64,000 nt of DNA, from positions 756,001-820,000 of the forward strand of contig CP063375.1 in NCBI GenBank assembly GCA_022813675.1, given 5' to 3'. Position numbers and translations under genes: made by a program. This document shows positions 1 through 64,000 of the stretch, one piece after another (positions within the stretch are counted from its first letter, which is position 1; every line of letters starts with the position of its first letter). The notes beneath the pieces are model-generated. The model had not been told where the DNA came from, did not search any database, and saw nothing but the letters and a program-made list of their open reading frames with translations. This stretch comes from Deferribacteraceae bacterium V6Fe1. Its GTDB lineage: Bacteria > Chrysiogenota > Deferribacteres > Deferribacterales > Deferrivibrionaceae.

Positions 1-44
1 CTCAGTTCAAAAACGCAATCATCAAAAGATTTTATCTTGAACAT
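1..44 (-). CDS. recR: RecR recombination protein, N-terminal fragment
   Basis: Partial gene running off the left edge. Only about 14 codons are visible; they begin MFKIKSFDDCVFEL. The start lies 3 bases after the ybaB stop and has an AGAG in front of it. The call rests mainly on the very common dnaX-ybaB-recR gene order and on the fit to the RecR N-terminus, which precedes the helix-hairpin-helix. RecR acts with RecO/RecF in gap repair. Too little sequence is present to confirm the family. Confidence 0.5.
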   Translation of the reverse strand, partial: MFKIKSFDDCVFEL

Positions 45-47
45 CTC

Positions 48-362
48 TTAGAACATTCCGGGGAAATTCAGCCCCATCCCTCCGGTAACGCTTGCCATCT
101 TTTCCTGAAGCATTTCTTGTGATTTTTTTATCCCTTCATTAACAGCAGCAACTATTAAATCTTGCAGCATCTCTACATCTTCCGGGTCAACAACACTTTT
201 CTCTATAGTAATGCTTACTACCTCCTGCTTGCCGTTTACTTTAACAGTCACCATACCGCCGCCGGCACTAGCCTCTACAACCTCTTTTGCTGCTTCCTCC
301 TGCATCTCTGCCATCTTTTTTTGCATTTTTTGCGCTTGTTTCATAATTTGTTGAATATTCAT
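48..362 (-). CDS. ybaB: YbaB/EbfC nucleoid-associated protein
   Basis: Small DNA-binding protein of about 104 residues, the usual length for the YbaB/EbfC family, which binds DNA as a tweezer-shaped dimer. The N-terminal third is a Met/Lys/Gln-rich helix (QQIMKQAQKMQKKMAEMQEE), followed by a Gly-rich hairpin (ASAGGGMVTVKVNG) and a C-terminal helix. I start at the ATG preceded by GAGGTG eight bases upstream; a GTG three codons earlier overlaps that Shine-Dalgarno. It sits between dnaX and recR, the conserved arrangement, and is probably co-transcribed with both. Confidence 0.93.
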   Translation of the reverse strand: MNIQQIMKQAQKMQKKMAEMQEEAAKEVVEASAGGGMVTVKVNGKQEVVSITIEKSVVDPEDVEMLQDLIVAAVNEGIKKSQEMLQEKMASVTGGMGLNFPGMF

Positions 363-419
363 ATTGTTCACCTCATTTATTTATTAATTACTTTTTACCA
401 AATTCAGTAAATTATAAAG

Positions 420-2000
420 TTAAGACTTTGTAAGGAGCGTTATTTTATCTATTTTGCAGTCAAACTCTTTTTTTATAAGGTTGACTATTTCGTCATTTTC
501 CGCTTCTTGTTTCATTTTTCTTTGCTGAAATGTTTCCGCTTCATATTTTTTTTCAATTACCGTTTTTTTTTTATTGTTATTGTCCAAGATAATTTCAAAA
601 TCTTTAAATTCACTGTTGTACTTTAGCAACAGCTCTTTTGTAAGATTGAAATTTTCTCTTTTTGCCGTTAAATCGTAGTGGAATTTTTTTTCATCACTGA
701 AACCTATTGTAAGTTTTCCGTTTGAAAATGAAGAGATAAATCCGTGGCTCAAATTTGCTGAAAGTGCCGGTTTTGTCTCAGCCAATTTTTTCAAAAAGGA
801 ACTCCATTTATCCTCTATTGTTTCATCTTTTGAAGTAACTTGTTGTTTTATTTCTGTATGAGAAGATGTTTTTTGAAGTACAGGAGTTGCCTGACTGGAG
901 CCTACCGGTATTATCTCTGAAATCCTGCAAGCTTTGTATATCCCAAATTCAAAAATATATCTTGGGAGTGTAAGGGTTTTCATGTCGCTGAGGGTTTTTT
1001 GGAAAATTTGGAATAATGCAAAAAGTTTTTGCTCAGTTGCCATTGGGAGAAGTTTTTTAAATAATTCCTTTTCATCTTCGGTGAGATGGGTATCAAACTT
1101 TTTTGAGCCGGCAACTCCAAAAAGAAGAATGCGGGTATATTCTATCAAAGTTTTTATTACAAATTGAAAATTAATTCCCTTACTGTCGATTTCCTCAATT
1201 AAGTCGTAAATATCTTCTATCTTTTCATATATTATATTTTTAAACAACTCTTCTATAAGCTTTTTATCTGACATTCCAAGGAGGAAAAGGGTATCTTTAT
1301 AGGTAACTTTATTGTCACCGAATGCTATTACTTGGTCAATAAGGGAAAGTGCGTCCCGCATACACCCTTCAGAGTTCCGTATGATTATATTGAGAGCATC
1401 ATTTTCATAAACGATCCCTTCTTTTTCCATGACTTGTTGAAGATATTTGTACATAAATTCATGGGGAATCTTTTGGAAGTCAAACTTTTGGCATCTTGAA
1501 AGGATAGTTGCCGGTATTTTATGAGCATCGGTTGTAGCCATTATGAATATAACATATTCGGGCGGCTCTTCCAATGTCTTAAGGAGAGCATTAAAGGCAG
1601 CATCTGTTAGCATATGGACTTCGTCTATAATATAAACCTTATATTTACATTTTACAGAAACAAATTTTACGTTTTCACGCAGCTGTCTTATTTCATCAAT
1701 ACCTCTGTTTGAAGCTCCGTCAATTTCAACCACATCCATTGATGTCCCGTTTGTAATCTCTTTACAGTTGTCACAAACGTTGCATGGATTTATATTATCA
1801 GGCTTTTGGCAATTTATAGCTTTTGCAAATATTCTGGCGAGGCTGGTTTTGCCCACACCTCTTGGGCCTGTAAACAGATACGAATGAGATATCTTGCCAA
1901 GTTCTATGGCATTTTTAAGGGTATCAACAACAAACTCTTGATAAACCACCTCATCAAAATTTTGTGGTCGATATTTCCTGGAAAGCGGAAGGTAAGACAT
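420..2000 (-). CDS. dnaX: DNA polymerase III subunits gamma/tau
   Basis: Clamp-loader ATPase. From the ATG at 2000 the protein is 526 residues, close to the length of the Thermus tau. Visible features are Walker A GPRGVGKT (about 45-52), the zinc module Cys64, Cys73, Cys76, Cys79, Walker B YIIDEVHM (123-130) and the sensor region around EEPPEYVIFIMATT. The C-terminal 150 residues form the poorly conserved tau region. The upstream GTG (2009) overlaps the GGAG Shine-Dalgarno, so the ATG is preferred. A run of ten A residues in the coding strand near codon 477 could cause slippage (see findings). First gene of dnaX-ybaB-recR. Confidence 0.96.
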   Translation of the reverse strand: MSYLPLSRKYRPQNFDEVVYQEFVVDTLKNAIELGKISHSYLFTGPRGVGKTSLARIFAKAINCQKPDNINPCNVCDNCKEITNGTSMDVVEIDGASNRGIDEIRQLRENVKFVSVKCKYKVYIIDEVHMLTDAAFNALLKTLEEPPEYVIFIMATTDAHKIPATILSRCQKFDFQKIPHEFMYKYLQQVMEKEGIVYENDALNIIIRNSEGCMRDALSLIDQVIAFGDNKVTYKDTLFLLGMSDKKLIEELFKNIIYEKIEDIYDLIEEIDSKGINFQFVIKTLIEYTRILLFGVAGSKKFDTHLTEDEKELFKKLLPMATEQKLFALFQIFQKTLSDMKTLTLPRYIFEFGIYKACRISEIIPVGSSQATPVLQKTSSHTEIKQQVTSKDETIEDKWSSFLKKLAETKPALSANLSHGFISSFSNGKLTIGFSDEKKFHYDLTAKRENFNLTKELLLKYNSEFKDFEIILDNNNKKKTVIEKKYEAETFQQRKMKQEAENDEIVNLIKKEFDCKIDKITLLTKS

Positions 2001-2223
2001 TAAAAGCACTCCAAAATATATTCCAACATAACTATAACTGCTCCTATACTCTGAAATAAGATGATTACTCCAAATGATATAACAAATTGATTTTTAAATC
2101 AACCGCCAAAGATTTATTAGTGTAGTGTGGAAGTGATGAGCAATGTGTCCTTTTGGTAAAAGAACTTTGGAGTTAAGGCATAGTGTTGCAGAAGATAGTA
2201 AGGTATCAATGGTAAGAAGGTAT

Positions 2224-2247
2224 AAAAAAACCGGGCATAAGCCCGGC
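2224..2247 (-). terminator. Rho-independent terminator of the secF operon
   Basis: On the minus strand a 6-bp GC stem (CCGGGC/GCCCGG, loop of 4) is followed by seven U residues. It lies directly after the secF stop codon and closes the queA-tgt-yajC-secD-secF transcription unit. Confidence 0.9.
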
Positions 2248-2248
2248 T

Positions 2249-3142
2249 CTATTTGGTTTTTTTGATCTTGTATACTAAGGCGCTTGCAACACCTATAGAT
2301 GAATAAGTACCTACAACTATTCCGATTAAAAGTGCAAATGAAAATCCGTTGATTACTTCGCCTCCAAAAAGGTAAAGGGCAAGCACAGCCAAAAGGGTAG
2401 TACCGGAAGTAAGAATAGTTCTGCTTAATGTTTCGTTGATACTTTTATTCATAACTTCATATAGGTTTAATTTGCCTGCACTGTTTTTTATCCTTTCTCT
2501 TATCCTGTCAAAAACAACAATTGTGTCATTTAATGAGTAACCAACGATTGTCAAAACAGCTGCAACGATAGGAAGTGTAATCTCCTTTCCAAGCAGGCTG
2601 AATATCCCAAGCGTAATAATGACGTCATGAAAAAGGGCAAGGACTGCACCTACAGAGAAAATAAATTCAAATCTCAGTGAGACATATATCAAAATGCCAA
2701 TAAGAGAGTAAATAGTTGCCATTATTGCCTTATTTTTTAGTTGTCCGCCGACTTGCGGTCCAACCTGCTCTACCCTTTCGATGACAATTTTCTGTTCGCC
2801 TGAAACTTCTTTTATCTTTGTTTGAATCGCATTTGCAGTCTCTTTAAGTCCAGCAGATGTCTTTTCAACACGTATCAGTATGTCATTTGGCTCTCCAAAA
2901 GTCTGAATTACCATCTCGCCCAAATTCAAATCCTTGAACGAGTTTCTTAGCTTGTCAAGGTCAGGAGTATTTTCAAATTTTACCTGTACTACCGTTCCAC
3001 CTGCGAAATCTATACCATAGTTGAAGCCCTTTGTAAAAATTAGAAAAAGGCTCAACATAACGAGAGCAGCAGATATGCCGAAGAAGAACTTTGATTTGCC
3101 AAGAAAATCTATATTTACATTAGATTTAATTAATTCTACCAT
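2249..3142 (-). CDS. secF: Protein translocase subunit SecF
   Basis: Inner-membrane RND-type subunit that works with SecD and YajC to drive late steps of Sec export using the proton motive force. The protein is 297 residues with one N-terminal membrane segment, a periplasmic P4 domain and five C-terminal membrane segments. Family signatures are FNYGIDFAGGTVVQVKF (about 40-56), the membrane motif VGYSLNDTIVVFDRIRE and a conserved C-terminal Gly-rich helix. It lies 12 bases downstream of secD and is last in the operon, just before a strong terminator. Confidence 0.97.
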   Translation of the reverse strand: MVELIKSNVNIDFLGKSKFFFGISAALVMLSLFLIFTKGFNYGIDFAGGTVVQVKFENTPDLDKLRNSFKDLNLGEMVIQTFGEPNDILIRVEKTSAGLKETANAIQTKIKEVSGEQKIVIERVEQVGPQVGGQLKNKAIMATIYSLIGILIYVSLRFEFIFSVGAVLALFHDVIITLGIFSLLGKEITLPIVAAVLTIVGYSLNDTIVVFDRIRERIKNSAGKLNLYEVMNKSINETLSRTILTSGTTLLAVLALYLFGGEVINGFSFALLIGIVVGTYSSIGVASALVYKIKKTK

Positions 3143-3154
3143 ATCCCATCCCCT

Positions 3155-4705
3155 TTATATGCTTAAGTTTTTAGTATCTTTGCCGCCGAAGAACGTCATA
3201 AATATTGTCCTTGTAACAAAGATGGCGGTAAACATTGAAGACAGGATACCGATTGAAAGTGTGACGGCAAACCCTTTGATAGGTCCGGTTCCAAATTGGA
3301 AGAGTACGAGTGCAGCAATAAGTGTAGTTATGTTTGCATCAAGTATTGTTGACATTGCCTTTTCATAACCTGCCTCAATTGCATTAAGAGGGGTTCGCCC
3401 TATCCTCAATTCTTCCCTTATCCTTTCAAATATAAGAACATTTGCGTCAACCGACATACCTATTGTAAGGATAATACCGGCTATACCCGGAAGTGTAAGA
3501 GTAGCACCAAACGCACTCATCACCCCTAAGATTAAAACAAAATTTAGTAGGAGTGCAATATTGGCAATAACGCCTGATACTCTATAGTAAAAAAGTATAA
3601 AAATCATGACGGCTATAAATCCTATAACAGCTGCCTTTACCCCTTTTGTAATTGAGTCAAAGCCGAGAGATGGGCCCACTGTCCTGTTTTCAAGTACTAC
3701 AACCGGTGCAGGAAGACTTCCTGCTCTAAGTACGATAGCCAAGTCTTTGGCTTCATCCATAGTGAAGTTACCTGAAATTTGAGCCTCTCCTCCGCTAATC
3801 CTTTCCCTGATAACAGGTGCAGAGTAGACATTATTATCAAGTACAATAGCAAGTCTTTTGTTTACGTTTTCCGCAGTGATTTGATCGAAAAGTTTGCTAC
3901 CAGCGGAATCAAACTTGATGAGAACATAAGGTTCATTAAACTGAGATGAAATTCTTACTTCCGCATCCGTCAAATATTCTCCGGTAAGAACGGCTTCCCT
4001 TTTCAAAACATAAGGGACCTCCTGTTGCAGTTTGCCTGTCACCTTATCATATTCTTTGGAGTAAAGGAGAACATCGTCAAAAGGCAAATTACCGTTTATT
4101 GCATCTTGAGTGCTTACATTTTCATCCACTATATGAAATCTCAGTTGTGCAGTTTTTCCGATGAGGTCAATCGCTCTGTCTGGATCGGTAATACCAGGTA
4201 GCTGGACAAGGATTTCATTTTTACCTTGCCTTTGGATTACAGGTTCGCTTACACCAAATTGGTCAATCCTGTTTCTTATAACCTGAACAGCTTGCTCAAC
4301 GGCGTAGTCTTTAACTTTATCGTATTCTTTTTGGTCAAGAGAAAATACCAAAATTTCAGGGTCATTACTGAGCGAAGAATCTACAAGGTAAGGATAGTTT
4401 TTTGTGATCAAGTCTCTTGCTTTATCGGTAAGAGCAGTTTCCTGAAATCCTAATTTAATTTTTCCATCTTTGGTTTTTTGGGCAAAACTGTATTTAATAT
4501 CAGCATTTTTAAGCTCTTTTTTTAGCTGAGTTACAATCGTGTCAAGTTTACCGTCCACGGCTTTCTCGGTTTCTACACCTAATACCACATGCATCCCGCC
4601 TTGAAGGTCAAGACCCAATTTTATTTTTTCTTTGAGTGGAAACATCATGATAAGGGCGGCAATAACAATAGCAGCTATTGTAGCCCAACGAAATTTATAT
4701 TTCAT
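3155..4705 (-). CDS. secD: Protein translocase subunit SecD
   Basis: Large periplasm-exposed partner of SecF, 516 residues. It shows an N-terminal membrane anchor, the IKLGLDLQGGMHVVLGV motif (about 28-44), the P1/P4 periplasmic domains and six C-terminal transmembrane helices with the conserved SVDANVLIFERIREE. Length and domain order are typical of SecD without fused SecF. yajC is 5 bases upstream and secF 12 bases downstream, the standard order. Confidence 0.97.
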   Translation of the reverse strand: MKYKFRWATIAAIVIAALIMMFPLKEKIKLGLDLQGGMHVVLGVETEKAVDGKLDTIVTQLKKELKNADIKYSFAQKTKDGKIKLGFQETALTDKARDLITKNYPYLVDSSLSNDPEILVFSLDQKEYDKVKDYAVEQAVQVIRNRIDQFGVSEPVIQRQGKNEILVQLPGITDPDRAIDLIGKTAQLRFHIVDENVSTQDAINGNLPFDDVLLYSKEYDKVTGKLQQEVPYVLKREAVLTGEYLTDAEVRISSQFNEPYVLIKFDSAGSKLFDQITAENVNKRLAIVLDNNVYSAPVIRERISGGEAQISGNFTMDEAKDLAIVLRAGSLPAPVVVLENRTVGPSLGFDSITKGVKAAVIGFIAVMIFILFYYRVSGVIANIALLLNFVLILGVMSAFGATLTLPGIAGIILTIGMSVDANVLIFERIREELRIGRTPLNAIEAGYEKAMSTILDANITTLIAALVLFQFGTGPIKGFAVTLSIGILSSMFTAIFVTRTIFMTFFGGKDTKNLSI

Positions 4706-4709
4706 AGTA

Positions 4710-6162
<1,453 letters not shown>

Positions 6163-6169
6163 TTAAAAT

Positions 6170-7189
6170 TTAATTTATAAACATTGCATCACCGTAACTG
6201 AAAAAACGGTAGCGATTATTTACCGCGTGCTTGTAAGCATTCATCGTAGGTTCATAGCCGGCAAATGCACTGACCAGCATCAGTAGTGTTGATTTTGGAA
6301 GGTGAAAGTTTGTTATCAGTTTATCCACAATTTTAAATTTGTACCCCGGGGTGATGAATATGTTTGTAGAAAAAGAACCCGATTTGTCGATAAATCCGGT
6401 ATTTGTTGCTATCGATTCAAGGGCTCTTACTGATGTTGTTCCTACTGCCACAAGTTTTTTCCCTTTATTTTTGAGGTCGTTTATTTTTTTTCTTGCTTCT
6501 TCCGATATAAAATATTTTTCTGAGTGCATCTTGTGATCTTCTATATAATCTGTCTTTACAGGTTTAAATGTGCCTATTCCAACATTTAGAGTAATTTCAA
6601 CAACTTCGACACCTTTATTTTTAATCTTTTCCATCAATTCTGTTGTAAAATGAAGTCCCGCTGTCGGAGCAGCTACAGAACCTCCGTTTTTTGAATAAAC
6701 AGTCTGATATCTTGAGTGATCCTCTTTTGTATCTATGCGTCTAATGTATGGAGGTAGTGGAATGTGCCCAAATTGTTCCATTAGCTCGTAAGGGTCACAT
6801 TCAAACTCTAAAATTCTTACTTCGTCAATAAGTTCTTTTACTGTGATTAGCCTGTCTTCTACAATAATTGAATCCCCTTTTTTGACTTTCCCTCTGATCA
6901 TACCTTTAAAAGTTCGATTATCGATTTCATCTGTCAAAAGGATTTCGATTTTACCACCGGACTCTTTTTTGCCGTAAAGCCTTGCTTTGAGGACTTTTGT
7001 ATTATTGACAACAAGGAAATCGTCCGTATTAAGAAGATCTACTATGTCTTTAAATTGAAGGTCTACAATGGTATTATCTACCCTTTTTAGATAGAGGAGC
7101 CTTGATTCATCCCTCTTTTGTGCTGGGGATTGAGCAATAAGCTCATCGGGCAGGACAAAATCAAACTTGTCGATTGGGGTTTTTTGCAT
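6170..7189 (-). CDS. queA: S-adenosylmethionine:tRNA ribosyltransferase-isomerase
   Basis: Converts preQ1-tRNA to epoxyqueuosine-tRNA using the ribosyl group of SAM. The protein is 339 residues, standard length. Characteristic segments are DFVLPDELIAQSPAQKRDESRL at the N-terminus (about 10-31), the YQTVY...GSVAAPTAGLHFT region (about 161-183) and the C-terminal NFHLPKSTLLMLVSAFAG. The ATG immediately follows the thrC stop codon (TAAATG), so thrC and queA are probably coupled. It forms a queuosine pair with tgt. Confidence 0.97.
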   Translation of the reverse strand: MQKTPIDKFDFVLPDELIAQSPAQKRDESRLLYLKRVDNTIVDLQFKDIVDLLNTDDFLVVNNTKVLKARLYGKKESGGKIEILLTDEIDNRTFKGMIRGKVKKGDSIIVEDRLITVKELIDEVRILEFECDPYELMEQFGHIPLPPYIRRIDTKEDHSRYQTVYSKNGGSVAAPTAGLHFTTELMEKIKNKGVEVVEITLNVGIGTFKPVKTDYIEDHKMHSEKYFISEEARKKINDLKNKGKKLVAVGTTSVRALESIATNTGFIDKSGSFSTNIFITPGYKFKIVDKLITNFHLPKSTLLMLVSAFAGYEPTMNAYKHAVNNRYRFFSYGDAMFIN

Positions 7190-8563
7190 TTAACTTAACT
7201 TTTCTATAAGGAAATCTTTTACCTTTCCGGTATCGTTTTCAATTTCATGTAATTTTTTCGGCAACTGTTTTAACTTTTTTATATTTTCCGGCTCTTCTGG
7301 AAATTTTCCTATTGCCTTATATATTGCATCATAAAATTTCGCCGGATGTGCCGTAGCAAGACAAATATTTAACCCTTTGGTCCCCAATTTATTGGCAGCA
7401 TTGACGCCACAAGCTGTATGCGGGTCCAAGATATAGCTAAAGTTTTCGTAAAAAGTTTTAATTGTGGCAAGTGTTTCTTCGTTGCTAGTGGAATATGCCG
7501 CAAAGTCTTTTTTAACAATTGTCATATCTTCATTTGTAAATGTTATTTTTTTGTTCAATTTCAACTCATCCATTTTTTCGACTACTTTTTCATGCGAGCC
7601 ATAGAGATAAAATAAGTATCTTTCAAAGTTGCTTGCGATTTGGATATCCATTGAAGGGCTGTATGTCTCGCATACGTTTTTTATGCTATAGTCCCCATTA
7701 TTAACAAATCGTGAAAGGATGTTGTTTTCATTTGTGGCAAGGATAAGTTTATCTATAGGCAGCCCCATTAGTTTGGCAAAATAACCGGCAAATATATTTC
7801 CAAAATTTCCGGTAGGAACCACCATATTGACTTTGTCACCTTTTGCCGCTTTGAAATAGCAGTGGAAATAATATACTATTTGAGCAAGTATCCTTGCCCA
7901 ATTTATTGAATTTACGGCACCGAGGCTATACTGTTTCTTAAAATCCACATCCGAAAAGATTTCTTTTACTATGAATTGACAGTCATCAAAAGTCCCGTCA
8001 ACCGCCAGATTAAAGACATTATTGTCGGTTACCGTTGTCATTTGAAGTTCTTGAATAGGGCTAACTTTACCTTTCGGATGAAGTATAAAGATATTGATGT
8101 TTTTCTTTCCTCTTACTCCATATATCGCTGCACTACCGGTATCACCGCTTGTAGCACCTAAAATATTTAGTTTTTGTCCGGTTTCTTCAAGGATGTATTC
8201 AAAAAGATTACCCAAAAATTGAAGAGCGATATCCTTAAAAGCATAAGTAGGTCCGTGAAATATTTCTGCAATATAAATATCCCCTTTTTTCACAACAGGT
8301 ATAACATCCCTGCTTTCAAAAGTGGAGTAGCTTTTATTAATTATGTTTTTAAGGGTATCTCTCTTAATATCATCGGTAAATTTTGAAATTATTTCAAAAG
8401 CAAGCTCTTGGTAGCTAAGGGATGAAAGTTTAATCAATTCACTGTTTGAAATGTGAGGTATTTCCTGCGGGATTAGCAGACCTCCGTCTTCGGCAAGCCC
8501 CATCATTACAGCTTCTTTAAATTTTATATTGTTGACTTTTCCCCTTGTACTTTTATAAAGCAT
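7190..8563 (-). CDS. thrC: Threonine synthase
   Basis: PLP enzyme converting O-phosphohomoserine to threonine. The protein is 457 residues, matching the longer, E. coli-type ThrC class. The N-terminal domain (KSTRGKVNNIKFKEAVMMG) and the PLP lysine in HGPTYAFKDIALQF (Lys110) are clear, as is the phosphate-binding GATSGDTGSAA. The gene is followed directly by queA and lies 50 bases downstream of the ndk stop, with a hairpin between them. The association with queA looks positional, not metabolic. Confidence 0.96.
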   Translation of the reverse strand: MLYKSTRGKVNNIKFKEAVMMGLAEDGGLLIPQEIPHISNSELIKLSSLSYQELAFEIISKFTDDIKRDTLKNIINKSYSTFESRDVIPVVKKGDIYIAEIFHGPTYAFKDIALQFLGNLFEYILEETGQKLNILGATSGDTGSAAIYGVRGKKNINIFILHPKGKVSPIQELQMTTVTDNNVFNLAVDGTFDDCQFIVKEIFSDVDFKKQYSLGAVNSINWARILAQIVYYFHCYFKAAKGDKVNMVVPTGNFGNIFAGYFAKLMGLPIDKLILATNENNILSRFVNNGDYSIKNVCETYSPSMDIQIASNFERYLFYLYGSHEKVVEKMDELKLNKKITFTNEDMTIVKKDFAAYSTSNEETLATIKTFYENFSYILDPHTACGVNAANKLGTKGLNICLATAHPAKFYDAIYKAIGKFPEEPENIKKLKQLPKKLHEIENDTGKVKDFLIEKLS

Positions 8564-8574
8564 CCTTTTCTCCT

Positions 8575-8607
8575 TTTAAAAAGAAGGTACTCCGCTAAGG
8601 GAGTACC
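8575..8607 (-). terminator. Likely terminator or attenuator hairpin after ndk
   Basis: An 8-bp stem (GGTACTCC/GGAGTACC, loop of 6) followed on the minus strand by a U-rich tract (TTCTTTTT). It lies between the ndk stop and the thrC start. The U tract is interrupted, so partial read-through into thrC is possible. Confidence 0.65.
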
Positions 8608-8614
8608 TATTAGA

Positions 8615-9028
8615 TTAAACCATTTCGATATCAGCAAAGAAATATCTTGTTTCCTGAGCAGCAGTTTCAGGGGCATCGGAGCCATGAACTGCATTGTTGT
8701 CAATATTTGCACCAAACTCTTTTCTCAAAGTGCCCTCTTCTGCATTTGCAGGATTAGTTGCACCCATTAACTTTCTCCAGTCGAGGATTGCATTCTCTTT
8801 TTCAAGAATCATAACCACACAAGGGCCGCTGCTCATAAATGTGGTAAGGTCATTAAAGAAAGGTTTTTCTTTGTGCACAGCATAAAAACCTTCTGCGACC
8901 TTTTTAGTCATATGAATTTTTTTCATTGCTACAATCTTAAATCCGTTGCTTTCAATACGGTCGATTATTTTTCCTGTATACCCTTTTGCAACGGCATCAG
9001 GTTTAATTATTGCAAATGTTTTTTCCAT
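8615..9028 (-). CDS. ndk: Nucleoside diphosphate kinase
   Basis: Balances NTP pools by phosphate transfer through a phosphohistidine. The protein is 137 residues, typical length. It begins [16 protein letters not shown] and has the active-site motif [12 protein letters not shown] with catalytic His115. The start is an ATG preceded by an AG-rich sequence. It is transcribed toward thrC and separated from it by a hairpin. Confidence 0.98.
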
Positions 9029-9069
9029 GTAAATTACCTCCGTTTTTGTTTAAACCTGAACTATTAGCA

Positions 9070-9414
9070 TTATTTTATAATCATTGCAAGAAAAGTTATG
9101 TCTACCCCGGATTTATTTTCAATGGAATGTCCTTCACCTTTTTTGGTAATCAAGAGGTCTCCGGGATAAAGGATATCTTCTTGCCCGTTATCACTTACTA
9201 TGCCTGAGCCGTCGAGCATAAAGTATATCTCCATATCATCTTCATGAGTGTGGTAACCGATAAGTGAATCGGGCTTTAAATTGACAACGGAAAACATTTT
9301 TATATTTCCTGAAAATTGGCTCATGGCTTCATACCCCATATTTATTAGGCTACCTCTCCCACCTCTTGGGTTTTCTACTTTTTTGGCATCAATATCTTTT
9401 CCTCTGACAATCAT
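9070..9414 (-). CDS. Small cupin-domain protein
   Basis: Single-domain cupin of 114 residues. Cupin motif 1 appears as GYHTHEDDMEIYFMLDG (about 53-69) and motif 2 as YPGDLLITKKGEGHSIEN (about 82-99). The His/Glu set (two His, one Glu, then one His) would bind a metal. Such stand-alone cupins include sugar-binding, dioxygenase-like and sensor proteins, and the sequence does not say which. It lies 41 bases upstream of ndk on the same strand and could be the first gene of that unit. Confidence 0.85.
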   Translation of the reverse strand: MIVRGKDIDAKKVENPRGGRGSLINMGYEAMSQFSGNIKMFSVVNLKPDSLIGYHTHEDDMEIYFMLDGSGIVSDNGQEDILYPGDLLITKKGEGHSIENKSGVDITFLAMIIK

Positions 9415-9548
9415 AAGGCCTCCTTAGTAAGATGGGATTTATTTAATAATGCAGAGATAAAAAAGTCAATAAATGAATTGACTGAAAATGTTAAAAATAC
9501 TAAAATTGGCTGGTTATATCTTCAAGCAGGTATGTTAAAGAGGGTAAG

Positions 9549-10163
9549 ATGGGGAATCTGTTTGTTTTTTTGGTTGATTTTTTTAAAGAGGTGGAAAACC
9601 CAAAAGATTACGATGATTTTATTGAAAAGTATCTTATATTTAGAACTCTAACATATCTTTTTTTGTCAATCTTTTTAATGCTTTTGTGGGGTTTGTTTGA
9701 TTATTTTATAGACTACGAAAATTTCAGATATTTTATTAAGTTAAGGGTTGGTTATGCCTTAATTGTTTTTATCATTCTTATTATTTATTCACTTAAAAAT
9801 ATGCCTTATAAGTATTATAGGATTGTAGGATTTATAAACTATGCCCTTCTTATTTCATCGGTGTTTCCTATGTTGTTGGCTACAAATGAAAAGCTTTCAT
9901 ATTTTCTCGGATTTAGTGTAATATTTTTTGGCACATCCATTATTATGGTATGGCCGATTATTTATATGATTGTCCCTATGGTAATTAGCTTTGTCCTATA
10001 TATGTTTGTTTTTGACATAAATCTGTTTGCAAAAGAAAGTATAGTGGTAACAATATTCATGCCCACCGTTTTTTTGGTATCATTGGCTGCCAATATCTTG
10101 GTTTACAATGAATTTATGTTAACAAACTATCTTATAAAAAAACTTAATTCCAAATTGGAATAA
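9549..10163 (+). CDS. Orphan polytopic membrane domain, sensor-like, no output domain
   Basis: I do not recognise a named family. The 204 residues form about six hydrophobic helices after a short acidic N-terminus ([15 protein letters not shown]). The last residues ([18 protein letters not shown]) are a charged amphipathic helix of the kind that links MASE-like membrane modules to a kinase, cyclase or GGDEF domain, but the frame stops there. A GAGGG lies 4 bases before the ATG. It is either a truncated sensor or a free membrane module. The next gene, paaK, has its own promoter. Confidence 0.6.
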
Positions 10164-10193
10164 TCATAACCGACATAACCTTCATAAATATTC

Positions 10194-10222
10194 TTGGCAG
10201 TTTCATAAGGTTAAATTATATT
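10194..10222 (+). promoter_or_regulatory. Sigma-70-type promoter of the paaK-liv cluster
   Basis: TTGGCA (10194-10199), 17-base spacer, TATATT (10217-10222). Predicted transcription start is near 10229, about 47 bases before the paaK ATG. A weaker alternative, TTGACT at 10222 with TAAAAA, overlaps it. Confidence 0.55.
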
Positions 10223-10275
10223 TGACTATAAAGTTTAATTTTGCTAAAAAAAGTAAAACTGTAGAGGTGTCGAAT

Positions 10276-11580
10276 ATGATTTGGAATGAAGAGTTTGAAA
10301 CCCTGCCAAGAGAGGCATTAGAGGCTTTACAGCTAAGGAGATTGCAAAATCTTGTGGAGAGAGTTTACGCTACAGTCCCTTTTTACAAAGAAGCCTTTGA
10401 TAAAAAAGGGGTAAAACCTGAAGACATAAAAAGTTTGAAAGATTTAAGAAAGTTGCCTTTTACTTACAAGCAAGATATGAGAGACAATTATCCCTACGGT
10501 TTGTTTGCTGTACCAAAAGAGCAGGTCGTCAGAATTCATGCTTCAAGCGGGACTACAGGGAAACCTACAGTGGTTGGTTATACAAGGCGGGATATTGGCA
10601 CATGGGCTGAGCTTATGGCAAGGACATTTACAGCTGCGGGGGTAAAAAAAGGCGATGTTTTGCAAAATGCTTACGGATATGGTCTTTTTACAGGAGGGCT
10701 TGGAGCTCACTATGGAGCAGAATTGATCGGTGCTTCTGTTATCCCTATTTCAGGGGGTAATTCCGCTAAGCAGGTAATGATTTTAAAAGACTTCGGTACG
10801 ACTGCGATATCCTGCACTCCATCATACGCTTTAAATCTCTATGAAGTTGCATTAGAGGAAGGTGTGAATTTAAAAGATCTGCCGGTAAGAGTGGGAGTGT
10901 TTGGAGCAGAGCCATGGACAAATGCAATGAGGAAAGAGATTGAAGAAAAGTGGGGGATAGATGCCATAGATATATACGGACTTAGCGAAGTAATGGGCCC
11001 CGGAGTTTCATTTGAATGTGTTGAGGCAAAAAACGGTATGCATATTAATGAAGACCATTTTATTGCAGAGATAATTGATCCCGAAACCGAAGAACCTCTT
11101 GAATACGGTCAGGTTGGTGAACTTGTTTTTACAACCATAACAAAAGAGGCAATACCTCTCATAAGATATAGGACAAGGGATATTACTAGACTGATAAAAG
11201 AGCCTTGCAAATGCGGAAGAACTTTTGTCAGAATGGAAAAAGTAACAGGCCGTAGCGACGATATGCTTATTATAAGAGGTGTTAATGTATTCCCATCTCA
11301 AATAGAATCTATTTTGGTTGAAAGAAAGGGTGTTCAACCGCACTATCAACTTGTTGTTGACAGGGTTGGTAATCTGGACACGCTTGAAGTGCAGGTAGAG
11401 GTTGGAGAAGAGCTATTTTCCGATGAAATAAAGGTTTTGCAAAGTATTGAAAAGGGTATAGAGAAGGATATTAAAGATATTATAGGTGTTTCGGCAAAAG
11501 TTAAGCTCGTGGAGCCTAAGACTATTCAAAGGAGTGAAGGTAAGGCAAAAAGGGTTATTGATAAGAGAGTTATGAAATAG
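10276..11580 (+). CDS. paaK: Phenylacetate-CoA ligase family, copy 1
   Basis: Adenylate-forming ligase that activates an aryl acid to its CoA thioester using ATP. From the ATG at 10276 (AGAGGTG six bases before) the protein is 434 residues, the exact family length; the longer frame adds an unrelated 18-residue leader. Signatures are the P-loop SSGTTGKPT (about 90-98), [25 protein letters not shown] and the C-terminal Lys in the [13 protein letters not shown] tail. The next gene encodes an ACT protein and a Liv transporter follows, which suggests the substrate is imported or derived from aromatic amino acids. A second copy lies at 17611. Confidence 0.93.
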
Positions 11581-11596
11581 TTTAGGAGGATGAACT

Positions 11597-12028
11597 ATGA
11601 AGATTTTACAGATTTCGGTGTTTATTGAAAATCAGTCAGGAAGGCTTTATGAAGTAACAAATTTGCTTGGTAAAAATGGAATAAATATCAGAGCGCTGTC
11701 ATTGGCAGACACTTCGGATTTCGGAATATTGAGACTTATCGTTAATGACCCGGAAAAGGCGCACTCTATGTTAAGGGAAAACGGTTTTACCGTAGGTAGA
11801 ACAGAGGTGATAGCTGTTGAGGTGCCGGATAAACCGGGGGGGCTTGCCAGTGTCCTTAAAGTATTAGATGAAAATAAAATTAATGTTGAGTACATGTATG
11901 CTTTTGTTGAAATGAGTGGTGATTGTGCAGTAATGATATTCAGGTTTGATGAGACGGATAAGGCGTTAAAGGTGCTTTCAGACAATGGGATTAACACTAT
12001 AGAAGGGAAAAAAATATACGGGATGTAG
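11597..12028 (+). CDS. Tandem ACT-domain protein
   Basis: Small cytoplasmic protein of 143 residues made of two ACT domains. The first ([21 protein letters not shown]) covers about residues 1-68 and the second ([19 protein letters not shown]) about 72-140. ACT pairs bind amino acids at their interface. There is no catalytic domain. It starts 16 bases after paaK behind AGGAGG and ends 2 bases before livJ. The paaK-ACT pairing recurs in anaerobes that degrade aromatic amino acids, where the ACT protein is presumed to sense the amino acid; no function is proven. Confidence 0.9.
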
Positions 12029-12030
12029 AG

Positions 12031-13152
12031 ATGAAAATTATGATAAAAAATTTTTTAATAATACTTGTGTTATTGGTTAGCAGTGTTTCTTATGCGGAAG
12101 TAAAGATTGGAGCTCTTTTTGCCGTAACAGGTCCTGCTTCATTTCTCGGTTTGCCTGAAAAACAGACACTTGAAATGCTTGTGGATGAGGTTAATGCTAA
12201 TGGCGGAATCAACGGCGAAAAGATAGAGCTTGTTGTTTATGACACTAAAGGGAGCGACCAGGAGGCGAGAAAGAAATTTTTAAGATTAGTCAAAAAAGAC
12301 AGAGTCATTGCAGTGATAGGTCCTACAAGGAGCGGATCTACACTTGCGATAAAAGATTTGGCAGATAGCGAAAAGGTGCCGGTTTTAAGCTGTGCTGCAA
12401 GTGCAAGGATAGTCGACCCATTATCAAAGTATATGTTTAAAGTTGCACCTTCAGACAGCCATGCAGTTGAAAAAATTTTTGAGTTTTTGTCTGAAAAGGG
12501 GAAAAATAAAATCGCTGTGCTGACCGCTCAAAATGGTTTTGGTGATTCGGGGCGTGCAGCTCTTGAACAGCTTGCTCCTCAATATAAAGTTGAAATTGTG
12601 GCAAATGAAAAGTTTAGGGATACGGATAAAGATATGACATCTCAGCTCAGCAAGATTGCATCACAAAACCCTGATGCAGTAATTGTGTGGGGTGTTGGAC
12701 CCGCACCTGCGATAGTTGCCAAAAATTTCAGACAGCTTAATATGAAAGGTTATCTTATAATGAGTCACGGTGTTGCTTCCAAGAAATTTATAGAGCTTGC
12801 AAGGGATGCTGCCGAAGGTGTTATTTTGCCTGCCGGCAGACTTTTAGTGGCTGATAAGTTGTCTGATAATGATAAGTTTAAAAAGCTTTTGGTTGAATAC
12901 AAGAACAAATATGAATCAAAATTTAACTCACCTGTTTCCACATTTGGCGGTCATGCTTATGATGCACTTATGATTTTTAAGACAGCTTATGCAGGGAGTA
13001 AGAATAATTTAATATCAGGGATCGAAGGGATAAAAGGATATTTAGGCACATACGGGGAATTTAATTTTGATAGTGTAAACCATGATGGACTTAGTAAGGA
13101 TGCATTTGTAATGGTGGAGATTAAAAATGGGGATTGGGAGTTAATAAAATAA
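12031..13152 (+). CDS. livJ: Branched-chain amino acid ABC substrate-binding protein, copy 1
   Basis: Periplasmic binding protein of the LivJ type, 373 residues. It has a cleavable signal peptide (LIILVLLVSSVSYAE, about 10-24) and a type I periplasmic fold beginning KIGALFAVTGPASFLG, with the ligand-pocket segments IGPTRSGST and SHGVASKKF. It is the first of two adjacent paralogues that share long identical protein stretches. The ligand may be a branched-chain or aromatic compound; LivJ-type proteins also bind aromatic acids. It starts 2 bases after the ACT gene. Confidence 0.92.
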   Translation: MKIMIKNFLIILVLLVSSVSYAEVKIGALFAVTGPASFLGLPEKQTLEMLVDEVNANGGINGEKIELVVYDTKGSDQEARKKFLRLVKKDRVIAVIGPTRSGSTLAIKDLADSEKVPVLSCAASARIVDPLSKYMFKVAPSDSHAVEKIFEFLSEKGKNKIAVLTAQNGFGDSGRAALEQLAPQYKVEIVANEKFRDTDKDMTSQLSKIASQNPDAVIVWGVGPAPAIVAKNFRQLNMKGYLIMSHGVASKKFIELARDAAEGVILPAGRLLVADKLSDNDKFKKLLVEYKNKYESKFNSPVSTFGGHAYDALMIFKTAYAGSKNNLISGIEGIKGYLGTYGEFNFDSVNHDGLSKDAFVMVEIKNGDWELIK

Positions 13153-13175
13153 ATACAAACTTAGGAGGATGTATT

Positions 13176-14297
13176 ATGAAGTTCAAAATTTTGGTTTGTG
13201 CAATAGTTTTGGTAAGTGCCTCGGCATTTGCGGAAATTAGGCTTGGAGCACTTTTTGCGGTGACAGGTCCTGCATCATTTCTCGGCCTGCCTGAAAAACA
13301 GACACTTGAGATGCTTGTGGATGAGGTTAATGCAAGCGGTGGGATTAACGGCGAAAAAATAGAACTTTTTGTTTATGACACAAAGGGGAGTGATCAGGAA
13401 GCAAGAAAAAAGTTCTTAAGGCTTGTTCAGAAAGATAAAGTGCTTGCAGTGATTGGACCTACAAGGACGGGCTCGGCTCTTGCAATAAAGGATTTGGCTG
13501 AGGAGAGCAAAGTGCCGCTTTTTACTTGCGCCGCGAGTAGAAAAATAGTCGATCCTGTAGCCAAATATGTTTTTAAATCGCCACAAAGTGACGACCATGC
13601 AGTTGAGAAGATTTTTGAGTATTTGACGGCAAAAAATAAGTCAAAAATAGCTATAATGACTGCACAAAACGGGTTTGGTGCCGCAGGCAGGGATGCACTT
13701 ATTGCAATTGCACCGCAATATAAAATAGAGATAGTTGCCGATGAAAAATTCAGAGATACAGACAAGGACATGACATCCCAGCTTAGCAAGATTGCATCAC
13801 AAAACCCTGACGCAGTAATTGTATGGGGTGTGGGGCCTGCTCCTGCGATAGTTGCTAAAAATTTCAGACAGCTTAACATGAAGGGCTATCTTATAATGAG
13901 TCATGGTGTTGCTTCTAAAAAATTTATAGAGCTTGCAGGGGATGCGGCTGAAGGTGTTATTTTGCCTGCCGGCAGACTTTTAATAGCAGATAAATTGCCT
14001 GAAAATGATAAATATAAAAAGCTATTGGTTGAGTATAAAAGTAAATTTGAATCTAAATACAATTCACCTGTCTCTACATTCGGCGGTCACGCATACGATT
14101 CTTTCCTTATGTTTAAAAAAGGGGTTGAGAGTGGCGGAAAAGATAGTGCGAAAATCGTTGCTGCCGTGGAAAAGATAAGGAATATGATTGGCACTGCAGG
14201 TGAATTTAATATGTCTGAAGGTGACCATAACGGTCTTACAAAAGAGGCGTTTGAAATGCTTATTATAAAAAATGGTAATTGGGAGATTGCTGAATAA
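13176..14297 (+). CDS. livJ: Branched-chain amino acid ABC substrate-binding protein, copy 2
   Basis: Tandem paralogue of the preceding gene, 373 residues from the ATG at 13176, which has AGGAGG 7 bases upstream. The frame stays open upstream into the first copy. The signal peptide is KFKILVCAIVLVSASAFAE. The mature proteins are very similar and are identical over a stretch of more than 60 residues around KFRDTDKDMTSQL...SHGVASKKF, yet the DNA there differs at many synonymous sites. Divergence is concentrated in the pocket segment (CAASRKIVDPVAKYVF against CAASARIVDPLSKYMF) and the C-terminus. The stop overlaps the livH start (TAATG). Confidence 0.93.
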   Translation: MKFKILVCAIVLVSASAFAEIRLGALFAVTGPASFLGLPEKQTLEMLVDEVNASGGINGEKIELFVYDTKGSDQEARKKFLRLVQKDKVLAVIGPTRTGSALAIKDLAEESKVPLFTCAASRKIVDPVAKYVFKSPQSDDHAVEKIFEYLTAKNKSKIAIMTAQNGFGAAGRDALIAIAPQYKIEIVADEKFRDTDKDMTSQLSKIASQNPDAVIVWGVGPAPAIVAKNFRQLNMKGYLIMSHGVASKKFIELAGDAAEGVILPAGRLLIADKLPENDKYKKLLVEYKSKFESKYNSPVSTFGGHAYDSFLMFKKGVESGGKDSAKIVAAVEKIRNMIGTAGEFNMSEGDHNGLTKEAFEMLIIKNGNWEIAE

Positions 14298-15160
14298 TGC
14301 AGTTTTTATATTCCGGAATTACAAGTGGCAGTATTTATGCCCTTGTAGCAATTGGGTTTAATATTATTTACAATACAACCGGAATAATTAACTTTGCTCA
14401 AGGGGAATTTGTAATGTTAGGCGGGATGTTCATCTATAGTCTTTTATATATGATGAATATCCCGTTTATTTTTGCTTTTCCTGTAGCGTTGTTTGGTGCA
14501 TTTGTGTTAGGGGTATTATTTGAGAGGGTTTTTATCAGGTATGTTAAAGTAAAAACCGAGCTCAATCTCATTACAATAACCATTGCAGGCTCGATAATTT
14601 TAAGAGGGATTGCAATGCTGATTTGGGGAAGAGACACTTTATTGGTAGAAAGCTTCATCCCCTCAAAAACAATTCAGCTTTATGAGGGTACAATTACCTC
14701 TGACAGTGTTTTAGTAATAGGGGTATCCCTTTTTATATCGTTTTTTCTTACAATATTTTTCAAGAAGACTAAGTATGGTAAAGCTTTCAGGGCATGTTAC
14801 GAAGATAAGGTTGCAGCCTCTGTTTGCGGTATCAACGTGAAAATGGTTGTTATGTTCTCATTTGGTATAGCCGCTTTTTTAGGTGCTGTGGCGGGTGTTG
14901 CAGTCTCTCCTATAACGTATGTTACTTACAATGATGGCGTGATGACCGGGCTTAAGGGGTTTTCGGCGGCGGTAATGGGGGGGCTTGGCAGTTTTTGGGG
15001 CGGTATTTTTGGCGGAATTATACTTGGAGTCAGTGAAGCTTTTTTTGCATCTGTATTTCCGTCAGGCTATAAAGATGCGATGGCATTTTTAATAATATTA
15101 TTGATTTTATTTTTTAGACCACAAGGGATTCTTGGAAGGAAAAAGGCTACAAGGGTATGA
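14297..15160 (+). CDS. livH: Branched-chain amino acid ABC permease LivH
   Basis: Inner-membrane permease of 287 residues with about eight helices. Signatures are GSIYALVAIGFNIIYNTTG at the N-terminus (about 10-28), NFAQGEFVMLGG and the GLGSFWGGIFGGIILG coupling region near the C-terminus. It overlaps livJ copy 2 by one base, which couples its translation. It pairs with LivM to form the transmembrane channel of the importer. Confidence 0.95.
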   Translation: MQFLYSGITSGSIYALVAIGFNIIYNTTGIINFAQGEFVMLGGMFIYSLLYMMNIPFIFAFPVALFGAFVLGVLFERVFIRYVKVKTELNLITITIAGSIILRGIAMLIWGRDTLLVESFIPSKTIQLYEGTITSDSVLVIGVSLFISFFLTIFFKKTKYGKAFRACYEDKVAASVCGINVKMVVMFSFGIAAFLGAVAGVAVSPITYVTYNDGVMTGLKGFSAAVMGGLGSFWGGIFGGIILGVSEAFFASVFPSGYKDAMAFLIILLILFFRPQGILGRKKATRV

Positions 15161-15211
15161 CAAAAATACAATGCCAGATTTATTTAATTAAAGGGTGATT
15201 GAGCTGTTTTT

Positions 15212-16156
15212 ATGAGAAAATTGAATTTTTCGTTTGTTATTATCAATTTATTTTTTTTGTTTTGGGTTGGAATGTATGTCAAAAATGAATATTATTTAAG
15301 TCTTGTAATATATATTTTGTTTAATGCTATTAATGCATCTTGTTTAAACGTGCTTTTAGGCTATGCAGGGATTATTTCTCTCGGGCAGGCTGCTTTCTTT
15401 GGGATAGGGGCTTACAGCTCAGGTATCTTGACTGCTACCTACGGGATTAATCCTTATTTGACAATAATTATAGGTGTCATACTATCGGCAGTAATTGCGC
15501 TAATAATCGGTTATCCGGCACTCAAGCTTCATGGGCATTATCTTGCGATGGCAACTCTTGGATTTGGGATGATAGTGTATATATGCTTTAATGAGATGGA
15601 CTTTTTAACAGGCGGACCATCAGGACTTACAGGAATTCCGGATATGTCATTTTTTGGATTCTTACTTGATGATGAATATAAATTTTTTGTTTTTATGGGT
15701 GCAGTTTACATGTTATTTCTCTTTTTGATGGAGATGTTTGATAAGTCATTTCTCTCGTATAAATTGAGATTTATTCATGAATCTGAAAATGCATCAAGTT
15801 CATACGGCATAGATGTAGCAAAAACAAAGCTTACCACATTTGTGGTGGTAGCTTGCATTACTTCAATAAACGGCAGTCTCTTTGCTTTCTACTCAAATTT
15901 TGTCAGCCCTGTATCGTTTAGTTTTCATTACTCTGTCGAAATGCTCGTGATGGCAGTATTCGGTGGGCTGGGAAGCATTACTGGAGGCACAATAGGAGCA
16001 GCGATATTGACATCAATCCCTGAAATTTTTGCGGAAATAGAAGATTATGAAGTTGTGATTTACGGCGTTATTCTTGCTGTCACGATTTTGTTTTTAGACG
16101 GCGGAATAGCAAAATTATGTAGAAGACTGGCAGGTAAATATGTTAAGTCTGAATAA
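15212..16156 (+). CDS. livM: Branched-chain amino acid ABC permease LivM
   Basis: Second permease subunit, 314 residues. Family features are NVLLGYAGIISLGQAAFFGIGAY (about 47-69), FLTGGPSGLTGIP and GGLGSITGGTIGAAIL near the end. The gap from livH is 51 bases, the largest inside the operon, and no strong Shine-Dalgarno is seen at the usual distance. The 3' end overlaps livG by 17 bases. Confidence 0.95.
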   Translation: MRKLNFSFVIINLFFLFWVGMYVKNEYYLSLVIYILFNAINASCLNVLLGYAGIISLGQAAFFGIGAYSSGILTATYGINPYLTIIIGVILSAVIALIIGYPALKLHGHYLAMATLGFGMIVYICFNEMDFLTGGPSGLTGIPDMSFFGFLLDDEYKFFVFMGAVYMLFLFLMEMFDKSFLSYKLRFIHESENASSSYGIDVAKTKLTTFVVVACITSINGSLFAFYSNFVSPVSFSFHYSVEMLVMAVFGGLGSITGGTIGAAILTSIPEIFAEIEDYEVVIYGVILAVTILFLDGGIAKLCRRLAGKYVKSE

Positions 16157-16892
16157 TGTCTCCGTCAACTTTGGCGGCGTTAAGGCACTTACCGATGTAA
16201 CGTTTAATGTGCCGGCTAATAAAATTACCGCACTAATTGGCCCAAACGGTGCGGGGAAAACCACCCTTTTTAATTCAATTACAGGGTTTATACCGCATTT
16301 TACCGGTGATATTCAATTTGAGAATAATAAGCTTAACGGAAAATTACCTCATGAAATCTTTCAGTTGGGGATATCAAGGACTTTTCAAAATTTAAACTTG
16401 ATAAATGAATTAACCCTTCGTGAGAATATGCTTTTGGGAGTTATAGGCAAGGAAAAACCTGCCATATTTTCAAGTTTTTTCAGACTTAATAAAGGTTATT
16501 GGAAAAGGGTTGAGGAAAGGATTGACGATGTGCTTTATCTTACAGGGATAAAGAAATGGGAGAAACACAAACCCGACTCAGTCCCATATGGAGTGTTAAA
16601 AAATTTGGAGATGGCAAGGGCACTTATATCAAACCCAAAATTACTTTTGCTTGATGAGCCTGCCGCAGGACTAAATAATAAAGAGCGTGAAAATATCGCG
16701 GAGATTATAGCTCAGCTTAAAGATAAAGGGTTTACTGTATTGATGGTGGAGCATGATATGGGATTTGTCTCACATCTATCAGATTATGTGGTTTGTCTTA
16801 ATTTTGGACAGGTCATAGCAAAGGGGACTTTTGGTGAAATAAGAAATAATAAAGATGTAATAAAAGCTTATCTTGGTGATGAAGATGCTTAA
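16140..16892 (+). CDS. livG: Branched-chain amino acid ABC ATPase LivG
   Basis: Cytoplasmic ATPase of 250 residues. It has Walker A GPNGAGKT (about 33-40), Q-loop SRTFQNLNL and Walker B LLLLDEPAAGLN. The signature position reads PYGVLKNLEMARAL instead of a canonical LSGGQ, as is usual for LivG. The C-terminal LivG-specific extension ends IKAYLGDEDA. Its start overlaps livM and its end overlaps livF, so the livM-livG-livF block is translationally coupled. Confidence 0.95.
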   Translation: MLSLNNVSVNFGGVKALTDVTFNVPANKITALIGPNGAGKTTLFNSITGFIPHFTGDIQFENNKLNGKLPHEIFQLGISRTFQNLNLINELTLRENMLLGVIGKEKPAIFSSFFRLNKGYWKRVEERIDDVLYLTGIKKWEKHKPDSVPYGVLKNLEMARALISNPKLLLLDEPAAGLNNKERENIAEIIAQLKDKGFTVLMVEHDMGFVSHLSDYVVCLNFGQVIAKGTFGEIRNNKDVIKAYLGDEDA

Positions 16893-17610
16893 AGTAAAGT
16901 CATTGTGTGTTAACTACGGTGCTGTTCAGGCGCTTAAGAATATATCTATCCATATAAGGGAAAAAGAGTTTGTCGCCCTTATCGGCTCCAATGGTGCAGG
17001 AAAGACCTCCCTTTTGAATTCTATTATGGGGATTGTAAAGCCTAAAGAAGGGGAAATAGAATTTAACGGTAAAAATATCACTCATTTGCCTGTGGAGCAA
17101 AAAGTAAAGGAAAAGATTTCACTTGTGCTTGAGGGCAGAAGGGTTTTTGCCAATATGACCGTTTTGGAAAATATCGAAGTAGGGGCTTTTCGGGGGGACA
17201 AAAGAAATTTTGATAAAAAACTAAAATTTATATACGATATCTTTCCCGTTTTAAAAGAAAGAAGTTGGCAGCCTGCGGGGATGCTTTCCGGCGGAGAGCA
17301 GCAGATGCTCGCCATTGCAAGGGCTTTGATAAGTGAGCCGAAATTGTTGTTAATGGATGAGCCTTCAATGGGGCTTGCTCCTTTAATTATAAAGGATGTC
17401 TATGAAAAACTTTTGATATTGAAAGAGACGGGACTTACAATTTTTCTGGTAGAGCAAAATGCGGCAGCAGCATTAAAGTATGCTGACAGAGGGTATGTAT
17501 TGGAAAATGGTAAGGTTGTATTACAGGGCAAAAGTAGTGAACTTTTACAGGATAATGAGATAAAAAGAGCATATCTCGGTAAAGAATATAAAGAGAAGTG
17601 GGAGCGTTAG
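16885..17610 (+). CDS. livF: Branched-chain amino acid ABC ATPase LivF
   Basis: Second ATPase, 241 residues from the ATG at 16885. Earlier in-frame TTG, GTG and ATG codons (16873-16881) are possible, but LivF proteins normally begin MLKV and a GGTGA lies at the right distance for this one. Motifs are Walker A GSNGAGKTS, the signature MLSGGEQQMLAIARAL, Walker B LLLMDEPSMGLAP and the H-loop replaced by VEQNA, as in other LivF. The next gene, paaK copy 2, starts immediately after the stop. Confidence 0.95.
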   Translation: MLKVKSLCVNYGAVQALKNISIHIREKEFVALIGSNGAGKTSLLNSIMGIVKPKEGEIEFNGKNITHLPVEQKVKEKISLVLEGRRVFANMTVLENIEVGAFRGDKRNFDKKLKFIYDIFPVLKERSWQPAGMLSGGEQQMLAIARALISEPKLLLMDEPSMGLAPLIIKDVYEKLLILKETGLTIFLVEQNAAAALKYADRGYVLENGKVVLQGKSSELLQDNEIKRAYLGKEYKEKWER

Positions 17611-18915
17611 ATGAAAAATATTTGGCAATACGAAGAAGAGACAATGAGTCTTGATGACCTCAAACAATTTCAGCTTGAAAGACTTCAATCAACTTTAAAT
17701 CGTGTTTCTGAAAATGTGGATTTTTATAAAAGCAAATTTAAAGATGCAGGGGTAGATATTACAAAAGTTAAATCTTTGGAAGATATAAAACATTTGCCTT
17801 TTACTACTAAACAGGATTTAAGGGATAATTATCCTTATGGGATGTTTGCTGTCCCTCTGAAAGATATTGTCAGAATACACTCGTCAAGCGGAACTACCGG
17901 CAAACCGACGGTAGTGGGTTATACAAAAAGGGACCTTGAAACTTGGAAAAATTTGGTGGCAAGGATAATGGTCGCTGGAGGTGTATCGGCAAACGATATC
18001 GTACATATCGCTTTTTCATATGGCCTTTTTACCGGCGGCTTCGGATTGCATTACGGAGCAGAGCACATTGGGGCAAGTGTTATCCCTGTATCAAGCGGCA
18101 ACACAAAGAGACAGATTATGATTATGCAGGATTACAGGAGTAGCGTCCTTGTCTGCACCCCCTCTTACGCTCTTCATATTGCAGAGACCCTTGAGAATGA
18201 AGGTCTTTCGAGAAATGATATTTTTTTGAAATATGCACTCTTGGGTAGCGAGCCGTGGGGTGAAAAAATCAGAAGTGAGATTGAAAATAAACTAGGCGTA
18301 TCCGCCACAGACAATTATGGTTTGTCTGAGATTATAGGTCCGGGTGTTTCAGGTGAGTGTCAGTGTAAAAATGGGCTTCACATAAATGAAGACCACTTTT
18401 ATGCCGAGATAATCAACCCTGATACCTGTGAAGTATTACCCGAAGGGGAAAAGGGGGAATTGGTATTGACTACTCTTACCAAAGAGGCAATGCCCCTTAT
18501 TAGATATAGAACAAGAGATATTACAAGACTGTTTAGGGACAAATGCCCCTGTGGAAGAACCTTTATAAAGATGGAGAAACCTTCCGGCAGGACTGATGAT
18601 ATGTTAATAATTAACGGAGTAAACGTATTCCCTAGCCAAGTGGAAGAGGTATTTAAAGAGTTTGATCAAGCTACTCCGCATTATATTATTATTGTAAAAA
18701 AGAAAGGTCATCTGGATTTGATGGAGATACAGCTTGAAATATCCGAAAATCTTTTCTTTGACGAAATGAAAAAGCAAAGAACATTGCTTGAAAAAATGCA
18801 CGAAAGGATGTTTAGTGTTTTAGGGATAAAACCAAAAATAAAATTTGTTGAGCCCAAGACAATTGAAAGATTTGAGGGTAAGGCAAAAAGGGTCATTGAT
18901 GAAAGACAGTTTTGA
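17611..18915 (+). CDS. paaK: Phenylacetate-CoA ligase family, copy 2
   Basis: Aryl-CoA ligase paralogue of 434 residues, the same length as copy 1 at 10276. The P-loop is [10 protein letters not shown] (91-100), with [27 protein letters not shown] and the C-terminal [14 protein letters not shown]. Several pocket segments differ from copy 1, for example [23 protein letters not shown] against [23 protein letters not shown] (shared GLFTGG and HYGAE cores), which hints at a different acid. It is contiguous with livF, so both ligases flank the transporter within one apparent operon. Confidence 0.93.
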
Positions 18916-19498
18916 TGAAGATATCAAGGGGGTTGTTAATTTTATCTTTGAAGCTTCAATCCTGCAAAATATGCAAAGAAGCGGCAATGTTTTTTTAGGT
19001 AGCGGGAAACAGACCGTTGGCGCTCATATATTCAGGACGGTTTTAATCGGTTATCTTCTTGCAAAGATGACCGATGGGGCAAATGCTGAAAAGGTAATGT
19101 TGATGTGCCTCTTTCATGATATCGAAGAGAGCAGGACTGGTGACTTAAATTATTTGCAGCAAAGATATGTGACCTCAGATGATAAAAGGGCACTTAAAAA
19201 TGCGGTTGACAATTTACCATCAAAAGATGATATTCTTAAGACCGTAGAAGAGTATGAAGGGATCAAGAGCCTTGAGGCTAAGCTTGCCAAGGATGCCGAC
19301 ACGTTGGAGCTTTTGTTTTACTTAAAGGAGGAGCTTGACAAAGGGAATCTGCAGGCTGAAAATTGGATTAAGCATGCTCAGAAAAGACTTATTACGGAGA
19401 CTGCAAAAAATATCTTGCCAACACTTAAGAACACGAAATATTACGATTGGTGGTACAATTTAACGAATGATTGGGATAAAGGGAACAAAAAGTGGTAG
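18899..19498 (+). CDS. HD-domain phosphohydrolase, YfbR/HDDC2-like
   Basis: About 199 residues from the ATG at 18899, which overlaps the paaK stop by 17 bases. Metal ligands follow the HD pattern: His in [16 protein letters not shown] in [14 protein letters not shown] and a later Asp in [17 protein letters not shown]...GD is characteristic of the HD_3 group that contains the 5'-deoxynucleotidase YfbR. The substrate is not certain. It is at the end of the liv-paaK unit and may simply be carried along with it. Confidence 0.85.
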
Positions 19499-20003
19499 CT
19501 CAAATGGAAAATTTCCAGGTATTTTTGATACACTCAAGCATTGTTTCGGTGTAATTTTATTAAAAGATATAAATATTATATCTCTCTATCTTAATCCTGC
19601 CCACACATTAAATCTCGTTTCGATTTATCTTTTCATGATGATTATACCTTACAAGCCTATGGCCAAAGGGGAAAGTTTTAGTTTTGAAAATATTATTGAA
19701 GGTATTTTGCTGACTATCTTTTTTATCTGTTTATTATATCTTTTCCTGCCCCGGAAAAAGGTCGGATTTTTAGGCTTTTTCAGGATTATGCTTGCTGCCG
19801 AGGTAATAGATGTCTTAAATCCTATCACATTTTTTTTGCCTGGTAACTTATTGGTATATTTTTATGCTGCAACATTAGGTTGGTATTTTTTAATAATTGT
19901 TATTTTGCTAAACAAGTTTACCGGGATGCCAAGGCATATCGGTATTGTGTATGTGTTTTGCGTGTTTTTTGTGGTTAATATGATCCCCGCGATGTTTTAT
20001 TAG
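19467..20003 (+). CDS. Multi-pass membrane protein, possibly YIP1-like
   Basis: About 178 residues with four or five hydrophobic helices (for example TLNLVSIYLFMMIIPY, LLTIFFICLLYLFL and YFLIIVILLNKFTGM). The pattern of a short soluble N-terminus, Pro and Gly in the helices and the FFRIMLAAEVIDVL segment recalls the Yip1 superfamily, but I cannot confirm it. The start is uncertain: the ATG at 19467 overlaps the HD gene by 32 bases and has no clear Shine-Dalgarno. The 3' end overlaps a convergent small ORF by 4 bases. Confidence 0.6.
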   Translation: MIGIKGTKSGSSNGKFPGIFDTLKHCFGVILLKDINIISLYLNPAHTLNLVSIYLFMMIIPYKPMAKGESFSFENIIEGILLTIFFICLLYLFLPRKKVGFLGFFRIMLAAEVIDVLNPITFFLPGNLLVYFYAATLGWYFLIIVILLNKFTGMPRHIGIVYVFCVFFVVNMIPAMFY

Positions 20004-20173
20004 TTTTTCCAAGTGAGTTTATCTATTATGTGGTCAACCGTTCTGTTTAAGAGAGTAAAAACAAAAATAATTGCTCTGAAAGGTTTTGGAATTAACACAA
20101 ATGAAATATATCTAAATACCGATAAGACTTTTCTCAAATGATACACAAAATCGGCAAATATCGATTTGAACAT
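20000..20173 (-). CDS. Possible small membrane-associated protein, 57 residues
   Basis: Short frame starting with ATG 6 bases after the stop of the YchJ-like gene. The protein begins MFKSIFADFVYHLRKVLSVF and ends DKLTWKN. Its middle is strongly hydrophobic with spaced Arg/Lys (FRYISFVLIPKPFRAIIFVF), so an amphipathic or membrane helix is likely. It fills the gap between two convergent genes and overlaps the neighbouring stop by only 4 bases, as expected for a real gene. No family is recognised and the Shine-Dalgarno is weak. Confidence 0.45.
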   Translation of the reverse strand: MFKSIFADFVYHLRKVLSVFRYISFVLIPKPFRAIIFVFTLLNRTVDHIIDKLTWKN

Positions 20174-20179
20174 AAAGCT

Positions 20180-20530
20180 CTAAGCCCTACCTTTTAATTC
20201 TTTTATCTCTTTGAAGATGAGCCACTCTCCGTCTTGTATTTTGAAGTAGCTTTTACAGTAGTATATTAAAAGCTCGTTTTGGTTATCTACAAAGTGCTCA
20301 ATATATTTTACTTCAGAGAGCTTATGTTTTGTTTGTTCGCTGATTATTTTAATACCAGAGTGTGTTAAATTGGATAAAACATTTTTAAAATGTTCGGCAT
20401 ATTCATGCTTGCAACCAAAAATTTTTTTAAATTCACTTTCTTCATGGTATAAATCAAAGATTATTTCGGGCTTATTTTCTTTGAAGCAAGTCGCCCTCAA
20501 AATGAGAATATCAGTAGGTGATATCGACAT
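20180..20530 (-). CDS. YchJ-like (UPF0225/SnoaL-fold) protein
   Basis: About 116 residues from the ATG at 20530, which is preceded by GAGGGG at 5 bases. The frame remains open further upstream inside hflX. The opening SPTDILILRATCFKENKPEIIFDLYH and the ending YCKSYFKIQDGEWLIFKEI resemble the NTF2-like half of YchJ proteins, where a small substrate cavity follows a helix with LxRxxxxA. The SEC-C zinc motifs usually found around YchJ are absent. Its start overlaps the end of hflX by 20 bases, so the two are coupled. Confidence 0.6.
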   Translation of the reverse strand: MSISPTDILILRATCFKENKPEIIFDLYHEESEFKKIFGCKHEYAEHFKNVLSNLTHSGIKIISEQTKHKLSEVKYIEHFVDNQNELLIYYCKSYFKIQDGEWLIFKEIKELKGRA

Positions 20531-22169
20531 TTTTCCCCTCTTTAAAAAGTACAAGCTGTATCTCTTCAAGCAGCAAATCAAATGAGCTGCGGTTAAGTGC
20601 CGAAATAAATATGGCTTCAGGGTAGAAATTTTTAATATTGTCTATAATTTCGTTATCGACCTTATCGACTTTGTTAAAAACTGTTAGTCGTGGTTTATCC
20701 CCTAAGCCTAACTCATCCAAAATGTTATTTACCGATGCGATATGCTTTTCAAAATTTTCATTGGATATGTCAACTACATGCAAGAGAAGATCGGAGTCAT
20801 TTAATTCTTCCAACGTGGATTTGAATGCACCTTTGAGATTTTCAGGTAAATCTCTGATAAAACCAACTGTATCTGTAATGATTACCTCTCTTTCTTTTGG
20901 AAATCTCAGTCTTTTGGAGCTTGTATCAAGGGTGGCAAACATAAGATTATCAGCAAAGATGTCACTGTTTGTAAGAGAGTTTAAAAGTGTCGATTTCCCT
21001 GCATTCGTATAACCGATAATGGAAACTATCGGGAGTCTGTTCTTTAAACGCCTACTTTTTTGAGTTACCCTTACCCTTTCTATCTCTTTAAGCTTTTTCG
21101 AAAGAAAAGCTATACGGTCATTGATTCTACGCCTGTCTATTTCAAGTTTTGTTTCACCTGGGCCTCGTCCTCCAATCCCGCCGGTTAATCTTGAAAGTGA
21201 GTCGTCCCTAACGGAAAGTCTTGGTAATATATGTTTTAATTGGGCAAGCTCGACACGAAGCTTACCTTCGTTTGATTTTGCCCTTCTTGCAAAAATATCC
21301 AAAATAAGCTGTGTCCTGTCTAATATTTTAAGCTCAGTCATATCTGAAATATTTTTTGCCTGTGCCGGAGAAAGGACATTGTCAAAAATTAAAAAATCTG
21401 CGGAAAGCTGCATAGCCTTAATTAATATCTCTTTCAGTCTGCCAGGACCTATCACGTATTTTGGATGTATCTCTTGCTTGATTTGAGTATATGTATCTAA
21501 AACCATAAGCATGGCACTCTCAGTCAATTCTTTTAACTCTGACATTTTGTCTGAAGCCTCTTTTTTACTGGGGTATACCCCTACCAAAATAGCGGAAGGG
21601 AAAGGATTGTTATTCTTTAAAACCTGAGATTTTTCCTGCATCTCTTTTTCAAGAGAGGAGATAAAAGAGATATAATCGTCAATTTGACTGTGAATACTTG
21701 TTTCTGTAAGTGTGTCATATATTTTATTTTCAGGATTTGGAGGCAGTAGATAAGCGGTTTTAAGCTTTTCAGGCTCTCCATTTTCCGAAGAATGAAGTAT
21801 GGAAAGGCTGTCAAGCCTTAGAAGAGCAAGGTCTGTAATGTCATCATCGGTAAAATCCTCTCCATATAGGTGAGTGTGGACAAGTCTTAAGCCTCTTAAT
21901 TTTCCCGGTATTAAGCCAAATCTTTTTAATATAGGAATGACAATTTCCTTATTTGTCCCTACTACAACAAATCTGACGATATTCTGTCTGTCAATGAGTA
22001 GTCCTATCTGCCTGTTAAGCTCAAGTGACAGTCCGGCTATGTATTTTGCAAGGTCAAATGAAATAATACCTTTGCTAAAACTTTTTCTTTTTTCGAGCTT
22101 TTTAAGCTGATTTAGCTGAGAAGCTCTTAAATTTTCAAGATTACCTGATAATATTGTTGCCTCCGTCAA
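20511..22169 (-). CDS. hflX: GTPase HflX, long form
   Basis: Ribosome-associated GTPase that splits or rescues stalled 70S ribosomes in other bacteria. At 552 residues it has an extra N-terminal domain of about 190 residues compared with E. coli HflX. The core shows the HflX glycine-rich loop GGIGGRGPGE (330-339), Walker A GYTNAGKS (386-393), G3 DTVGFI and G4 NKVD. The start is unclear: the open frame begins with TTG at 22169, but a perfect GGAGG (22160-22164) lies inside it and points to an ATA codon at 22154. There is no ATG, GTG or other TTG nearby. Confidence 0.93.
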   Translation of the reverse strand: MTEATILSGNLENLRASQLNQLKKLEKRKSFSKGIISFDLAKYIAGLSLELNRQIGLLIDRQNIVRFVVVGTNKEIVIPILKRFGLIPGKLRGLRLVHTHLYGEDFTDDDITDLALLRLDSLSILHSSENGEPEKLKTAYLLPPNPENKIYDTLTETSIHSQIDDYISFISSLEKEMQEKSQVLKNNNPFPSAILVGVYPSKKEASDKMSELKELTESAMLMVLDTYTQIKQEIHPKYVIGPGRLKEILIKAMQLSADFLIFDNVLSPAQAKNISDMTELKILDRTQLILDIFARRAKSNEGKLRVELAQLKHILPRLSVRDDSLSRLTGGIGGRGPGETKLEIDRRRINDRIAFLSKKLKEIERVRVTQKSRRLKNRLPIVSIIGYTNAGKSTLLNSLTNSDIFADNLMFATLDTSSKRLRFPKEREVIITDTVGFIRDLPENLKGAFKSTLEELNDSDLLLHVVDISNENFEKHIASVNNILDELGLGDKPRLTVFNKVDKVDNEIIDNIKNFYPEAIFISALNRSSFDLLLEEIQLVLFKEGKNVDITY

Positions 22170-22229
22170 AGTTATATTTTATAAAGTAAGTAATATTTTA
22201 AAAAAAATAAAGATAATTTTGAGGGATGT

Positions 22230-23462
22230 ATGGCTGGAAATCTTATAAGACCTTTAGATGCGCTGAATGAAGTGCTTAAATGTGCTAGAATAATGAGTTA
22301 TGAATTGGTAGATATATTTAGTGCTCCGGGCAGGACAATTTTTGAAAATCCCGTTTCAAAAAGATTTTTGCCGCCACTTGATAATTCTGCAATGGACGGT
22401 TATGCAGTTAAGTTTGAGGATATTAAAAATTTACCAGCAAAGCTTAAAGTTATTGGTAACATTCAGGCCGGTGACAGTATTAAAGGGCTAACTTTGAATA
22501 GTGGGGAAGCATTTAAGATTATGACCGGTGCATTTGTCCCTGGGGGGGCGGATACCGTCGTAGAATATGAAGTCACAGAGCAGATTGGAGAAGAAGTGAC
22601 TATTTTAAAGGAAAAAAAGAAAGGTGCAAACATAAGAGTCAAAGGTGAAGATATCGCTGTTGGAAGCGTTATTGATGTAAAGGGGAAAGTTGTTACCCCG
22701 GAAATTTATGCCAGACTGATTTCCGTTGGAGTAAATTTTGTAAAGGTTTATACTAAACCTAAAGCGCTTGTTATTGGCACCGGTAATGAGCTTGCTTATC
22801 CGGGTGATAACTCGGATAGCTTTAAAACAATTGACGCAAATAGCTTTTATATTTCAAATCTTTTAAAATCAAATGGTGCGGAAGTAACTTATTTGGGTAT
22901 TGCAAAAGACAGTGTTGATGATTTGGTCGACAAAATTAAGTTTGCCAAAAATTATGATTTTATAGTTACTTCGGCAGGTATTTCCGAAGGGGATTTTGAT
23001 GTGGTAACCAATTCTGGCAAGACCTTGGCAATTAATTGGATTTTTAAGGGGGTAAGTCAAAAGCCGGGTAAACCGTTTTCATTTGGGTTATTGGGTGAAA
23101 AGCCTATTTTTGCATTGCCGGGAAATCCTGTGAGTTCAGCTTTTTGCACATTTTTTTATATCCTTCCGTTTTTGAAAAAGATGACCGGTTTAGATAAATA
23201 TATAAATGATTCTGTAACGGCGACAATAACTGTGCCAATGTTTAAGAAAAACAAAAGGGTACATTTTAATAGGGGGATTTTGAAATATGATAATGTGCAA
23301 AGAGAATTTATGGTGACACCATATGTTTCTCAGGATTCTCACATAATTTCATCTATTGCTTCCAGTAATTGCTATATTGAAATAGATGAAGATACTACCG
23401 GAGAAATAGAAGTTGGAAGTCAGGTAAAGTGTTATATTTATGACAAAAATTCAATTTTCTGA
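22230..23462 (+). CDS. moeA: Molybdopterin molybdenumtransferase MoeA
   Basis: Inserts molybdate into adenylylated molybdopterin, the last step of Moco synthesis. The protein is 410 residues. Features are the N-terminal RPLDALNEVL, PPLDNSAMDGYAVKF (about 48-62), the central MoeA domain with GTGNEL and SAGISEGDFD, and PGKPFSFG...ALPGNPVSSAFCTFF. It begins behind GAGGG and overlaps the next gene by 23 bases. The other Moco and molybdate genes lie far away at 54227-58420. Confidence 0.96.
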   Translation: MAGNLIRPLDALNEVLKCARIMSYELVDIFSAPGRTIFENPVSKRFLPPLDNSAMDGYAVKFEDIKNLPAKLKVIGNIQAGDSIKGLTLNSGEAFKIMTGAFVPGGADTVVEYEVTEQIGEEVTILKEKKKGANIRVKGEDIAVGSVIDVKGKVVTPEIYARLISVGVNFVKVYTKPKALVIGTGNELAYPGDNSDSFKTIDANSFYISNLLKSNGAEVTYLGIAKDSVDDLVDKIKFAKNYDFIVTSAGISEGDFDVVTNSGKTLAINWIFKGVSQKPGKPFSFGLLGEKPIFALPGNPVSSAFCTFFYILPFLKKMTGLDKYINDSVTATITVPMFKKNKRVHFNRGILKYDNVQREFMVTPYVSQDSHIISSIASSNCYIEIDEDTTGEIEVGSQVKCYIYDKNSIF

Positions 23463-24087
23463 TATCCCGATTGTTTACGAAGATGATTTTTTGGTAGTGC
23501 TTAACAAGCCTCACGGGGTACTTGTGGTGGAGGATAGGTACGATAAAAACCTTCCCACACTTAAAGATATTTTAAAAGAAGAATACGGCGAAATTTTTGT
23601 TACCCATAGGCTTGATTTTGGCACCGGAGGATTGATAATTTTTGCAAAGGATAAAGAGACTCATAGGAATATAAATGAGCAATTTGAAAAAGGTGAAGTA
23701 GAAAAAGAGTATTTGGCGTTGGTTAAAGGGACGGATTTTCTTCCTGTCACAGTAATGTTGCCAATCTCAAAAAGAAATTCAAAAGGGAGATACAAGATCA
23801 ACTTTAAATCGGGCAGAAAAGCGGTTACGACATTTTTCCCTATAAGAGAATTTAAAAACACTACTCTTGTTAAGGCAATACCTTTAACCGGCCGGACCCA
23901 TCAAATAAGAGTTCACTTGAAAGCGATTAAATTTCCTTTGGCAAAAGATTTTTTGTACGGGGGAAAATCTGAGGACAAAAGACTGACTCTTATGTGTTCA
24001 AAAATGTCATTTATCCACCCTAAAACAAAAGAAAAATTAGCTTTTGAGTTGGATTTGTCTGACTTTTTAAGTCAAGCTATTTCTTGA
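23440..24087 (+). CDS. RluA-family pseudouridine synthase
   Basis: Isomerises uridine to pseudouridine in rRNA or tRNA. The protein is 215 residues, with no S4 domain. The catalytic motif is THRLDFGTGGL, with catalytic Asp59; most family members have HRLDKDTSGL, so the two residues after Asp and the Ser are changed. The other RluA motifs, KEYLALVKG and LTGRTHQIRVHL, are intact. The target site cannot be told from sequence. It overlaps moeA by 23 bases. Confidence 0.88.
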   Translation: MTKIQFSDIPIVYEDDFLVVLNKPHGVLVVEDRYDKNLPTLKDILKEEYGEIFVTHRLDFGTGGLIIFAKDKETHRNINEQFEKGEVEKEYLALVKGTDFLPVTVMLPISKRNSKGRYKINFKSGRKAVTTFFPIREFKNTTLVKAIPLTGRTHQIRVHLKAIKFPLAKDFLYGGKSEDKRLTLMCSKMSFIHPKTKEKLAFELDLSDFLSQAIS

Positions 24088-24103
24088 TATTTAACACATT
24101 TAG

Positions 24104-24131
24104 TTGACAAAATTCAAATACTTATTAATAT
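24104..24131 (+). promoter_or_regulatory. Promoter of the tandem-Hfq gene
   Basis: TTGACA (24104-24109), 16-base spacer, TAATAT (24126-24131). The predicted transcript would start near 24138, giving a leader of about 18 bases with GGGGGAA in front of the ATG at 24156. Confidence 0.6.
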
Positions 24132-24155
24132 TAGCTAATTTAATTCGGGGGAATT

Positions 24156-24662
24156 ATGTATCTTTACGCACAACTTGAGTTTGTTTTTCTGCAAAATGCA
24201 AGGGTGGGCGACATCCCTTTGCTTTTTATTATGTCTAATAAAGAGCGTTTTAGAGGCAAAATTGTAGATTTTGATCAATATACTATCATAATTGATGATG
24301 CCGGTGTGAAAATTAACATTGCCAAAAGGGATATAGCTACAATAGCTTCCGCTAAGGATGTTATTGATGTGGAATATATAAGTAAGACTTATTATCAGGC
24401 ACACAAAGGTAGACATCCAAAGCATGTTAGGCCTCCGATGCAGGATATTTTTCTTAACGAGGTGCGTAAATCAAGGTCTCCTGTTGTAGCTTATTTAAGA
24501 AACGGTGTAAAAGTAAAAGGGCTCTTAATCGGGTTTGATGACTATACAATGCTGACATCTTTTGAAGATAGGCAACAGCTGATTTATAAAACTTCTGTAT
24601 CAACGGTTTATCCTCTGTATCAGGTTGGTGAAATAATTAAATACGATGGAGAGAGAGGGTAG
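24156..24662 (+). CDS. Protein with two Hfq/Sm domains in tandem
   Basis: RNA chaperone-like protein of 168 residues containing two Sm folds. Domain 2 (about 95-156) is a nearly standard Hfq: MQDIFLNEVR, then PVVAYLRNGVKVKGLLIGFDDY, then IYKTSVSTVYP, where the usual YKHAIST Sm2 motif has His replaced by Thr. Domain 1 (about 6-66) is degenerate: FLQNARVGDIPLLFIMSNKE, FDQYTIII and INIAKRDIATI, lacking the Tyr-Lys-His trio. A 30-residue basic linker (KTYYQAHKGRHPKHVRPP) joins them. Ordinary Hfq is a hexamer of single domains, so three copies of this protein could build a two-faced pseudo-hexamer. It has its own promoter and precedes a receiver gene by 2 bases. No other hfq is in the window. Confidence 0.88.
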   Translation: MYLYAQLEFVFLQNARVGDIPLLFIMSNKERFRGKIVDFDQYTIIIDDAGVKINIAKRDIATIASAKDVIDVEYISKTYYQAHKGRHPKHVRPPMQDIFLNEVRKSRSPVVAYLRNGVKVKGLLIGFDDYTMLTSFEDRQQLIYKTSVSTVYPLYQVGEIIKYDGERG

Positions 24663-24664
24663 CA

Positions 24665-25036
24665 ATGGATAAATCCGAAATAAAAATTTTAGTGGTAGAT
24701 GACGAAGAACATACAAGATTAGGGTATGCCGAAGTGTTAAAGCTTGAAGGCTATAATGTTGATGCCGCTGAGAATGGCTTGGAAGGATTAAAGTTTGCCA
24801 AAAATAAAAGTTATGATGTTATAGTGACAGACCTTAGAATGCCTGAGATGGACGGAGCTCAATTCATTGAAAATTTAAGAAAATTCGACAAAGAGGTAAA
24901 GGTTGTAGTTATTACAGCTTTTGGAAGCTTTAAATCATACAAGCACCTCACTTCCCTTGGTGCTGTTGAATATATAAATAAACCTGTTAGAGCAAAAGAT
25001 TTAAAAGAAGCGATAACAAAAGTGCTAAGTTTATAG
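24665..25036 (+). CDS. Single-domain response regulator (receiver only)
   Basis: CheY-like receiver of 123 residues with no output domain. The acidic pair Asp12-Asp13, phospho-acceptor Asp56 (VTDLRMP), Thr in VITAFGS and Lys106 (NKPVRA) are all present, so it should be phosphorylatable. It starts 2 bases after the tandem-Hfq gene and is probably co-transcribed with it. No histidine kinase lies nearby. The stop overlaps the convergent ferredoxin-ASKHA gene by 6 bases. Confidence 0.92.
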   Translation: MDKSEIKILVVDDEEHTRLGYAEVLKLEGYNVDAAENGLEGLKFAKNKSYDVIVTDLRMPEMDGAQFIENLRKFDKEVKVVVITAFGSFKSYKHLTSLGAVEYINKPVRAKDLKEAITKVLSL

Positions 25037-26623
25037 TGTTTTCAAGTTTCTGTTAAAAATTTCGGAAAAACTACTGTCGTTGTGCAATTTGATTTGCAAT
25101 GTTTCTTTAATCTTATTTTGCGTATAATTTTCAATTGTTGGCATTGAAAAAAACTTGGCCGCCAAAACAGTAGGGTCTCCGGTAAAAAAGGAAACTTTTT
25201 TAGAATATTTTTTCGGAATAATGTTAATATCCAGCATATTATTGATAAGATTATCAAAATTTACAAAACTGTTTACGCTGATATTTTGTATTTTTCCATA
25301 ATTTGCTTCAATGTATTCAAAAAGCGAATTTAGGATAACTTTGAGATATTTTATCTTTTCAATGAATTCTTCATCAATATAAAGGCTTACGCCCTTTTTC
25401 CTGTATATATAAAATATTTTGTTATCATCGATTTGTGATATTTTAACCAGTATCTCAATAGGTAGTTTATCCATTAAGCTTTGTCTTTCGTTAAAAGTAT
25501 AATCGTTATTAACTATTCCATATAAAATCATATTTCTGAGTGCCTGAAGCTTTGCTGTTATTGTTAAAGAATCAGGGTCAACCAGAGGTTCTTTGATTTT
25601 CAAATTTCCAAAATCCTCAGAAATTTCAAGTATAGGATTTTTCCCTTCGAGAAAAAACAGGTCTTCAAAGTTGTATTCGTCTGTAATGTAACGTAAATCG
25701 ATGTTAAATATGACTCCATTTGAGTCTACATAGTGTGCACTTGAAAGAGAATCGAGGGACAAAATAAGACTATTATTTTTTAAATTTGATGTAAGTCTGA
25801 AAAATGATGTAAGCTGTCGCGGAGAATTTATAGGCTGTATGACTTCACAAAATACCGAGCCTAACTCAAAGGAGTAATAATTAACAATGTCAAGAAGATT
25901 TTTCCCTTCAAAGTGAGGCTTTTCAAGAACAAAAATAATTCTTTCAAAATCAGGAACTTTAATGTTTTCGTAGATAAAATCCGAAACGGTATTATCATCT
26001 ATTAAGTTTACCAAAGTTTCAGTGGTTTTAACTGTACCGGAGTGAGAAATATTGTCTATTCCGCTTGAAAAAAAGTAATATTTAATCCCAGTATTGAATT
26101 GAATAAGAATAAGACCGTCGCTGGTTGAATGCTCTTCCTTTATGATTGGAGTATTATTTTTTTCAGTTTCACTTGTAGATGGTGATATAATATTTTCATT
26201 TTCTTCATCGATAGCGTTATCGGTATTTGCAGTGGCAGACTCACTTTGTTTATCTTTGGTAGCCGGCTTGTCAGATTTTTTGACACCTATTATTTCAGGA
26301 TTATAGTTTTCCCTTATAATCCATTCTTCTGTATCTACAATGATATCTTGCTTAATTGTGTATTCACAAGCAAGTCTGTATCCTGCATCCAAGTTAACGA
26401 TAGCAATCATTAACCTGTCTTTTTTAGTGGGTTTGTTAATCTCTTTGCCGTCAACGGCTGTGACTTTTACCTTGCATTTGCCACATTGACCGTCACCTGA
26501 GCAGAGAGATTGTATAGGAATATTATTATCTTTTAGTACTTGAAAAAGTTTGGCACCAGATTTTGCTTCTACGGTAATGTTTTTATTCTTAACAATTACC
26601 TTATATTTTTTAGAAAAAAACAT
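25031..26623 (-). CDS. [2Fe-2S] ferredoxin fused to a degenerate ASKHA (RACo/DUF4445-like) domain
   Basis: 530 residues. The N-terminal plant-type ferredoxin binds a [2Fe-2S] cluster through Cys41, Cys47, Cys50 and Cys86 (LCSGDGQCGKC...LACEY). An acidic low-complexity linker follows (about 100-170). The rest is divergent; its layout, with DFGNLKIKEPLVDPDS and a C-terminal FDNLINNMLDINIIPKKYS...FFTGDPTVLAAKFF, parallels the DUF4445 domain of reductive activators of corrinoid proteins. The DxGTTT-type phosphate loops of that family are missing, so ATP binding is doubtful. The start touches the glnQ stop, which suggests an operon with the amino-acid transporter. No corrinoid protein or methyltransferase is encoded nearby. 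Confidence 0.7.
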   Translation of the reverse strand: MFFSKKYKVIVKNKNITVEAKSGAKLFQVLKDNNIPIQSLCSGDGQCGKCKVKVTAVDGKEINKPTKKDRLMIAIVNLDAGYRLACEYTIKQDIIVDTEEWIIRENYNPEIIGVKKSDKPATKDKQSESATANTDNAIDEENENIISPSTSETEKNNTPIIKEEHSTSDGLILIQFNTGIKYYFFSSGIDNISHSGTVKTTETLVNLIDDNTVSDFIYENIKVPDFERIIFVLEKPHFEGKNLLDIVNYYSFELGSVFCEVIQPINSPRQLTSFFRLTSNLKNNSLILSLDSLSSAHYVDSNGVIFNIDLRYITDEYNFEDLFFLEGKNPILEISEDFGNLKIKEPLVDPDSLTITAKLQALRNMILYGIVNNDYTFNERQSLMDKLPIEILVKISQIDDNKIFYIYRKKGVSLYIDEEFIEKIKYLKVILNSLFEYIEANYGKIQNISVNSFVNFDNLINNMLDINIIPKKYSKKVSFFTGDPTVLAAKFFSMPTIENYTQNKIKETLQIKLHNDSSFSEIFNRNLKTL

Positions 26624-26624
26624 A

Positions 26625-27362
26625 CTATAATATTTGCCCTAAAAATTGCCTTAACCTTTCATTTTTAGGATTTGCAAAAAGCTCCATCGGTGTCCCTGTC
26701 TCAACAATTTCGCCAAGGTCCATAAATACAACCCTGTCTGCCACTTCTCTTGCAAACCCCATTTCGTGGGTGACAACTACCATAGTCATCCCTTCTTTTG
26801 CAAGGGTTTTCATAACGTCAAGTACTTCACCAATCATTTCAGGGTCAAGTGCACTTGTCGGCTCATCAAAAAGCATTATTTTTGGCCTCATTGCAAGTGC
26901 TCTTGCAATAGCAATTCTTTGTTGCTGTCCACCAGACAGTTGGCTTGGGTAGCTGTTTGCCCTGTCAGCAAGTCCAACTTTTTCCAGTAGGGTCATTGCT
27001 ATTTCGGTAGCTTCCTTTTCATTCATTTTCCTTACTTTCATAGGTGCTAATGTAATATTATCCAAAGCAGTCATATGGGGGAACAGGTTAAACTGTTGAA
27101 AGACCATTCCGACTTCTTCTCTGACTTTGTTAATGTTTGTCTTTTTGTCAGTAAGCGGGATGCCGTCTATTATAATTCTACCTTTGTTTATTGTTTCAAG
27201 GAGATTTAATGTCCTTAAAAATGTTGATTTACCTGATCCACTTGGCCCGATAACGACCACAACTTCGCCTTTATTTACATTTAAGGATACGCCTTTTAAC
27301 GCTTTTACACCGTTAGGATAAATTTTAACAACGTTTTCTGCAATAATAATAGGTTCATTCAT
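26625..27362 (-). CDS. glnQ: Polar amino acid ABC transporter ATPase
   Basis: ATPase of the GlnQ/HisP type, 245 residues. Walker A is GPSGSGKST, the signature [15 protein letters not shown], Walker [16 protein letters not shown] and the switch His in [11 protein letters not shown] start at the ATG at 27362, which overlaps the glnP stop (TAATATG); a GTG three codons earlier is possible. It drives import through GlnP with GlnH as receptor. Confidence 0.95.
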
Positions 27363-27363
27363 A

Positions 27364-28305
27364 TTAATCACTCTCTGCCAATCTTCTTTCTAATAATTGT
27401 ACTACAAATGATAACCCTGATGTCAAGACCAAATATAAAAGTGCGACTGTAAACCATACTTCAAATGGGCTAAAAGTAGAAGTAACAACTTCCCGACCTG
27501 CTTTTGTCAAATCAGTAATTGAAATAACAGACACAAGTGAAGAATCTTTTATCAAAGATATGAACTGTCCTGCCATAGGTGGGAGAGTCCTTTTTAATGC
27601 CTGAGGTAAGACAATATATCTCATTGCCTGATAGTAGTTCATCCCTAGACTTCTGGCTGCCTCCATCTGCCCTTTTGGGATAGATTGAATACCTGCTCTA
27701 ACTATCTCGGCAATATACGCTCCAGCAAAAATTGATAATGCTGCAACGCCAGCGGTAAATCTGTCGAGATTTAATACGGTACCTATAAAGAAGTAAAAGA
27801 TGAATATTTGTACCAAAAGAGGGGTTCCCCTGATAAGCTCAATGTATGTTATTGTCAGCTTTTTTAGGACAGGGTTATTTGAAATTCTGAAAATGCCTGC
27901 AATAATGCCAATGATAATTGCAAAGAAAATAGATATGACGGAAATTTTTAAGGTTACATATAGCCCTACCAATAAAGGTCCAGGCTTTATCTGTTTTACT
28001 TTTGCAATAACATCTCCTTCAAAAACCAAATCACCATCCATGACGGATACTTCGTTAAATTTCTTAAATGTTTTAGTCTCACCGGTGTCAGAAGTAACAA
28101 TTATCTCTTTGCCCTTAATTTTAATAGTGCCGTCAAATGGTGCTCTGATTACGGAAGCAGATGTATTTACAATAAACTGAGTAAGCCTGTTCCATCTCCA
28201 GATATAGTCTACCTTTTTGGTTGTGGCATAAAGGCCATAACCTATGCCGATTAAAATCAAAACAAACGCTACATTCCATAAAAATTGTTTTAATTTGCTT
28301 TCCAT
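27364..28305 (-). CDS. glnP: Polar amino acid ABC permease with an inserted soluble domain
   Basis: Permease of 313 residues, about 90 longer than typical GlnP. The C-terminal two thirds are standard, with [31 protein letters not shown], the EAA loop [19 protein letters not shown] and [12 protein letters not shown]. The excess sits between the first membrane helix (about 8-26) and the second: a soluble beta-rich segment of about 70 residues ([31 protein letters not shown]) that resembles a barrel-sandwich hybrid fold. It would face the periplasm. The stop overlaps glnQ. Confidence 0.92.
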
Positions 28306-28360
28306 TAATACCCCTTGTAATTTTTTTAATCACAACATCACTTAAAAAAATTATGTATAA

Positions 28361-28386
28361 AAGTTAAAGGCCTGCTTATGCAGGCC
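28361..28386 (-). terminator. Terminator-like hairpin between glnH and glnP
   Basis: A 7-bp stem (GGCCTGC/GCAGGCC, loop of 4) followed on the minus strand by TTTAACTTTT. The weak U tract suggests partial termination, which would leave the binding protein GlnH more abundant than the membrane subunits encoded downstream. Confidence 0.75.
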
Positions 28387-28394
28387 ATAAGAGT

Positions 28395-29204
28395 TTATTT
28401 AACTTGCTTTTTCCATTCGTCGCTTTTGAACCATTTTTCATAAATTCTGTCGTATGTCCCGTCATTCTTTATCTGGCTTAAGAAATTGTTGAGCCAGTTT
28501 AAAAAGTCAGGGTCACCTTTTCTTACAGCCCAAGCAAGTGGCTCATAAGTAAAAGGCTTGTCAAGAAATACAAGCTTATCTTTATAGTCTGCATAGTAGA
28601 ATGCACAAAGTGGAAGGTCGTAAACAAATGCATCGGCTTTGCCATTTATAAAATCTTGAAAAGCATCTGATTCTGTTTCAAAGAGATTTTTCTTTGCTTT
28701 AGGCATGTATTTTTTTGTGGCAAAGTCAGCAGTAACGCCTAATTTAGTAGCGATAACATATTTTTCATCGTTTAAATCTTTATAAGACTTTACTTTGCCT
28801 GCGAGTTCTTTTTTTATCAATATAGTTTGACCAACTACGATATTTGGGTCAGCAAAGTTTACCTGTAAATTTCTCTGAGGAGTGATAGTCATCCCTGACA
28901 TAATAATATCAAATTTTTCAGTAATAAGAGCAGGGATTATTCCGTCCCATGCAGTGTTGACAATGGTAAGTTTTACACCCATAGCTTTTGCCATTTGTTT
29001 GGCGATATCAACATCAAAACCGATTATTTCGCCATTTTTTGCTGTCATTTCAAAAGGTTTGTAACCTGATTCAAGCCCTACTCTTAACTCACCCCTTTTC
29101 ATAATTTGATTAAGAGTTGACTTTTCCCATAATGAGTTGTCACTTGCAAAAACACTTAGTGCCATTACGAAAACTAAAACTACGCTTAAAAAAAGCTTCT
29201 TCAT
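28395..29204 (-). CDS. glnH: Polar amino acid ABC substrate-binding protein
   Basis: Periplasmic solute-binding protein of 269 residues with signal peptide LFLSVVLVFVMALSVFAS (about 4-21). The fold is the type II family 3 binding protein: GELRVGLESGYKPFEM, GFDVDIAKQMAKAMGV, WDGIIPALITEKFDIIMSG and PLAWAVRKGDPDFL. Arg and Asp residues for the alpha-amino and carboxylate groups are in place. The particular amino acid (Gln, Glu, Arg or His) is not clear. It is 9 bases downstream of the zinc-ribbon gene. Confidence 0.93.
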   Translation of the reverse strand: MKKLFLSVVLVFVMALSVFASDNSLWEKSTLNQIMKRGELRVGLESGYKPFEMTAKNGEIIGFDVDIAKQMAKAMGVKLTIVNTAWDGIIPALITEKFDIIMSGMTITPQRNLQVNFADPNIVVGQTILIKKELAGKVKSYKDLNDEKYVIATKLGVTADFATKKYMPKAKKNLFETESDAFQDFINGKADAFVYDLPLCAFYYADYKDKLVFLDKPFTYEPLAWAVRKGDPDFLNWLNNFLSQIKNDGTYDRIYEKWFKSDEWKKQVK

Positions 29205-29213
29205 AGATCCTCC

Positions 29214-29366
29214 TTAGTATGATTTTCCTTCATCTAAAAGCTCAGAAATTATCATCCTTACATTGCAGTCAGGGCACTTAGGAACGGTCTCTTTAGGGAG
29301 ATAAACAATCTGCTTCCTACCACACTTAGGACACTTTACTTCAACAGCTTCAATTTTATCTCTCAT
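29214..29366 (-). CDS. Small zinc-ribbon protein, 50 residues
   Basis: The ATG at 29366 follows AGGAGG at 5 bases; the open frame continues upstream without another credible start. Two CxxC knuckles, VKCPKCGRKQ and PKCPDCNVRM, make a zinc ribbon. The rest is short and charged (ending LLDEGKSY). Role unknown. It leads the glnH-glnP-glnQ transcript. Confidence 0.8.
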   Translation of the reverse strand: MRDKIEAVEVKCPKCGRKQIVYLPKETVPKCPDCNVRMIISELLDEGKSY

Positions 29367-29406
29367 AATGACCTCCTGATAAACCTTTACCTGCGTAAGG
29401 TAGGAT

Positions 29407-29435
29407 AGTTTAGTTTCAAGATGATTTTTTTTCAA
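29407..29435 (-). promoter_or_regulatory. Promoter of the zinc ribbon-gln operon
   Basis: On the minus strand TTGAAA (29435-29430), 17-base spacer, TAAACT (29412-29407). The predicted start is near 29400, about 35 bases before the zinc-ribbon ATG. Confidence 0.45.
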
Positions 29436-29622
29436 GTATTTTAATTGTAATTTAAAAATTTTTTAGTTTGTCTTTTTAAAAGAATTATTTAATATTGTAA
29501 CTCTATGTGAAATAGATAAAAAATAGTAATGCCATAATTGCTGGGTTTTAACTGCTTTTAATTTTGTTTAACATTATTAAGACAAGCTATAATCTTAATA
29601 CTTCACTATGGTTGAATAGAAA

Positions 29623-29651
29623 TTGACACCAATAAATTAGACTGATATAGA
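29623..29651 (+). promoter_or_regulatory. Promoter of the aminotransferase-hisZ-purA operon
   Basis: TTGACA (29623-29628), 17-base spacer, TATAGA (29646-29651). The start would be near 29658, 22 bases before the aminotransferase ATG. It is one of the best sigma-70 matches in the window. Confidence 0.7.
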
Positions 29652-29679
29652 GAAGAATACAAAAAAAGTGAGGTTGTGT

Positions 29680-30828
29680 ATGCTAAAAAAATATCTCCTT
29701 GCACCGGGGCCGACAATGGTGCCTGAGAAAGTGCTTTTAGATATGGCTATGCCGGTAATTCATCATAGGACAAGCGAATTTTCAAAAATCTTCTCTGAAG
29801 CAAGGGAAAAGTTAAAAAAAGTTTTTGGCACTAAAGAAGATGTTTTAATGCTCGCTTCAAGCGGGACTGCAGCTATGGAAGCGGCAGTAGTGAATACTTT
29901 GAGTGCCGGTGATAAAGTTTTGGTGGTAAATGCGGGTAAATTTGGCCTTAGATGGAAGGAGATTGCATCTACATTTGGTCTTGATGTTATAAGTATCGAC
30001 CTTGAATGGGGGCGTTCGGTTACACCTTACCAGATTGAGGAAAAGCTTATTGAGCATCCTGACATAAAAGCCGTATTAATGCAGGCGAGTGAGACTTCAA
30101 CGACTGTTTATCATCCTGTCGAGGAGATTGCAAAAATTGTTTCATTAAGAGAAAATACTCTACTTATAGTAGATGGTATTACATCTGTGGGTGTAGTTGA
30201 GACTAAGATGGATGAATGGGGGGTAGATGTAATAGTTTCAGGCTCCCAAAAAGCATTTATGCTCCCTCCGGGGCTATCTTTTATTGCGATGTCAAAGAAA
30301 GCTTGGAAGATGGCCGAATCATCTAATATCCCTAAATATTATTTAAATTTAAAAAAGGAATTAAAGTCGCAGCAAAAAGATACGACTGCGTGGACCCCTG
30401 CGGTAAACCTTATTATTGGTCTCAATACTGCTCTTGGTATGATGCTGGACGAAGGGCTTGAAAATGTATATAAAAGACATGCTATTTGTGCCGAGGCTAC
30501 GAGAGAAGCGATGAAATCACTCGGTTTTGAATTACTAGCAAAGGATATCCCTTCCAATGCGGCTACGGGGATTTTACTGCCTGAAAATTTTGACGGCGGC
30601 AAATTTGTAAAATACATGCGCGAGGATGTAGGGGTTACCTTTGCCGGCGGTCAAGACCATCTGAAGGGGAAAATTGTTCGTATTTCTCATTTAGGTTATC
30701 ATGATGTATTTGATACAATTGTAGCGGTTAGCGCTCTTGAGCTCGGGTTTAAAAGGTTTGGTTTGGATATTGAGTTTGGCAAGGGGGTCAGTGCCTGTCA
30801 AAAAGTTATAATGAAGAGTATCAGGTAA
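29680..30828 (+). CDS. Class V aminotransferase (alanine/serine-glyoxylate type)
   Basis: PLP enzyme of 382 residues from the ATG at 29680, with GAGG 6 bases upstream; the family usually begins ...LLAPGPT as here. Motifs are APGPTMVPEKVLLDM, HHRTSEFS, SGTAAMEAAVVN, VDGITSVGV and the PLP lysine in SGSQKAFMLPPG. Homologues act as serine-pyruvate or alanine-glyoxylate aminotransferases, and in some anaerobes as small-molecule aminotransferases feeding glycine and serine metabolism. It precedes hisZ and purA in one tight operon. Confidence 0.9.
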   Translation: MLKKYLLAPGPTMVPEKVLLDMAMPVIHHRTSEFSKIFSEAREKLKKVFGTKEDVLMLASSGTAAMEAAVVNTLSAGDKVLVVNAGKFGLRWKEIASTFGLDVISIDLEWGRSVTPYQIEEKLIEHPDIKAVLMQASETSTTVYHPVEEIAKIVSLRENTLLIVDGITSVGVVETKMDEWGVDVIVSGSQKAFMLPPGLSFIAMSKKAWKMAESSNIPKYYLNLKKELKSQQKDTTAWTPAVNLIIGLNTALGMMLDEGLENVYKRHAICAEATREAMKSLGFELLAKDIPSNAATGILLPENFDGGKFVKYMREDVGVTFAGGQDHLKGKIVRISHLGYHDVFDTIVAVSALELGFKRFGLDIEFGKGVSACQKVIMKSIR

Positions 30829-30832
30829 CGTG

Positions 30833-31939
30833 ATGGAAACTAAAACAAAACTGCCCCAAAGAGCGCGTAAGCTAAAAAAAATTGCTGCGGATATAGAAAA
30901 AATTTTGAGTCAATATGGTTATACGGAAGTTTACCTTCCTCTATATGAGTATTATGACATTCTGTCAAAAACTGCATGGAATTTTAGCGATGAAAATATC
31001 ATAAGATTTATAGATAGAAATACCGGGAAGTCAATGGTGCTTCGCCCTGACTTTACCCCTCAAGTTTGTAGAAATGTCGCAAATTATATGAATTCCTATC
31101 CAAAGCCAATAAGGCTTAGCTATAAGGGGCGTGTTTTTAGAAATGTTAATGTCAATAAAGGGTTAAAGTCTGAAATGCAGCAAATTGGGATCGAGCTGTT
31201 TGGAGAAGAAGAGCTTTACGGGGATCTTGAGCTAATTACAATAGGTTATAAAGGGATTAAATCGGTTGGGATCGAAAATTTTAGAATTGTGTTTACGGAT
31301 ATATATTTATTAAAAGAGTGTCTTTCTCTGGTCAATAATAAAGAAGAATATTTAAGCCTGCTAAAAGCAAAAAACTATTGTGAATTGAAAAAGAAATTTG
31401 ATAGAGGAGAATTATCGAGCGAAAATAAAGAGTTACTTGAAGCACTTCCAAAAACATTTGGCGGTGTTGAAGCTTTAAATTCAATTAAGAGTATGGTGTC
31501 ATTTAATGAAAAATTAACAGCCCGTCTGGAAGAATTGCTGGCTCTTTATGAAAATTTGACGAATATAGGGATACCGGAAGATAAGATTGTCTTTGACTTG
31601 GCAGAGGTAAATGGGATTAATTATTATACCGGTATAAATGTCAGATTTGTTACAGATGGTGGCAATGTGTTAATTTCGGGCGGCAGGTATGATAACCTTA
31701 TGCATAATTTTGGGGTAGATGTTTCAGCCTGTGGTTTAGCGTTTAATTTGGAAGAGATTTTGCCTGTGTATGAATTAAAGGATGAAAGAATTGAGATAGA
31801 TTATTTGGTTATAGGCAGGGAGAATTTTGCTAAGGCTGAAGAATTGAGAAAAAAAGACTTTAAAGTTTTATGGGTTAGTGATAAAGGTAAATTACAAAAT
31901 TTGGAAGTAATGTACAGCATAAAAAATATATTTCCGTGA
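30833..31939 (+). CDS. hisZ: ATP phosphoribosyltransferase regulatory subunit HisZ
   Basis: HisRS-like protein without the anticodon-binding domain, 368 residues from the ATG at 30833; a GTG one codon earlier is the alternative. It has class II synthetase motif 2 (RPDFTPQVCRNVANYM and RLSYKGRVFRN) and YYTGINVRFVTDGG...SGGRYDNLMHNFG. HisZ activates the short HisG. The neighbour purA shares PRPP/AMP-linked metabolism, and hisZ-purA is a recurrent gene order. hisG is not in the window. Confidence 0.9.
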   Translation: METKTKLPQRARKLKKIAADIEKILSQYGYTEVYLPLYEYYDILSKTAWNFSDENIIRFIDRNTGKSMVLRPDFTPQVCRNVANYMNSYPKPIRLSYKGRVFRNVNVNKGLKSEMQQIGIELFGEEELYGDLELITIGYKGIKSVGIENFRIVFTDIYLLKECLSLVNNKEEYLSLLKAKNYCELKKKFDRGELSSENKELLEALPKTFGGVEALNSIKSMVSFNEKLTARLEELLALYENLTNIGIPEDKIVFDLAEVNGINYYTGINVRFVTDGGNVLISGGRYDNLMHNFGVDVSACGLAFNLEEILPVYELKDERIEIDYLVIGRENFAKAEELRKKDFKVLWVSDKGKLQNLEVMYSIKNIFP

Positions 31940-31944
31940 GGTAG

Positions 31945-33234
<1,290 letters not shown>

Positions 33235-33243
33235 AAAAACTTG

Positions 33244-33272
33244 TTGACAAGGTAGCAACCTTTTGCTATATA
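33244..33272 (+). promoter_or_regulatory. Promoter of the tRNA cluster
   Basis: TTGACA (33244-33249), 17-base spacer, TATATA (33267-33272), starting 9 bases after the purA stop. Predicted transcription start is near 33279, followed by about 19 bases of leader to tRNA-Lys. Confidence 0.8.
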
Positions 33273-33297
33273 GTCCTTCCCTTTTGGGAAAAACAGT

Positions 33298-33370
33298 GAG
33301 CCGTTAGCTCAGTAGGTAGAGCAACTGCCTTTTAAGCAGTGGGTCGTAGGTTCGATCCCTACACGGCTCA
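33298..33370 (+). tRNA. tRNA-Lys (UUU)
   Basis: 73 bases. Acceptor stem GAGCCGT/ACGGCTC with discriminator A, anticodon loop CTTTTAA giving UUU, and T arm with GGTTCGATCC. CCA is not encoded, so a nucleotidyltransferase must add it. Confidence 0.97.
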
Positions 33371-33378
33371 TTTTAAGT

Positions 33379-33453
<75 letters not shown>

Positions 33454-33459
33454 TTAGAC

Positions 33460-33532
33460 GGGCGGTTAGCTCAGCTGGGAGAGCATCGGCCTTACAAGCC
33501 GAGGGTCGTAGGTTCGATCCCTGCACCGCCCA
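33460..33532 (+). tRNA. tRNA-Val (UAC)
   Basis: 73 bases. Acceptor stem GGGCGGT/ACCGCCC with discriminator A, anticodon stem TCGGC/GCCGA and loop CTTACAA giving UAC. CCA is not encoded. Confidence 0.97.
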
Positions 33533-33537
33533 TTTTT

Positions 33538-33611
33538 GGGGGCGTAGTTCAGTTGGTTAGAACGCTGGCCTGTCACGTCAGAGGTCGCGAGTTCAAGTCT
33601 CGTCGTCCCCG
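33538..33611 (+). tRNA. tRNA-Asp (GUC)
   Basis: 74 bases. Acceptor stem GGGGGCG/CGTCCCC with one G-U pair and discriminator G. The anticodon stem CTGGC/GTCAG with one G-U pair carries loop CTGTCAC giving GUC. CCA is not encoded. The GUN anticodon makes it a substrate of the tgt/queA pathway encoded at 5032-7189. Confidence 0.96.
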
Positions 33612-33614
33612 TCT

Positions 33615-33642
33615 AAAGCCACCTTTTAGGTGGCTTTTTTTA
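33615..33642 (+). terminator. Terminator of the tRNA cluster
   Basis: An 8-bp stem AGCCACCT/AGGTGGCT with a 3-base loop, followed by a U-rich tail (TTTTTTT). It begins 4 bases after tRNA-Asp and separates the tRNA transcript from smpB. Confidence 0.9.
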
Positions 33643-33664
33643 ATTAAAACGGATATTATGACAT

Positions 33665-34120
33665 ATGAAGATATTAGCTCAGAATAAAAAAGCCTTTTAT
33701 GACTACGAAATAATTGAAACTTTTGAAGCAGGTATAGAATTAAAGGGCACAGAAGTTAAATCCTGCAAATCCGGCAAAGTGAATTTGAGGGATTCTTTCA
33801 TCAAAGTAAAAGATGGCGAAGCCTTTTTATTAAATACACATATTTCTGAATATGAGAAAGGAAATATTGCAAATCATGAGCCTACGAGGACAAGAAAGCT
33901 CCTTTTACATAAGAGAGAAATAAATAGATTGATTGGTAAAGCTCAGGAAAAAGGACTGACAATTGTTCCTCTTAAAATTTATTTGAAGAAGAATTTGGTA
34001 AAGGTTGAAATTGCCCTTGTTAAGGGCAAACAATCCCACGATAAAAGGAACACTATAAAAGAAAAAGATTTGAAGAAAGAGATTTCTCGAGATTTTAAAA
34101 ATAAATTTAGAATAAAATAG
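33665..34120 (+). CDS. smpB: SsrA-binding protein SmpB
   Basis: tmRNA partner in trans-translation, 151 residues. Characteristic segments are ILAQNKKAFYDYEIIETFEA, GIELKGTEVKS, LNTHISEYEKGNI, the HKREI box and a basic C-terminal tail (KEISRDFKNKFRIK) that mimics an mRNA-tRNA helix in the decoding site. Its RNA partner ssrA starts 49 bases downstream, an adjacency seen in many bacteria. No clear Shine-Dalgarno precedes the ATG. Confidence 0.97.
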   Translation: MKILAQNKKAFYDYEIIETFEAGIELKGTEVKSCKSGKVNLRDSFIKVKDGEAFLLNTHISEYEKGNIANHEPTRTRKLLLHKREINRLIGKAQEKGLTIVPLKIYLKKNLVKVEIALVKGKQSHDKRNTIKEKDLKKEISRDFKNKFRIK

Positions 34121-34122
34121 CC

Positions 34123-34150
34123 TTTACAAATTGTATGTGGTATATATATT
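34123..34150 (+). promoter_or_regulatory. Promoter of ssrA
   Basis: TTTACA (34123-34128), 16-base spacer, TATATT (34145-34150), starting 3 bases after the smpB stop. The primary start would be near 34157, 12 bases before the mature 5' end, consistent with RNase P processing. Confidence 0.65.
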
Positions 34151-34168
34151 AGAATCCCCATGAATTAA

Positions 34169-34512
34169 GGGGGCGCTAAGGTTTCGACGGGGAGCTGTAG
34201 GCTCTAAGGTGCATGCCGAGGTTCGGTACCTCGTAAAACAGCCGAACAATAATAATTGCAAACGACGAATTAGCACTCGCTGCTTAATTGACGGCGACGT
34301 CCCTGTAGGGTTTGCCTACGATCTTGCAGAGGGCGACAACTTAGTAGGCTGGCCGAATGTGACGCCTTTAAGCATTCGGTAAGACTTAAAAGGCTTACCA
34401 AACTCTAAGCCGGCCTGTGGGCATTGGGTTTGGGAAATTTAATCGCAGGATAAGCATGTAGTACCTGGGGAAGAAGGCTTTTCGGACGCGGGTTCGATTC
34501 CCGCCGCCTCCA
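34169..34512 (+). ncRNA. ssrA: tmRNA (one-piece)
   Basis: 344 bases. The tRNA-like ends pair as GGGGGCG (34169-34175) with CGCCTCC (34505-34511) plus discriminator A. The 5' part carries GCTAAGGTTTCGACGGGG and the 3' part the T arm GCGGGTTCGATTCCCGC. The tag reading frame runs 34258-34287, resuming at GCA and encoding ANDELALAA before TAA, nine residues, one fewer than the E. coli tag. The sequence around the resume codon (TTGCAAACGACGAA) matches E. coli closely. CCA is not encoded. Confidence 0.96.
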
Positions 34513-34812
34513 TTCTTTATTCTCTATAATTACATAGTCTAACTTTTTCTATGTTTTAAATTCTGATTATTTTCTGCAATAAGAAATTTGGTAATATTAA
34601 TTTGATTGTGCCACCTGGGAGATACCGGGGGAATTGGGAATCAGTGACTGTTATTCTGGAATCGTGACCCTGAATACGAATAACACATAACGAAAATCAC
34701 AAATTACGCTTTACAATTTATCTTTATAGGTCTTAGACCTTATCCCCCTTGCCTAATTCAATATTTTCACTTATATTTTATGTAAGAAGTATTATTTACT
34801 GCGGAGACAATT
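34513..34812. other. Intergenic spacer of 300 bases between ssrA and an accessory gene
   Basis: No open frame of note. It contains an inverted repeat TGTTATTC (34649-34656) / GAATAACA (34678-34685) with a 21-base loop in a locally GC-richer patch (about 34608-34690), and no U tract. It may be remnant mobile DNA, but no transposase is visible and the 3' end of ssrA is not duplicated here. Confidence 0.4.
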
Positions 34813-36354
34813 ATGCAAAAGCTAAAAAAGCTCCCTATAGGTATTCAAACCTTTAGTGAAATAATTGAAGGGGACTACATTTATATTGACAAGACAAAAG
34901 AAGCCTTTGAATTAATTGAAAGTTATAAATACGCCTTCTTATCCCGTCCTCGCAGATTTGGTAAATCTTTATTTCTTGATACATTAAAAGAATTATTTGA
35001 AGGGAACAAAAAGCTTTTTGAAGGTCTGTATATTTATGACAAGTGGAATTGGGATGAAAAATACCCAGTAATAAAAATCAGTTGGGCAGGTAATTTCCAA
35101 ACGCTTGAGGGTCTAAAGCAAGTTGCTTTTGATGTATTTAAAACAAATCAAGAGAGTTTAGGTGTCATCTGTGATAATGTAAACGATCCTGCAAGCTGCT
35201 TTAGAGATTTAATCCATAGAGCATATAAAAAATACAATCAAAAGGTAGTAATATTGATAGACGAATATGACAAACCTATTCTTGATGTGATTGAAAATAT
35301 TGAACAGGCTAAGATAAATAGAGAGTTTATCAAGGGTTTGTATTCTATAATCAAAGATAATGATGCCTATATCAAATTTGCATTTTTGACAGGCGTGAGT
35401 AAATTTTCCAAGGCATCTATCTTTAGCGGGCTCAATATGCTCACGGATATCTCTCTCAATCCGAAGTATGGCAATATCTGCGGCTATACTCAAAAAGATA
35501 TAGAAACCTCATTTATGCCTTATTTTAAAGATGTGGATTTGGAGAAGGTAAAAAAATGGTATAATGGTTATAATTTCCTAAAAGATAATGTTTATAATCC
35601 CTTTGATATTTTACAATTTATAAGTAATGAATTTGTATTTGATAATTATTGGTTTGAAAGCGGCACACCATCTTTTTTGATTAAGCTCATAAAAGAGAGA
35701 AATTATTTTTTGCCGAGTTTAACTAATCTGATATTAGATAAAAAAATACTTTCCAGCTTTGATATAGAAAATATTGATTTGGAAGTGATACTTTATCAAT
35801 CGGGTTATTTGACAATTGAAAAGATGATAGAAGATGAATTGCTTAGTTCAATAGAGTACAAGCTAAAAATACCAAACCTTGAAGTCCAAATATCTTTGAA
35901 TGATTATATTATAAATTATCTGTTTAAAGGTGATAATAGACTAAAAAGTCCCCTAATCAAGTCTCTTTATTATGAAAAGTTAGAAGATTTTAAAGTAGCG
36001 TTGACTTCTTTGTTTTCGTCAATCCCTTACACCAATTTTACCAAAAATGACCTTAATTTATACGAAGGTTTTTATGCCAGCGTAATTTATGCATATCTTG
36101 CATCCCTTGGGATAGATATAATCGGTGAGGATATTACAAACAAGGGCAGGATAGATTTGACACTTTTTGTAGGGGATAAGATTTATATCTTGGAGTTTAA
36201 GGTTGACGGGCAACAAGGTGAAGCTTTAAGGCAAATCAAAGAGAGAAATTATGCTGAGAAATATTTAAATGAAGGTAAGCAGGTATACCTTATCGGCATC
36301 GAATTTAGCTCTGAACAAAAGAACGTGGTAAATTTTGAGTGGGAGAAGATTTGA
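34813..36354 (+). CDS. AAA-ATPase-like protein with C-terminal PD-(D/E)XK nuclease-like domain
   Basis: 513 residues. The family is the AAA-ATPase-like/DUF1703 group, often found in many copies in anaerobes. The degenerate P-loop is RPRRFGKS (45-52), Walker B is VVILIDEYD (145-153), and the C-terminal nuclease core has Asp448, Glu461 and Lys463 (GRIDLTLF...YILEFKV). The opening KLPIGIQTFSEIIEGDYIYIDKT is typical. The biological role is unknown; mobile-element or defence roles have been suggested for relatives. It stands alone downstream of ssrA, a common insertion site for accessory DNA. Confidence 0.88.
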   Translation: MQKLKKLPIGIQTFSEIIEGDYIYIDKTKEAFELIESYKYAFLSRPRRFGKSLFLDTLKELFEGNKKLFEGLYIYDKWNWDEKYPVIKISWAGNFQTLEGLKQVAFDVFKTNQESLGVICDNVNDPASCFRDLIHRAYKKYNQKVVILIDEYDKPILDVIENIEQAKINREFIKGLYSIIKDNDAYIKFAFLTGVSKFSKASIFSGLNMLTDISLNPKYGNICGYTQKDIETSFMPYFKDVDLEKVKKWYNGYNFLKDNVYNPFDILQFISNEFVFDNYWFESGTPSFLIKLIKERNYFLPSLTNLILDKKILSSFDIENIDLEVILYQSGYLTIEKMIEDELLSSIEYKLKIPNLEVQISLNDYIINYLFKGDNRLKSPLIKSLYYEKLEDFKVALTSLFSSIPYTNFTKNDLNLYEGFYASVIYAYLASLGIDIIGEDITNKGRIDLTLFVGDKIYILEFKVDGQQGEALRQIKERNYAEKYLNEGKQVYLIGIEFSSEQKNVVNFEWEKI

Positions 36355-36437
36355 GAGGTAAGGCAGCTACCATATATTTTATACATAAATTAATCTTTAT
36401 CATAATATCGTTGTTATTTTTAACAAGACCATAGTTG

Positions 36438-38189
36438 CTAGGAGGTCTCTCTTTTCTTACCAAAGTAGCCGTCCCAAAGTCCGTGGAAGAAGTATTTTGC
36501 ATTTGTGCCTAATGTCTGAGTCCTATATCCACCTTCCTGCACCACTACTGTAGGGTATTTTATCTCCCCTAACATAAAGCCTATTTTGTAAAAATCCTCA
36601 AATCTGTTACTCCATGTTCCAGTGGGATCGGATTTTGCGGTATCGAGCCCCAAGGCGATTACGAGGTAAGCAGGATTGAACTTTTTGATTTGTTTTATTG
36701 CCTTAGAAAGTGTATCTCTATATTTTTCAGGATCGGTATTTTCAGGCAAAGGGAAGTTTATATTGTATCCCTCCCCATCGTTTTTTCCTATTTCATCTTT
36801 AAATCCGGTGAAGTGAGGATAAGCAAAGCGTGGATCACCGTGAATTGATATGGTTAACACATCGCTACGCTCATAGAATATATCCTGTGTACCATTTCCG
36901 TGATGAAAGTCAATATCTAATACGGCTACTTTTCCGTAATTGGTCAAATAATTTGCAGCTATGGCAGTTGAGTTAAAATAGCAAAATCCACCGAAAGCCC
37001 TCCTTTCTGCATGGTGCCCCGGCGGGCGAACAAGGGCGTAAGAGATATATGCTCCTTCCAATACTGCATTTGCTGCCGTTACCGCACAATCAACAGCCCC
37101 TCTGGCGGCAAGGTAGGCATTTTTATTAAGTGGTGTAAATGTATCAAGACAATAATACCCTGCCTGCATTTCCAAATCTTTTGGCGGTCTTAGTAAATTA
37201 CGCAAAGGAAAAATCAGCGGATAGATAGATTTTTCCGGTGGCAGTTTTGCGCAAACATTACGCAAATAATCCACATATCCTGGATCATGTATCTCTTTAA
37301 TCATCTTTTCACTTACTTTTTTTGGTTCAATAATTTTAAAAAGTTGAGTTTTTTCTAAAGCAGCCAATATCGTTGACAATCTTACAGGGGCTTCTACATA
37401 ACCTCTGTCTTTGACATGGTGAATACTATGCCCTTTATTAATCACCATAGTGATTAACTCTTTATCAGTGTTAACTTTACTTACAAAAGTTTGTTTTTTG
37501 ATATATTTTGGGCTACGAAATTTTAGAGGTGTGTGAGCAAAAGAGTTAGCTACTTCATCTATTTGGGATGATGAAATGATATCTCCATATTTCCTTGTCA
37601 AAATGGCACGTACAATTTTTTGAGCATCTTTCCCTGAGATATCAATTTTATTCCCCAAGTCGTCCATCATTAAATAATAAAGATCTTGATCCCCCGGCTT
37701 TATAGGGGCTGAGAATACATCATTTAAAATTGGATAGACTCCATAGCGCTCGTAAAATTTAAGTCTGGCGATATTTTGCTTTAGCAGGTTTTTATCTTTT
37801 ATCAAGTTTGGGTCATCAACTGCACATTCAAAAAATAGTCCATTTACCTTTAGTGCGGTACATTCTTCTCTTATTCGTTCATATAGTGCCCCACCTATCC
37901 CACCGCTTGTTTGGCCGGGTGCAGCAGAGATTAGCTCGAGATACGCAATGTTTATATCTGGCATGTGCAGTAGCATTGCAAACCCTTTGACTTTTCCAAA
38001 ATGATTTTCAGCCACAAAGAGGATTGAGCGATAACCAAACTTAATCGGGTTTATCATCTGTTCCGGAAGTTTGGTAAATTCTTCGGCGCGTGCATTTGGA
38101 AATTGATGAGCAAGTATCTTTAAAACCTGATCTATTGCTTCACGATTTGCTTTTGAAGTATTGTCTGATATTTTTCGGATTCTAAACAT
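36438..38189 (-). CDS. GNAT acetyltransferase fused to a histone-deacetylase/acetylpolyamine-amidohydrolase domain
   Basis: 583 residues from the ATG at 38189; the frame stays open 22 codons further, but AGGG fits this start. Residues about 1-175 form a GNAT domain with the acetyl-CoA loop GQTSGGIGGAL (92-102) and the ending LKFYERYGVYPI. After a linker, residues about 245-575 form a class II-type deacetylase with LVRPPGHHAE (387-396), the zinc and catalytic motif DIDFHHGNGT (425-434), ALGLDTAKSDPTG and a final VVVQEGGYR. All zinc ligands appear intact. Polyamine or protein lysine substrates are both possible. Monocistronic, with the downstream neighbour in convergent orientation. Confidence 0.9.
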   Translation of the reverse strand: MFRIRKISDNTSKANREAIDQVLKILAHQFPNARAEEFTKLPEQMINPIKFGYRSILFVAENHFGKVKGFAMLLHMPDINIAYLELISAAPGQTSGGIGGALYERIREECTALKVNGLFFECAVDDPNLIKDKNLLKQNIARLKFYERYGVYPILNDVFSAPIKPGDQDLYYLMMDDLGNKIDISGKDAQKIVRAILTRKYGDIISSSQIDEVANSFAHTPLKFRSPKYIKKQTFVSKVNTDKELITMVINKGHSIHHVKDRGYVEAPVRLSTILAALEKTQLFKIIEPKKVSEKMIKEIHDPGYVDYLRNVCAKLPPEKSIYPLIFPLRNLLRPPKDLEMQAGYYCLDTFTPLNKNAYLAARGAVDCAVTAANAVLEGAYISYALVRPPGHHAERRAFGGFCYFNSTAIAANYLTNYGKVAVLDIDFHHGNGTQDIFYERSDVLTISIHGDPRFAYPHFTGFKDEIGKNDGEGYNINFPLPENTDPEKYRDTLSKAIKQIKKFNPAYLVIALGLDTAKSDPTGTWSNRFEDFYKIGFMLGEIKYPTVVVQEGGYRTQTLGTNAKYFFHGLWDGYFGKKRETS

Positions 38190-38320
38190 TGCACACATCC
38201 CTAAAATTTGCTGGTGTGACAATCTGAATATATCACTGTGCTTATAGATTATCAAGCTGACTTTTAATTTGTAAAATTATCTTAGTTGAGTTGTAAAACT
38301 GATTGTGTGAATAATGGTAA

Positions 38321-38346
38321 TAAAAAAGGCGGGCAATTTGCCCGCC
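38321..38346 (-). terminator. Terminator of cspA
   Basis: A 7-bp GC stem GGCGGGC/GCCCGCC with a 5-base loop, followed on the minus strand by six U residues. It begins 11 bases after the cspA stop. Confidence 0.92.
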
Positions 38347-38356
38347 TTAAGTCTGT

Positions 38357-38557
38357 CTAAAAACCTACAACATTTATAGCTGCTGGACCTCTGTTTGTTT
38401 TATCAATGTCAAATTTGACCCTTTCATTTTCTACCAAAGACCTAAAGCCTTCTTTTTGAATTGAAGTATGATGTACGAATACGTCCTCTCCATCTTCAGT
38501 AGTAATAAATCCGAATCCTTTTGAATCGTTAAACCATTTTACTGTTCCTTTAAACAT
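38357..38557 (-). CDS. cspA: Cold-shock protein, CspA family
   Basis: Single OB-fold nucleic-acid chaperone of 66 residues. RNP1 KGFGFI and RNP2 VFVHHTSI are intact, and the start [14 protein letters not shown] and end [10 protein letters not shown] are typical. GAGGT precedes the ATG. An intrinsic terminator hairpin lies only about 40 bases upstream of the start codon (see the next feature and findings), so expression may be controlled through the leader. Confidence 0.96.
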
Positions 38558-38594
38558 TGTGCTACCTCACTTATATTTTGTCTGATTGGGGCAT

Positions 38595-38625
38595 AAAAAA
38601 AAGCCGCACAAGGTTTGTACGGCTT
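38595..38625 (-). terminator. Intrinsic terminator upstream of cspA
   Basis: On the minus strand a stem AGCCGTACAA/TTGTGCGGCT with one U-G pair and a 3-base loop, followed by eight U residues. It could terminate the csd6-csd4 transcript, whose stop lies 150 bases upstream. Alternatively it could sit in the cspA leader, because a promoter-like TTGCTA-16-TATATT occurs upstream of it. Confidence 0.85.
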
Positions 38626-38774
38626 ACGTTTTCTTTTAAACTGCTACACAACCAAATCTTATAGTTAATATACAGCATTAAAATTTAATAGCAAGCTTTA
38701 TTTTCAAAATAAATAAAATATTTTAAATATAATTAAAATGGTCTTTGTTATAAATGGTTAAGACAGCAAAATAA

Positions 38775-40205
38775 TCATTCAATAATTTTGACATAAAATT
38801 GTCCGAGGATATTGTTGCTATCTCCGGCTATTACGGGGAATATGGAACCATTACCGTATTTTGAGTATTTTGCCATAAAGTTACCGTCTATTAAAATATC
38901 GTATCCTCTGTCATCCCCATCATTGTAGTTGATTCCGGAAGGTACCCACCCTTTAAAATTTATTTTTGGATCAGAATTAATATTCTCGCTGAAAAATTTA
39001 ATAATGTTTAACGTATCACCTTTTTTGACAACCAAAGTATCATTTTGAAGCACAGCCTTTTTTTGATTGTTGACTTTTACGATAAAGACTCCGTGCTCAT
39101 CCTCTATTTTTCCGTCTATTTTAAGATTTATTTTTCCTATTTCGATACTATCTTTTCTAAAAACAATTGTCTTGTTTTCTGTTATTTTAAATGGGATATT
39201 TTTGTCATTTAGTCCGTTTACCCCTTCGATATCACACGAAAGCCCTCTTTTATAGTTTGAATCTATATGTGCCACCTGCACTACACTCCCCTTTTTCAAT
39301 ACCAGAGTCGAATTGTTTGAAACTATTTTTGGCTCGCCATTTACCTTGATTATGACAAAGTTTATTTCAGGGTTTGTCAAAATTATTTGCGGCTGCTCCG
39401 GTATAATGTCATAAATCTTCATGAATGCATTTACAGCATAATTGTGATGCAATATTTTCATTTCATCAGAAGGCAAGTTTTTGGATGTCTCTATTCCGAA
39501 AGAAGGTAGGCAAAGGGTCTTTAGTGCAAAGTATGTGGCAGTTTTCCTCATTTCTAAGTAAGGTGTCTTTGGGTCGTCGGTGTTTGTGTTAAAATATTGC
39601 ATATAATAATCTTCGACCCCGATTTTCTCATTGATTTCTTCAAGCGCTTTTTTGGCTATACCCTCAAGGTCGATTACGGTTCCGTTATCACAAGTAAATT
39701 TCCCAGTATCTACGATAACAGATTGACCAAATCTTTCGGGGCTTCTAAGCCAGTTGATATGAGTAGGAGTATGAAAACCCCAACCATCGTGAAGATTTAA
39801 AAATACATCTGCCTCACTCATCAGCTGCTTGATTACTTGGACTACTTTATCCATCTCGATTTGAACGTCATCAAGGTGAAAACGCCTGTTCATATCAGCT
39901 TCAGTGGAGCGCTTAAATAAAATAATTGATTTGAAATTTGCCCTTGGGATGACAATAAGGTTACCTTTTTCAAGGCTCAAGTCTGAGTATAGGTCTGCAG
40001 ACAAAAAACCGCCCGGCTCATCCCCTTGTATTCCACCCATTATAAGCATGGTATTACCGTCTTTTCTACCGTAGATTTTGTATACATTGAGCTCGTAATC
40101 TGTACCTTCAAAGTAGACTTTATGCTCTTTAAAAGGTCGATTAACCTCTCCAAAAAGGTTAAACGACAGTGCTAAAGATAAAATTAAGAAATACGCTATC
40201 TTCAT
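38775..40205 (-). CDS. Csd4/Pgp1-like D,L-carboxypeptidase (M14 fold), cell-shape protein
   Basis: Periplasmic, with signal peptide IAYFLILSLALSFNLFG (about 3-19), 476 residues. Residues about 20-270 form an M14 zinc carboxypeptidase whose ligands are Gln60 and Glu63 (GGIQGDEPGG) and His139 (LNLHDGWG), with catalytic Glu239 (FGIETSK). A Gln in place of the first zinc His, and the spacing, match Helicobacter Csd4 as I recall it. Two beta-rich domains follow. Such enzymes trim peptidoglycan tripeptides to dipeptides and set helical or curved shape. It starts one base after the csd6-like gene, so both are co-translated. Confidence 0.82.
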   Translation of the reverse strand: MKIAYFLILSLALSFNLFGEVNRPFKEHKVYFEGTDYELNVYKIYGRKDGNTMLIMGGIQGDEPGGFLSADLYSDLSLEKGNLIVIPRANFKSIILFKRSTEADMNRRFHLDDVQIEMDKVVQVIKQLMSEADVFLNLHDGWGFHTPTHINWLRSPERFGQSVIVDTGKFTCDNGTVIDLEGIAKKALEEINEKIGVEDYYMQYFNTNTDDPKTPYLEMRKTATYFALKTLCLPSFGIETSKNLPSDEMKILHHNYAVNAFMKIYDIIPEQPQIILTNPEINFVIIKVNGEPKIVSNNSTLVLKKGSVVQVAHIDSNYKRGLSCDIEGVNGLNDKNIPFKITENKTIVFRKDSIEIGKINLKIDGKIEDEHGVFIVKVNNQKKAVLQNDTLVVKKGDTLNIIKFFSENINSDPKINFKGWVPSGINYNDGDDRGYDILIDGNFMAKYSKYGNGSIFPVIAGDSNNILGQFYVKIIE

Positions 40206-41504
40206 TTATAAAGGTCTCCATGTTTCGCTAATGATTTTAAAATCCCCAGGGCAGCCTGACAGCCTGATAACCTTAATGCCATAGTCGGAATAGGTATCCG
40301 CACTAAATTTTTGTTTAAAGCTAATTGTTATTTCCGTAGGGGTGATATTTTCCATACTAATGTTATCAACTGTTACGGTGATTTTTTGATATTTCTGGAA
40401 TTTAGCGTATTTATCTTCCATCCATTTGTCAAAATTCATTCCTGCAGAGGCAAATTTTTCATTATAAAACTGTTTATATTTATCTATATCCTTTGATTCC
40501 CATGCAGCTATCCAATCTTTAATAAATTTTTTTGCAAGCTTTTCAGTAATTGTGTATGAGCCGCTCGGATAAAATAGTTCACCGATAATTTTGTGCTCGC
40601 CCAATTCTTTGGAAATATATATCTTCTTATTCCCCTCAACCAATATGTTGTTTGCGCAATACATCTGATTAAAGTTTACAAAAGCTTCTGAGTCGTTTTC
40701 AACAAATATCTGAATGTTATCGATATTTATTTTCCTGTAAGGGTAAAGTTTCATTAACTGCTTTTTCTCCATTACATATTTAAAATAATCTTGATTATCG
40801 CTATTTGTAAATTTTGTATGGATATACTGTTGAAATTTTTCAAAATCATTATTTTCCCAAGCCTTGATAAATCCATTTATATAGTTAAGCCAATAATTTT
40901 TAGCGATAACATACGAGTCTTTATCCAGAAAAGATAACTTTTCAGAAATTATTACGGGGATATTTAGCGCATTTTTTGAAACGAGGTCTTCCATATCTCC
41001 ATTGTCAAGGGCAACGCACCCTTCAGTGGAATTATCTTCAACCCCTTCTTGCACACCATGCACCCAGATTCCGTGCCCTGTCTTACCCAAAATCTTATCA
41101 TAGAAGTTTGGGTAATTTAGTGGCAATGCACCATAACCGTAAGTGGGTGGGAGGTTATTTCGAGAAATAAAATTTTGGGTAAAATATATACCTTCAGGTG
41201 TTTTTTTATCCCCTTCCACTTGCTTATCACCATTAATTTCGCCGGTCAGGATATTTTTATATACTTTTATAATTTTAGGCATGTCATTTTCAATTTGAAA
41301 GAGATATGCAGTCTTACTGCTTTTGTCCACAGCAAGAGTTTTAAAACTGTTATTGCCTTCTGAAAATATATTGCCGGTAACAAATTCAAATGTATCCGTG
41401 CTATTATCGGTAGCATAAGAGTTCTTTACACCGCATATAATAAATAGCGTTACGGTGATGAGTGTAAGTGAAAAGTATTGTATAATAGGATTCTTAAAAT
41501 ACAT
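40206..41504 (-). CDS. Csd6/Pgp2-like L,D-transpeptidase-fold protein with two NTF2-like domains
   Basis: 432 residues with an N-terminal signal or anchor (FSLTLITVTLFIICGV). Residues about 40-185 form a YkuD domain with GHGIWVHG (His149) and STEGCVALDNGD (catalytic Cys163). Two NTF2-like modules follow, about 200-318 (WLNYINGFIKAWENNDFEKF) and about 322-432 (FIKDWIAAWESKDIDKYKQF). In Helicobacter Csd6 and Campylobacter Pgp2 this layout has one NTF2 domain and acts as an L,D-carboxypeptidase on tetrapeptides. It is immediately followed by the Csd4-like gene, which would act on the product. Confidence 0.83.
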   Translation of the reverse strand: MYFKNPIIQYFSLTLITVTLFIICGVKNSYATDNSTDTFEFVTGNIFSEGNNSFKTLAVDKSSKTAYLFQIENDMPKIIKVYKNILTGEINGDKQVEGDKKTPEGIYFTQNFISRNNLPPTYGYGALPLNYPNFYDKILGKTGHGIWVHGVQEGVEDNSTEGCVALDNGDMEDLVSKNALNIPVIISEKLSFLDKDSYVIAKNYWLNYINGFIKAWENNDFEKFQQYIHTKFTNSDNQDYFKYVMEKKQLMKLYPYRKINIDNIQIFVENDSEAFVNFNQMYCANNILVEGNKKIYISKELGEHKIIGELFYPSGSYTITEKLAKKFIKDWIAAWESKDIDKYKQFYNEKFASAGMNFDKWMEDKYAKFQKYQKITVTVDNISMENITPTEITISFKQKFSADTYSDYGIKVIRLSGCPGDFKIISETWRPL

Positions 41505-41543
41505 ATTTAAAGACCTCCGCCTAATTTGAATATCTGAATGGAG

Positions 41544-41572
41544 ATACTACAGTATAAAGGTTAAAGAATCAA
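41544..41572 (-). promoter_or_regulatory. Promoter of the csd6-csd4-like operon
   Basis: On the minus strand TTGATT (41572-41567), 17-base spacer, TAGTAT (41549-41544). The start would be near 41537, followed by a leader of about 33 bases containing GGCGGAGG. Confidence 0.5.
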
Positions 41573-41590
41573 TAAAAAGCCGTATTTATT

Positions 41591-41615
41591 AAAAAGGGGG
41601 CGATATCTGCCCCCT
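41591..41615 (-). terminator. Terminator of the RND efflux operon
   Basis: Stem AGGGGGC/GCCCCCT with a 7-base loop followed on the minus strand by U residues, beginning 10 bases after the last gene of the operon. Confidence 0.9.
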
Positions 41616-41624
41616 ATGTTGTGA

Positions 41625-41816
41625 TTACTTTTCAGGCACACCTAATTTTTTCAATATTATTTCGAGAGGGCAAAATTTTGTAAACCCTGATTGTAAAAGG
41701 TTTGCACCAACAAATAGTGTGAATGCAAACCACCATTTTGAGTATAAAAGACCCAAAATAGTGCTTATTATTACAAATGTGCCGGCAAAGATTCTTACTA
41801 ATCTTTCAGTATTCAT
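41625..41816 (-). CDS. DUF2892 small inner-membrane protein
   Basis: 63 residues: an N-terminal basic stretch (NTERLVRIFAGTFVII), two hydrophobic helices and the family ending LLQSGFTKFCPLEIILKKLG. The conserved CPL cysteine is present. Members include the membrane part of the rhodanese YgaP and are often beside ArsR regulators or sulfur enzymes. Its start overlaps the RND gene stop by 4 bases (ATGA type), so it belongs to the efflux operon. Confidence 0.88.
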   Translation of the reverse strand: MNTERLVRIFAGTFVIISTILGLLYSKWWFAFTLFVGANLLQSGFTKFCPLEIILKKLGVPEK

Positions 41817-44800
41817 ATTTCCTCCTTAAGGTTATTTTCTCTAAACATTTTATAAAACATATAATAACTTAATGGGATTATTACAAGTGTCAGTATTGTT
41901 GATACGACAGCCCCGGTAATCAGTGCGACACCAAGCCCTGCAAATATCGGATCTGGCAGCATAAAAAGTGCGCCGGTTATAACCGCTACGGTAGTAAGCG
42001 CTACAGGTCTTGTCCTAATTGCACCGGATTCTATAACGGCATCTTTTATGTTTTTACCTTTTTCAAGGGCTGCTTCGATAAAGTCGATAAGGAGCACGGC
42101 ATTTCTTACCATTATACCTGCAAGGGCAATAAACCCTATCATACTTGTAGCTGTGAAAAATTCACCAAATATGAAATGCCCGGGGATAATACCTAGTAAG
42201 CTTAACGGGATAGGTATCATCATTATTATAGGAGTGGCAAATGACCTAAACCATCCCACAAGGACAAAATACATTATTACAAGCACTGCTGCAAATGCCA
42301 TGCCTAAGTCCCTAAACACTTCATATGTAATTTGCCATTCGCCGTCCCACTTTACGGAGACTTCGCTATCTGTTTTTGGCTGGCTTGTCCACAATTGTTT
42401 AATCTTTTGCCCGTGATATTCAATTTTGTCTAATTTATCTTTCATATCAAGTATTGCATAAACAGGACTTTCAACCTTATCAGCTACATCCCCTATAACA
42501 TAAACAACTGGCATTAAATTTTTGTGATAAACAGCCTTATCTTTAGTTTTTTCTTCAATAGTTACAAGCTCACTAAGGGGGACACTTTTACCTGCCATTG
42601 AGATTACCTGAATATCTTTTATAAAAGATAATTTGCTTCTATCCTTTTCAGGTAAACGCAAAACAATATCTACTGACTCTCTGTCTTGTCCTGTGTGAAG
42701 TATGCCCGTCTTCATCCCTTTGAGAGCCATATACATAGTCTTTGAAATCATTTCCGTAGAGACGCCTGTCAGAGCAGCTTTTTCCTTATTTACATTAAAG
42801 ACATATTCTTTCATGTCATCTTCAACATACCAGTCAACATCTACGACCCCTTCGGTAGTTTCAAATATTTCTTTTACTTTACCTGCGACATCAAGTCTTG
42901 ATTTTTCATCAGGCCCGTAAACTTCAGCTACCAATGTTGAAAGGACAGGAGGGCCAGGCGGAATCTCAGCCAGTTTTATGTTAGCACCATATTTTTTACC
43001 GATTTCCTGAATAGGGGCTCTTAATTTTATCGCCAAATTGTGACTTTGAAGTTTTCTGTATTTCTTATCCACAAAATTTACCTGAATATCTGCCACATTA
43101 TTCCCTTGCCTCATAAAATAGTGCCTTACAAGCCCGTTAAAGTTATAAGGTGCGGCAAGCCCTGCAAAGATTTGATAGTTTTCCACCTCATTCACTGTAG
43201 CCAGATAATTTCCTACCTCCATGGCAACGGCAGTTGTTTGTTCAAGAGAGGTTCCCTCAGGCATGTCGATAATTATTTGCAATTCGTTTTTGTTATCAAA
43301 CGGTAGCATTTTCATTACAACCTTTTTTGTCGGGATAAATAAAAAGGCTCCAACAAATAGTAGTAAAATGACGCATGCAAAGACAAATCTGTAAAGTCTT
43401 CTTTCCATTAATGGGCTTAAAATAGCACTGTATATTTTATAAAGCTTTGTAGATTTGACCCAATCCTCTTCATTTAAGGGCTCGTCATGTTTTGCAGAGT
43501 GCCCTGCCAACAACTTAAATGAAAGCCAAGGTGTGATTATTAGGGCAACGAAAAGAGAAAAAATCATGGCAAGAGAAGCACCTACAGGCATAGGTTTCAT
43601 ATATGGACCCATAAGCCCGCCAACAAATGCCATAGGGTAGATCGCTACAATTACGGTGATAGTGGCAAGAATTGTAGGGTTGCCTACTTCACCTACCGAT
43701 TTAATCGCCCTCATCACAAGATTATCTTTGCCAAGCTTAAAGTGCCTTTCCATATTTTCAACTACTATGATTGCATCGTCCACTACGAGGCCTGCTACGA
43801 AGATAAGTGCAAAAAGGGTAACTCGGTTGAGCGTATAATCAAACATATAATATACAAAAAATGTAAGGGCAAATGTTACCGGGAGTGCTACAAACACCAC
43901 AAGCCCTGCGCGCCACCCCATTGTCAGTGTCATTACGATAATTACCGCCAAAATTGCTCCCAAAAGGTGTTCAATGAGGGTTTTTACTTTATCCAGAGCG
44001 GTTTCCCCATAGTTACGTGTAACGGATACGGTAACATCTTCAGGAATTATATACCCTTTCAAAGTATTCAGTTTTTCCATCACTTCCTTAGCCACGACTA
44101 CAGAGTCACTCCCTTGTCTTTTTGCTATTGTGATGGTTACCGACTCAAATTTATCGGGGGTGATTTTATTGTTAAACCCTATTAAATGATAGTGCTCTGG
44201 GACGACACTTGAATCTTCAACAGTGGCCACATCCTTTAAATAAACGGGCTTCCCATTGTCAACCCCTACTACAAGATTTTTGACATCATTGATGTTTTCA
44301 AAAAAGCCACCGGTAGAGATATAGACAGATTTATTTTTATCGGTCATTTCACCGCTATTCAGTGATACGTTTGACATTGTAAGGGCACCGTATATTCTGA
44401 ACAAGTCAAGGTTATACCCTTTAAGTTTATTGATGTCCGGTTCAACTTTTACAATTCTCTTATAGCCACCAATAATTTTTGTTTCAGAAATATTTTCTAT
44501 CTCTTTGACCCTTTTTTCCACTTCCTTTGCAAGTCTTCTCAGCTCATATCCGTCGTATTTCTGACTCCAAAGGGTTAACGCTATCTGTGGCACATCATCA
44601 ATCGAGCGTTTTTTTATGAGCGGCATCATTACCCCGTGGGGGATTCTATCCATGTTGTAGTCTATTTTTGTTTTTAGTTTTGTGATACTTTTTTCTTCAT
44701 CTTCCCCTACCTTGAATCTAACAGTGACCATGCCAACGTCATTCATAGCTGTGCCATAGACATATTCCACTTGAGGAATCTCCCACATCAGCTCTTCGAG

Positions 44801-45079
44801 AGGGGACAATACCGTTTTTTCCACATCTTTCGCTTTTGCTCCTGGATAAGGCACAATTATGTCAACCATAGGCACTACAATTTGAGGCTCTTCTTCCTTT
44901 GGTGTAAAAATAACGGCAATGATCCCTATAAAAAGGGAAGCGATTACAAGGAGCGGAGTAATCTTGGACTTTAAAAATGCCTTTGCGACCCTTTCGGCAA
45001 TCCCATATTTAACAATATCAACCTCTTCTTGCGGGTTGATACCGCACTGCTCTAATTTGTTTTTATCTATTTCAGCCAT
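41813..45079 (-). CDS. RND-family efflux pump, inner-membrane subunit
   Basis: 1088 residues with twelve predicted membrane helices and two large periplasmic loops, the AcrB/CzcA plan. The proton-relay motif GLVVDDAIIVVENMERH in helix 4 is intact, along with PMAFVGGLMGPYMKPM. The N-terminus is about 35 residues longer than usual before the first helix. It is between a DUF2892 gene and its membrane-fusion partner, overlapping the latter by one base. The ArsR-type regulator suggests metal, metalloid or reactive sulfur stress, but drug-type substrates cannot be excluded. Confidence 0.95.
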   Translation of the reverse strand: MAEIDKNKLEQCGINPQEEVDIVKYGIAERVAKAFLKSKITPLLVIASLFIGIIAVIFTPKEEEPQIVVPMVDIIVPYPGAKAKDVEKTVLSPLEELMWEIPQVEYVYGTAMNDVGMVTVRFKVGEDEEKSITKLKTKIDYNMDRIPHGVMMPLIKKRSIDDVPQIALTLWSQKYDGYELRRLAKEVEKRVKEIENISETKIIGGYKRIVKVEPDINKLKGYNLDLFRIYGALTMSNVSLNSGEMTDKNKSVYISTGGFFENINDVKNLVVGVDNGKPVYLKDVATVEDSSVVPEHYHLIGFNNKITPDKFESVTITIAKRQGSDSVVVAKEVMEKLNTLKGYIIPEDVTVSVTRNYGETALDKVKTLIEHLLGAILAVIIVMTLTMGWRAGLVVFVALPVTFALTFFVYYMFDYTLNRVTLFALIFVAGLVVDDAIIVVENMERHFKLGKDNLVMRAIKSVGEVGNPTILATITVIVAIYPMAFVGGLMGPYMKPMPVGASLAMIFSLFVALIITPWLSFKLLAGHSAKHDEPLNEEDWVKSTKLYKIYSAILSPLMERRLYRFVFACVILLLFVGAFLFIPTKKVVMKMLPFDNKNELQIIIDMPEGTSLEQTTAVAMEVGNYLATVNEVENYQIFAGLAAPYNFNGLVRHYFMRQGNNVADIQVNFVDKKYRKLQSHNLAIKLRAPIQEIGKKYGANIKLAEIPPGPPVLSTLVAEVYGPDEKSRLDVAGKVKEIFETTEGVVDVDWYVEDDMKEYVFNVNKEKAALTGVSTEMISKTMYMALKGMKTGILHTGQDRESVDIVLRLPEKDRSKLSFIKDIQVISMAGKSVPLSELVTIEEKTKDKAVYHKNLMPVVYVIGDVADKVESPVYAILDMKDKLDKIEYHGQKIKQLWTSQPKTDSEVSVKWDGEWQITYEVFRDLGMAFAAVLVIMYFVLVGWFRSFATPIIMMIPIPLSLLGIIPGHFIFGEFFTATSMIGFIALAGIMVRNAVLLIDFIEAALEKGKNIKDAVIESGAIRTRPVALTTVAVITGALFMLPDPIFAGLGVALITGAVVSTILTLVIIPLSYYMFYKMFRENNLKEEI

Positions 45080-46269
45080 TATTTAGCCTCCAATATGTCT
45101 CCTGATTTTATCTGAACATCGTTTATCGGTTTGACTATCTTTTCTCCGCCAATAAGACCGCTTGTAATTTCTACCAAATCACCAAAATCGTTGCCTGTCT
45201 TAACCATTCTCATTTCAGCTTTTTGAGAATTGTCAACAAAAACATATGACAGTTGCCCTCTTTGAAATACATAATCTTTTGGGATAACTATTGAATTTTC
45301 AAGAGAGCTGCCAAAGTATCCTTCTACAAACATTCCGGGGATCAAATCTTTTCCATTAGCAGTTAATTTTACATAAAATGTTCTGCTTGCAGGATTGATA
45401 TCTTTTGAGACTTCAATGATTTCAGATTCAATTGTTTTATTCTGGGATGGTATTTTGAGACTGACTTTTTTGCCGACACTAATATTATTATAAAAATTTT
45501 CAGGTATGTTGATTATTATTTCGCTGTCAAGTGTTCCAAGTTTTAAAACGGGTGTGCTGTACGATGCAAGGTTACCCACGTCAGACATTTTTTCCAGCAC
45601 TACCCCATCAAAAGGAGCTTTTAGTTTTGTATATGAAATGTAAGTATTAACTTCGCTTAAAGCAGCTTCGGCCTGCATTTTTTTCAGTTTAACCTGATTT
45701 AATTTTTCTTCGGCAAGCTCAACATTTTTTTGTGCCATATTCTTCCCTTCAAGGGCGAGCTTGTATTTTGCCTGCACTTCATCAAATTCTTGTTTGCTGA
45801 CACTTTCCGTTTCAAATAATTTTTGAAATCTGTTGTATGTTTTTTCCGCTAATTCAAATTGTGCAAGGGCTTGGTTATAAGCTGATTTTGCCATTTCAAG
45901 ACCTATCTCGGCCTGTTTCAGCCCGTTTTCAGCTTCGTTGACCGAAGCTGTTGCAAAACTTCTTTTATCAAGAAGCTCTTTGCTGGTTAGTTCGACCAAT
46001 GTGTCACCTTTTTTAAACTTATCGCCGATTTTAACATTAATGGCAGATATGTAGCCTACCACTTTCGGAGTCATAAATACGGTATTTTTGCTAACTACCT
46101 GTCCTGTAAAGCTCCTTGCATTTTCAACCTTTGAAGGTTTGACGGCATAAGTTTCCACTTTCACTTTTGAAGGCTTACTGATAGCCTCACCTTTACCCTT
46201 TTCACCGCTTGAGCAAGCGGCAAGAAAAACGATTAAAACAAGAAAAGATAAAAGTTTTTTTAACTGCAT
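45079..46269 (-). CDS. RND periplasmic adaptor (membrane fusion lipoprotein)
   Basis: 396 residues with a lipobox (VFLAAC, Cys about 19). The HlyD-type order is clear: lipoyl half KVVGYISAINVKIGDKFKKGD, a long alpha hairpin rich in Ala, Glu and Lys (about 100-200), lipoyl half KAPFDGVVLEKMSDVGNLAS and a C-terminal beta barrel. It links the RND pump to the TolC-like channel encoded 19 bases upstream. Confidence 0.94.
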   Translation of the reverse strand: MQLKKLLSFLVLIVFLAACSSGEKGKGEAISKPSKVKVETYAVKPSKVENARSFTGQVVSKNTVFMTPKVVGYISAINVKIGDKFKKGDTLVELTSKELLDKRSFATASVNEAENGLKQAEIGLEMAKSAYNQALAQFELAEKTYNRFQKLFETESVSKQEFDEVQAKYKLALEGKNMAQKNVELAEEKLNQVKLKKMQAEAALSEVNTYISYTKLKAPFDGVVLEKMSDVGNLASYSTPVLKLGTLDSEIIINIPENFYNNISVGKKVSLKIPSQNKTIESEIIEVSKDINPASRTFYVKLTANGKDLIPGMFVEGYFGSSLENSIVIPKDYVFQRGQLSYVFVDNSQKAEMRMVKTGNDFGDLVEITSGLIGGEKIVKPINDVQIKSGDILEAK

Positions 46270-46288
46270 ATCTATCTCCTTAATATTA

Positions 46289-47596
46289 TTATTTTATTTT
46301 TCCGGTTGCAAACATAAGCTCTGCATAGTTTGTTATTACGTCATATTCAGCCATGGTAAGTTTGAGCTCTGCTTCTTTTACTTCAAACTCTCTGTCTAAA
46401 AGGTCTGTAATTTTTGCAAGCCCTTCCTTAAATCTATTTTCTGTGATTTCAAGCGCTCGATATGCTGCTTCAACCTGTTTTTTCATTGCGGCAAGTCTTT
46501 CAAGGGAAGCTTTATACGTGAAATAAGCATCCTTTACCTCGGTTTTGATTTCAAGTTTTTTGTCATTTATTTTGTGCATTGTTGACAGGTAATTACTTTT
46601 TGAAGATTTGATTTTATTTGTGGAAGAAAAACCGTCAAAGATGTTAAATTTTACCATTACTCCGGCTGTAAGCCCTTTACCGCTATCCCCCATAAAGTTT
46701 TCATCGTTCATTTTGTAGTTTGCAAAAAGTGCAACCTCAGGTAAAAATTCAGATTTACTCTTGCTGACCTCATACTTGTTAATATTGGCAAATTTTTCCA
46801 TTGCCAGCAAATCGCTGCGGTTTTTAAGAGCTTCGTCTAAAAGATTGTCAAGGTTATTTATCTGATAATCTTCCAAATTTCCCCAAACAATCTGGATGTT
46901 TTCATCTGTATTAAGAAGGCGTTGCAAGTAGCTTTCTGCTATATTGACCTGCTTTTTTGCTGAAATTAACGCTTCTTCATTTTGTAAAAGGTAAGACTCG
47001 GCGACTAACAAGTCACTTTTTACGACCATGCCGTTTTTATAAAAATTATCAGTCATGTCATAATATCTCTTAGTGCGTGTCAATGATTTTTCAACGGCTT
47101 CAAGCGCCTTTTCTGCTACCCCTTTTCCGTAAAAAGCTTTGATAGTATTTAGCAATACATTTTCTCTGACTCTCGTGAGTGTGAGTTTGTAAGCTTTATC
47201 CATCTCTTTGGCCTGCTTAATCCCAAAATAAATTTTACCTTGCATGTAAATAGGCTGGATTAGTTCAATCTTTGTCTCAAAGTTTTCTACCCTGTCAGGG
47301 TCAGCAAGCTGAGTGTTAAAGTATGGAAAATCAAATTTTCCTTGAGCCATTTTGGCAAAAGCGGCAGTGGCCGGCTCATCGGTCGATAAAAATGTCTCGG
47401 AAATGTTGATTTTAGGCAGATAAGCGCCTTTTGCCTGATTGAGTTTGTAGCTTGCAGATTTTGCCTCTTCCTCGTATGCCTTGATAATGTTGTTGTTTTT
47501 AAGTGCCATCTCTTTGGCAGTTTCAAGGTCAAGGGTGAGAGCAAAAACATTAGAGGCTGCAAACATAATTAATATTATTGACAATATCTTATACAT
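46289..47596 (-). CDS. TolC-family outer-membrane efflux protein
   Basis: 435 residues with signal peptide KILSIILIMFAASNVFA. Two outer-membrane efflux repeats are visible: heptad-rich helices around EEAKSASYKLNQAKGAYLPK and LARLIKGNEFLPEVALF-like segments, ending ITDLLDREFEVKEAELKLTM. It overlaps the arsR stop by 8 bases and is the second gene of the operon. Confidence 0.92.
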   Translation of the reverse strand: MYKILSIILIMFAASNVFALTLDLETAKEMALKNNNIIKAYEEEAKSASYKLNQAKGAYLPKINISETFLSTDEPATAAFAKMAQGKFDFPYFNTQLADPDRVENFETKIELIQPIYMQGKIYFGIKQAKEMDKAYKLTLTRVRENVLLNTIKAFYGKGVAEKALEAVEKSLTRTKRYYDMTDNFYKNGMVVKSDLLVAESYLLQNEEALISAKKQVNIAESYLQRLLNTDENIQIVWGNLEDYQINNLDNLLDEALKNRSDLLAMEKFANINKYEVSKSKSEFLPEVALFANYKMNDENFMGDSGKGLTAGVMVKFNIFDGFSSTNKIKSSKSNYLSTMHKINDKKLEIKTEVKDAYFTYKASLERLAAMKKQVEAAYRALEITENRFKEGLAKITDLLDREFEVKEAELKLTMAEYDVITNYAELMFATGKIK

Positions 47597-47858
47597 TTTT
47601 ACCCTCTCCTAATATATTTATGATTTGTTCAATTTTTTTATCTGTCAGATGGTAACAAATCTCACTACCGTTTCTAACCCCTTCAACAATCCCTGCTGCT
47701 TTCAGTATGGAAAGGTGTCTGCTTACCGTAGCCTGGTGAAGATTAAGCCCTTCACACATTTTTGTAACATTGCACTCCTTCTTTGAGAGTCCAGCTACTA
47801 TTTGAAGCCTCACAGGATGCCCCAATGCTTTAAACTTTTCCGAGTATTCATCAAACAT
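47589..47858 (-). CDS. ArsR-family repressor
   Basis: Winged-helix regulator of 89 residues: FKALGHPVRLQIVAGL, the recognition helix LNLHQATVSRHLSILKAAG and the wing VRNGSEICYHLT. It has Cys29, Cys35 and Cys68. The CVC pair of arsenite sensors is absent, so ligand sensing by thiol chemistry (metal or persulfide) is possible but unproven. It heads the efflux operon and probably represses it and itself. Confidence 0.93.
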   Translation of the reverse strand: MFDEYSEKFKALGHPVRLQIVAGLSKKECNVTKMCEGLNLHQATVSRHLSILKAAGIVEGVRNGSEICYHLTDKKIEQIINILGEGKNV

Positions 47859-47906
47859 TCTATCACCTCAAATTTTAAGATTGTATATAAGAGTTACTTG
47901 TATATG

Positions 47907-47928
47907 TATATATGAATATCCATATATA
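47907..47928. promoter_or_regulatory. Candidate ArsR operator
   Basis: Perfect inverted repeat with 8-base arms TATATATG / CATATATA and a 6-base centre, 49 bases upstream of the arsR ATG and inside the AT-rich intergenic region, where the promoter must lie. Low complexity makes a chance match possible. Confidence 0.4.
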
Positions 47929-48012
47929 TCAATATCTATTTTATATATGGCTTTATTTTTCAAATATTGGATGTTATAAATCAATTTCAATAATTAATTT
48001 TAAGGCTACTAA

Positions 48013-48219
48013 ATGGCGGATAACAAAATTAGTGTAAATATTAACCGATGCACAGGCTGTGGTGCTTGTATAGGCAAATGTCCTTTCAATGCACTCACAA
48101 TGAGCTATGATAACGGAGAGTTTAAAAATATAAAAAAAATAATATTTGATGCCAGTAAATGCAACGGATGCGGAATATGTCTTAATTTTTGCAGATTTGG
48201 AGCACTCATTATAAAATAA
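48013..48219 (+). CDS. Two-cluster bacterial ferredoxin
   Basis: 68 residues, 2[4Fe-4S]. The two motifs are CTGCGACIGKCPFNAL (CxxCxxCxxxCP) and CNGCGICLNFCRFGAL; in the second, Arg replaces the usual Pro after the last Cys. It is a soluble electron carrier with no neighbours that specify a partner. It diverges from arsR and is convergent with uspA. Confidence 0.93.
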   Translation: MADNKISVNINRCTGCGACIGKCPFNALTMSYDNGEFKNIKKIIFDASKCNGCGICLNFCRFGALIIK

Positions 48220-48243
48220 AAAAGATGCCTGTTAAGGCATCTT
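48216..48243 (-). terminator. Hairpin at the ferredoxin/uspA convergence
   Basis: Stem AAGATGCC/GGCATCTT with a 6-base loop. On the minus strand it is followed by a run of U residues, so it can terminate uspA, whose stop codon lies inside the hairpin. It could also slow the opposite transcript. Confidence 0.8.
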
Positions 48244-48699
48244 GAATTTATGCTCTTTCAATCTTACCGAGAAGACAGGGCAAGGTGATTTTCTTACAAC
48301 CTTTTCTGCCGTTGAGCCGAAAAGGACATGTTCGAGGCCTGAACGTCCGTGCGTCCCGATGACAATCATATCTGCTGCAAATTGCTTGGCTTCATCAATA
48401 ATTTCGACAAAAGGGGTACCTTTTAAAAGTTTTGTGGTGTATTTTACCTGCTCAAGCTCAGGATATTCCTTTATAAATTCTTCCAATTGCTTTTTGGCGG
48501 ATTCTTCAAGCTCCAAATCCAAGTTTTGAAAAGTTACCTGCGGAAGATAAAATGCTACAATTTGCGACTCATCAAAAATGACATGGACAATTTCAAGCTC
48601 AGCCTTAAACTCTTTTGCAAACTCAATAGCATAATTCATTGCATACTTTGATGTCTCAGAGAAATCTGTGGGGAATAAAATTTTTTTGATAGCTATCAT
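48232..48699 (-). CDS. Universal stress protein, UspA family
   Basis: 155 residues. It has the opening KKILFPTDFSETSKYAMNYA and the ATP-binding loop GTHGRSGLEHVLFGSTAEKVV (G-x2-G-x9-G-S/T), so it belongs to the nucleotide-binding class. The transcript ends in the hairpin shared with the ferredoxin. A TATAAT-like -10 element lies near 48770 upstream. Confidence 0.93.
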   Translation of the reverse strand: MIAIKKILFPTDFSETSKYAMNYAIEFAKEFKAELEIVHVIFDESQIVAFYLPQVTFQNLDLELEESAKKQLEEFIKEYPELEQVKYTTKLLKGTPFVEIIDEAKQFAADMIVIGTHGRSGLEHVLFGSTAEKVVRKSPCPVFSVRLKEHKFKMP

Positions 48700-48802
48700 A
48701 ATGCCTCCTTTTCAGAAGTAAACGCTGCCGTTTGTAAAGAGACTTACCCGTCTTACAAAAGCAGTCTTATTATAGTGGCACTTCTTATATTATAAAAATA
48801 CC

Positions 48803-49153
48803 TTATAAGATTCGTTTTATCAAGTTAAATAGCTCATGAATTTCAAAAGGCTTTTCCAAGACTTCGATTCCGCCCAATTGATAAACAGATAACATATTAT
48901 CAATGCTTGAATAAGCGGTAATTACAATGACAGGGGTATCGCATCCTACGCTTTTTAGCCTGCTCAAGAGCTTCATCCCATCCATAAAAGGCATCATTAA
49001 GTCTGTGATTATCAGATCATAGTGCTCTGAAATGGCTTTTTCAAAGCCTTCTTCGCCATTTTCCGCAACAGTGACTTCATACCCTTCGGACGAGAGAATT
49101 TTAGTGAGCCCTTCTCTACTGAAATGGTCATCCTCGATTACTAAAATTTTCAA
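48803..49153 (-). CDS. Single-domain response regulator (receiver only)
   Basis: 116 residues from the TTG at 49153, chosen because it gives the canonical MKILVIEDD and has GGTGG 5 bases upstream; further TTG/GTG codons up to 49165 are open. Asp8-Asp9, phospho-acceptor Asp51 (ITDLMMP), Thr79 and Lys101 (EKPFEIHEL) are intact. No kinase is adjacent. It follows tatD by 24 bases and may be the last gene of the tmk-tatD operon. Confidence 0.9.
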   Translation of the reverse strand: MKILVIEDDHFSREGLTKILSSEGYEVTVAENGEEGFEKAISEHYDLIITDLMMPFMDGMKLLSRLKSVGCDTPVIVITAYSSIDNMLSVYQLGGIEVLEKPFEIHELFNLIKRIL

Positions 49154-49177
49154 AATAACCACCAATTTTTATTTGTG

Positions 49178-50026
49178 TTAAAACGTATCCAACCTGCCAA
49201 AAAGCTTATTAAAATTGTTTTCTAATTGTTCAGCCAATTTATCTATTTTTGTATTAGTCAGTTTTGATAGAGTATAAGCGGTGTAAACTACATACGAAGG
49301 GTCATTTTTTATCCCCCTAAATGGCATAGGGGTCAGATATGGGCAATCCGTTTCGATTAATACCCTGTCTGCAGGGACATATCTGACCGTGTCCCTTAAA
49401 TCATCGGCCTTTGAATAAGTTAAAGGCCCGGCATAAGATATGTAAAATCCTCTGTCAAGTGCCCATTTTAAGAGTGATTTGTCGCCGTTGAAACAGTGAA
49501 TTATCCCACCGTAAAAATTATTTTTAATGACATTATCAAGGAGATTCATTACATCATTAGATGCATCGCGGTTATGTATTACCATTGGCTTTTTATGATA
49601 TACGGCAATGTCCGCAAATGTAAGAAAAGTGCTTATTTGCTTATCTTTTGGGGAAAGATTTCTGAAATAGTCAAGCCCTATCTCTCCAACCGCAATCACT
49701 TTTACGTTTTTTAACAGATTTTCAAAATCTTCTATTTGTGCGACAGAAAAATTTTCAGAATCGTGCGGGTGGACACCACAGGTAGCGTAAATACCTTTGT
49801 GTTTTAATGCGAAATTAAGTGCACTTTTTGAATCTTTAAGGTCAATACCTATTGTGATTATCCTTTTGACTGACTTAGTTAAGCAGTCTTCTAAAAAATG
49901 ACCGTTTTTAAGGTCATCAAAGTGGACATGAGCATGGGTATCCGTAAAAAATAGCCCATGCTCTTTTAGCCGATTAATTTCGCTTAAGAAAATTTCAAAT
50001 TCTTGTGTATTTTTTTTTAATATCAT
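49178..50026 (-). CDS. tatD: TatD-family metal-dependent DNase
   Basis: 282 residues, an amidohydrolase-fold deoxyribonuclease. Metal ligands include HAHVHFDD (about 30-37), the Glu in GEIGLDY, His in VIHNRD, His in GGIIHCFNG and Asp in LIETDCPYL. It has an extra N-terminal helix of about 25 residues before the barrel. It follows metG, a conserved neighbourhood in many bacteria. Confidence 0.93.
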   Translation of the reverse strand: MILKKNTQEFEIFLSEINRLKEHGLFFTDTHAHVHFDDLKNGHFLEDCLTKSVKRIITIGIDLKDSKSALNFALKHKGIYATCGVHPHDSENFSVAQIEDFENLLKNVKVIAVGEIGLDYFRNLSPKDKQISTFLTFADIAVYHKKPMVIHNRDASNDVMNLLDNVIKNNFYGGIIHCFNGDKSLLKWALDRGFYISYAGPLTYSKADDLRDTVRYVPADRVLIETDCPYLTPMPFRGIKNDPSYVVYTAYTLSKLTNTKIDKLAEQLENNFNKLFGRLDTF

Positions 50027-50044
50027 ATTGTTATATTGCCGCAG

Positions 50045-51976
50045 TTACTTAATTATAGTCCCCGGGGCAACTTCGTCAGGAAGCTCTAAAACTCTGTGCT
50101 TGTCACCTATTGCAGCGGCCAAAACCATCCCTTCTGACATTAGCCCCATAAGTTTTGCAGGCTTTAGGTTAGCTACTACTGCAACAGTTTTACCCACAAG
50201 ATCGCCTGGCAGATAGCTTTTAGCTATTCCTGCGATAATTTGTCTGGTCTCTTCACCTAAATCTACTTTCAATTTTAATAATTTTTCTGATTTTTCCACT
50301 TTTTCGGCTTCAATAATTTTCCCCGCCTTTATTTGCACTGTCATAAAGTGAGTAAAATCTATCAATTCTACCTTTTTCTCAGCGGACTCTTTATCTTCAT
50401 CCTTTTTATTTTCACTTTTTATGTTATCAATAATTTCATTTTCATCGAGCCTTGGGAAGATAGGTGTTACCTCTCCGATTTTACCACCTGCCTTTAACTG
50501 CTTTACCTGTTTTAACTCCTCAAAGCTATTTTTTTCCACAGGCTCTTTTATATTGAGCTGCTCTCTTATCTTCATGGCTGTTTCAGGCATGAATGGATAA
50601 ATCAGAAGTGATAATGCCCTTATTCCATCCATAGAAGTGTAAAGGACAGTTTCAAGCCTGTCTCTGTTTTCTTTATCTTTGGCAAGTGCCCAAGGTGCAG
50701 TGGTGTCAATATACTTGTTTAACGCCGATACAAGCTCCCATATGGTAATCAGTGCCTTGTTGAAAGCCAGATCTTTCAAATGAAGCTCAACATTATCAAA
50801 AGTATCTTCAATCTTCTTAAAAAGCTCCACATCTACGGCATCTTCTACTTTGTAAGCCGGGATATCGCCGTTGAAGTAGCGTTTTACCATTCCAAGAGTC
50901 CTGTTGAGCAGATTGCCAAGGTCATTTGCCAAATCACTATTTATTCTATGAATTAAAGCCTTAAATGAAAAATCGCCGTCAAGTCCGAAAGGAACTTCCC
51001 TCATTAAAAAATATCTGATGGGGTCGACTCCAAACTTTTCGATAAGCCAATTTGGATCAATGGCATTGCCGAGGGATTTTGACATTTTTTGACCTTCCAC
51101 AGTCCACCACCCGTGTGCAAAGATAGACTTTGGTAATTCAATCCCTAAGCTCATTAGCATTGTAGGCCAGTAAACGGTGTGAAATCTTAAAATATCTTTA
51201 CCTACTACGTGGAAATCCGCAGGCCAGTATCTTTTCAGCTCTGAATTTTCTTTGAAATAGTTAAGAGCGGATATATAATTTGTCAAAGCATCTATCCATA
51301 CGTAAATTACATGCTTTTCATCACCCGGTACAGGTATCCCCCACTTAAACGATACCCTACTCACTGAGAGATTTCTAAGCCCTTCTTTTATAAATGCGAC
51401 AATCTCGTTACGTCTTGAAGCGGGTTTTATAAAATCAGGATTTTCCTCTATATGTTTTAGAAGTTTTTCCTGGTATTTGGACATATTAAAGAAATAACTC
51501 GGCTCTTTAAGTTTGGTAGTTTCTCTTCTGCATGAAGGGCAACAATTGCCGTCAAGAAGCTGTGTTTCTGTCCAATATGTTTCACAAGGGGTGCAATACC
51601 ACCCTTCATACTCATCAAGATATATGTCTCCGTTTTCCTGCATCCTCTTGAACACTTCCTGAACGGTTTTCTTGTGACTTTCATCGGTAGTCCTGACAAA
51701 ATGATTGTTGGATATATTAAGCTTTTCCCATAGATTTTTATATCTTTGGACTACACTATCGGCAAGCTCCTTAGGGGTCATCCCTTTTTGTTGTGCTGCC
51801 TGTTCAATCTTTTGTCCATGTTCATCTGTCCCTGTCAGAAAAAATACATCGTATCCGGATAACCTCTTATATCTGCTAATAATATCGCAGGCGACAGTAG
51901 TATAAGCATGCCCTATATGTGGGATGTCATTTACATAATATATCGGGGTTGTAACATAAAAAGTCGGTTTACTCAT
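50045..51976 (-). CDS. metG: Methionyl-tRNA synthetase
   Basis: 643 residues. HIGH motif HIGH (20-23), zinc knuckle with Cys128, Cys131, Cys145/146 and Cys149, and KMSKS (297-301). The C-terminal 110 residues form the EMAP/Trbp111 tRNA-binding domain (KAGKIIEAEKVEKSEKLLKL and VVANLKPAKLMGLMSEGMVLA), joined by a Lys/Glu-rich linker. Its start overlaps the ricT stop by 4 bases. Confidence 0.97.
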   Translation of the reverse strand: MSKPTFYVTTPIYYVNDIPHIGHAYTTVACDIISRYKRLSGYDVFFLTGTDEHGQKIEQAAQQKGMTPKELADSVVQRYKNLWEKLNISNNHFVRTTDESHKKTVQEVFKRMQENGDIYLDEYEGWYCTPCETYWTETQLLDGNCCPSCRRETTKLKEPSYFFNMSKYQEKLLKHIEENPDFIKPASRRNEIVAFIKEGLRNLSVSRVSFKWGIPVPGDEKHVIYVWIDALTNYISALNYFKENSELKRYWPADFHVVGKDILRFHTVYWPTMLMSLGIELPKSIFAHGWWTVEGQKMSKSLGNAIDPNWLIEKFGVDPIRYFLMREVPFGLDGDFSFKALIHRINSDLANDLGNLLNRTLGMVKRYFNGDIPAYKVEDAVDVELFKKIEDTFDNVELHLKDLAFNKALITIWELVSALNKYIDTTAPWALAKDKENRDRLETVLYTSMDGIRALSLLIYPFMPETAMKIREQLNIKEPVEKNSFEELKQVKQLKAGGKIGEVTPIFPRLDENEIIDNIKSENKKDEDKESAEKKVELIDFTHFMTVQIKAGKIIEAEKVEKSEKLLKLKVDLGEETRQIIAGIAKSYLPGDLVGKTVAVVANLKPAKLMGLMSEGMVLAAAIGDKHRVLELPDEVAPGTIIK

Positions 51977-52686
51977 ATCTTTCCTCCGGTATTTTCATCA
52001 ACAAAGTCTTGCAATTCGACATATTCGACACCTTCTTCCACTACATCGTAACCATCTTTTTCATACATGAGGCAGCACATTAGCCTGCCACATACTCCGG
52101 AAATTTTACCGGGATTAAGAAGAAGATTTTGATCTTTAGCCATTTTAATGGAGATGTTGTCAAAGTTTCTAAGAAAGGTAGAGCAGCAAAATTCCCTTCC
52201 ACAGATACCAAATCCACCAAGAATTTTTGTGGCATCCCTGACCCCAACCTGTCTCATCTCTATTCTTGTCTTAAATATTCTCGCAAGGTCTCTGACAAGC
52301 TGCCTGAAATCGACTCTTCCGTCTGCGGTGAAATAGAATGTAACTCTCGTTCTATCAAGGGTATACTCGGCTTTTAACAGTTTCATGTCAAGCCCGTTTT
52401 TTTCTACAAGCTTTTTACATTCTTCAAGAGCTTTTGGCTCTTCTTCCCGGTTTTTCTTGAGATTTTCTATATCCTGCTCGGTAGCTTTTCGAATAATTTT
52501 CTTAAATTCTTGCCCTTCCGCAGGTATTATTTCTCTATCGGGAAAAACGACAGTAGCCAAATCTTCCCCTTTTTCAGTCTCAATAATGGCAAAATTACCG
52601 CGCTTTAGCTGCACCCCATTTGTAAGGAAATCATATATTTTGCCGGCTCTTTTAAAGACTACGCCGGTGGCATTAACTTTTTTCAC
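51973..52686 (-). CDS. ricT: PSP1-domain protein RicT (YaaT)
   Basis: 237 residues. It carries the PSP1 core with GVRDATKILGGFGICGREFCC, STFLRNFDNISIKMAKDQNLLLNP and KISGVCGRLMCCLMYE. The Cys set matches that binding Fe-S clusters with RicA/RicF in Bacillus, where the complex tunes RNase Y. The tmk-holB-ricT-metG-tatD order is shared with Firmicutes and deltaproteobacteria. It overlaps holB by 14 bases. Confidence 0.92.
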   Translation of the reverse strand: MKKVNATGVVFKRAGKIYDFLTNGVQLKRGNFAIIETEKGEDLATVVFPDREIIPAEGQEFKKIIRKATEQDIENLKKNREEEPKALEECKKLVEKNGLDMKLLKAEYTLDRTRVTFYFTADGRVDFRQLVRDLARIFKTRIEMRQVGVRDATKILGGFGICGREFCCSTFLRNFDNISIKMAKDQNLLLNPGKISGVCGRLMCCLMYEKDGYDVVEEGVEYVELQDFVDENTGGKI

Positions 52687-53611
52687 TAAACTCTCCGTAA
52701 AGTTTAATTATCAAATCCGTTTTAGCAATATTCAGGTTGAAATTGCTTTGTAGCATACTTAGCATGTTTAGTAAATAATTAGAAATTGTCAAATATTTAT
52801 TATTTTGTTCTTTCCGGTATTTTTCAACAAGATTTACATATAATTGGTCAATTATAGCTGTCAATCCATCTTTATCATTCACTCTGAAAATAAAGTCCAA
52901 GATATTGTCCAAATCTTCGTAAATATCTGTCTTAATAATTTTATTTGTTTTACTACTTAAATGTTCAATCCCTTTTTTTACCGAGCCGCATGCATATTTG
53001 CATGCTTCTTCCAATATTTCATTGCTAATGTCACTAAATTTTTCAGTAAGTATTTGCTTTATATAATTGTCATTCAATCTTGAAAATTCAAAATTAAGAC
53101 ACCTTGATTGTATTGTCGGCAAAAGTTTTTCAGGCAAATGAGTGACAAGGATAAAAATTGTATTCTCCGGCGGCTCTTCAAGGGTTTTTAAAAAAGCGTT
53201 GGCCGCCTGATGGGTCATTTTATGAGCGTCGTTTATGATAAAAAACTTATACATCCCTCGATAAGGGGATAAAAAAGCGATTTCTCTTAACTCCTTGACC
53301 TCATCAATCCCTATGCTGTCCTTAGACTGATCTTCGACCTTTTTGCTTTGGGAGAGCTTGGAATCAGTTTCTCCGATGTGAAGGATAAAGATGTCCGGAT
53401 GGGAATCATTGTCGGCAAGGCTACAGTCCTGACAATCGCAGTTGGCAAAAAAGCTCCCTTTTTGGCAAAGTATGCTTTTGGCAAGATTTTTTGCAAAAAG
53501 GAATTTGCCACACCCTTCAACCCCTGAAAATATATAGGCATTGGCAAACTGTTTTTTTTGAGCAATTTTGCCAAATATATCTTTTTCTCTATCAAACCCT
53601 ATGACTTTCAT
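52673..53611 (-). CDS. holB: DNA polymerase III delta-prime subunit
   Basis: 312 residues, an AAA+ clamp-loader subunit. It resembles the DnaX N-terminal domain: YIFSGVEGCGKFLFAKNLA replaces a true P-loop Lys-Thr, so it is probably not an ATPase, as in other delta-prime proteins. Zinc-type cysteines (CDCQDC), KFFIINDAHKMTHQAANAFLKTLEEPPE and the SRC motif (IQSRCLNFEF, the arginine finger) follow. It overlaps tmk by 4 bases. Confidence 0.93.
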   Translation of the reverse strand: MKVIGFDREKDIFGKIAQKKQFANAYIFSGVEGCGKFLFAKNLAKSILCQKGSFFANCDCQDCSLADNDSHPDIFILHIGETDSKLSQSKKVEDQSKDSIGIDEVKELREIAFLSPYRGMYKFFIINDAHKMTHQAANAFLKTLEEPPENTIFILVTHLPEKLLPTIQSRCLNFEFSRLNDNYIKQILTEKFSDISNEILEEACKYACGSVKKGIEHLSSKTNKIIKTDIYEDLDNILDFIFRVNDKDGLTAIIDQLYVNLVEKYRKEQNNKYLTISNYLLNMLSMLQSNFNLNIAKTDLIIKLYGEFSEKS

Positions 53612-54240
53612 AGTGATAGAATGTCCGCAATCTCTTTGTGCACTTCTTTAGGCGGCTTGTTGGCATCGATAATGTGGCAATCCTTAAATGTGTGAGCGTA
53701 CCAGAGAAATCCTTCTCTTACATTTTCAAAAAATGAAATATCAAGAGATTCAAATTTTCCTTCATCTTCGAAAGTCCCTGTATTTTCAAGCCTTTTTTTC
53801 GCCCTTGAAAGAGCTATCTTTGGGTCAATGTCGAGGATAAAGGTAAAATCAGGATACCTTGTAACGGTAATTTGTGAAAGTGTGTCTAAGATATCTTTAT
53901 TTAGCTTTCTTCCAAATATTTGATAAGCATAAGTTGATGAAAGGAACCTGTCTGTTATTACGCTGACACCGTTTTGAAGCATTGGGATGACGACATGCTT
54001 TTGGTGTTCGTTTCTGTCAGCTGCATAAAGAAGCATTTCCGTTATGTGGTCGATGTGGTATTTCTTGGATATAAGAATATCTCTTAAAATACTTCCTACT
54101 TTCGTGCCGCCAGGCTCTTTTGTGACAGATATTTTTGCCCCTGACCTTTCAAAAAAGTCGGCCAGCAATTTTACCTGTGTCGATTTGCCACAGCCGTCAA
54201 TGCCGTCTAAGGCTATAAAAAGGGGTCTATTTAACCGCAC
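53608..54240 (-). CDS. tmk: Thymidylate kinase
   Basis: 210 residues. P-loop DGIDGCGKSTQ (about 13-23), DRx motif TDRFLSSTYAYQ and the LID region with RAKKRLENTGTFEDEG. It phosphorylates dTMP for dTTP synthesis. It overlaps the upstream MOSC-Mog gene by 14 bases and the downstream holB by 4. Confidence 0.96.
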   Translation of the reverse strand: MRLNRPLFIALDGIDGCGKSTQVKLLADFFERSGAKISVTKEPGGTKVGSILRDILISKKYHIDHITEMLLYAADRNEHQKHVVIPMLQNGVSVITDRFLSSTYAYQIFGRKLNKDILDTLSQITVTRYPDFTFILDIDPKIALSRAKKRLENTGTFEDEGKFESLDISFFENVREGFLWYAHTFKDCHIIDANKPPKEVHKEIADILSL

Positions 54241-55156
54241 AGTCGGATTTGTCCCCCTGCAATTTTTTTATCGTATGAGGAATTGCCTCATATATTACTT
54301 CAAGGTTTTCAATTGCACCTTTGGGAGAGCCCGGAAGATTTATTATTAGGCTGTTATTTCTCGTGCCGCATACCGCCCTTGAGACAATAGCATGTTTTGT
54401 TTTCTTAAAGCTTTCCATCCGCATAGCTTCCTCAAAACCGGGAAGTCTCTTATGGATAATCTTTTCGGTAACATCAGGCGCGATATCTCTTGGAGAAATG
54501 CCAGTAGAGCCGTTTGTAATGATAAGGTCAAACTCCTGCATATCGGCAAAGTCCACAAGCATATTTTCAAGAATATTTTTTTCATCCGGAATCATTTCAT
54601 ATCGCACAAATGAAAGCTCAAAATTTTTATTTAGAAAATCGATTATCTCTTTGCCTGTAATATCTTCTCTTTCCCCTTTACTCCCTTTGTCACTTAATGT
54701 TATGACAGCGGCAGTAAACCCTTTTTTGGGGAGTATCTCTATTTTGTCACCCACTTTTATTTCTCCGCTCCCTTTAACTGTAGCAAATATACCTTCTTTG
54801 GGCATTATGCAGTCGCCCGCCTGATAATATATCGCACATCTGTGGTGACATATTTTACCTTTTTGTGAAATTGTAAATTCTATATTATTTATCAAAATTT
54901 TTGAGCCAACTTTAAGTGAACAAAGGTCGACACCTTCTGTGGTGATATTTTCAGCAAAGTCGCCACTTTTAACATTTAATCCGAGCTTTACCATTTTTTC
55001 TATACTTTCTTTTGCAAGAAAGCTTATCTGTCTATGCCATTTACCTGCGTGGGCATCACCTTCAATACCAAAATCATCCAATACTTTTGCAAAGTCAACG
55101 TTACTCTTTTTTATCCCTTTTTTTTCGCTGACTGATATAGAATAAATTTTACTCAT
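54227..55156 (-). CDS. MOSC domain fused to a MoaB/Mog domain
   Basis: 309 residues. The N-terminal MOSC domain (1-142) has SGDFAENITTEGVD and a Cys-rich stretch CHHRCAIYYQAGDC. The C-terminal MoaB/Mog domain (146-309) has the molybdopterin-binding loop TNGSTGISPRD (214-224) and KGAIENLEVI. MOSC domains handle sulfur or carry bound Moco, and Mog adenylylates molybdopterin, so the fusion is a Moco assembly protein. It diverges from the modEABC operon and leads the tmk-holB operon. Confidence 0.9.
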   Translation of the reverse strand: MSKIYSISVSEKKGIKKSNVDFAKVLDDFGIEGDAHAGKWHRQISFLAKESIEKMVKLGLNVKSGDFAENITTEGVDLCSLKVGSKILINNIEFTISQKGKICHHRCAIYYQAGDCIMPKEGIFATVKGSGEIKVGDKIEILPKKGFTAAVITLSDKGSKGEREDITGKEIIDFLNKNFELSFVRYEMIPDEKNILENMLVDFADMQEFDLIITNGSTGISPRDIAPDVTEKIIHKRLPGFEEAMRMESFKKTKHAIVSRAVCGTRNNSLIINLPGSPKGAIENLEVIYEAIPHTIKKLQGDKSDCAVK

Positions 55157-55270
55157 AAATACCCCTTTGCTTTTTCTGAAAATTATACAATTTATCTCTT
55201 TATGTCAATAAACATAAAATACAGTTAGCTACAGACAATTTATATTTAACAATACTATAAAAGTTTTATA

Positions 55271-55299
55271 TTGATTTTCGTTATATTTTAGAATATATA
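55271..55299 (+). promoter_or_regulatory. Promoter of modE
   Basis: TTGATT (55271-55276), 17-base spacer, TATATA (55294-55299). With normal geometry transcription starts at about 55306-55307, that is, at the modE ATG itself, predicting a leaderless transcript. Confidence 0.5.
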
Positions 55300-55302
55300 T
55301 CG
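55279..55302. promoter_or_regulatory. ModE-type operator box 1
   Basis: 24-base imperfect palindrome beginning CGTTATAT and ending ATATCG, overlapping the -10 element and ending 4 bases before the modE ATG. It resembles the E. coli ModE operator layout (CGnTATAT at one end, ATAACG at the other, 24 bases overall). Confidence 0.65.
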
Positions 55303-55306
55303 AATT

Positions 55307-55657
55307 ATGGTTAATAAATCAAAATCGTATAAAATTCTTGGCAGGCTGTGGATTAAAGGGGAAAAGGGGACTTTTTTAGGCCATGGAAGGATTATTTTGT
55401 TGGAAAAGATTGATGAGTATGGTTCCATTTCCGAAGCAGCGAGGGCACTTGATATGTCTTACAAGCATGCATGGGATTTGATAAAATTTATGAATAATGA
55501 AGCAAAATTGCCTGTCGTAGAGACAACAAAGGGTGGGAAAGGGGGCGGCGGCGCCAAGATTACCGATTATGGTAAAAAGTGTATAACTTATTATTGGGAA
55601 TTGCAAAAAAGGTTTGAAGATTTTTTGAAGAAAGAAACGGAGATATTTAACGAATAA
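55307..55657 (+). CDS. modE: ModE-type molybdate-responsive regulator, DNA-binding domain only
   Basis: 116 residues, LysR-like winged helix: GRLWIKGEKGTFLGHGRIILLEKIDEYG, then SISEAARALDMSYKHAWDLI (about 45-64) and a Gly-rich wing (TKGGKGGGGAKI). The C-terminal Mop/TOBE domains that bind molybdate in E. coli ModE are missing, so it may sense through another route, such as a partner protein. There is no Shine-Dalgarno. It heads the transporter operon, and ModE-type boxes lie before this gene and before modA. Confidence 0.88.
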   Translation: MVNKSKSYKILGRLWIKGEKGTFLGHGRIILLEKIDEYGSISEAARALDMSYKHAWDLIKFMNNEAKLPVVETTKGGKGGGGAKITDYGKKCITYYWELQKRFEDFLKKETEIFNE

Positions 55658-55662
55658 TTTTT

Positions 55663-55691
55663 TTGCATAGCGATATATTTTAAAATATATT
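55663..55691 (+). promoter_or_regulatory. Promoter of modABC
   Basis: TTGCAT (55663-55668), 17-base spacer, TATATT (55686-55691), with transcription start near 55698 and AGGAGG at 55707. It lies almost entirely under ModE box 2. Confidence 0.55.
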
Positions 55692-55694
55692 ACG
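55671..55694. promoter_or_regulatory. ModE-type operator box 2
   Basis: 24-base element beginning CGATATAT and ending TTACG. Its core is a perfect 18-base palindrome ATATATTTTAAAATATAT. Compared with box 1 read on the other strand, about three quarters of the positions match, including both terminal CG pairs. It overlaps the spacer and the -10 element of the modA promoter. Confidence 0.7.
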
Positions 55695-55717
55695 ACTATG
55701 TTGCGTAGGAGGAGTAT

Positions 55718-56563
55718 ATGAAAAAGGTATTTTTTGCATTCGTAGTGGCGGCTTTTCTGCTGACTGGAGTTGCTAAGGCAGAAGAAAGACTTTTGATATT
55801 TGCCGGCGCTGCATCAAAACCGCCCACAGAGGAAGTGGCAAAACTTTTTAGTGAAAAATACGATGTAAAAGTTGAAACAATTTTTGGGGGCTCGGGGTAT
55901 GTTTTATCTCAAATGATACTTGGCAAGACAGGGGATTTATACTTTCCGGGGTCTTCGGATTTTATGGAAGTGGCAAAAAGAAAAGGGGTGGTTTTCCCCG
56001 AAACAGAAAAATATGTAGTTTATCTTGTAAATGCCATTAATGTTCAAAAAGGGAATCCTAAGAATATAAAAACTCTAAAAGATTTGACTAAGCCGGGGTT
56101 AAAAGTTGCCATTGCAAATCCGGAAGGGGTATGTGTAGGCACGTATGCTGTTGAAATAATAGAGAAAAATTTTACAGAGGAAGAAAAACGTCAATTTAGG
56201 AAAAACCTTATAAATTATACGGGAAGTTGTGAGAAAACTGCAACGGCAATTTCTCTGAAAGCGGCAGATGCGGTAATCGGTTGGCGAGTATTTGAATATT
56301 GGGACCCGGAAAGGATTGAGACTATTCCTTTAAAAAAAGAAGAAGTGTCAAGAATCGGATATATCCCCATTGCCATATCAAAATTTACAAAAAATAGGGA
56401 GCTTGCACAAAAATTTATTGACTTTTTGGATACCGAAGAGGCAAAAAGTGTCTACAGGAAGTATAAATACTTTATGACCACGGAAGAGGCTAAATCATGG
56501 ATTGGGGTTGAAAAACCTGTGGGAGGGGAATATAAGGTTCCGTTAATATGGCTGAGAAAATAA
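55718..56563 (+). CDS. modA: Molybdate/tungstate-binding periplasmic protein
   Basis: 281 residues with signal peptide KKVFFAFVVAAFLLTGVAKAE. The fold is a type II binding protein of the ModA/WtpA class: FAGAASKPPTEEVAKLF, GGSGYVLSQMILGKTGDLYFPG, NPEGVCVGTYAVEI and AADAVIGWRVFEYW. Ser and Gly residues that bind the oxyanion are in the expected loops. Molybdate against tungstate specificity is not decidable here. It overlaps modB by 16 bases. Confidence 0.9.
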   Translation: MKKVFFAFVVAAFLLTGVAKAEERLLIFAGAASKPPTEEVAKLFSEKYDVKVETIFGGSGYVLSQMILGKTGDLYFPGSSDFMEVAKRKGVVFPETEKYVVYLVNAINVQKGNPKNIKTLKDLTKPGLKVAIANPEGVCVGTYAVEIIEKNFTEEEKRQFRKNLINYTGSCEKTATAISLKAADAVIGWRVFEYWDPERIETIPLKKEEVSRIGYIPIAISKFTKNRELAQKFIDFLDTEEAKSVYRKYKYFMTTEEAKSWIGVEKPVGGEYKVPLIWLRK

Positions 56564-57339
56564 CATTTAAAAGGGTAGCGATACTGTTTAGTGGATTTGT
56601 GTTTGTATTGTATGGTGGTTTGATAATATCGCTGTTGTATTTTTTTGATAAGGATGTGTTTTTTAAGGCCGCCTTTTCCGAAAGAGCGGTCTACTCTATC
56701 TTTTTGAGTTTATCTGTTGCAACTGTTGTTACGGTTATTTCTCTTTTAATTGCAATTCCTGCGGCATATGCACTTTCGAGATATAATTTTCAAGGGAAAT
56801 CCCTTGTGGATACAATATTGGAATTGCCTATGGTGGTTTCCCCCGCTGCTTTGGGTGCAATGCTTCTTATATTTTTCAACAACCCTTTGGGCGGCTGGAT
56901 TCAGGAAAATTTTACACAATTTGTATTTACTGTCTATGGGATAATTCTTGCCCAATTTGTTACAACATTGGGGGTATGCATAAGGTTAGTAAAAGCTGCC
57001 ATGGATGAAATCCCTCAAAGGTACGAAGATGTGGCAAGGTGTTTGGGAGTCCCCCCTTTTAAAGCCTTTTTGAAGGTTACGCTCCCTTTATCAAAAAATG
57101 GGATTATTGCCGCTTCGATTCTCACGTGGGCAAAAGCTGTCGGAGAGTTTGGAGCGACATTTACTGTCGCAGGCTCGATGGCTATGAATACTGAAACACT
57201 CCCCGTGGCAATCTATATGAGACTTTCTACCGCTGATATCGAAGGGACTGTTGCCCTTATAATAATATTGCTAATATTGGGGCTTTCTACTCTTTATATT
57301 GTAAGGATACTGACTAATAAAAGGGTTATAAGTGATTGA
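56548..57339 (+). CDS. modB: Molybdate/tungstate ABC permease
   Basis: 263 residues with about six helices. It has the start AERAVYSIFLSLSVATVVTVI-type region (about 44-64), ALSRYNFQGKSLVDTILELP, the EAA loop EDVARCLGVPPFKAFLKVTLPLS and GEFGATFTVAGSM. Overlaps at both ends (16 bases with modA, 8 with modC) show a tight operon. Confidence 0.93.
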   Translation: MAEKITFKRVAILFSGFVFVLYGGLIISLLYFFDKDVFFKAAFSERAVYSIFLSLSVATVVTVISLLIAIPAAYALSRYNFQGKSLVDTILELPMVVSPAALGAMLLIFFNNPLGGWIQENFTQFVFTVYGIILAQFVTTLGVCIRLVKAAMDEIPQRYEDVARCLGVPPFKAFLKVTLPLSKNGIIAASILTWAKAVGEFGATFTVAGSMAMNTETLPVAIYMRLSTADIEGTVALIIILLILGLSTLYIVRILTNKRVISD

Positions 57340-58420
57340 AGTAAAAAATTTGGCAGTTAAAACAAAAAGTTTCTCCCTTGAAGATATCTCTTTGTCCGTA
57401 AATACAGGCTCTTGTCACGTCATAATTGGACCTACCGGTTGCGGGAAGACAACTCTTTTGGAGGCCATATTAGGGCTCAGACCCATCAAAAATGGTGAAA
57501 TTCTCAGATGTAATGAAAATATAACAAGATTACCGACATATAAGAGAATGTTTGCATATCTTCCTCAAGACCTTGCTATATTTCCCCATCTGACCGTTAG
57601 TGAAAATATTTTTTTCAGCATATCGCATGGAGATGTCGCGGATAAAAGTAATCTGTACAAAAGAGCCGAAGACATAATTTCTTCTTTAAACATATCTCAT
57701 TTGTTTGACAGAAAAGTTTTTAATTTGAGCGGCGGAGAAAAGCAGAGGGTAGCTCTTGCAAGGGCTTTATCCAGCGGATTTAAATATCTTTTGATGGATG
57801 AGCCTTTATCCGCTCTCCATGAGGGATTTAAAAAAGAGTTATGGGTGCTGCTTAAAAAACTGCAAAAGGACTATAACTTAACACTTTTAATTGTAAGTCA
57901 CGATATGGAGGAAACATTTTTTCTGGCGGATGATGTTTCGGTCATGATAGAGGGAAAAATCCATCAGACCGGTGCTAAAAAAAATATATACAGATATCCC
58001 AAAACACTTGAGGTGGCAAATTTTTTCGGAATTAAAAATATTTTTAAAGGAAAAGTTCAAGAGGTTACAGAGGAGTTTGGCTATATTTATGTGCCTGATT
58101 TAAATCAAACTGTTACATATTATACTGAAAAATTTCCTCAAATCAAAAAGGGGGATGATATTTATTGGGGTGTCAGGTCTGAAGAGGTCATGATTTTGAA
58201 AAACGGGAAAAGCATAAATCCCAAAGACACCAAAATCGAAGGGGAAATCACTGACCTGTTTTGGAAAGGTGACAGTTACACGGTGCTATTTAGACCTGAA
58301 AACACAAATGTTACTATAGAGATAGATATCTCAGGATATGCGTTTAGAAAATTTAAGATTGAAAAGGGGAGTAAGTCTTCCATAGCACTTAGGAATGATT
58401 GGATTTTTCTGATTAAATAA
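57332..58420 (+). CDS. modC: Molybdate/tungstate ABC ATPase with TOBE domain
   Basis: 362 residues starting with GTG. Walker A GPTGCGKTT, signature LSGGEKQRVALARAL, Walker B LLMDEPLSALHE and the switch His in IVSHDMEE. The C-terminal about 110 residues carry a TOBE domain (GVRSEEVMIL, IEGEITDLFWKGDSYTVLF), which in ModC binds the oxyanion and inhibits transport. It completes modE-modA-modB-modC; no terminator is evident after it. Confidence 0.93.
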   Translation: MIEVKNLAVKTKSFSLEDISLSVNTGSCHVIIGPTGCGKTTLLEAILGLRPIKNGEILRCNENITRLPTYKRMFAYLPQDLAIFPHLTVSENIFFSISHGDVADKSNLYKRAEDIISSLNISHLFDRKVFNLSGGEKQRVALARALSSGFKYLLMDEPLSALHEGFKKELWVLLKKLQKDYNLTLLIVSHDMEETFFLADDVSVMIEGKIHQTGAKKNIYRYPKTLEVANFFGIKNIFKGKVQEVTEEFGYIYVPDLNQTVTYYTEKFPQIKKGDDIYWGVRSEEVMILKNGKSINPKDTKIEGEITDLFWKGDSYTVLFRPENTNVTIEIDISGYAFRKFKIEKGSKSSIALRNDWIFLIK

Positions 58421-58526
58421 GATTTAACGTTCAAATGTTCTAACGTTTCAACGTTCCAATATTCGAGATTCCGGGTTGTAGGTTTTAAGTCTATAGTTAT
58501 GTCTTATTTAGAAGAGGAGACTGTTT
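58421..58526. repeat. Short imperfect repeats AACGTT in the modC-HIT spacer
   Basis: The hexamer AACGTT occurs at 58426, 58442 and 58450 within a TTC/TTCC-rich stretch, followed by a locally GC-richer patch (ATTCCGGGTTG). The sequence has no coding potential. It looks like a degenerate dispersed repeat; other copies could not be searched for. Confidence 0.35.
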
Positions 58527-58580
58527 ATGAGTAGAAAACTGTTGAATAAAAATATATTTTGTAGCAAAATATGTTATTAG
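58527..58580 (+). CDS. Possible 17-residue leader peptide upstream of the HIT gene
   Basis: ATG preceded by GAGGAG at 8 bases, encoding MSRKLLNKNIFCSKICY and stopping 17 bases before the HIT ATG. The Shine-Dalgarno is better than that of many real genes here, but 17 codons alone cannot be trusted. It could be a leader peptide or chance. Confidence 0.2.
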   Translation: MSRKLLNKNIFCSKICY

Positions 58581-58597
58581 TTTTGGTAGAGGTTATT

Positions 58598-59113
58598 ATG
58601 GAAGAAACTGGTATCAAAAGAGTATGGGCACCGTGGAGGATGCGTTATATCGACGGTTCACATAAGGATGAAGGGTGCATTTTCTGCACAAAACCAAAAG
58701 AAGACGAAAGTAGAGATAAAGAAAATCTTATTCTCCATAGAGGTAAAAAAGCCTTTATAATGATGAATCTTTTCCCCTACACAAATGGACACGTGATGGT
58801 TATCCCTTATAAACATACGGGTAATATTGAAGATTTGGATGATGAGGAGATGCTTGAGCTTATGAATTTGTGTAAGCTTACCGTCAAATCTATGAAAAGT
58901 ATTATAGGTCCTGAAGGGTTTAATATAGGATTTAATGTAGGTCGTCCTGCAGGTGCGGGGGTTGTTGACCATGTCCATATGCATATAGTGCCAAGATGGG
59001 TTGGTGACACAAATTTTATGCCACTGCTGGCGGAAACAAAGGTGATTTCAGAGCATATTTTTGACACTTACGATAAGCTTAAGTCTGCTTTGTCAAAATT
59101 GGAGGAGTTATGA
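58598..59113 (+). CDS. HIT-family nucleotide hydrolase/transferase
   Basis: 171 residues from the ATG at 58598 (AGAGG 5 bases upstream). The N-terminal APWRMRYIDG...GCIFC is typical of the branch related to Ap4A phosphorylase. The catalytic histidine triad is VHMHIVPRW, and GRPAGAGVVDHVH precedes it. It acts on dinucleoside polyphosphates or AMP-linked nucleotides; the precise substrate is unknown. The stop overlaps lapA by 4 bases. Confidence 0.92.
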   Translation: MEETGIKRVWAPWRMRYIDGSHKDEGCIFCTKPKEDESRDKENLILHRGKKAFIMMNLFPYTNGHVMVIPYKHTGNIEDLDDEEMLELMNLCKLTVKSMKSIIGPEGFNIGFNVGRPAGAGVVDHVHMHIVPRWVGDTNFMPLLAETKVISEHIFDTYDKLKSALSKLEEL

Positions 59114-59415
59114 AACTGATTGGGAATATTATAAAAATTATAGTAATTGCTGTAATACTGGTGCTTGGATATTTGAATATGCAGATGGTTGAAGTGACAT
59201 ATTTCTTTACAAAAGCACCCATTAAAGTCCCCTTGATTTTAGTTTTTTTGGGTGGAATAGTTATTGGGGTGGTTTTGGCAGGTTTGATAGCCTTTGGGGA
59301 AAAGTTTAAACTCAAAAGAGAAATTAGTAGCCTTAAGAAAAAAATAGCTGAATCCGAAAGCGAAATAAAAAGGCTTAGGACTTTGCCGCTTTCTAAAGAG
59401 GAAAAGCAGAGCTAA
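59110..59415 (+). CDS. lapA: LapA-domain inner-membrane protein (DUF1049)
   Basis: 101 residues, two membrane helices (IIKIIVIAVILVLGYLNM, then VPLILVFLGGIVIGVVLAGL) and a C-terminal cytoplasmic coiled coil (KLKREISSLKKKIAESESEI). This is the LapA/YciS layout. In E. coli LapA and LapB control LPS synthesis through LpxC turnover. The next gene is LapB-like and overlaps it by one base. Confidence 0.87.
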   Translation: MKLIGNIIKIIVIAVILVLGYLNMQMVEVTYFFTKAPIKVPLILVFLGGIVIGVVLAGLIAFGEKFKLKREISSLKKKIAESESEIKRLRTLPLSKEEKQS

Positions 59416-60410
59416 TGGACTTAGCAAACTTTATCAAAGCAAATCTATATCTTTTGGAAGATAATTACGGCTCAAGCATTGAAGAGCTTAAAAGTTTTGT
59501 TATTTCAAACGATGCCCCTAAAGAGATATATATACTGCTTGGCAGCGTGTTAAGAAAAAACGGGGAATACGAAAAAGCGATACATATTCACGAAAGCCTT
59601 GTTGGGGATAAGACACTCACTAACAAACTAAATAAGATTTTATATTTTGAATTGGTAAAAGATTATAGGGATTTTAAAGATTACAAAAAATCTCTCTATT
59701 ATGCCCAAAAACTTCTCGATATCGATAAATCGCCGATAATTTTTAAATATGTTTATGAGTTAAACTTAAGTCTTAAAAATTTTGATGATGCCTTTAAATA
59801 TCTGTTGAAGTATCAAAAAGGGAACAAAGGCGATTTTTCCAAAGAGCTTTCGTATATTCTCTATGAAAAGTACTTATCTCAAGAGAAAAAAGATGATTCC
59901 TTACTTAAAAAGGCTTTAAAACTATACTCTAAAAACAGACCTGTGAATCTGATACTCTTTGATCAAGTTTACGCGACAGGTAAAAAGAGTAAAATATTAG
60001 ATGCTTTTGAAGATTTACTGAAAAAAGATGTCATAAAGGCTGAAAAAGACTTGAAAAAGTTTGAAAATGATTTTTTTACTATCGGGCTTTACAAAGAGTT
60101 TGAGTCTGCTGTTTTTAAAAAGATTGCTCAGTCATCTTCAAATCCCGTTTATGCGGTTTACAGTTCCAATTTGTTTATAAAAAAGAATAATCCTGAAAAG
60201 GCTAATGAAGTACTTGTGAGTTATTTAAATAATATTGGTGAAAAAAATATAGTAAAAAATAAAATTTTAAGTTTACAACTTCCCGAGGATTTGAAGTCAA
60301 AATTCAAGTTTAGTGACACTTACATTTGTAGTGCTTGCAGAGCTGATTTTGATAAATACTACGAATATTGTCCAAACTGTAAGAGTATAGAAACTATTGA
60401 TTTTAAATGA
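59415..60410 (+). CDS. lapB: LapB/YciM-like TPR protein with rubredoxin-type zinc site
   Basis: 331 residues. Most of the chain is helical TPR-like repeats (for example GSSIEELKSFVISNDAPKEI, EKAIHIHESLVGD, DDAFKYLLKY). The C-terminus carries Cys305, Cys308, Cys319 and Cys322 (CSAC...CPNC), the rubredoxin-like site of LapB. The N-terminal membrane anchor of E. coli LapB is absent, so this form would need LapA for membrane attachment. Pairing with lapA supports the call. The stop overlaps mutS. Confidence 0.82.
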   Translation: MDLANFIKANLYLLEDNYGSSIEELKSFVISNDAPKEIYILLGSVLRKNGEYEKAIHIHESLVGDKTLTNKLNKILYFELVKDYRDFKDYKKSLYYAQKLLDIDKSPIIFKYVYELNLSLKNFDDAFKYLLKYQKGNKGDFSKELSYILYEKYLSQEKKDDSLLKKALKLYSKNRPVNLILFDQVYATGKKSKILDAFEDLLKKDVIKAEKDLKKFENDFFTIGLYKEFESAVFKKIAQSSSNPVYAVYSSNLFIKKNNPEKANEVLVSYLNNIGEKNIVKNKILSLQLPEDLKSKFKFSDTYICSACRADFDKYYEYCPNCKSIETIDFK

Positions 60411-62974
60411 TAATGAGTGAGTCTGACTTTTCTAAGTTAACACCCATGATGCAGCAGTTTTACTCTATCAAAAAAGAGTATCCCGACTGCATTCTTTTTT
60501 TTAGGATGGGTGATTTCTACGAAATGTTTGACGATGATGCTAAAACAGCAAGCAAAATCCTTGGAATTGCTCTTACTAACAGAAATAAGTCTTCAGATAA
60601 TAGCCCCCCTATGTGCGGCATCCCTTATCATTCTTATCAAACTTACCTTAATAAACTTTTGAGCGCAGGGTTTAAAGTGGCGATATGCGAGCAGCTGGAA
60701 GACCCTTCAAAAGTTAAAGGGATTGTAAAAAGGGGTGTGGTGAGGGTTGTGACACCCGGCACCATTATTGAAGATGAAACATTGTCTAATTCAAATTTTA
60801 ACTTTCTTGTAGCCGTATCTAAAGGAAGAGATTTCTATTATGCGGCAATTGCCGATATCTCTACAGGGGATTTGTTCCTTTTTAATTCAAAAGAATTGTC
60901 GGAAATTGTAAATAAATTCAAACCAAAAGAGATTATCGGGGAGATAGACAACCTTAACGGTATCAATTTACCATTTTTTAAAATTGAAAGGGTTTACCAT
61001 TATAAAAGCATGCTCACCGGGATAACAGACTATTTTGGTGGCTCATCGTTGAAGTCAGTCGGTATTACGGAAGATGAATATGTTAAGCCGGTTTTTTACC
61101 TTCTGTCCTACCTCAAAGAGATGTTAATCGAAGTGAAATTAAAAAAGCCTACCGTGTTTTTATCTGACAGGCAAATGTATCTTGATGCTATTGCCCAAAA
61201 GACGCTGGAGCTTTTTGAAAGCACATCCGGGAGAAAAGATGCCACATTATTTAATGTTCTAAATAAGTGCTCAACCCCTATGGGTGAAAGGCTCCTTGCA
61301 GTCTATCTTATGTCCCCCACAAATGATTTGAATGAAATAGATATCAGACTTAATATAGTGGAATATTTTTTATACAATAAAGAGAAAAGAGTTAATATTA
61401 AAGAGCTTTTAAAGGGTGTATATGATCTTGAGAGAATTTTAACAAGGTTAAATGCAAAAAAAGGCACCCCGAGAGATTTGAGTTGGCTTAAAAGTTCCCT
61501 TATCCCACTTACTACTATAAAAAAGTTACTTAAGGGGACAAATAATCCTTTTATCGATGATTTGTATGACAATTTTGATGATTTGCCAGATATTTGTGAG
61601 TTTTTGGACAAAGCCGTCTTTGATGAACCGCCGATATCCATTGATAAGGGTGGGACGATAAAAGATGGTTTTGTAAAAGAGATAGATGAATTGCGGTTTT
61701 TAAGAAAAAACAGCCGTGTTGAGCTTGCTAAAATTGAATCAGAAGAGAAAGAAGCTACGGGGATTAGCAACCTTAAGATAAAATTTAATAAGGTTTTTGG
61801 ATACTATCTTGAAGTTCCAAAATCTCAGATTAAAAATGTCCCCGATTATTTTGAAAGAAGGCAGACCCTTGTTAATGCCGAACGATATATAATCCCAAGA
61901 TTAAAAGAGCTTGAAGAAAAAATCCTTACATCCGAAGATAAATTAATTGAGCTTGAAAAAGAGGTTTTTGAAGATATTGTTGAACAGATAGTTAAACAAA
62001 GTGAAAGGATTCGAAATACCTCAAATCTTTTGGGCAGAATAGATACGCTTATAAGCTTTGCCGATGTGGCTGAGTCAAACAGATATGTAAGGCCGACTGT
62101 AAATGACAGCGGTGTGATAAAAATAATAGATGGTAGGCATCCTGTGATAGAAAAATTTTTAGATGAGCCTTTTGTCCCAAATGACGTTTTTCTTAATAAT
62201 GATGAAAGCAGGTTGATGATAATTACAGGCCCAAATATGGCGGGTAAAAGTACATATATCAGGACTGTAGCACTTATAAGCATAATGGCACATATCGGCT
62301 CTTTCGTGCCGGCCAAAGATGCTGAGGTGGGTTTTATTGACAGGATTTTTACCAGAATCGGTGCCAGCGACAACCTTTCCCAAGGGGAATCTACATTTAT
62401 GGTGGAGATGGTTGAGACGGGGAATATTTTAAATAATGCCACGGAAAAATCATTGGTGATACTTGATGAAATAGGTAGGGGCACTTCGACATTTGACGGA
62501 GTATCTATAGCTTGGGCGATTTCGGAATATTTATTAAATAAAGTTAAGGCCAAAACACTTTTTGCCACACATTACCATGAGCTTTCAGACATCCCTCTGG
62601 CTAATCACGGAGCAAAAAATCTTACCATAGAGGTCAAAGAGTGGAAAAATGAGATAATCTTTCTAAGAAAGATTATTGAGGGGAGCACGGACAGAAGTTA
62701 TGGAATTTATGTGGCAAAGCTGGCAGGGCTTCCACAGGAGATTGTTCAAAGAAGCGATGAGATTTTAAAACAATTGGAAAAGAATGAATTTGGCCTTGAT
62801 GGACTACCAAAGCTTGCAAGAAAAGCAAAAAAAGAGCAGCAGATTGTCCAACCGATGCTTATTTTTGAAGAAAATGAAGCTCTTGAAGAGTTGAGAAAAA
62901 TAGATGTAAATAATATAACCCCTCTTGAAGCCCTTAATATCTTGGCAAAATTAAAGGAGCTGGCTGATGAATAA
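60407..62974 (+). CDS. mutS: DNA mismatch repair protein MutS
   Basis: 855 residues, full MutS1. The mismatch-reading Phe-x-Glu appears in FFRMGDFYEMF (about 22-32). The core domains follow, with Walker A GPNMAGKST near residue 607, ASDNLSQGESTFMVEM and Walker B LVILDEIGRGTSTFDG. The C-terminal dimerisation tail is present. It starts at an ATGA overlap with lapB; an ATG two codons later is possible. mutL is not in the window. Confidence 0.97.
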   Translation: MIMSESDFSKLTPMMQQFYSIKKEYPDCILFFRMGDFYEMFDDDAKTASKILGIALTNRNKSSDNSPPMCGIPYHSYQTYLNKLLSAGFKVAICEQLEDPSKVKGIVKRGVVRVVTPGTIIEDETLSNSNFNFLVAVSKGRDFYYAAIADISTGDLFLFNSKELSEIVNKFKPKEIIGEIDNLNGINLPFFKIERVYHYKSMLTGITDYFGGSSLKSVGITEDEYVKPVFYLLSYLKEMLIEVKLKKPTVFLSDRQMYLDAIAQKTLELFESTSGRKDATLFNVLNKCSTPMGERLLAVYLMSPTNDLNEIDIRLNIVEYFLYNKEKRVNIKELLKGVYDLERILTRLNAKKGTPRDLSWLKSSLIPLTTIKKLLKGTNNPFIDDLYDNFDDLPDICEFLDKAVFDEPPISIDKGGTIKDGFVKEIDELRFLRKNSRVELAKIESEEKEATGISNLKIKFNKVFGYYLEVPKSQIKNVPDYFERRQTLVNAERYIIPRLKELEEKILTSEDKLIELEKEVFEDIVEQIVKQSERIRNTSNLLGRIDTLISFADVAESNRYVRPTVNDSGVIKIIDGRHPVIEKFLDEPFVPNDVFLNNDESRLMIITGPNMAGKSTYIRTVALISIMAHIGSFVPAKDAEVGFIDRIFTRIGASDNLSQGESTFMVEMVETGNILNNATEKSLVILDEIGRGTSTFDGVSIAWAISEYLLNKVKAKTLFATHYHELSDIPLANHGAKNLTIEVKEWKNEIIFLRKIIEGSTDRSYGIYVAKLAGLPQEIVQRSDEILKQLEKNEFGLDGLPKLARKAKKEQQIVQPMLIFEENEALEELRKIDVNNITPLEALNILAKLKELADE

Positions 62975-63545
62975 AAGTCAAGTGCTGCTGGGGTATATGA
63001 TTGACAGTCCGATATCGTTTATCTCTTTTTTTCTTGGTAAAATACCTTTATGGGTTTTAATGTATCTTGCTTTTATTGGCAAAATAAGTATGCCGATGTT
63101 TTTCCTTTTGGGAGGGCTTGTTTATTTGTCAAGAAGCTATTTTGACGTGGAAATATTTGGGATAAATCCCATTTACTCTACCTTTACAAGTATATTTTAC
63201 AGTATTTACAAGCCAATTTTATTTATTAGTGTTGTTATGGTAATTTTTTTAGGCATTAATTATTTTTTCATGACTCAAAACTTATTTGTGTTGTTAATTT
63301 CTGTCATTGCTGCCGGTATATTTTTAGTTGGGATGACTTTTTTCTTTAGAAAGGATTATTTTGATGCTTTGTGGAGGATAAAAAATGCCCCTCAAATAAA
63401 TATCTCTTCATTTAAGATATTTTTGATTGATATCTTATGGCTAATTACCATTACTACCCCTGTTGGATTGTCAGTTATTGGACTTTTGATAATTTATTTT
63501 ATTGAGTTTAACAGTTTATTGCAGGAATTTGACGGAATTTTATAA
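62967..63545 (+). CDS. Multi-pass membrane protein of unknown function
   Basis: 192 residues with five or six hydrophobic helices (IPLWVLMYLAFIGKISMPM, PILFISVVMVIFLGINYF and LIDILWLITITTPVGLSVIG). The general look, a short N-terminal amphipathic part and Gly/Pro in the helices, is Yip1-like, and the size matches the protein at 19467, but I see no alignable motif. The start overlaps the mutS stop by 8 bases, so it is co-translated. Confidence 0.7.
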   Translation: MNKSQVLLGYMIDSPISFISFFLGKIPLWVLMYLAFIGKISMPMFFLLGGLVYLSRSYFDVEIFGINPIYSTFTSIFYSIYKPILFISVVMVIFLGINYFFMTQNLFVLLISVIAAGIFLVGMTFFFRKDYFDALWRIKNAPQINISSFKIFLIDILWLITITTPVGLSVIGLLIIYFIEFNSLLQEFDGIL

Positions 63546-63547
63546 AA

Positions 63548-63584
63548 GCTAAGTGAGCTTTTACGGCTCACTTAGCATATTTTT
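63548..63584. terminator. Bidirectional terminator between convergent genes
   Basis: An 11-bp perfect stem GCTAAGTGAGC/GCTCACTTAGC with a 7-base loop, a U-rich tract on the plus side (ATATTTTT) and A residues on the other side. It sits between the mutS-membrane protein operon and the ompA-family gene. Confidence 0.88.
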
Positions 63585-63587
63585 AAG

Positions 63588-64000
63588 TTATTTCAAAAGG
63601 AGTGCTTCCACTCTTCTGTTTTGATCTTTACCTTCTTCTGTATCATTTGAAGTTATCGGCTTATCAGGGCCATAACCTTTTGCAGAGATTCTTTCTTTTT
63701 CAATACCAAACTCTGTTACAAGATACTCGGCTACAGCATCCGCTCTTTTTTGAGAGAGGGCTATATTTTTGTCACGGTCACCGTCACTGTCGGTGTGTCC
63801 TGCTATTTCTACCTTAACTTCTGGATGTCTTTTTAAAAACTCGGCAAATTTTTTGATTTCATCAACGTATTCAGGTTTTATATCTGCTTTGTTTGTGTCA
63901 AACTGCACGTTAAGCTTAATTTTAACTTCACAGCCATCTTTATCAACGATCGCATTTTTTACTGAATTAGGACATTTGTCCAGCCCGTCAAACACTCCAT
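63588..64000 (-). CDS. OmpA-family outer-membrane protein, C-terminal part
   Basis: Partial gene running off the right edge. The visible about 137 codons show the end of a calcium-binding thrombospondin type 3 repeat (DGVFDGLDKCPNS, then VDKDGCEV) followed by a complete OmpA peptidoglycan-binding domain (VQFDTNKADIKPEY, IAGHTDSDGDRDKN, ALSQKRADAVAEYL, GYGPDKPITSNDTEEGKDQNRRVE). The GTG at 63995 is internal, as the frame continues upstream. The missing part probably encodes a beta barrel. Confidence 0.93.
   Translation of the reverse strand, partial: GVFDGLDKCPNSVKNAIVDKDGCEVKIKLNVQFDTNKADIKPEYVDEIKKFAEFLKRHPEVKVEIAGHTDSDGDRDKNIALSQKRADAVAEYLVTEFGIEKERISAKGYGPDKPITSNDTEEGKDQNRRVEALLLK

Follow-up and report, generated by a model that had tools for sequence, protein, structure and literature searches.

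A conserved two-domain Hfq paralog of the Deferribacterales, encoded beside a receiver domain, may be a signal-controlled Hfq

In Deferribacteraceae bacterium V6Fe1, a 168-amino-acid open reading frame (positions 24156–24662, forward strand, of the 64,000-nucleotide stretch that we analyzed, which we will call the window) lies just upstream of a gene for a receiver domain. Does this frame really encode two dissimilar Hfq/Sm domains, and if so, what might such a protein do? We will call this two-domain Hfq paralog tHfq.

Each half of tHfq is recognizable as Hfq by itself. The N-terminal domain (residues 10–69; 24183–24362), tested alone, matches the Pfam model for Hfq (PF17209) with 35.8 bits (E = 6e-9). 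The C-terminal domain (residues 95–155; 24438–24620) is near-canonical, with YKT in place of YKH, and scores 78.8 bits (E = 2e-22). Both are above the model's curated cutoff of 27 bits, so the prediction of two dissimilar Hfq/Sm folds in one frame holds up. The original prediction had also named an Sm match for the first domain as a key check, and besides the Pfam hit, hhalign aligned a profile of the N-terminal half (22 sequences) to canonical Hfq with a probability of 96.8%, an E value of 2.5e-10, and a score of 52.8. As a control, 20 column-shuffled profiles scored just 8–15. In a sequence search, the N-terminal half alone also matched Hfq chains from the PDB (best E = 2.8e-4). The whole protein scores 109.6 bits against PF17209 and is accepted by TIGR02383 (85.9, cutoff 61.7), but it is below the cutoff of NF001602 (85.5 instead of 95).

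In the AF2 model of the monomer (pTM 0.76), each half has the alpha1 helix and five beta strands of the Hfq-type Sm fold. The pLDDT is above 90 across most of the N-terminal domain, and 26 of the 168 residues are below 50. That the pTM is this high, with confident domains, despite these low-confidence residues suggests that the two domains have a defined mutual arrangement. The domains are joined by a conserved basic linker (residues 70–94; 24363–24437), whose middle is predicted to be disordered, and are followed by a tail (24621–24659) with a conserved EIIKY at residues 159–163. When we compared the model to the PDB with Foldseek, the top matches were Hfq chains, each aligning over about one domain. 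The matches include crystal structures of Pseudomonas Hfq with the substitutions H57T and H57A, so loss of His57 leaves the fold standing. Hfq is usually a homohexamer of single-domain chains, while each chain of tHfq has two.

tHfq is a real gene: its dN/dS against a congener is about 0.02 (0.005/0.288), and its conservation extends across the order. Across 25 genomes, it has no frame breaks. It does not, however, stand in for hfq, as the original label of "an Hfq" might suggest. A separate standard hfq elsewhere in the genome had been named in advance as a result that would count against the original prediction, and we found one: a canonical 74-amino-acid Hfq with an intact YKH (YKHAIST) is encoded at G000:C1:1868782, 1.09 Mb from tHfq. 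This rules out tHfq as the sole Hfq, and the 24 other genomes with tHfq have a canonical hfq as well.

Among 51 genomes of Deferribacterota, tHfq is present in 25, all from one order; Calditerrivibrio, Seleniivibrio, and Denitrovibrio are among the named relatives. All 25 genomes with tHfq carry canonical hfq too, and none has tHfq alone. Four genomes have canonical hfq only (G008, which is 92% complete, and three from family f10). In 20 other genomes of the same order (G029–G048, families f6 and f7), canonical hfq, tHfq, and the receiver are all absent. Pairwise distances between tHfq proteins track those of canonical Hfq (r = 0.93), which is consistent with vertical descent of an old paralog. 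In a tree of single domains, which has few columns and should be trusted for broad groups only, the N-terminal domains form one group (100/99) and the C-terminal domains are apart from canonical Hfq, although two sequences from family f8 blur their unity.

We also considered mobile elements as the source of tHfq. A plasmid origin was rejected: the plasmid collection yielded no match at the DNA level, and the distances follow canonical Hfq. A phage origin was rejected as well: the best phage match, in MT835489.1, has a single domain and lies next to miaA. That record is deposited as "Bacteriophage sp.", yet it has miaA and hfq in the bacterial order and probably is a bacterial contig.

Two genomes from family f9 (G004 and G005) encode a 151-amino-acid protein (L064 4898–5350 and L065 5360–5812) whose C-terminal Hfq domain has YKP instead of YKH. 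About 88 residues precede this domain, which places it as in tHfq. The gene adjoins a gene for Hsp90 (htpG-like) and has no receiver beside it. The structural model was uninformative (pLDDT 32). This protein may be a far ortholog of tHfq.

The roles of the proximal, rim, and distal residues of Hfq are well established, so we asked which of them are retained in 22 tHfq sequences (in E. coli Hfq numbering unless stated otherwise). In the C-terminal domain, Q8, D9, N13, R16, F39, D40, Y55, and K56 are invariant. Position 17 is always lysine, and the position of F42 is tyrosine (20 sequences) or phenylalanine (2). In the numbering of tHfq, the invariant residues include Q96, N101, R104, K105, Y144, and K145. 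The position of H57 is asparagine (8), threonine (7), or serine (7), and never histidine; the predicted change of this histidine to threonine is thus correct for V6Fe1 and is one of three replacements in the family. The position of Q41 is aspartate or asparagine (11 each). Most of the distal site is retained: the position of Y25 is tyrosine or phenylalanine in 20 of the 22 sequences, G29, I30 (as valine), Q52, and T61 are kept in 20, and K31 is kept in 19.

Most of the binding residues are gone from the N-terminal domain. It was predicted to have lost all of Tyr-Lys-His; the tyrosine and the histidine are indeed variable or replaced, but the lysine (Lys56, or K57 of tHfq) is retained in 22 of 22 sequences. 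E8 and F9 (which just precede the domain), F39, D40, and Y42 are invariant as well. The distal stretch is NKERFRG in 20 of 22 sequences. Neither domain, then, has the YKH signature of Hfq: the 22 sequences have xKx in the N-terminal domain and YK[N/T/S] in the C-terminal domain. From these sequence patterns, the two Sm domains have most likely diverged for different roles.

The divergent family f8 (43–46% identity) indicates which parts of tHfq are most constrained. Strands beta1–beta4 of both domains are only 20–28% identical to other tHfq, while alpha1 of the C-terminal domain (73%), residues 70–84 of the linker (61%), and the EIIKY tail (76%) are kept. The linker as a whole has the basic consensus IDxxYISKxYYxxHxGxHPKHxRPP. 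FDxY also persists in family f8. The distal residues are eroded in both domains, so binding at the distal face may not be the activity that is conserved.

A constant feature of the locus is the gene for a stand-alone receiver domain of 123 amino acids (REC; 24665–25036, forward strand), which begins 2 nucleotides after the stop codon of tHfq. Its purine-rich ribosome-binding stretch sits within the last codons of tHfq. REC matches Response_reg with 104.8 bits, and like CheY-type receivers it has the acidic pair, the phosphorylated aspartate, the threonine, and the lysine of a full phosphorylation site (D12, D13, D56, T84, and K106, all invariant). Its alpha1 is unusually fixed (EEHTRxGY). Coupling of tHfq to a receiver gene had been predicted, and the data are stronger than that claim: REC is directly downstream of tHfq on the same strand in 25 of 25 genomes. 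The spacing to the first possible start codon of REC ranges from -29 to +6 nucleotides (22 genomes measured). When we searched the 51 genomes with a profile of REC (E ≤ 1e-30), we found one match in each genome with tHfq, always beside tHfq, and none in the 26 genomes without it. The conserved arrangement strongly supports a shared operon. The genomes with tHfq share a long history, so these co-occurrences are not independent and amount to a few gain or loss events. Furthermore, the distances of tHfq and REC are correlated with r = 0.39 (versus 0.93 for tHfq and canonical Hfq), and we did not find a mirror-tree sign of co-evolution beyond co-inheritance. REC could equally regulate tHfq, be regulated alongside it, or have its effect on some third partner.

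The other neighbors of tHfq are not conserved. hflX does lie nearby, as was noted originally, but hflX (on the other strand), moeA, and a pseudouridine synthase are neighbors of tHfq only in this genus, so the link is local and we rejected an operon link to hflX or moeA. Elsewhere, tHfq and REC are flanked by gyrB-recF-dnaN (family f5), tuf (f2), or yceD (f3). That the surrounding genes change completely while REC stays argues for a partnership between tHfq and REC. In 20 of 25 genomes, REC is followed by a convergent gene for a Fer2-containing protein with an AcsV-like N-terminus (25031–26623, reverse strand, in the window). This protein is mostly 27–43% identical to its relatives outside the genus, and it is probably a neighbor rather than a part of the tHfq system. 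Upstream of tHfq, a promoter-like TTGACA-N16/17-TAATAT (24104–24132, forward strand) matches the consensus at 10 of 12 positions, but this is weak evidence: the region has 7 sites that are as good, versus 4.7 expected from shuffling. There are no Rfam matches between 20 and 29 kb in the window.

We propose that tHfq is a second, specialized Hfq-class protein of the Deferribacterales that binds RNA as an alternating ring and is switched by REC; we give this an even chance of being right. We infer the stoichiometry of tHfq, its binding of RNA, and its contact with the receiver as follows. N- and C-terminal domains would alternate around the ring, and three chains would form a pseudo-hexamer. This three-chain ring is the simplest geometry, and such a trimer, with its three-fold sites, is plausible. 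The three C-terminal domains would supply near-canonical proximal and rim sites (Q, N, R, K, Y, and K) and distal sites, while the three N-terminal domains would contribute a distal patch of another, basic kind and a proximal site with only the lysine. The ring might bind a subset of RNAs, or it might bind the RNAs of Hfq with an altered preference for U-tails. REC, which would be made together with tHfq, might bind it when phosphorylated, perhaps at the linker, the tail, or the N-terminal domain, and so switch either how it binds RNA or how it competes with canonical Hfq. The most specific version, a phosphorylation-gated chaperone in which the co-translated receiver directly switches RNA binding by an asymmetric three-chain ring (three of its sites canonical-like, the other three altered), is a tentative one that we would not bet on as a whole.

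A different assembly would be a double ring of six full-length chains, in which a ring of N-terminal domains and a ring of C-terminal domains are joined by the 25-residue linkers. The linker, with its disordered middle, is long enough for this. Also, the N-terminal domains form one group in the tree and the C-terminal domains are alike across species, so each kind could self-assemble as Hfq does. However, the pTM of the monomer suggests a fixed arrangement of the domains, and we consider the double ring quite unlikely. tHfq might instead act through canonical Hfq, by entering its rings or by competing for its RNAs, as a regulator or antagonist that is switched by the receiver. The C-terminal domain is close to Hfq, and tHfq occurs only with canonical hfq (25 genomes of its order have both, none has tHfq alone, and 20 have neither). 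But the joint absence is confined to families f6 and f7 and may reflect one or two losses; we view this reading as unlikely.

We also considered that tHfq might have kept the Sm fold to bind proteins, with the receiver as a regulated partner. Cyanobacterial Hfq has been proposed to bind the pilus motor. Such a scaffold would account for the loss of proximal residues from one domain and of His57 from the other, for the erosion of the distal residues in family f8, and for the linker and tail being among the best-conserved stretches. But invariant Q96, N101, R104, K105, Y144, K145, and K57 fit with retained contact to RNA, and we think that a pure scaffold is improbable. The same substitutions in binding residues could be read as the decay of a functionless duplicate, but given the low dN/dS, the invariant motifs, and the unbroken frames, that is almost certainly wrong.

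The presence of a normal Hfq as well, and the constant pairing with REC, suggest that tHfq is a second Hfq that has received little notice and may respond to signals. Automatic annotation would label tHfq as "RNA chaperone Hfq" (TIGR02383 accepts it and NF010691 rejects it), and the label "Hfq" would hide that these bacteria have two Hfq-class proteins. If the ring does alternate between unequal domains, it would offer a natural test of the number of proximal, distal, and rim sites that an Hfq ring needs. With REC as its constant partner, tHfq also offers a way to test for a direct link between phospho-signaling and RNA chaperoning. If the chaperone is gated by phosphorylation, then two-component signaling would act on it without transcription.

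Among the matches listed from about 330 genomes outside the phylum (a list that stops short of the weakest matches), we saw no tandem Hfq. In family f20 of another phylum (G060, G208, and G347; L103 3857–4930, L104 3597–4621, and L105 4068–5110), two adjacent genes each encode a protein of about 170–190 amino acids with a winged-helix-like N-terminal segment (a weak Pfam match) and a C-terminal Hfq domain with YKH. The pair sits beside a normal hfq, and this pattern of three matches recurs in the sampled genomes of f20; other families of that phylum mostly have two single-domain Hfqs. In G274, from another phylum (L107 3401–3715 and L108 2969–3319), a normal hfq is adjoined by genes for two short proteins, each with one weakly matching Hfq/Sm domain.

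Searches of the openly accessible literature found no account of the two-domain build of tHfq, its site pattern, or its receiver, and no papers that use the terms "tandem Hfq" or "two-domain Hfq". A tandem Hfq has been published for Zymomonas and six other species of Sphingomonadales (PMC2877685), so the original remark on one in an alphaproteobacterium was accurate, and that paper raised a three-chain ring as a question. These proteins (such as ZMO0347 of Zymomonas and WP_281177287.1 of Sphingomonas parapaucimobilis) resemble tHfq in having two domains and a similar length. But the Sphingomonas protein is symmetric, with YKH in both domains, and is encoded by the hfq gene itself (ntrC...hfq-hflX), while tHfq is asymmetric, has YKH in neither domain, and is a paralog in addition to canonical hfq, outside any hfq-hflX locus. 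In the single-domain tree, the sphingomonad domains group with Hfq of Caulobacter, apart from both domains of tHfq, which makes separate origins of the two tandem forms most likely. Furthermore, tHfq scores 73.8 against NF010691 (PRK14091), far from its cutoff of 270. Judging by its length of 176 positions and by PRK14091, NF010691 is probably the model for the sphingomonad tandem.

Compared to canonical Hfq (PF17209, TIGR02383), tHfq shares the fold, the proximal and rim residues of the C-terminal domain, and YK, but it has two domains, no His57, an altered N-terminal domain, and a receiver as its partner. Two Hfq-like proteins have been counted in four species of Deferribacteraceae, described only as "possibly sharing paralog relationships", in a passage that does not mention tandem domains, changes to the sites, or a receiver (PMC7074383). 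As far as that passage goes, the second of these proteins is very probably tHfq. Burkholderia likewise encodes a second, long Hfq (Hfq2) along with a normal one, but as described there, Hfq2 has one structured Hfq part and a disordered glycine-rich C-terminus (PMC7074383), unlike tHfq.

Follow-up and report, generated by a model that had tools for sequence, protein, structure and literature searches.

Two abutting genes of Deferrivibrio metallireducens V6Fe1 probably form an operon that trims the stem peptides of peptidoglycan and makes the cell curved. They lie in the stretch analyzed here (the window), the 64,000 nucleotides from 756001 to 820000 of a single-contig genome of 2,358,333 bp, the length also published for the chromosome of this member of the Deferribacterota (PMC11896075). 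Judging from sequence and structure models, the two genes almost certainly encode a Csd6/Pgp2-type and a Csd4/Pgp1-type wall-trimming enzyme, which we refer to as LDT and M99, respectively. Apparently new are a likely separate clade of M99 proteins, a partner enzyme with two NTF2-like domains and, in Desulfobacterota, a gene for a membrane coiled-coil protein inside the unit, sometimes together with a bactofilin gene. A literature search of open-licence papers returned no prior report of the separate clade, the doubled NTF2 domain, or these extra parts.

Gene layout of the pair

An initial annotation, made from the letters of the sequence and its open reading frames, had proposed two abutting genes read from one promoter. 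Both open reading frames were found on the minus strand where it had placed them, with no base between the stop codon of the first and the start codon of the second (Table 1). Shine-Dalgarno-like GGAG or GGAGG sequences lie ∼10 nt 5′ of each gene, and a ribosome-binding-like GGAG ahead of M99 (40216-40219) falls within the 3′ end of the LDT gene. The single promoter received indirect support. Terminator-like hairpins flank the pair, and the sole terminator-like match inside it was a weak 5-pair hairpin in the LDT coding sequence, in keeping with one unit; the promoter scan, however, did no better than shuffled sequence, with 19 matches against 16.2 expected.

Table 1. Features of the LDT-M99 locus, in window coordinates
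Feature	Position	Strand	Basis
LDT gene, YkuD L,D-carboxypeptidase-type protein (Csd6/Pgp2/Bd1075-like), 432 aa	40206..41504	(-)	Pfam, PDB sequence matches, AlphaFold2 model
M99 gene, peptidase M99 protein (Csd4/Pgp1-like D,L-carboxypeptidase), 476 aa	38775..40205	(-)	Pfam, PDB matches, AlphaFold2 model
Gene junction, LDT stop TAA (40208-40206) directly abutting M99 ATG (40205-40203), 0 bp between	40206..40219	(-)	Sequence reading
Terminator-like hairpin closing the upstream unit (RND pump and 63-aa ORF), 90 bp before LDT start	41595..41615	(-)	Hairpin scan, ORFs
Terminator-like hairpin 3′ of the LDT-M99 pair	38601..38625	(-)	Hairpin scan
YkuD catalytic domain, residues 57-185	40950..41336	(-)	Pfam, alignment, conservation
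NTF2-like domain 1, residues about 195-313; corresponds structurally to the one NTF2 of Csd6/Pgp2/Bd1075; less conserved pocket	40566..40922	(-)	AlphaFold2 model, structural alignment, conservation
NTF2-like domain 2, residues about 316-432; all tested Pgp2 pocket residues kept	40209..40559	(-)	PF24125, conservation
M99 catalytic domain, residues about 22-268; Q60, E63, H139, E239, R99, N106, R107, M219, T224	39402..40142	(-)	Csd4 alignment, conservation
M99 C-terminal beta domains, residues 270-476; match Csd4 beta-barrel and Ig-like domains	38778..39398	(-)	Structural alignment to model residue 475/Csd4 438

LDT resembles Bd1075, Csd6, and Pgp2 and has two NTF2-like domains

The LDT protein starts with a hydrophobic export segment (about residues 8-28) and matches the Pfam families YkuD (PF03734, E = 2.2e-15) and Cds6_C (PF24125, E = 1.5e-27, best stretch 326-427). 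Its best match among PDB sequences was Bd1075 (7o21, E = 2.6e-35), the protein that sets the vibrioid curvature of Bdellovibrio bacteriovorus, followed by Csd6 (HP0518; 4xzz, 2.2e-23) and Pgp2 (6xj6, 2e-21). Bd1075 was also the best structural match of the AlphaFold2 model (pLDDT 93), with a Z score of 30.1 and 2.1 Å over 261 residues (7o21_B), compared to Z scores of 27.6 for Csd6, 26.8 for Pgp2, and 16.3 for Bacillus subtilis YkuD. His149, Gly150, and Cys163 align with H157, G158, and C174 of Pgp2. LDT shares with Csd6 and Pgp2 the YkuD His-Gly-Cys set as well as NTF2 pocket residues. His149 and Cys163, correctly picked out as the active site from the start, were invariant across 38 homologues.

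NTF2 modules as in Csd6 and Pgp2 had likewise been annotated; the modules are present, but their doubling had not been called a difference, although Csd6, Pgp2, and Bd1075 each have one such domain and LDT has two. The NTF2 pocket of Pgp2 binds peptidoglycan, and its residues Y233, F242, K257, K307, and E324 matter for cell shape, as tested in vivo (PMC8038945). In the second NTF2-like domain of LDT, these residues are matched by Y343, F351, K365, K411, and E427, each kept in 37-38 of the 38 homologues. In the first domain, both Lys residues, the Phe, and the Glu of the Pgp2 pocket are kept in most of the 38 rows, and a Phe occupies the Tyr233 position, which is variable among the homologues. 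Because all five Pgp2 residues are kept in the second domain, its pocket is the more constrained of the two, and the doubling opens the question of what a second wall-binding pocket does. LDT may also differ from Csd6 at its N terminus: the stretch separating the export segment from the YkuD domain is no more than about 10-25 residues long (residue 40 is where the model starts to align), which leaves little room for the dimerization domain described for Csd6.

LDT might instead be an ordinary L,D-transpeptidase or a DpaA-like amidase that releases bound protein, since these share the YkuD fold and since LDT gave a PDB match to DpaA and, in NCBIfam, a weak one to LdtF/DpaA (E = 3.5e-07; 29.6 bits, where the cut-off is 365). 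This is very improbable, given that Csd6, Pgp2, and Bd1075 score far higher in both sequence and structure and that LDT has NTF2 pockets carrying the functional residues of Pgp2; for the ordinary transpeptidase in particular, profile score, structure, and residues led us to reject it. The NCBIfam search returned no specific name for either the LDT or the M99 protein.

M99 keeps the zinc site and substrate contacts of Csd4

The M99 protein has a hydrophobic N-terminal export segment at residues 2-16 and matches the Pfam family M99 (PF17033) with an E value of 1.3e-30 and 107.2 bits (cut-off 27). Csd4 was its only clear PDB sequence match (4wck, 4q6m). Residues 38-475 of the AlphaFold2 model (pLDDT 91) aligned structurally with residues 19-438 of Csd4 (4wcn) across all three domains (Z = 32.3), at about 22% identity and an overall rmsd of 15 Å; with an rmsd of this size, the domain orientation probably differs from that of Csd4 or is poorly predicted.

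In Csd4, Gln46, Glu49, and His128 are the zinc ligands, Glu222 is the general base, and Arg86, Asn93, Arg94, Met203, and Thr208 contact the tripeptide (PMC4220969). By sequence alignment, the ligands and base correspond to Q60, E63, H139, and E239 of M99, and the contacts to R99, N106, R107, M219, and T224. The Gln-Glu-His set on which the initial annotation had relied (Gln60, Glu63, His139) was, together with E239, invariant in 38/38 homologues. R99, N106, R107, and T224 were also invariant in this 38-row alignment, and position 219 was M in 21 and Q in 17. M99 therefore has the same zinc set, general base, contact residues, and three-domain layout as the M99-family enzymes Csd4 of Helicobacter pylori (HP1075) and Pgp1 of Campylobacter jejuni, from which it differs in its low identity and, likely, in its clade (see below).

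A further Pfam match, AstE_AspA_cat (E = 1.9e-06, 28 bits), would at face value suit a metabolic M14 enzyme of the succinylglutamate desuccinylase/aspartoacylase type, but such a match is expected from the shared fold and falls far short of the 107 bits of the M99 profile. AstE-type desuccinylases matched the model in the catalytic domain only (Z = 21), whereas Csd4 matched over three domains; moreover, the residues that contact meso-DAP are conserved, and the gene adjoins one for a peptidoglycan carboxypeptidase. We consider this identity extremely unlikely and rejected it on profile score, structure, and residues. For neither protein, then, were the best matches the M14 desuccinylases or ordinary L,D-transpeptidases that the initial annotation had named as refuting its own reading; sequence, residues, and predicted structure favored Csd4 for M99 and Bd1075, Csd6, and Pgp2 for LDT.

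The two genes are inherited and lost together

Forty of 47 sampled genomes of the Deferribacteres carried both genes, adjacent in 40/40, and the other seven carried neither. The pair was thus jointly inherited and jointly lost, although linkage by itself would also cause two neighboring genes to be inherited together. A recheck of the seven genomes lacking M99 (including Flexistipes) with the clade's own alignment gave no match; three of the seven are <80% complete, and this search lacked its own positive control. In the Chrysiogenia, the LDT and M99 genes are unlinked and the NTF2 domain is single. As a separate observation, M99 proteins of Chrysiogenia (loci L002, L003, and L004) have a His at the position of the Csd4 Gln zinc ligand; a Gln46His variant of Csd4 is in the PDB (4wcm), which makes these proteins its natural counterpart.

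A scan of 84,980 species genomes found 429 relatives. The best 80 of the 429 came from Deferribacterota, Nitrospirota, Neomarinimicrobiota, Desulfobacterota and other former Deltaproteobacteria, Gammaproteobacteria, and single members of other phyla, mostly as metagenome bins. An LDT gene was located upstream on the same strand in 74 of these best 80 loci, and in four of the six exceptions the contig ends were too near to judge. Nitrospirota, Desulfobacterota, Neomarinimicrobiota, and some Gammaproteobacteria show the same LDT-M99 order. Of 198 genomes drawn evenly from Desulfobacterota, the phylum of Desulfocarbo, 40 had M99 above the cut-off and 39 of these 40 also had Cds6_C, adjacent in 27; the association has a Fisher P of about 1e-27, ignoring relatedness and with counts made by hand from listed places. 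Distances among the LDT and M99 proteins of 77 loci were correlated (r = 0.87), which is consistent with the two travelling together and also with ordinary shared descent.

Our information on linkage within Campylobacterota is taken from the literature. By locus number, H. pylori csd4 (HP1075) and csd6 (HP0518) are far apart, whereas M99 adjoins its L,D-carboxypeptidase gene. Pgp1 has been reported in a few extremophiles outside the Epsilonproteobacteria. Pgp2 itself was found through its co-occurrence and neighborhood with Pgp1 (PMC3961634). That 2014 report also places pgp1 and pgp2 within 300 bp of each other, like the window pair, in Nautilia, Nitratiruptor, a Desulfococcus, and Persephonella. 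A pair outside Campylobacterota, the headline of the initial annotation, is therefore an instance of a kind already known from a delta-proteobacterium and Persephonella; relative to the passages of that report consulted here, our data add the Deferribacterota and other phyla, the clade split, and the doubled NTF2 domain.

M99 of the window likely belongs to a clade separate from Csd4

In a tree of M99 catalytic domains only, the window protein fell within a clade of 51 members, itself included (support 99), apart from the Chrysiogenia. Csd4 grouped with ten gammaproteobacterial M99 proteins (support 98), apart from the window clade. Since this was a quick tree in which the Csd4 row was a fragment on a long branch, we regard the split as likely rather than certain. 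Most genes of the window clade have an LDT neighbor; those examined in the Csd4 clade have none. The initial annotation had proposed phylogeny as a check on transfer, and a recent transfer from Campylobacterota was not supported, because the M99 proteins group mostly by phylum and the window protein sits with Deferribacterota, away from Csd4.

Bactofilin, M23 proteins, and additional genes in Desulfobacterota

In H. pylori, the genes for Csd1 and CcmA are linked. Linkage of this type is absent from the window genome, whose one bactofilin gene is flanked by parAB-like genes and tpiA rather than by an M23 gene. Given this location and the likely separate clade of M99, the prediction in the initial annotation that shape is set in the manner of Helicobacter goes further than the data. 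Three clear M23 proteins are encoded in the genome: the first carries a Csd3_N2 domain, the second is membrane-anchored, and the third is EnvC-like, its gene adjoining ftsEX-like and CtpA-like genes. The check suggested earlier, on bactofilin and Csd1-3 homologues, thus found a bactofilin and M23/Csd3-type endopeptidase genes without being discriminating; bactofilin is near universal in relatives (56/59 sampled genomes), and we discarded its presence as a discriminator. In family f6 (G031, G026, G014, G029, G033, G035, G037, and G039), the bactofilin gene is nearer to the LDT-M99 pair than in the window genome, at a distance of about 13-14 kb.

Units in Desulfobacterota contain a gene of about 250-290 aa between LDT and M99 (L106:4136-4978, L112, L119, L120, L127, L131, and others). 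Its product has one apparent transmembrane segment, a coiled coil, and a conserved C-terminal domain, with no Pfam match above the cut-off, and carries at its N terminus a module similar to that of membrane-anchored M23 endopeptidases. A search for this protein gave no match in the window genome; in other Deferribacterota it matched mostly the transmembrane/coiled-coil part, and the three examples that were read were M23 N termini. At four Desulfobacterales loci, a Pfam-confirmed bactofilin gene is located directly 3′ of M99 (L116:6769-7179, L129:6839-7252, L138:2845-3225, and L139:6508-6903), which joins the trimming enzymes and a scaffold within a single unit. We tentatively raise the possibility, itself rather doubtful, that the window clade represents an old, phylum-spanning curvature unit distinct from Csd4/Csd6, in which an L,D-carboxypeptidase with two NTF2 domains is made together with a second type of M99, in Desulfobacterota also with the membrane coiled-coil protein and bactofilin, and in which the enzymes would be placed by a membrane anchor. 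A specific candidate for what positions the trimming is the orphan membrane protein.

Proposed trimming pathway and its relation to cell shape

In C. jejuni, the substrate of Pgp1 is made by Pgp2 (PMC3961634). For the window pair, we infer that LDT would be exported to the periplasm, dock on peptidoglycan via its two NTF2 pockets, and act with His149 and Cys163 as an L,D-carboxypeptidase that removes D-Ala4 from tetrapeptides. M99, also exported, would then act as a D,L-carboxypeptidase whose Gln-Glu-His zinc site cleaves meso-DAP off the tripeptide left by LDT. Sequential trimming in this order is very likely. If the trimming were placed unevenly around the wall, a curved cell would result, and on balance we favor a role of the pair in curvature.

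Published descriptions of cell shape support this link but do not prove it. D. metallireducens is described as heat-loving, nonmotile, and slightly curved, with straight to slightly vibrio-shaped cells, which fits the curved shape that had been predicted from the two genes. Both genes are also present in Calditerrivibrio nitroreducens, described as vibrio-shaped, Denitrovibrio acetiphilus (vibrioid), and Desulfurispirillum indicum (spiral), and the phylum Deferribacterota is described as curved rods or spirals. Flexistipes sinusarabici (G011) lacks both genes, and its cells are straight to acutely bent rods, so absence of the pair does not map cleanly to straightness; with one gene-less species of ambiguous shape, the comparison provides a weak contrast.

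The bent cells of Flexistipes would also suit enzymes whose stem-peptide trimming serves wall turnover in general, recycling, or the control of cross-linking, with shape set otherwise, for example by bactofilin or another scaffold. Bactofilin occurs in nearly all sampled relatives, with or without the pair, and Pgp2-type proteins are reported to occur outside curved bacteria as well (PMC3961634). Yet Csd4/Pgp1 homologues are reported mainly in curved or helical bacteria and their deletion gives straight rods (PMC3310789, PMC3310797), and Bd1075 alone sets the curvature of Bdellovibrio (PMC8938487). We therefore consider a role confined to wall turnover unlikely and prefer trimming that shapes the cell. 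Helicobacter, Campylobacter, and Bdellovibrio are the main genera in which curvature through peptidoglycan trimming has been tested. A linked pair that is retained or lost as one unit throughout a phylum described as curved or spiral, and that several other phyla also carry, allows the general claim to be tested by a comparison of species with and without it.

Other genes in the window

Three further regions of the window were noted. On the minus strand at 36438-38255, a 605-aa ORF appears by eye to join an acetyltransferase-like N terminus to a histone-deacetylase-like C terminus. A tRNA cluster (Lys, Glu, Val, and Asp) followed by a tmRNA gene with the tag ANDELALAA occupies 33297-34512 on the plus strand. 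tmRNA genes are common integration sites, and directly 3′ of this one (34813-36354, plus strand) is a gene for a 513-aa protein that by eye resembles the AAA-ATPase-like/PD-(D/E)XK nuclease family.
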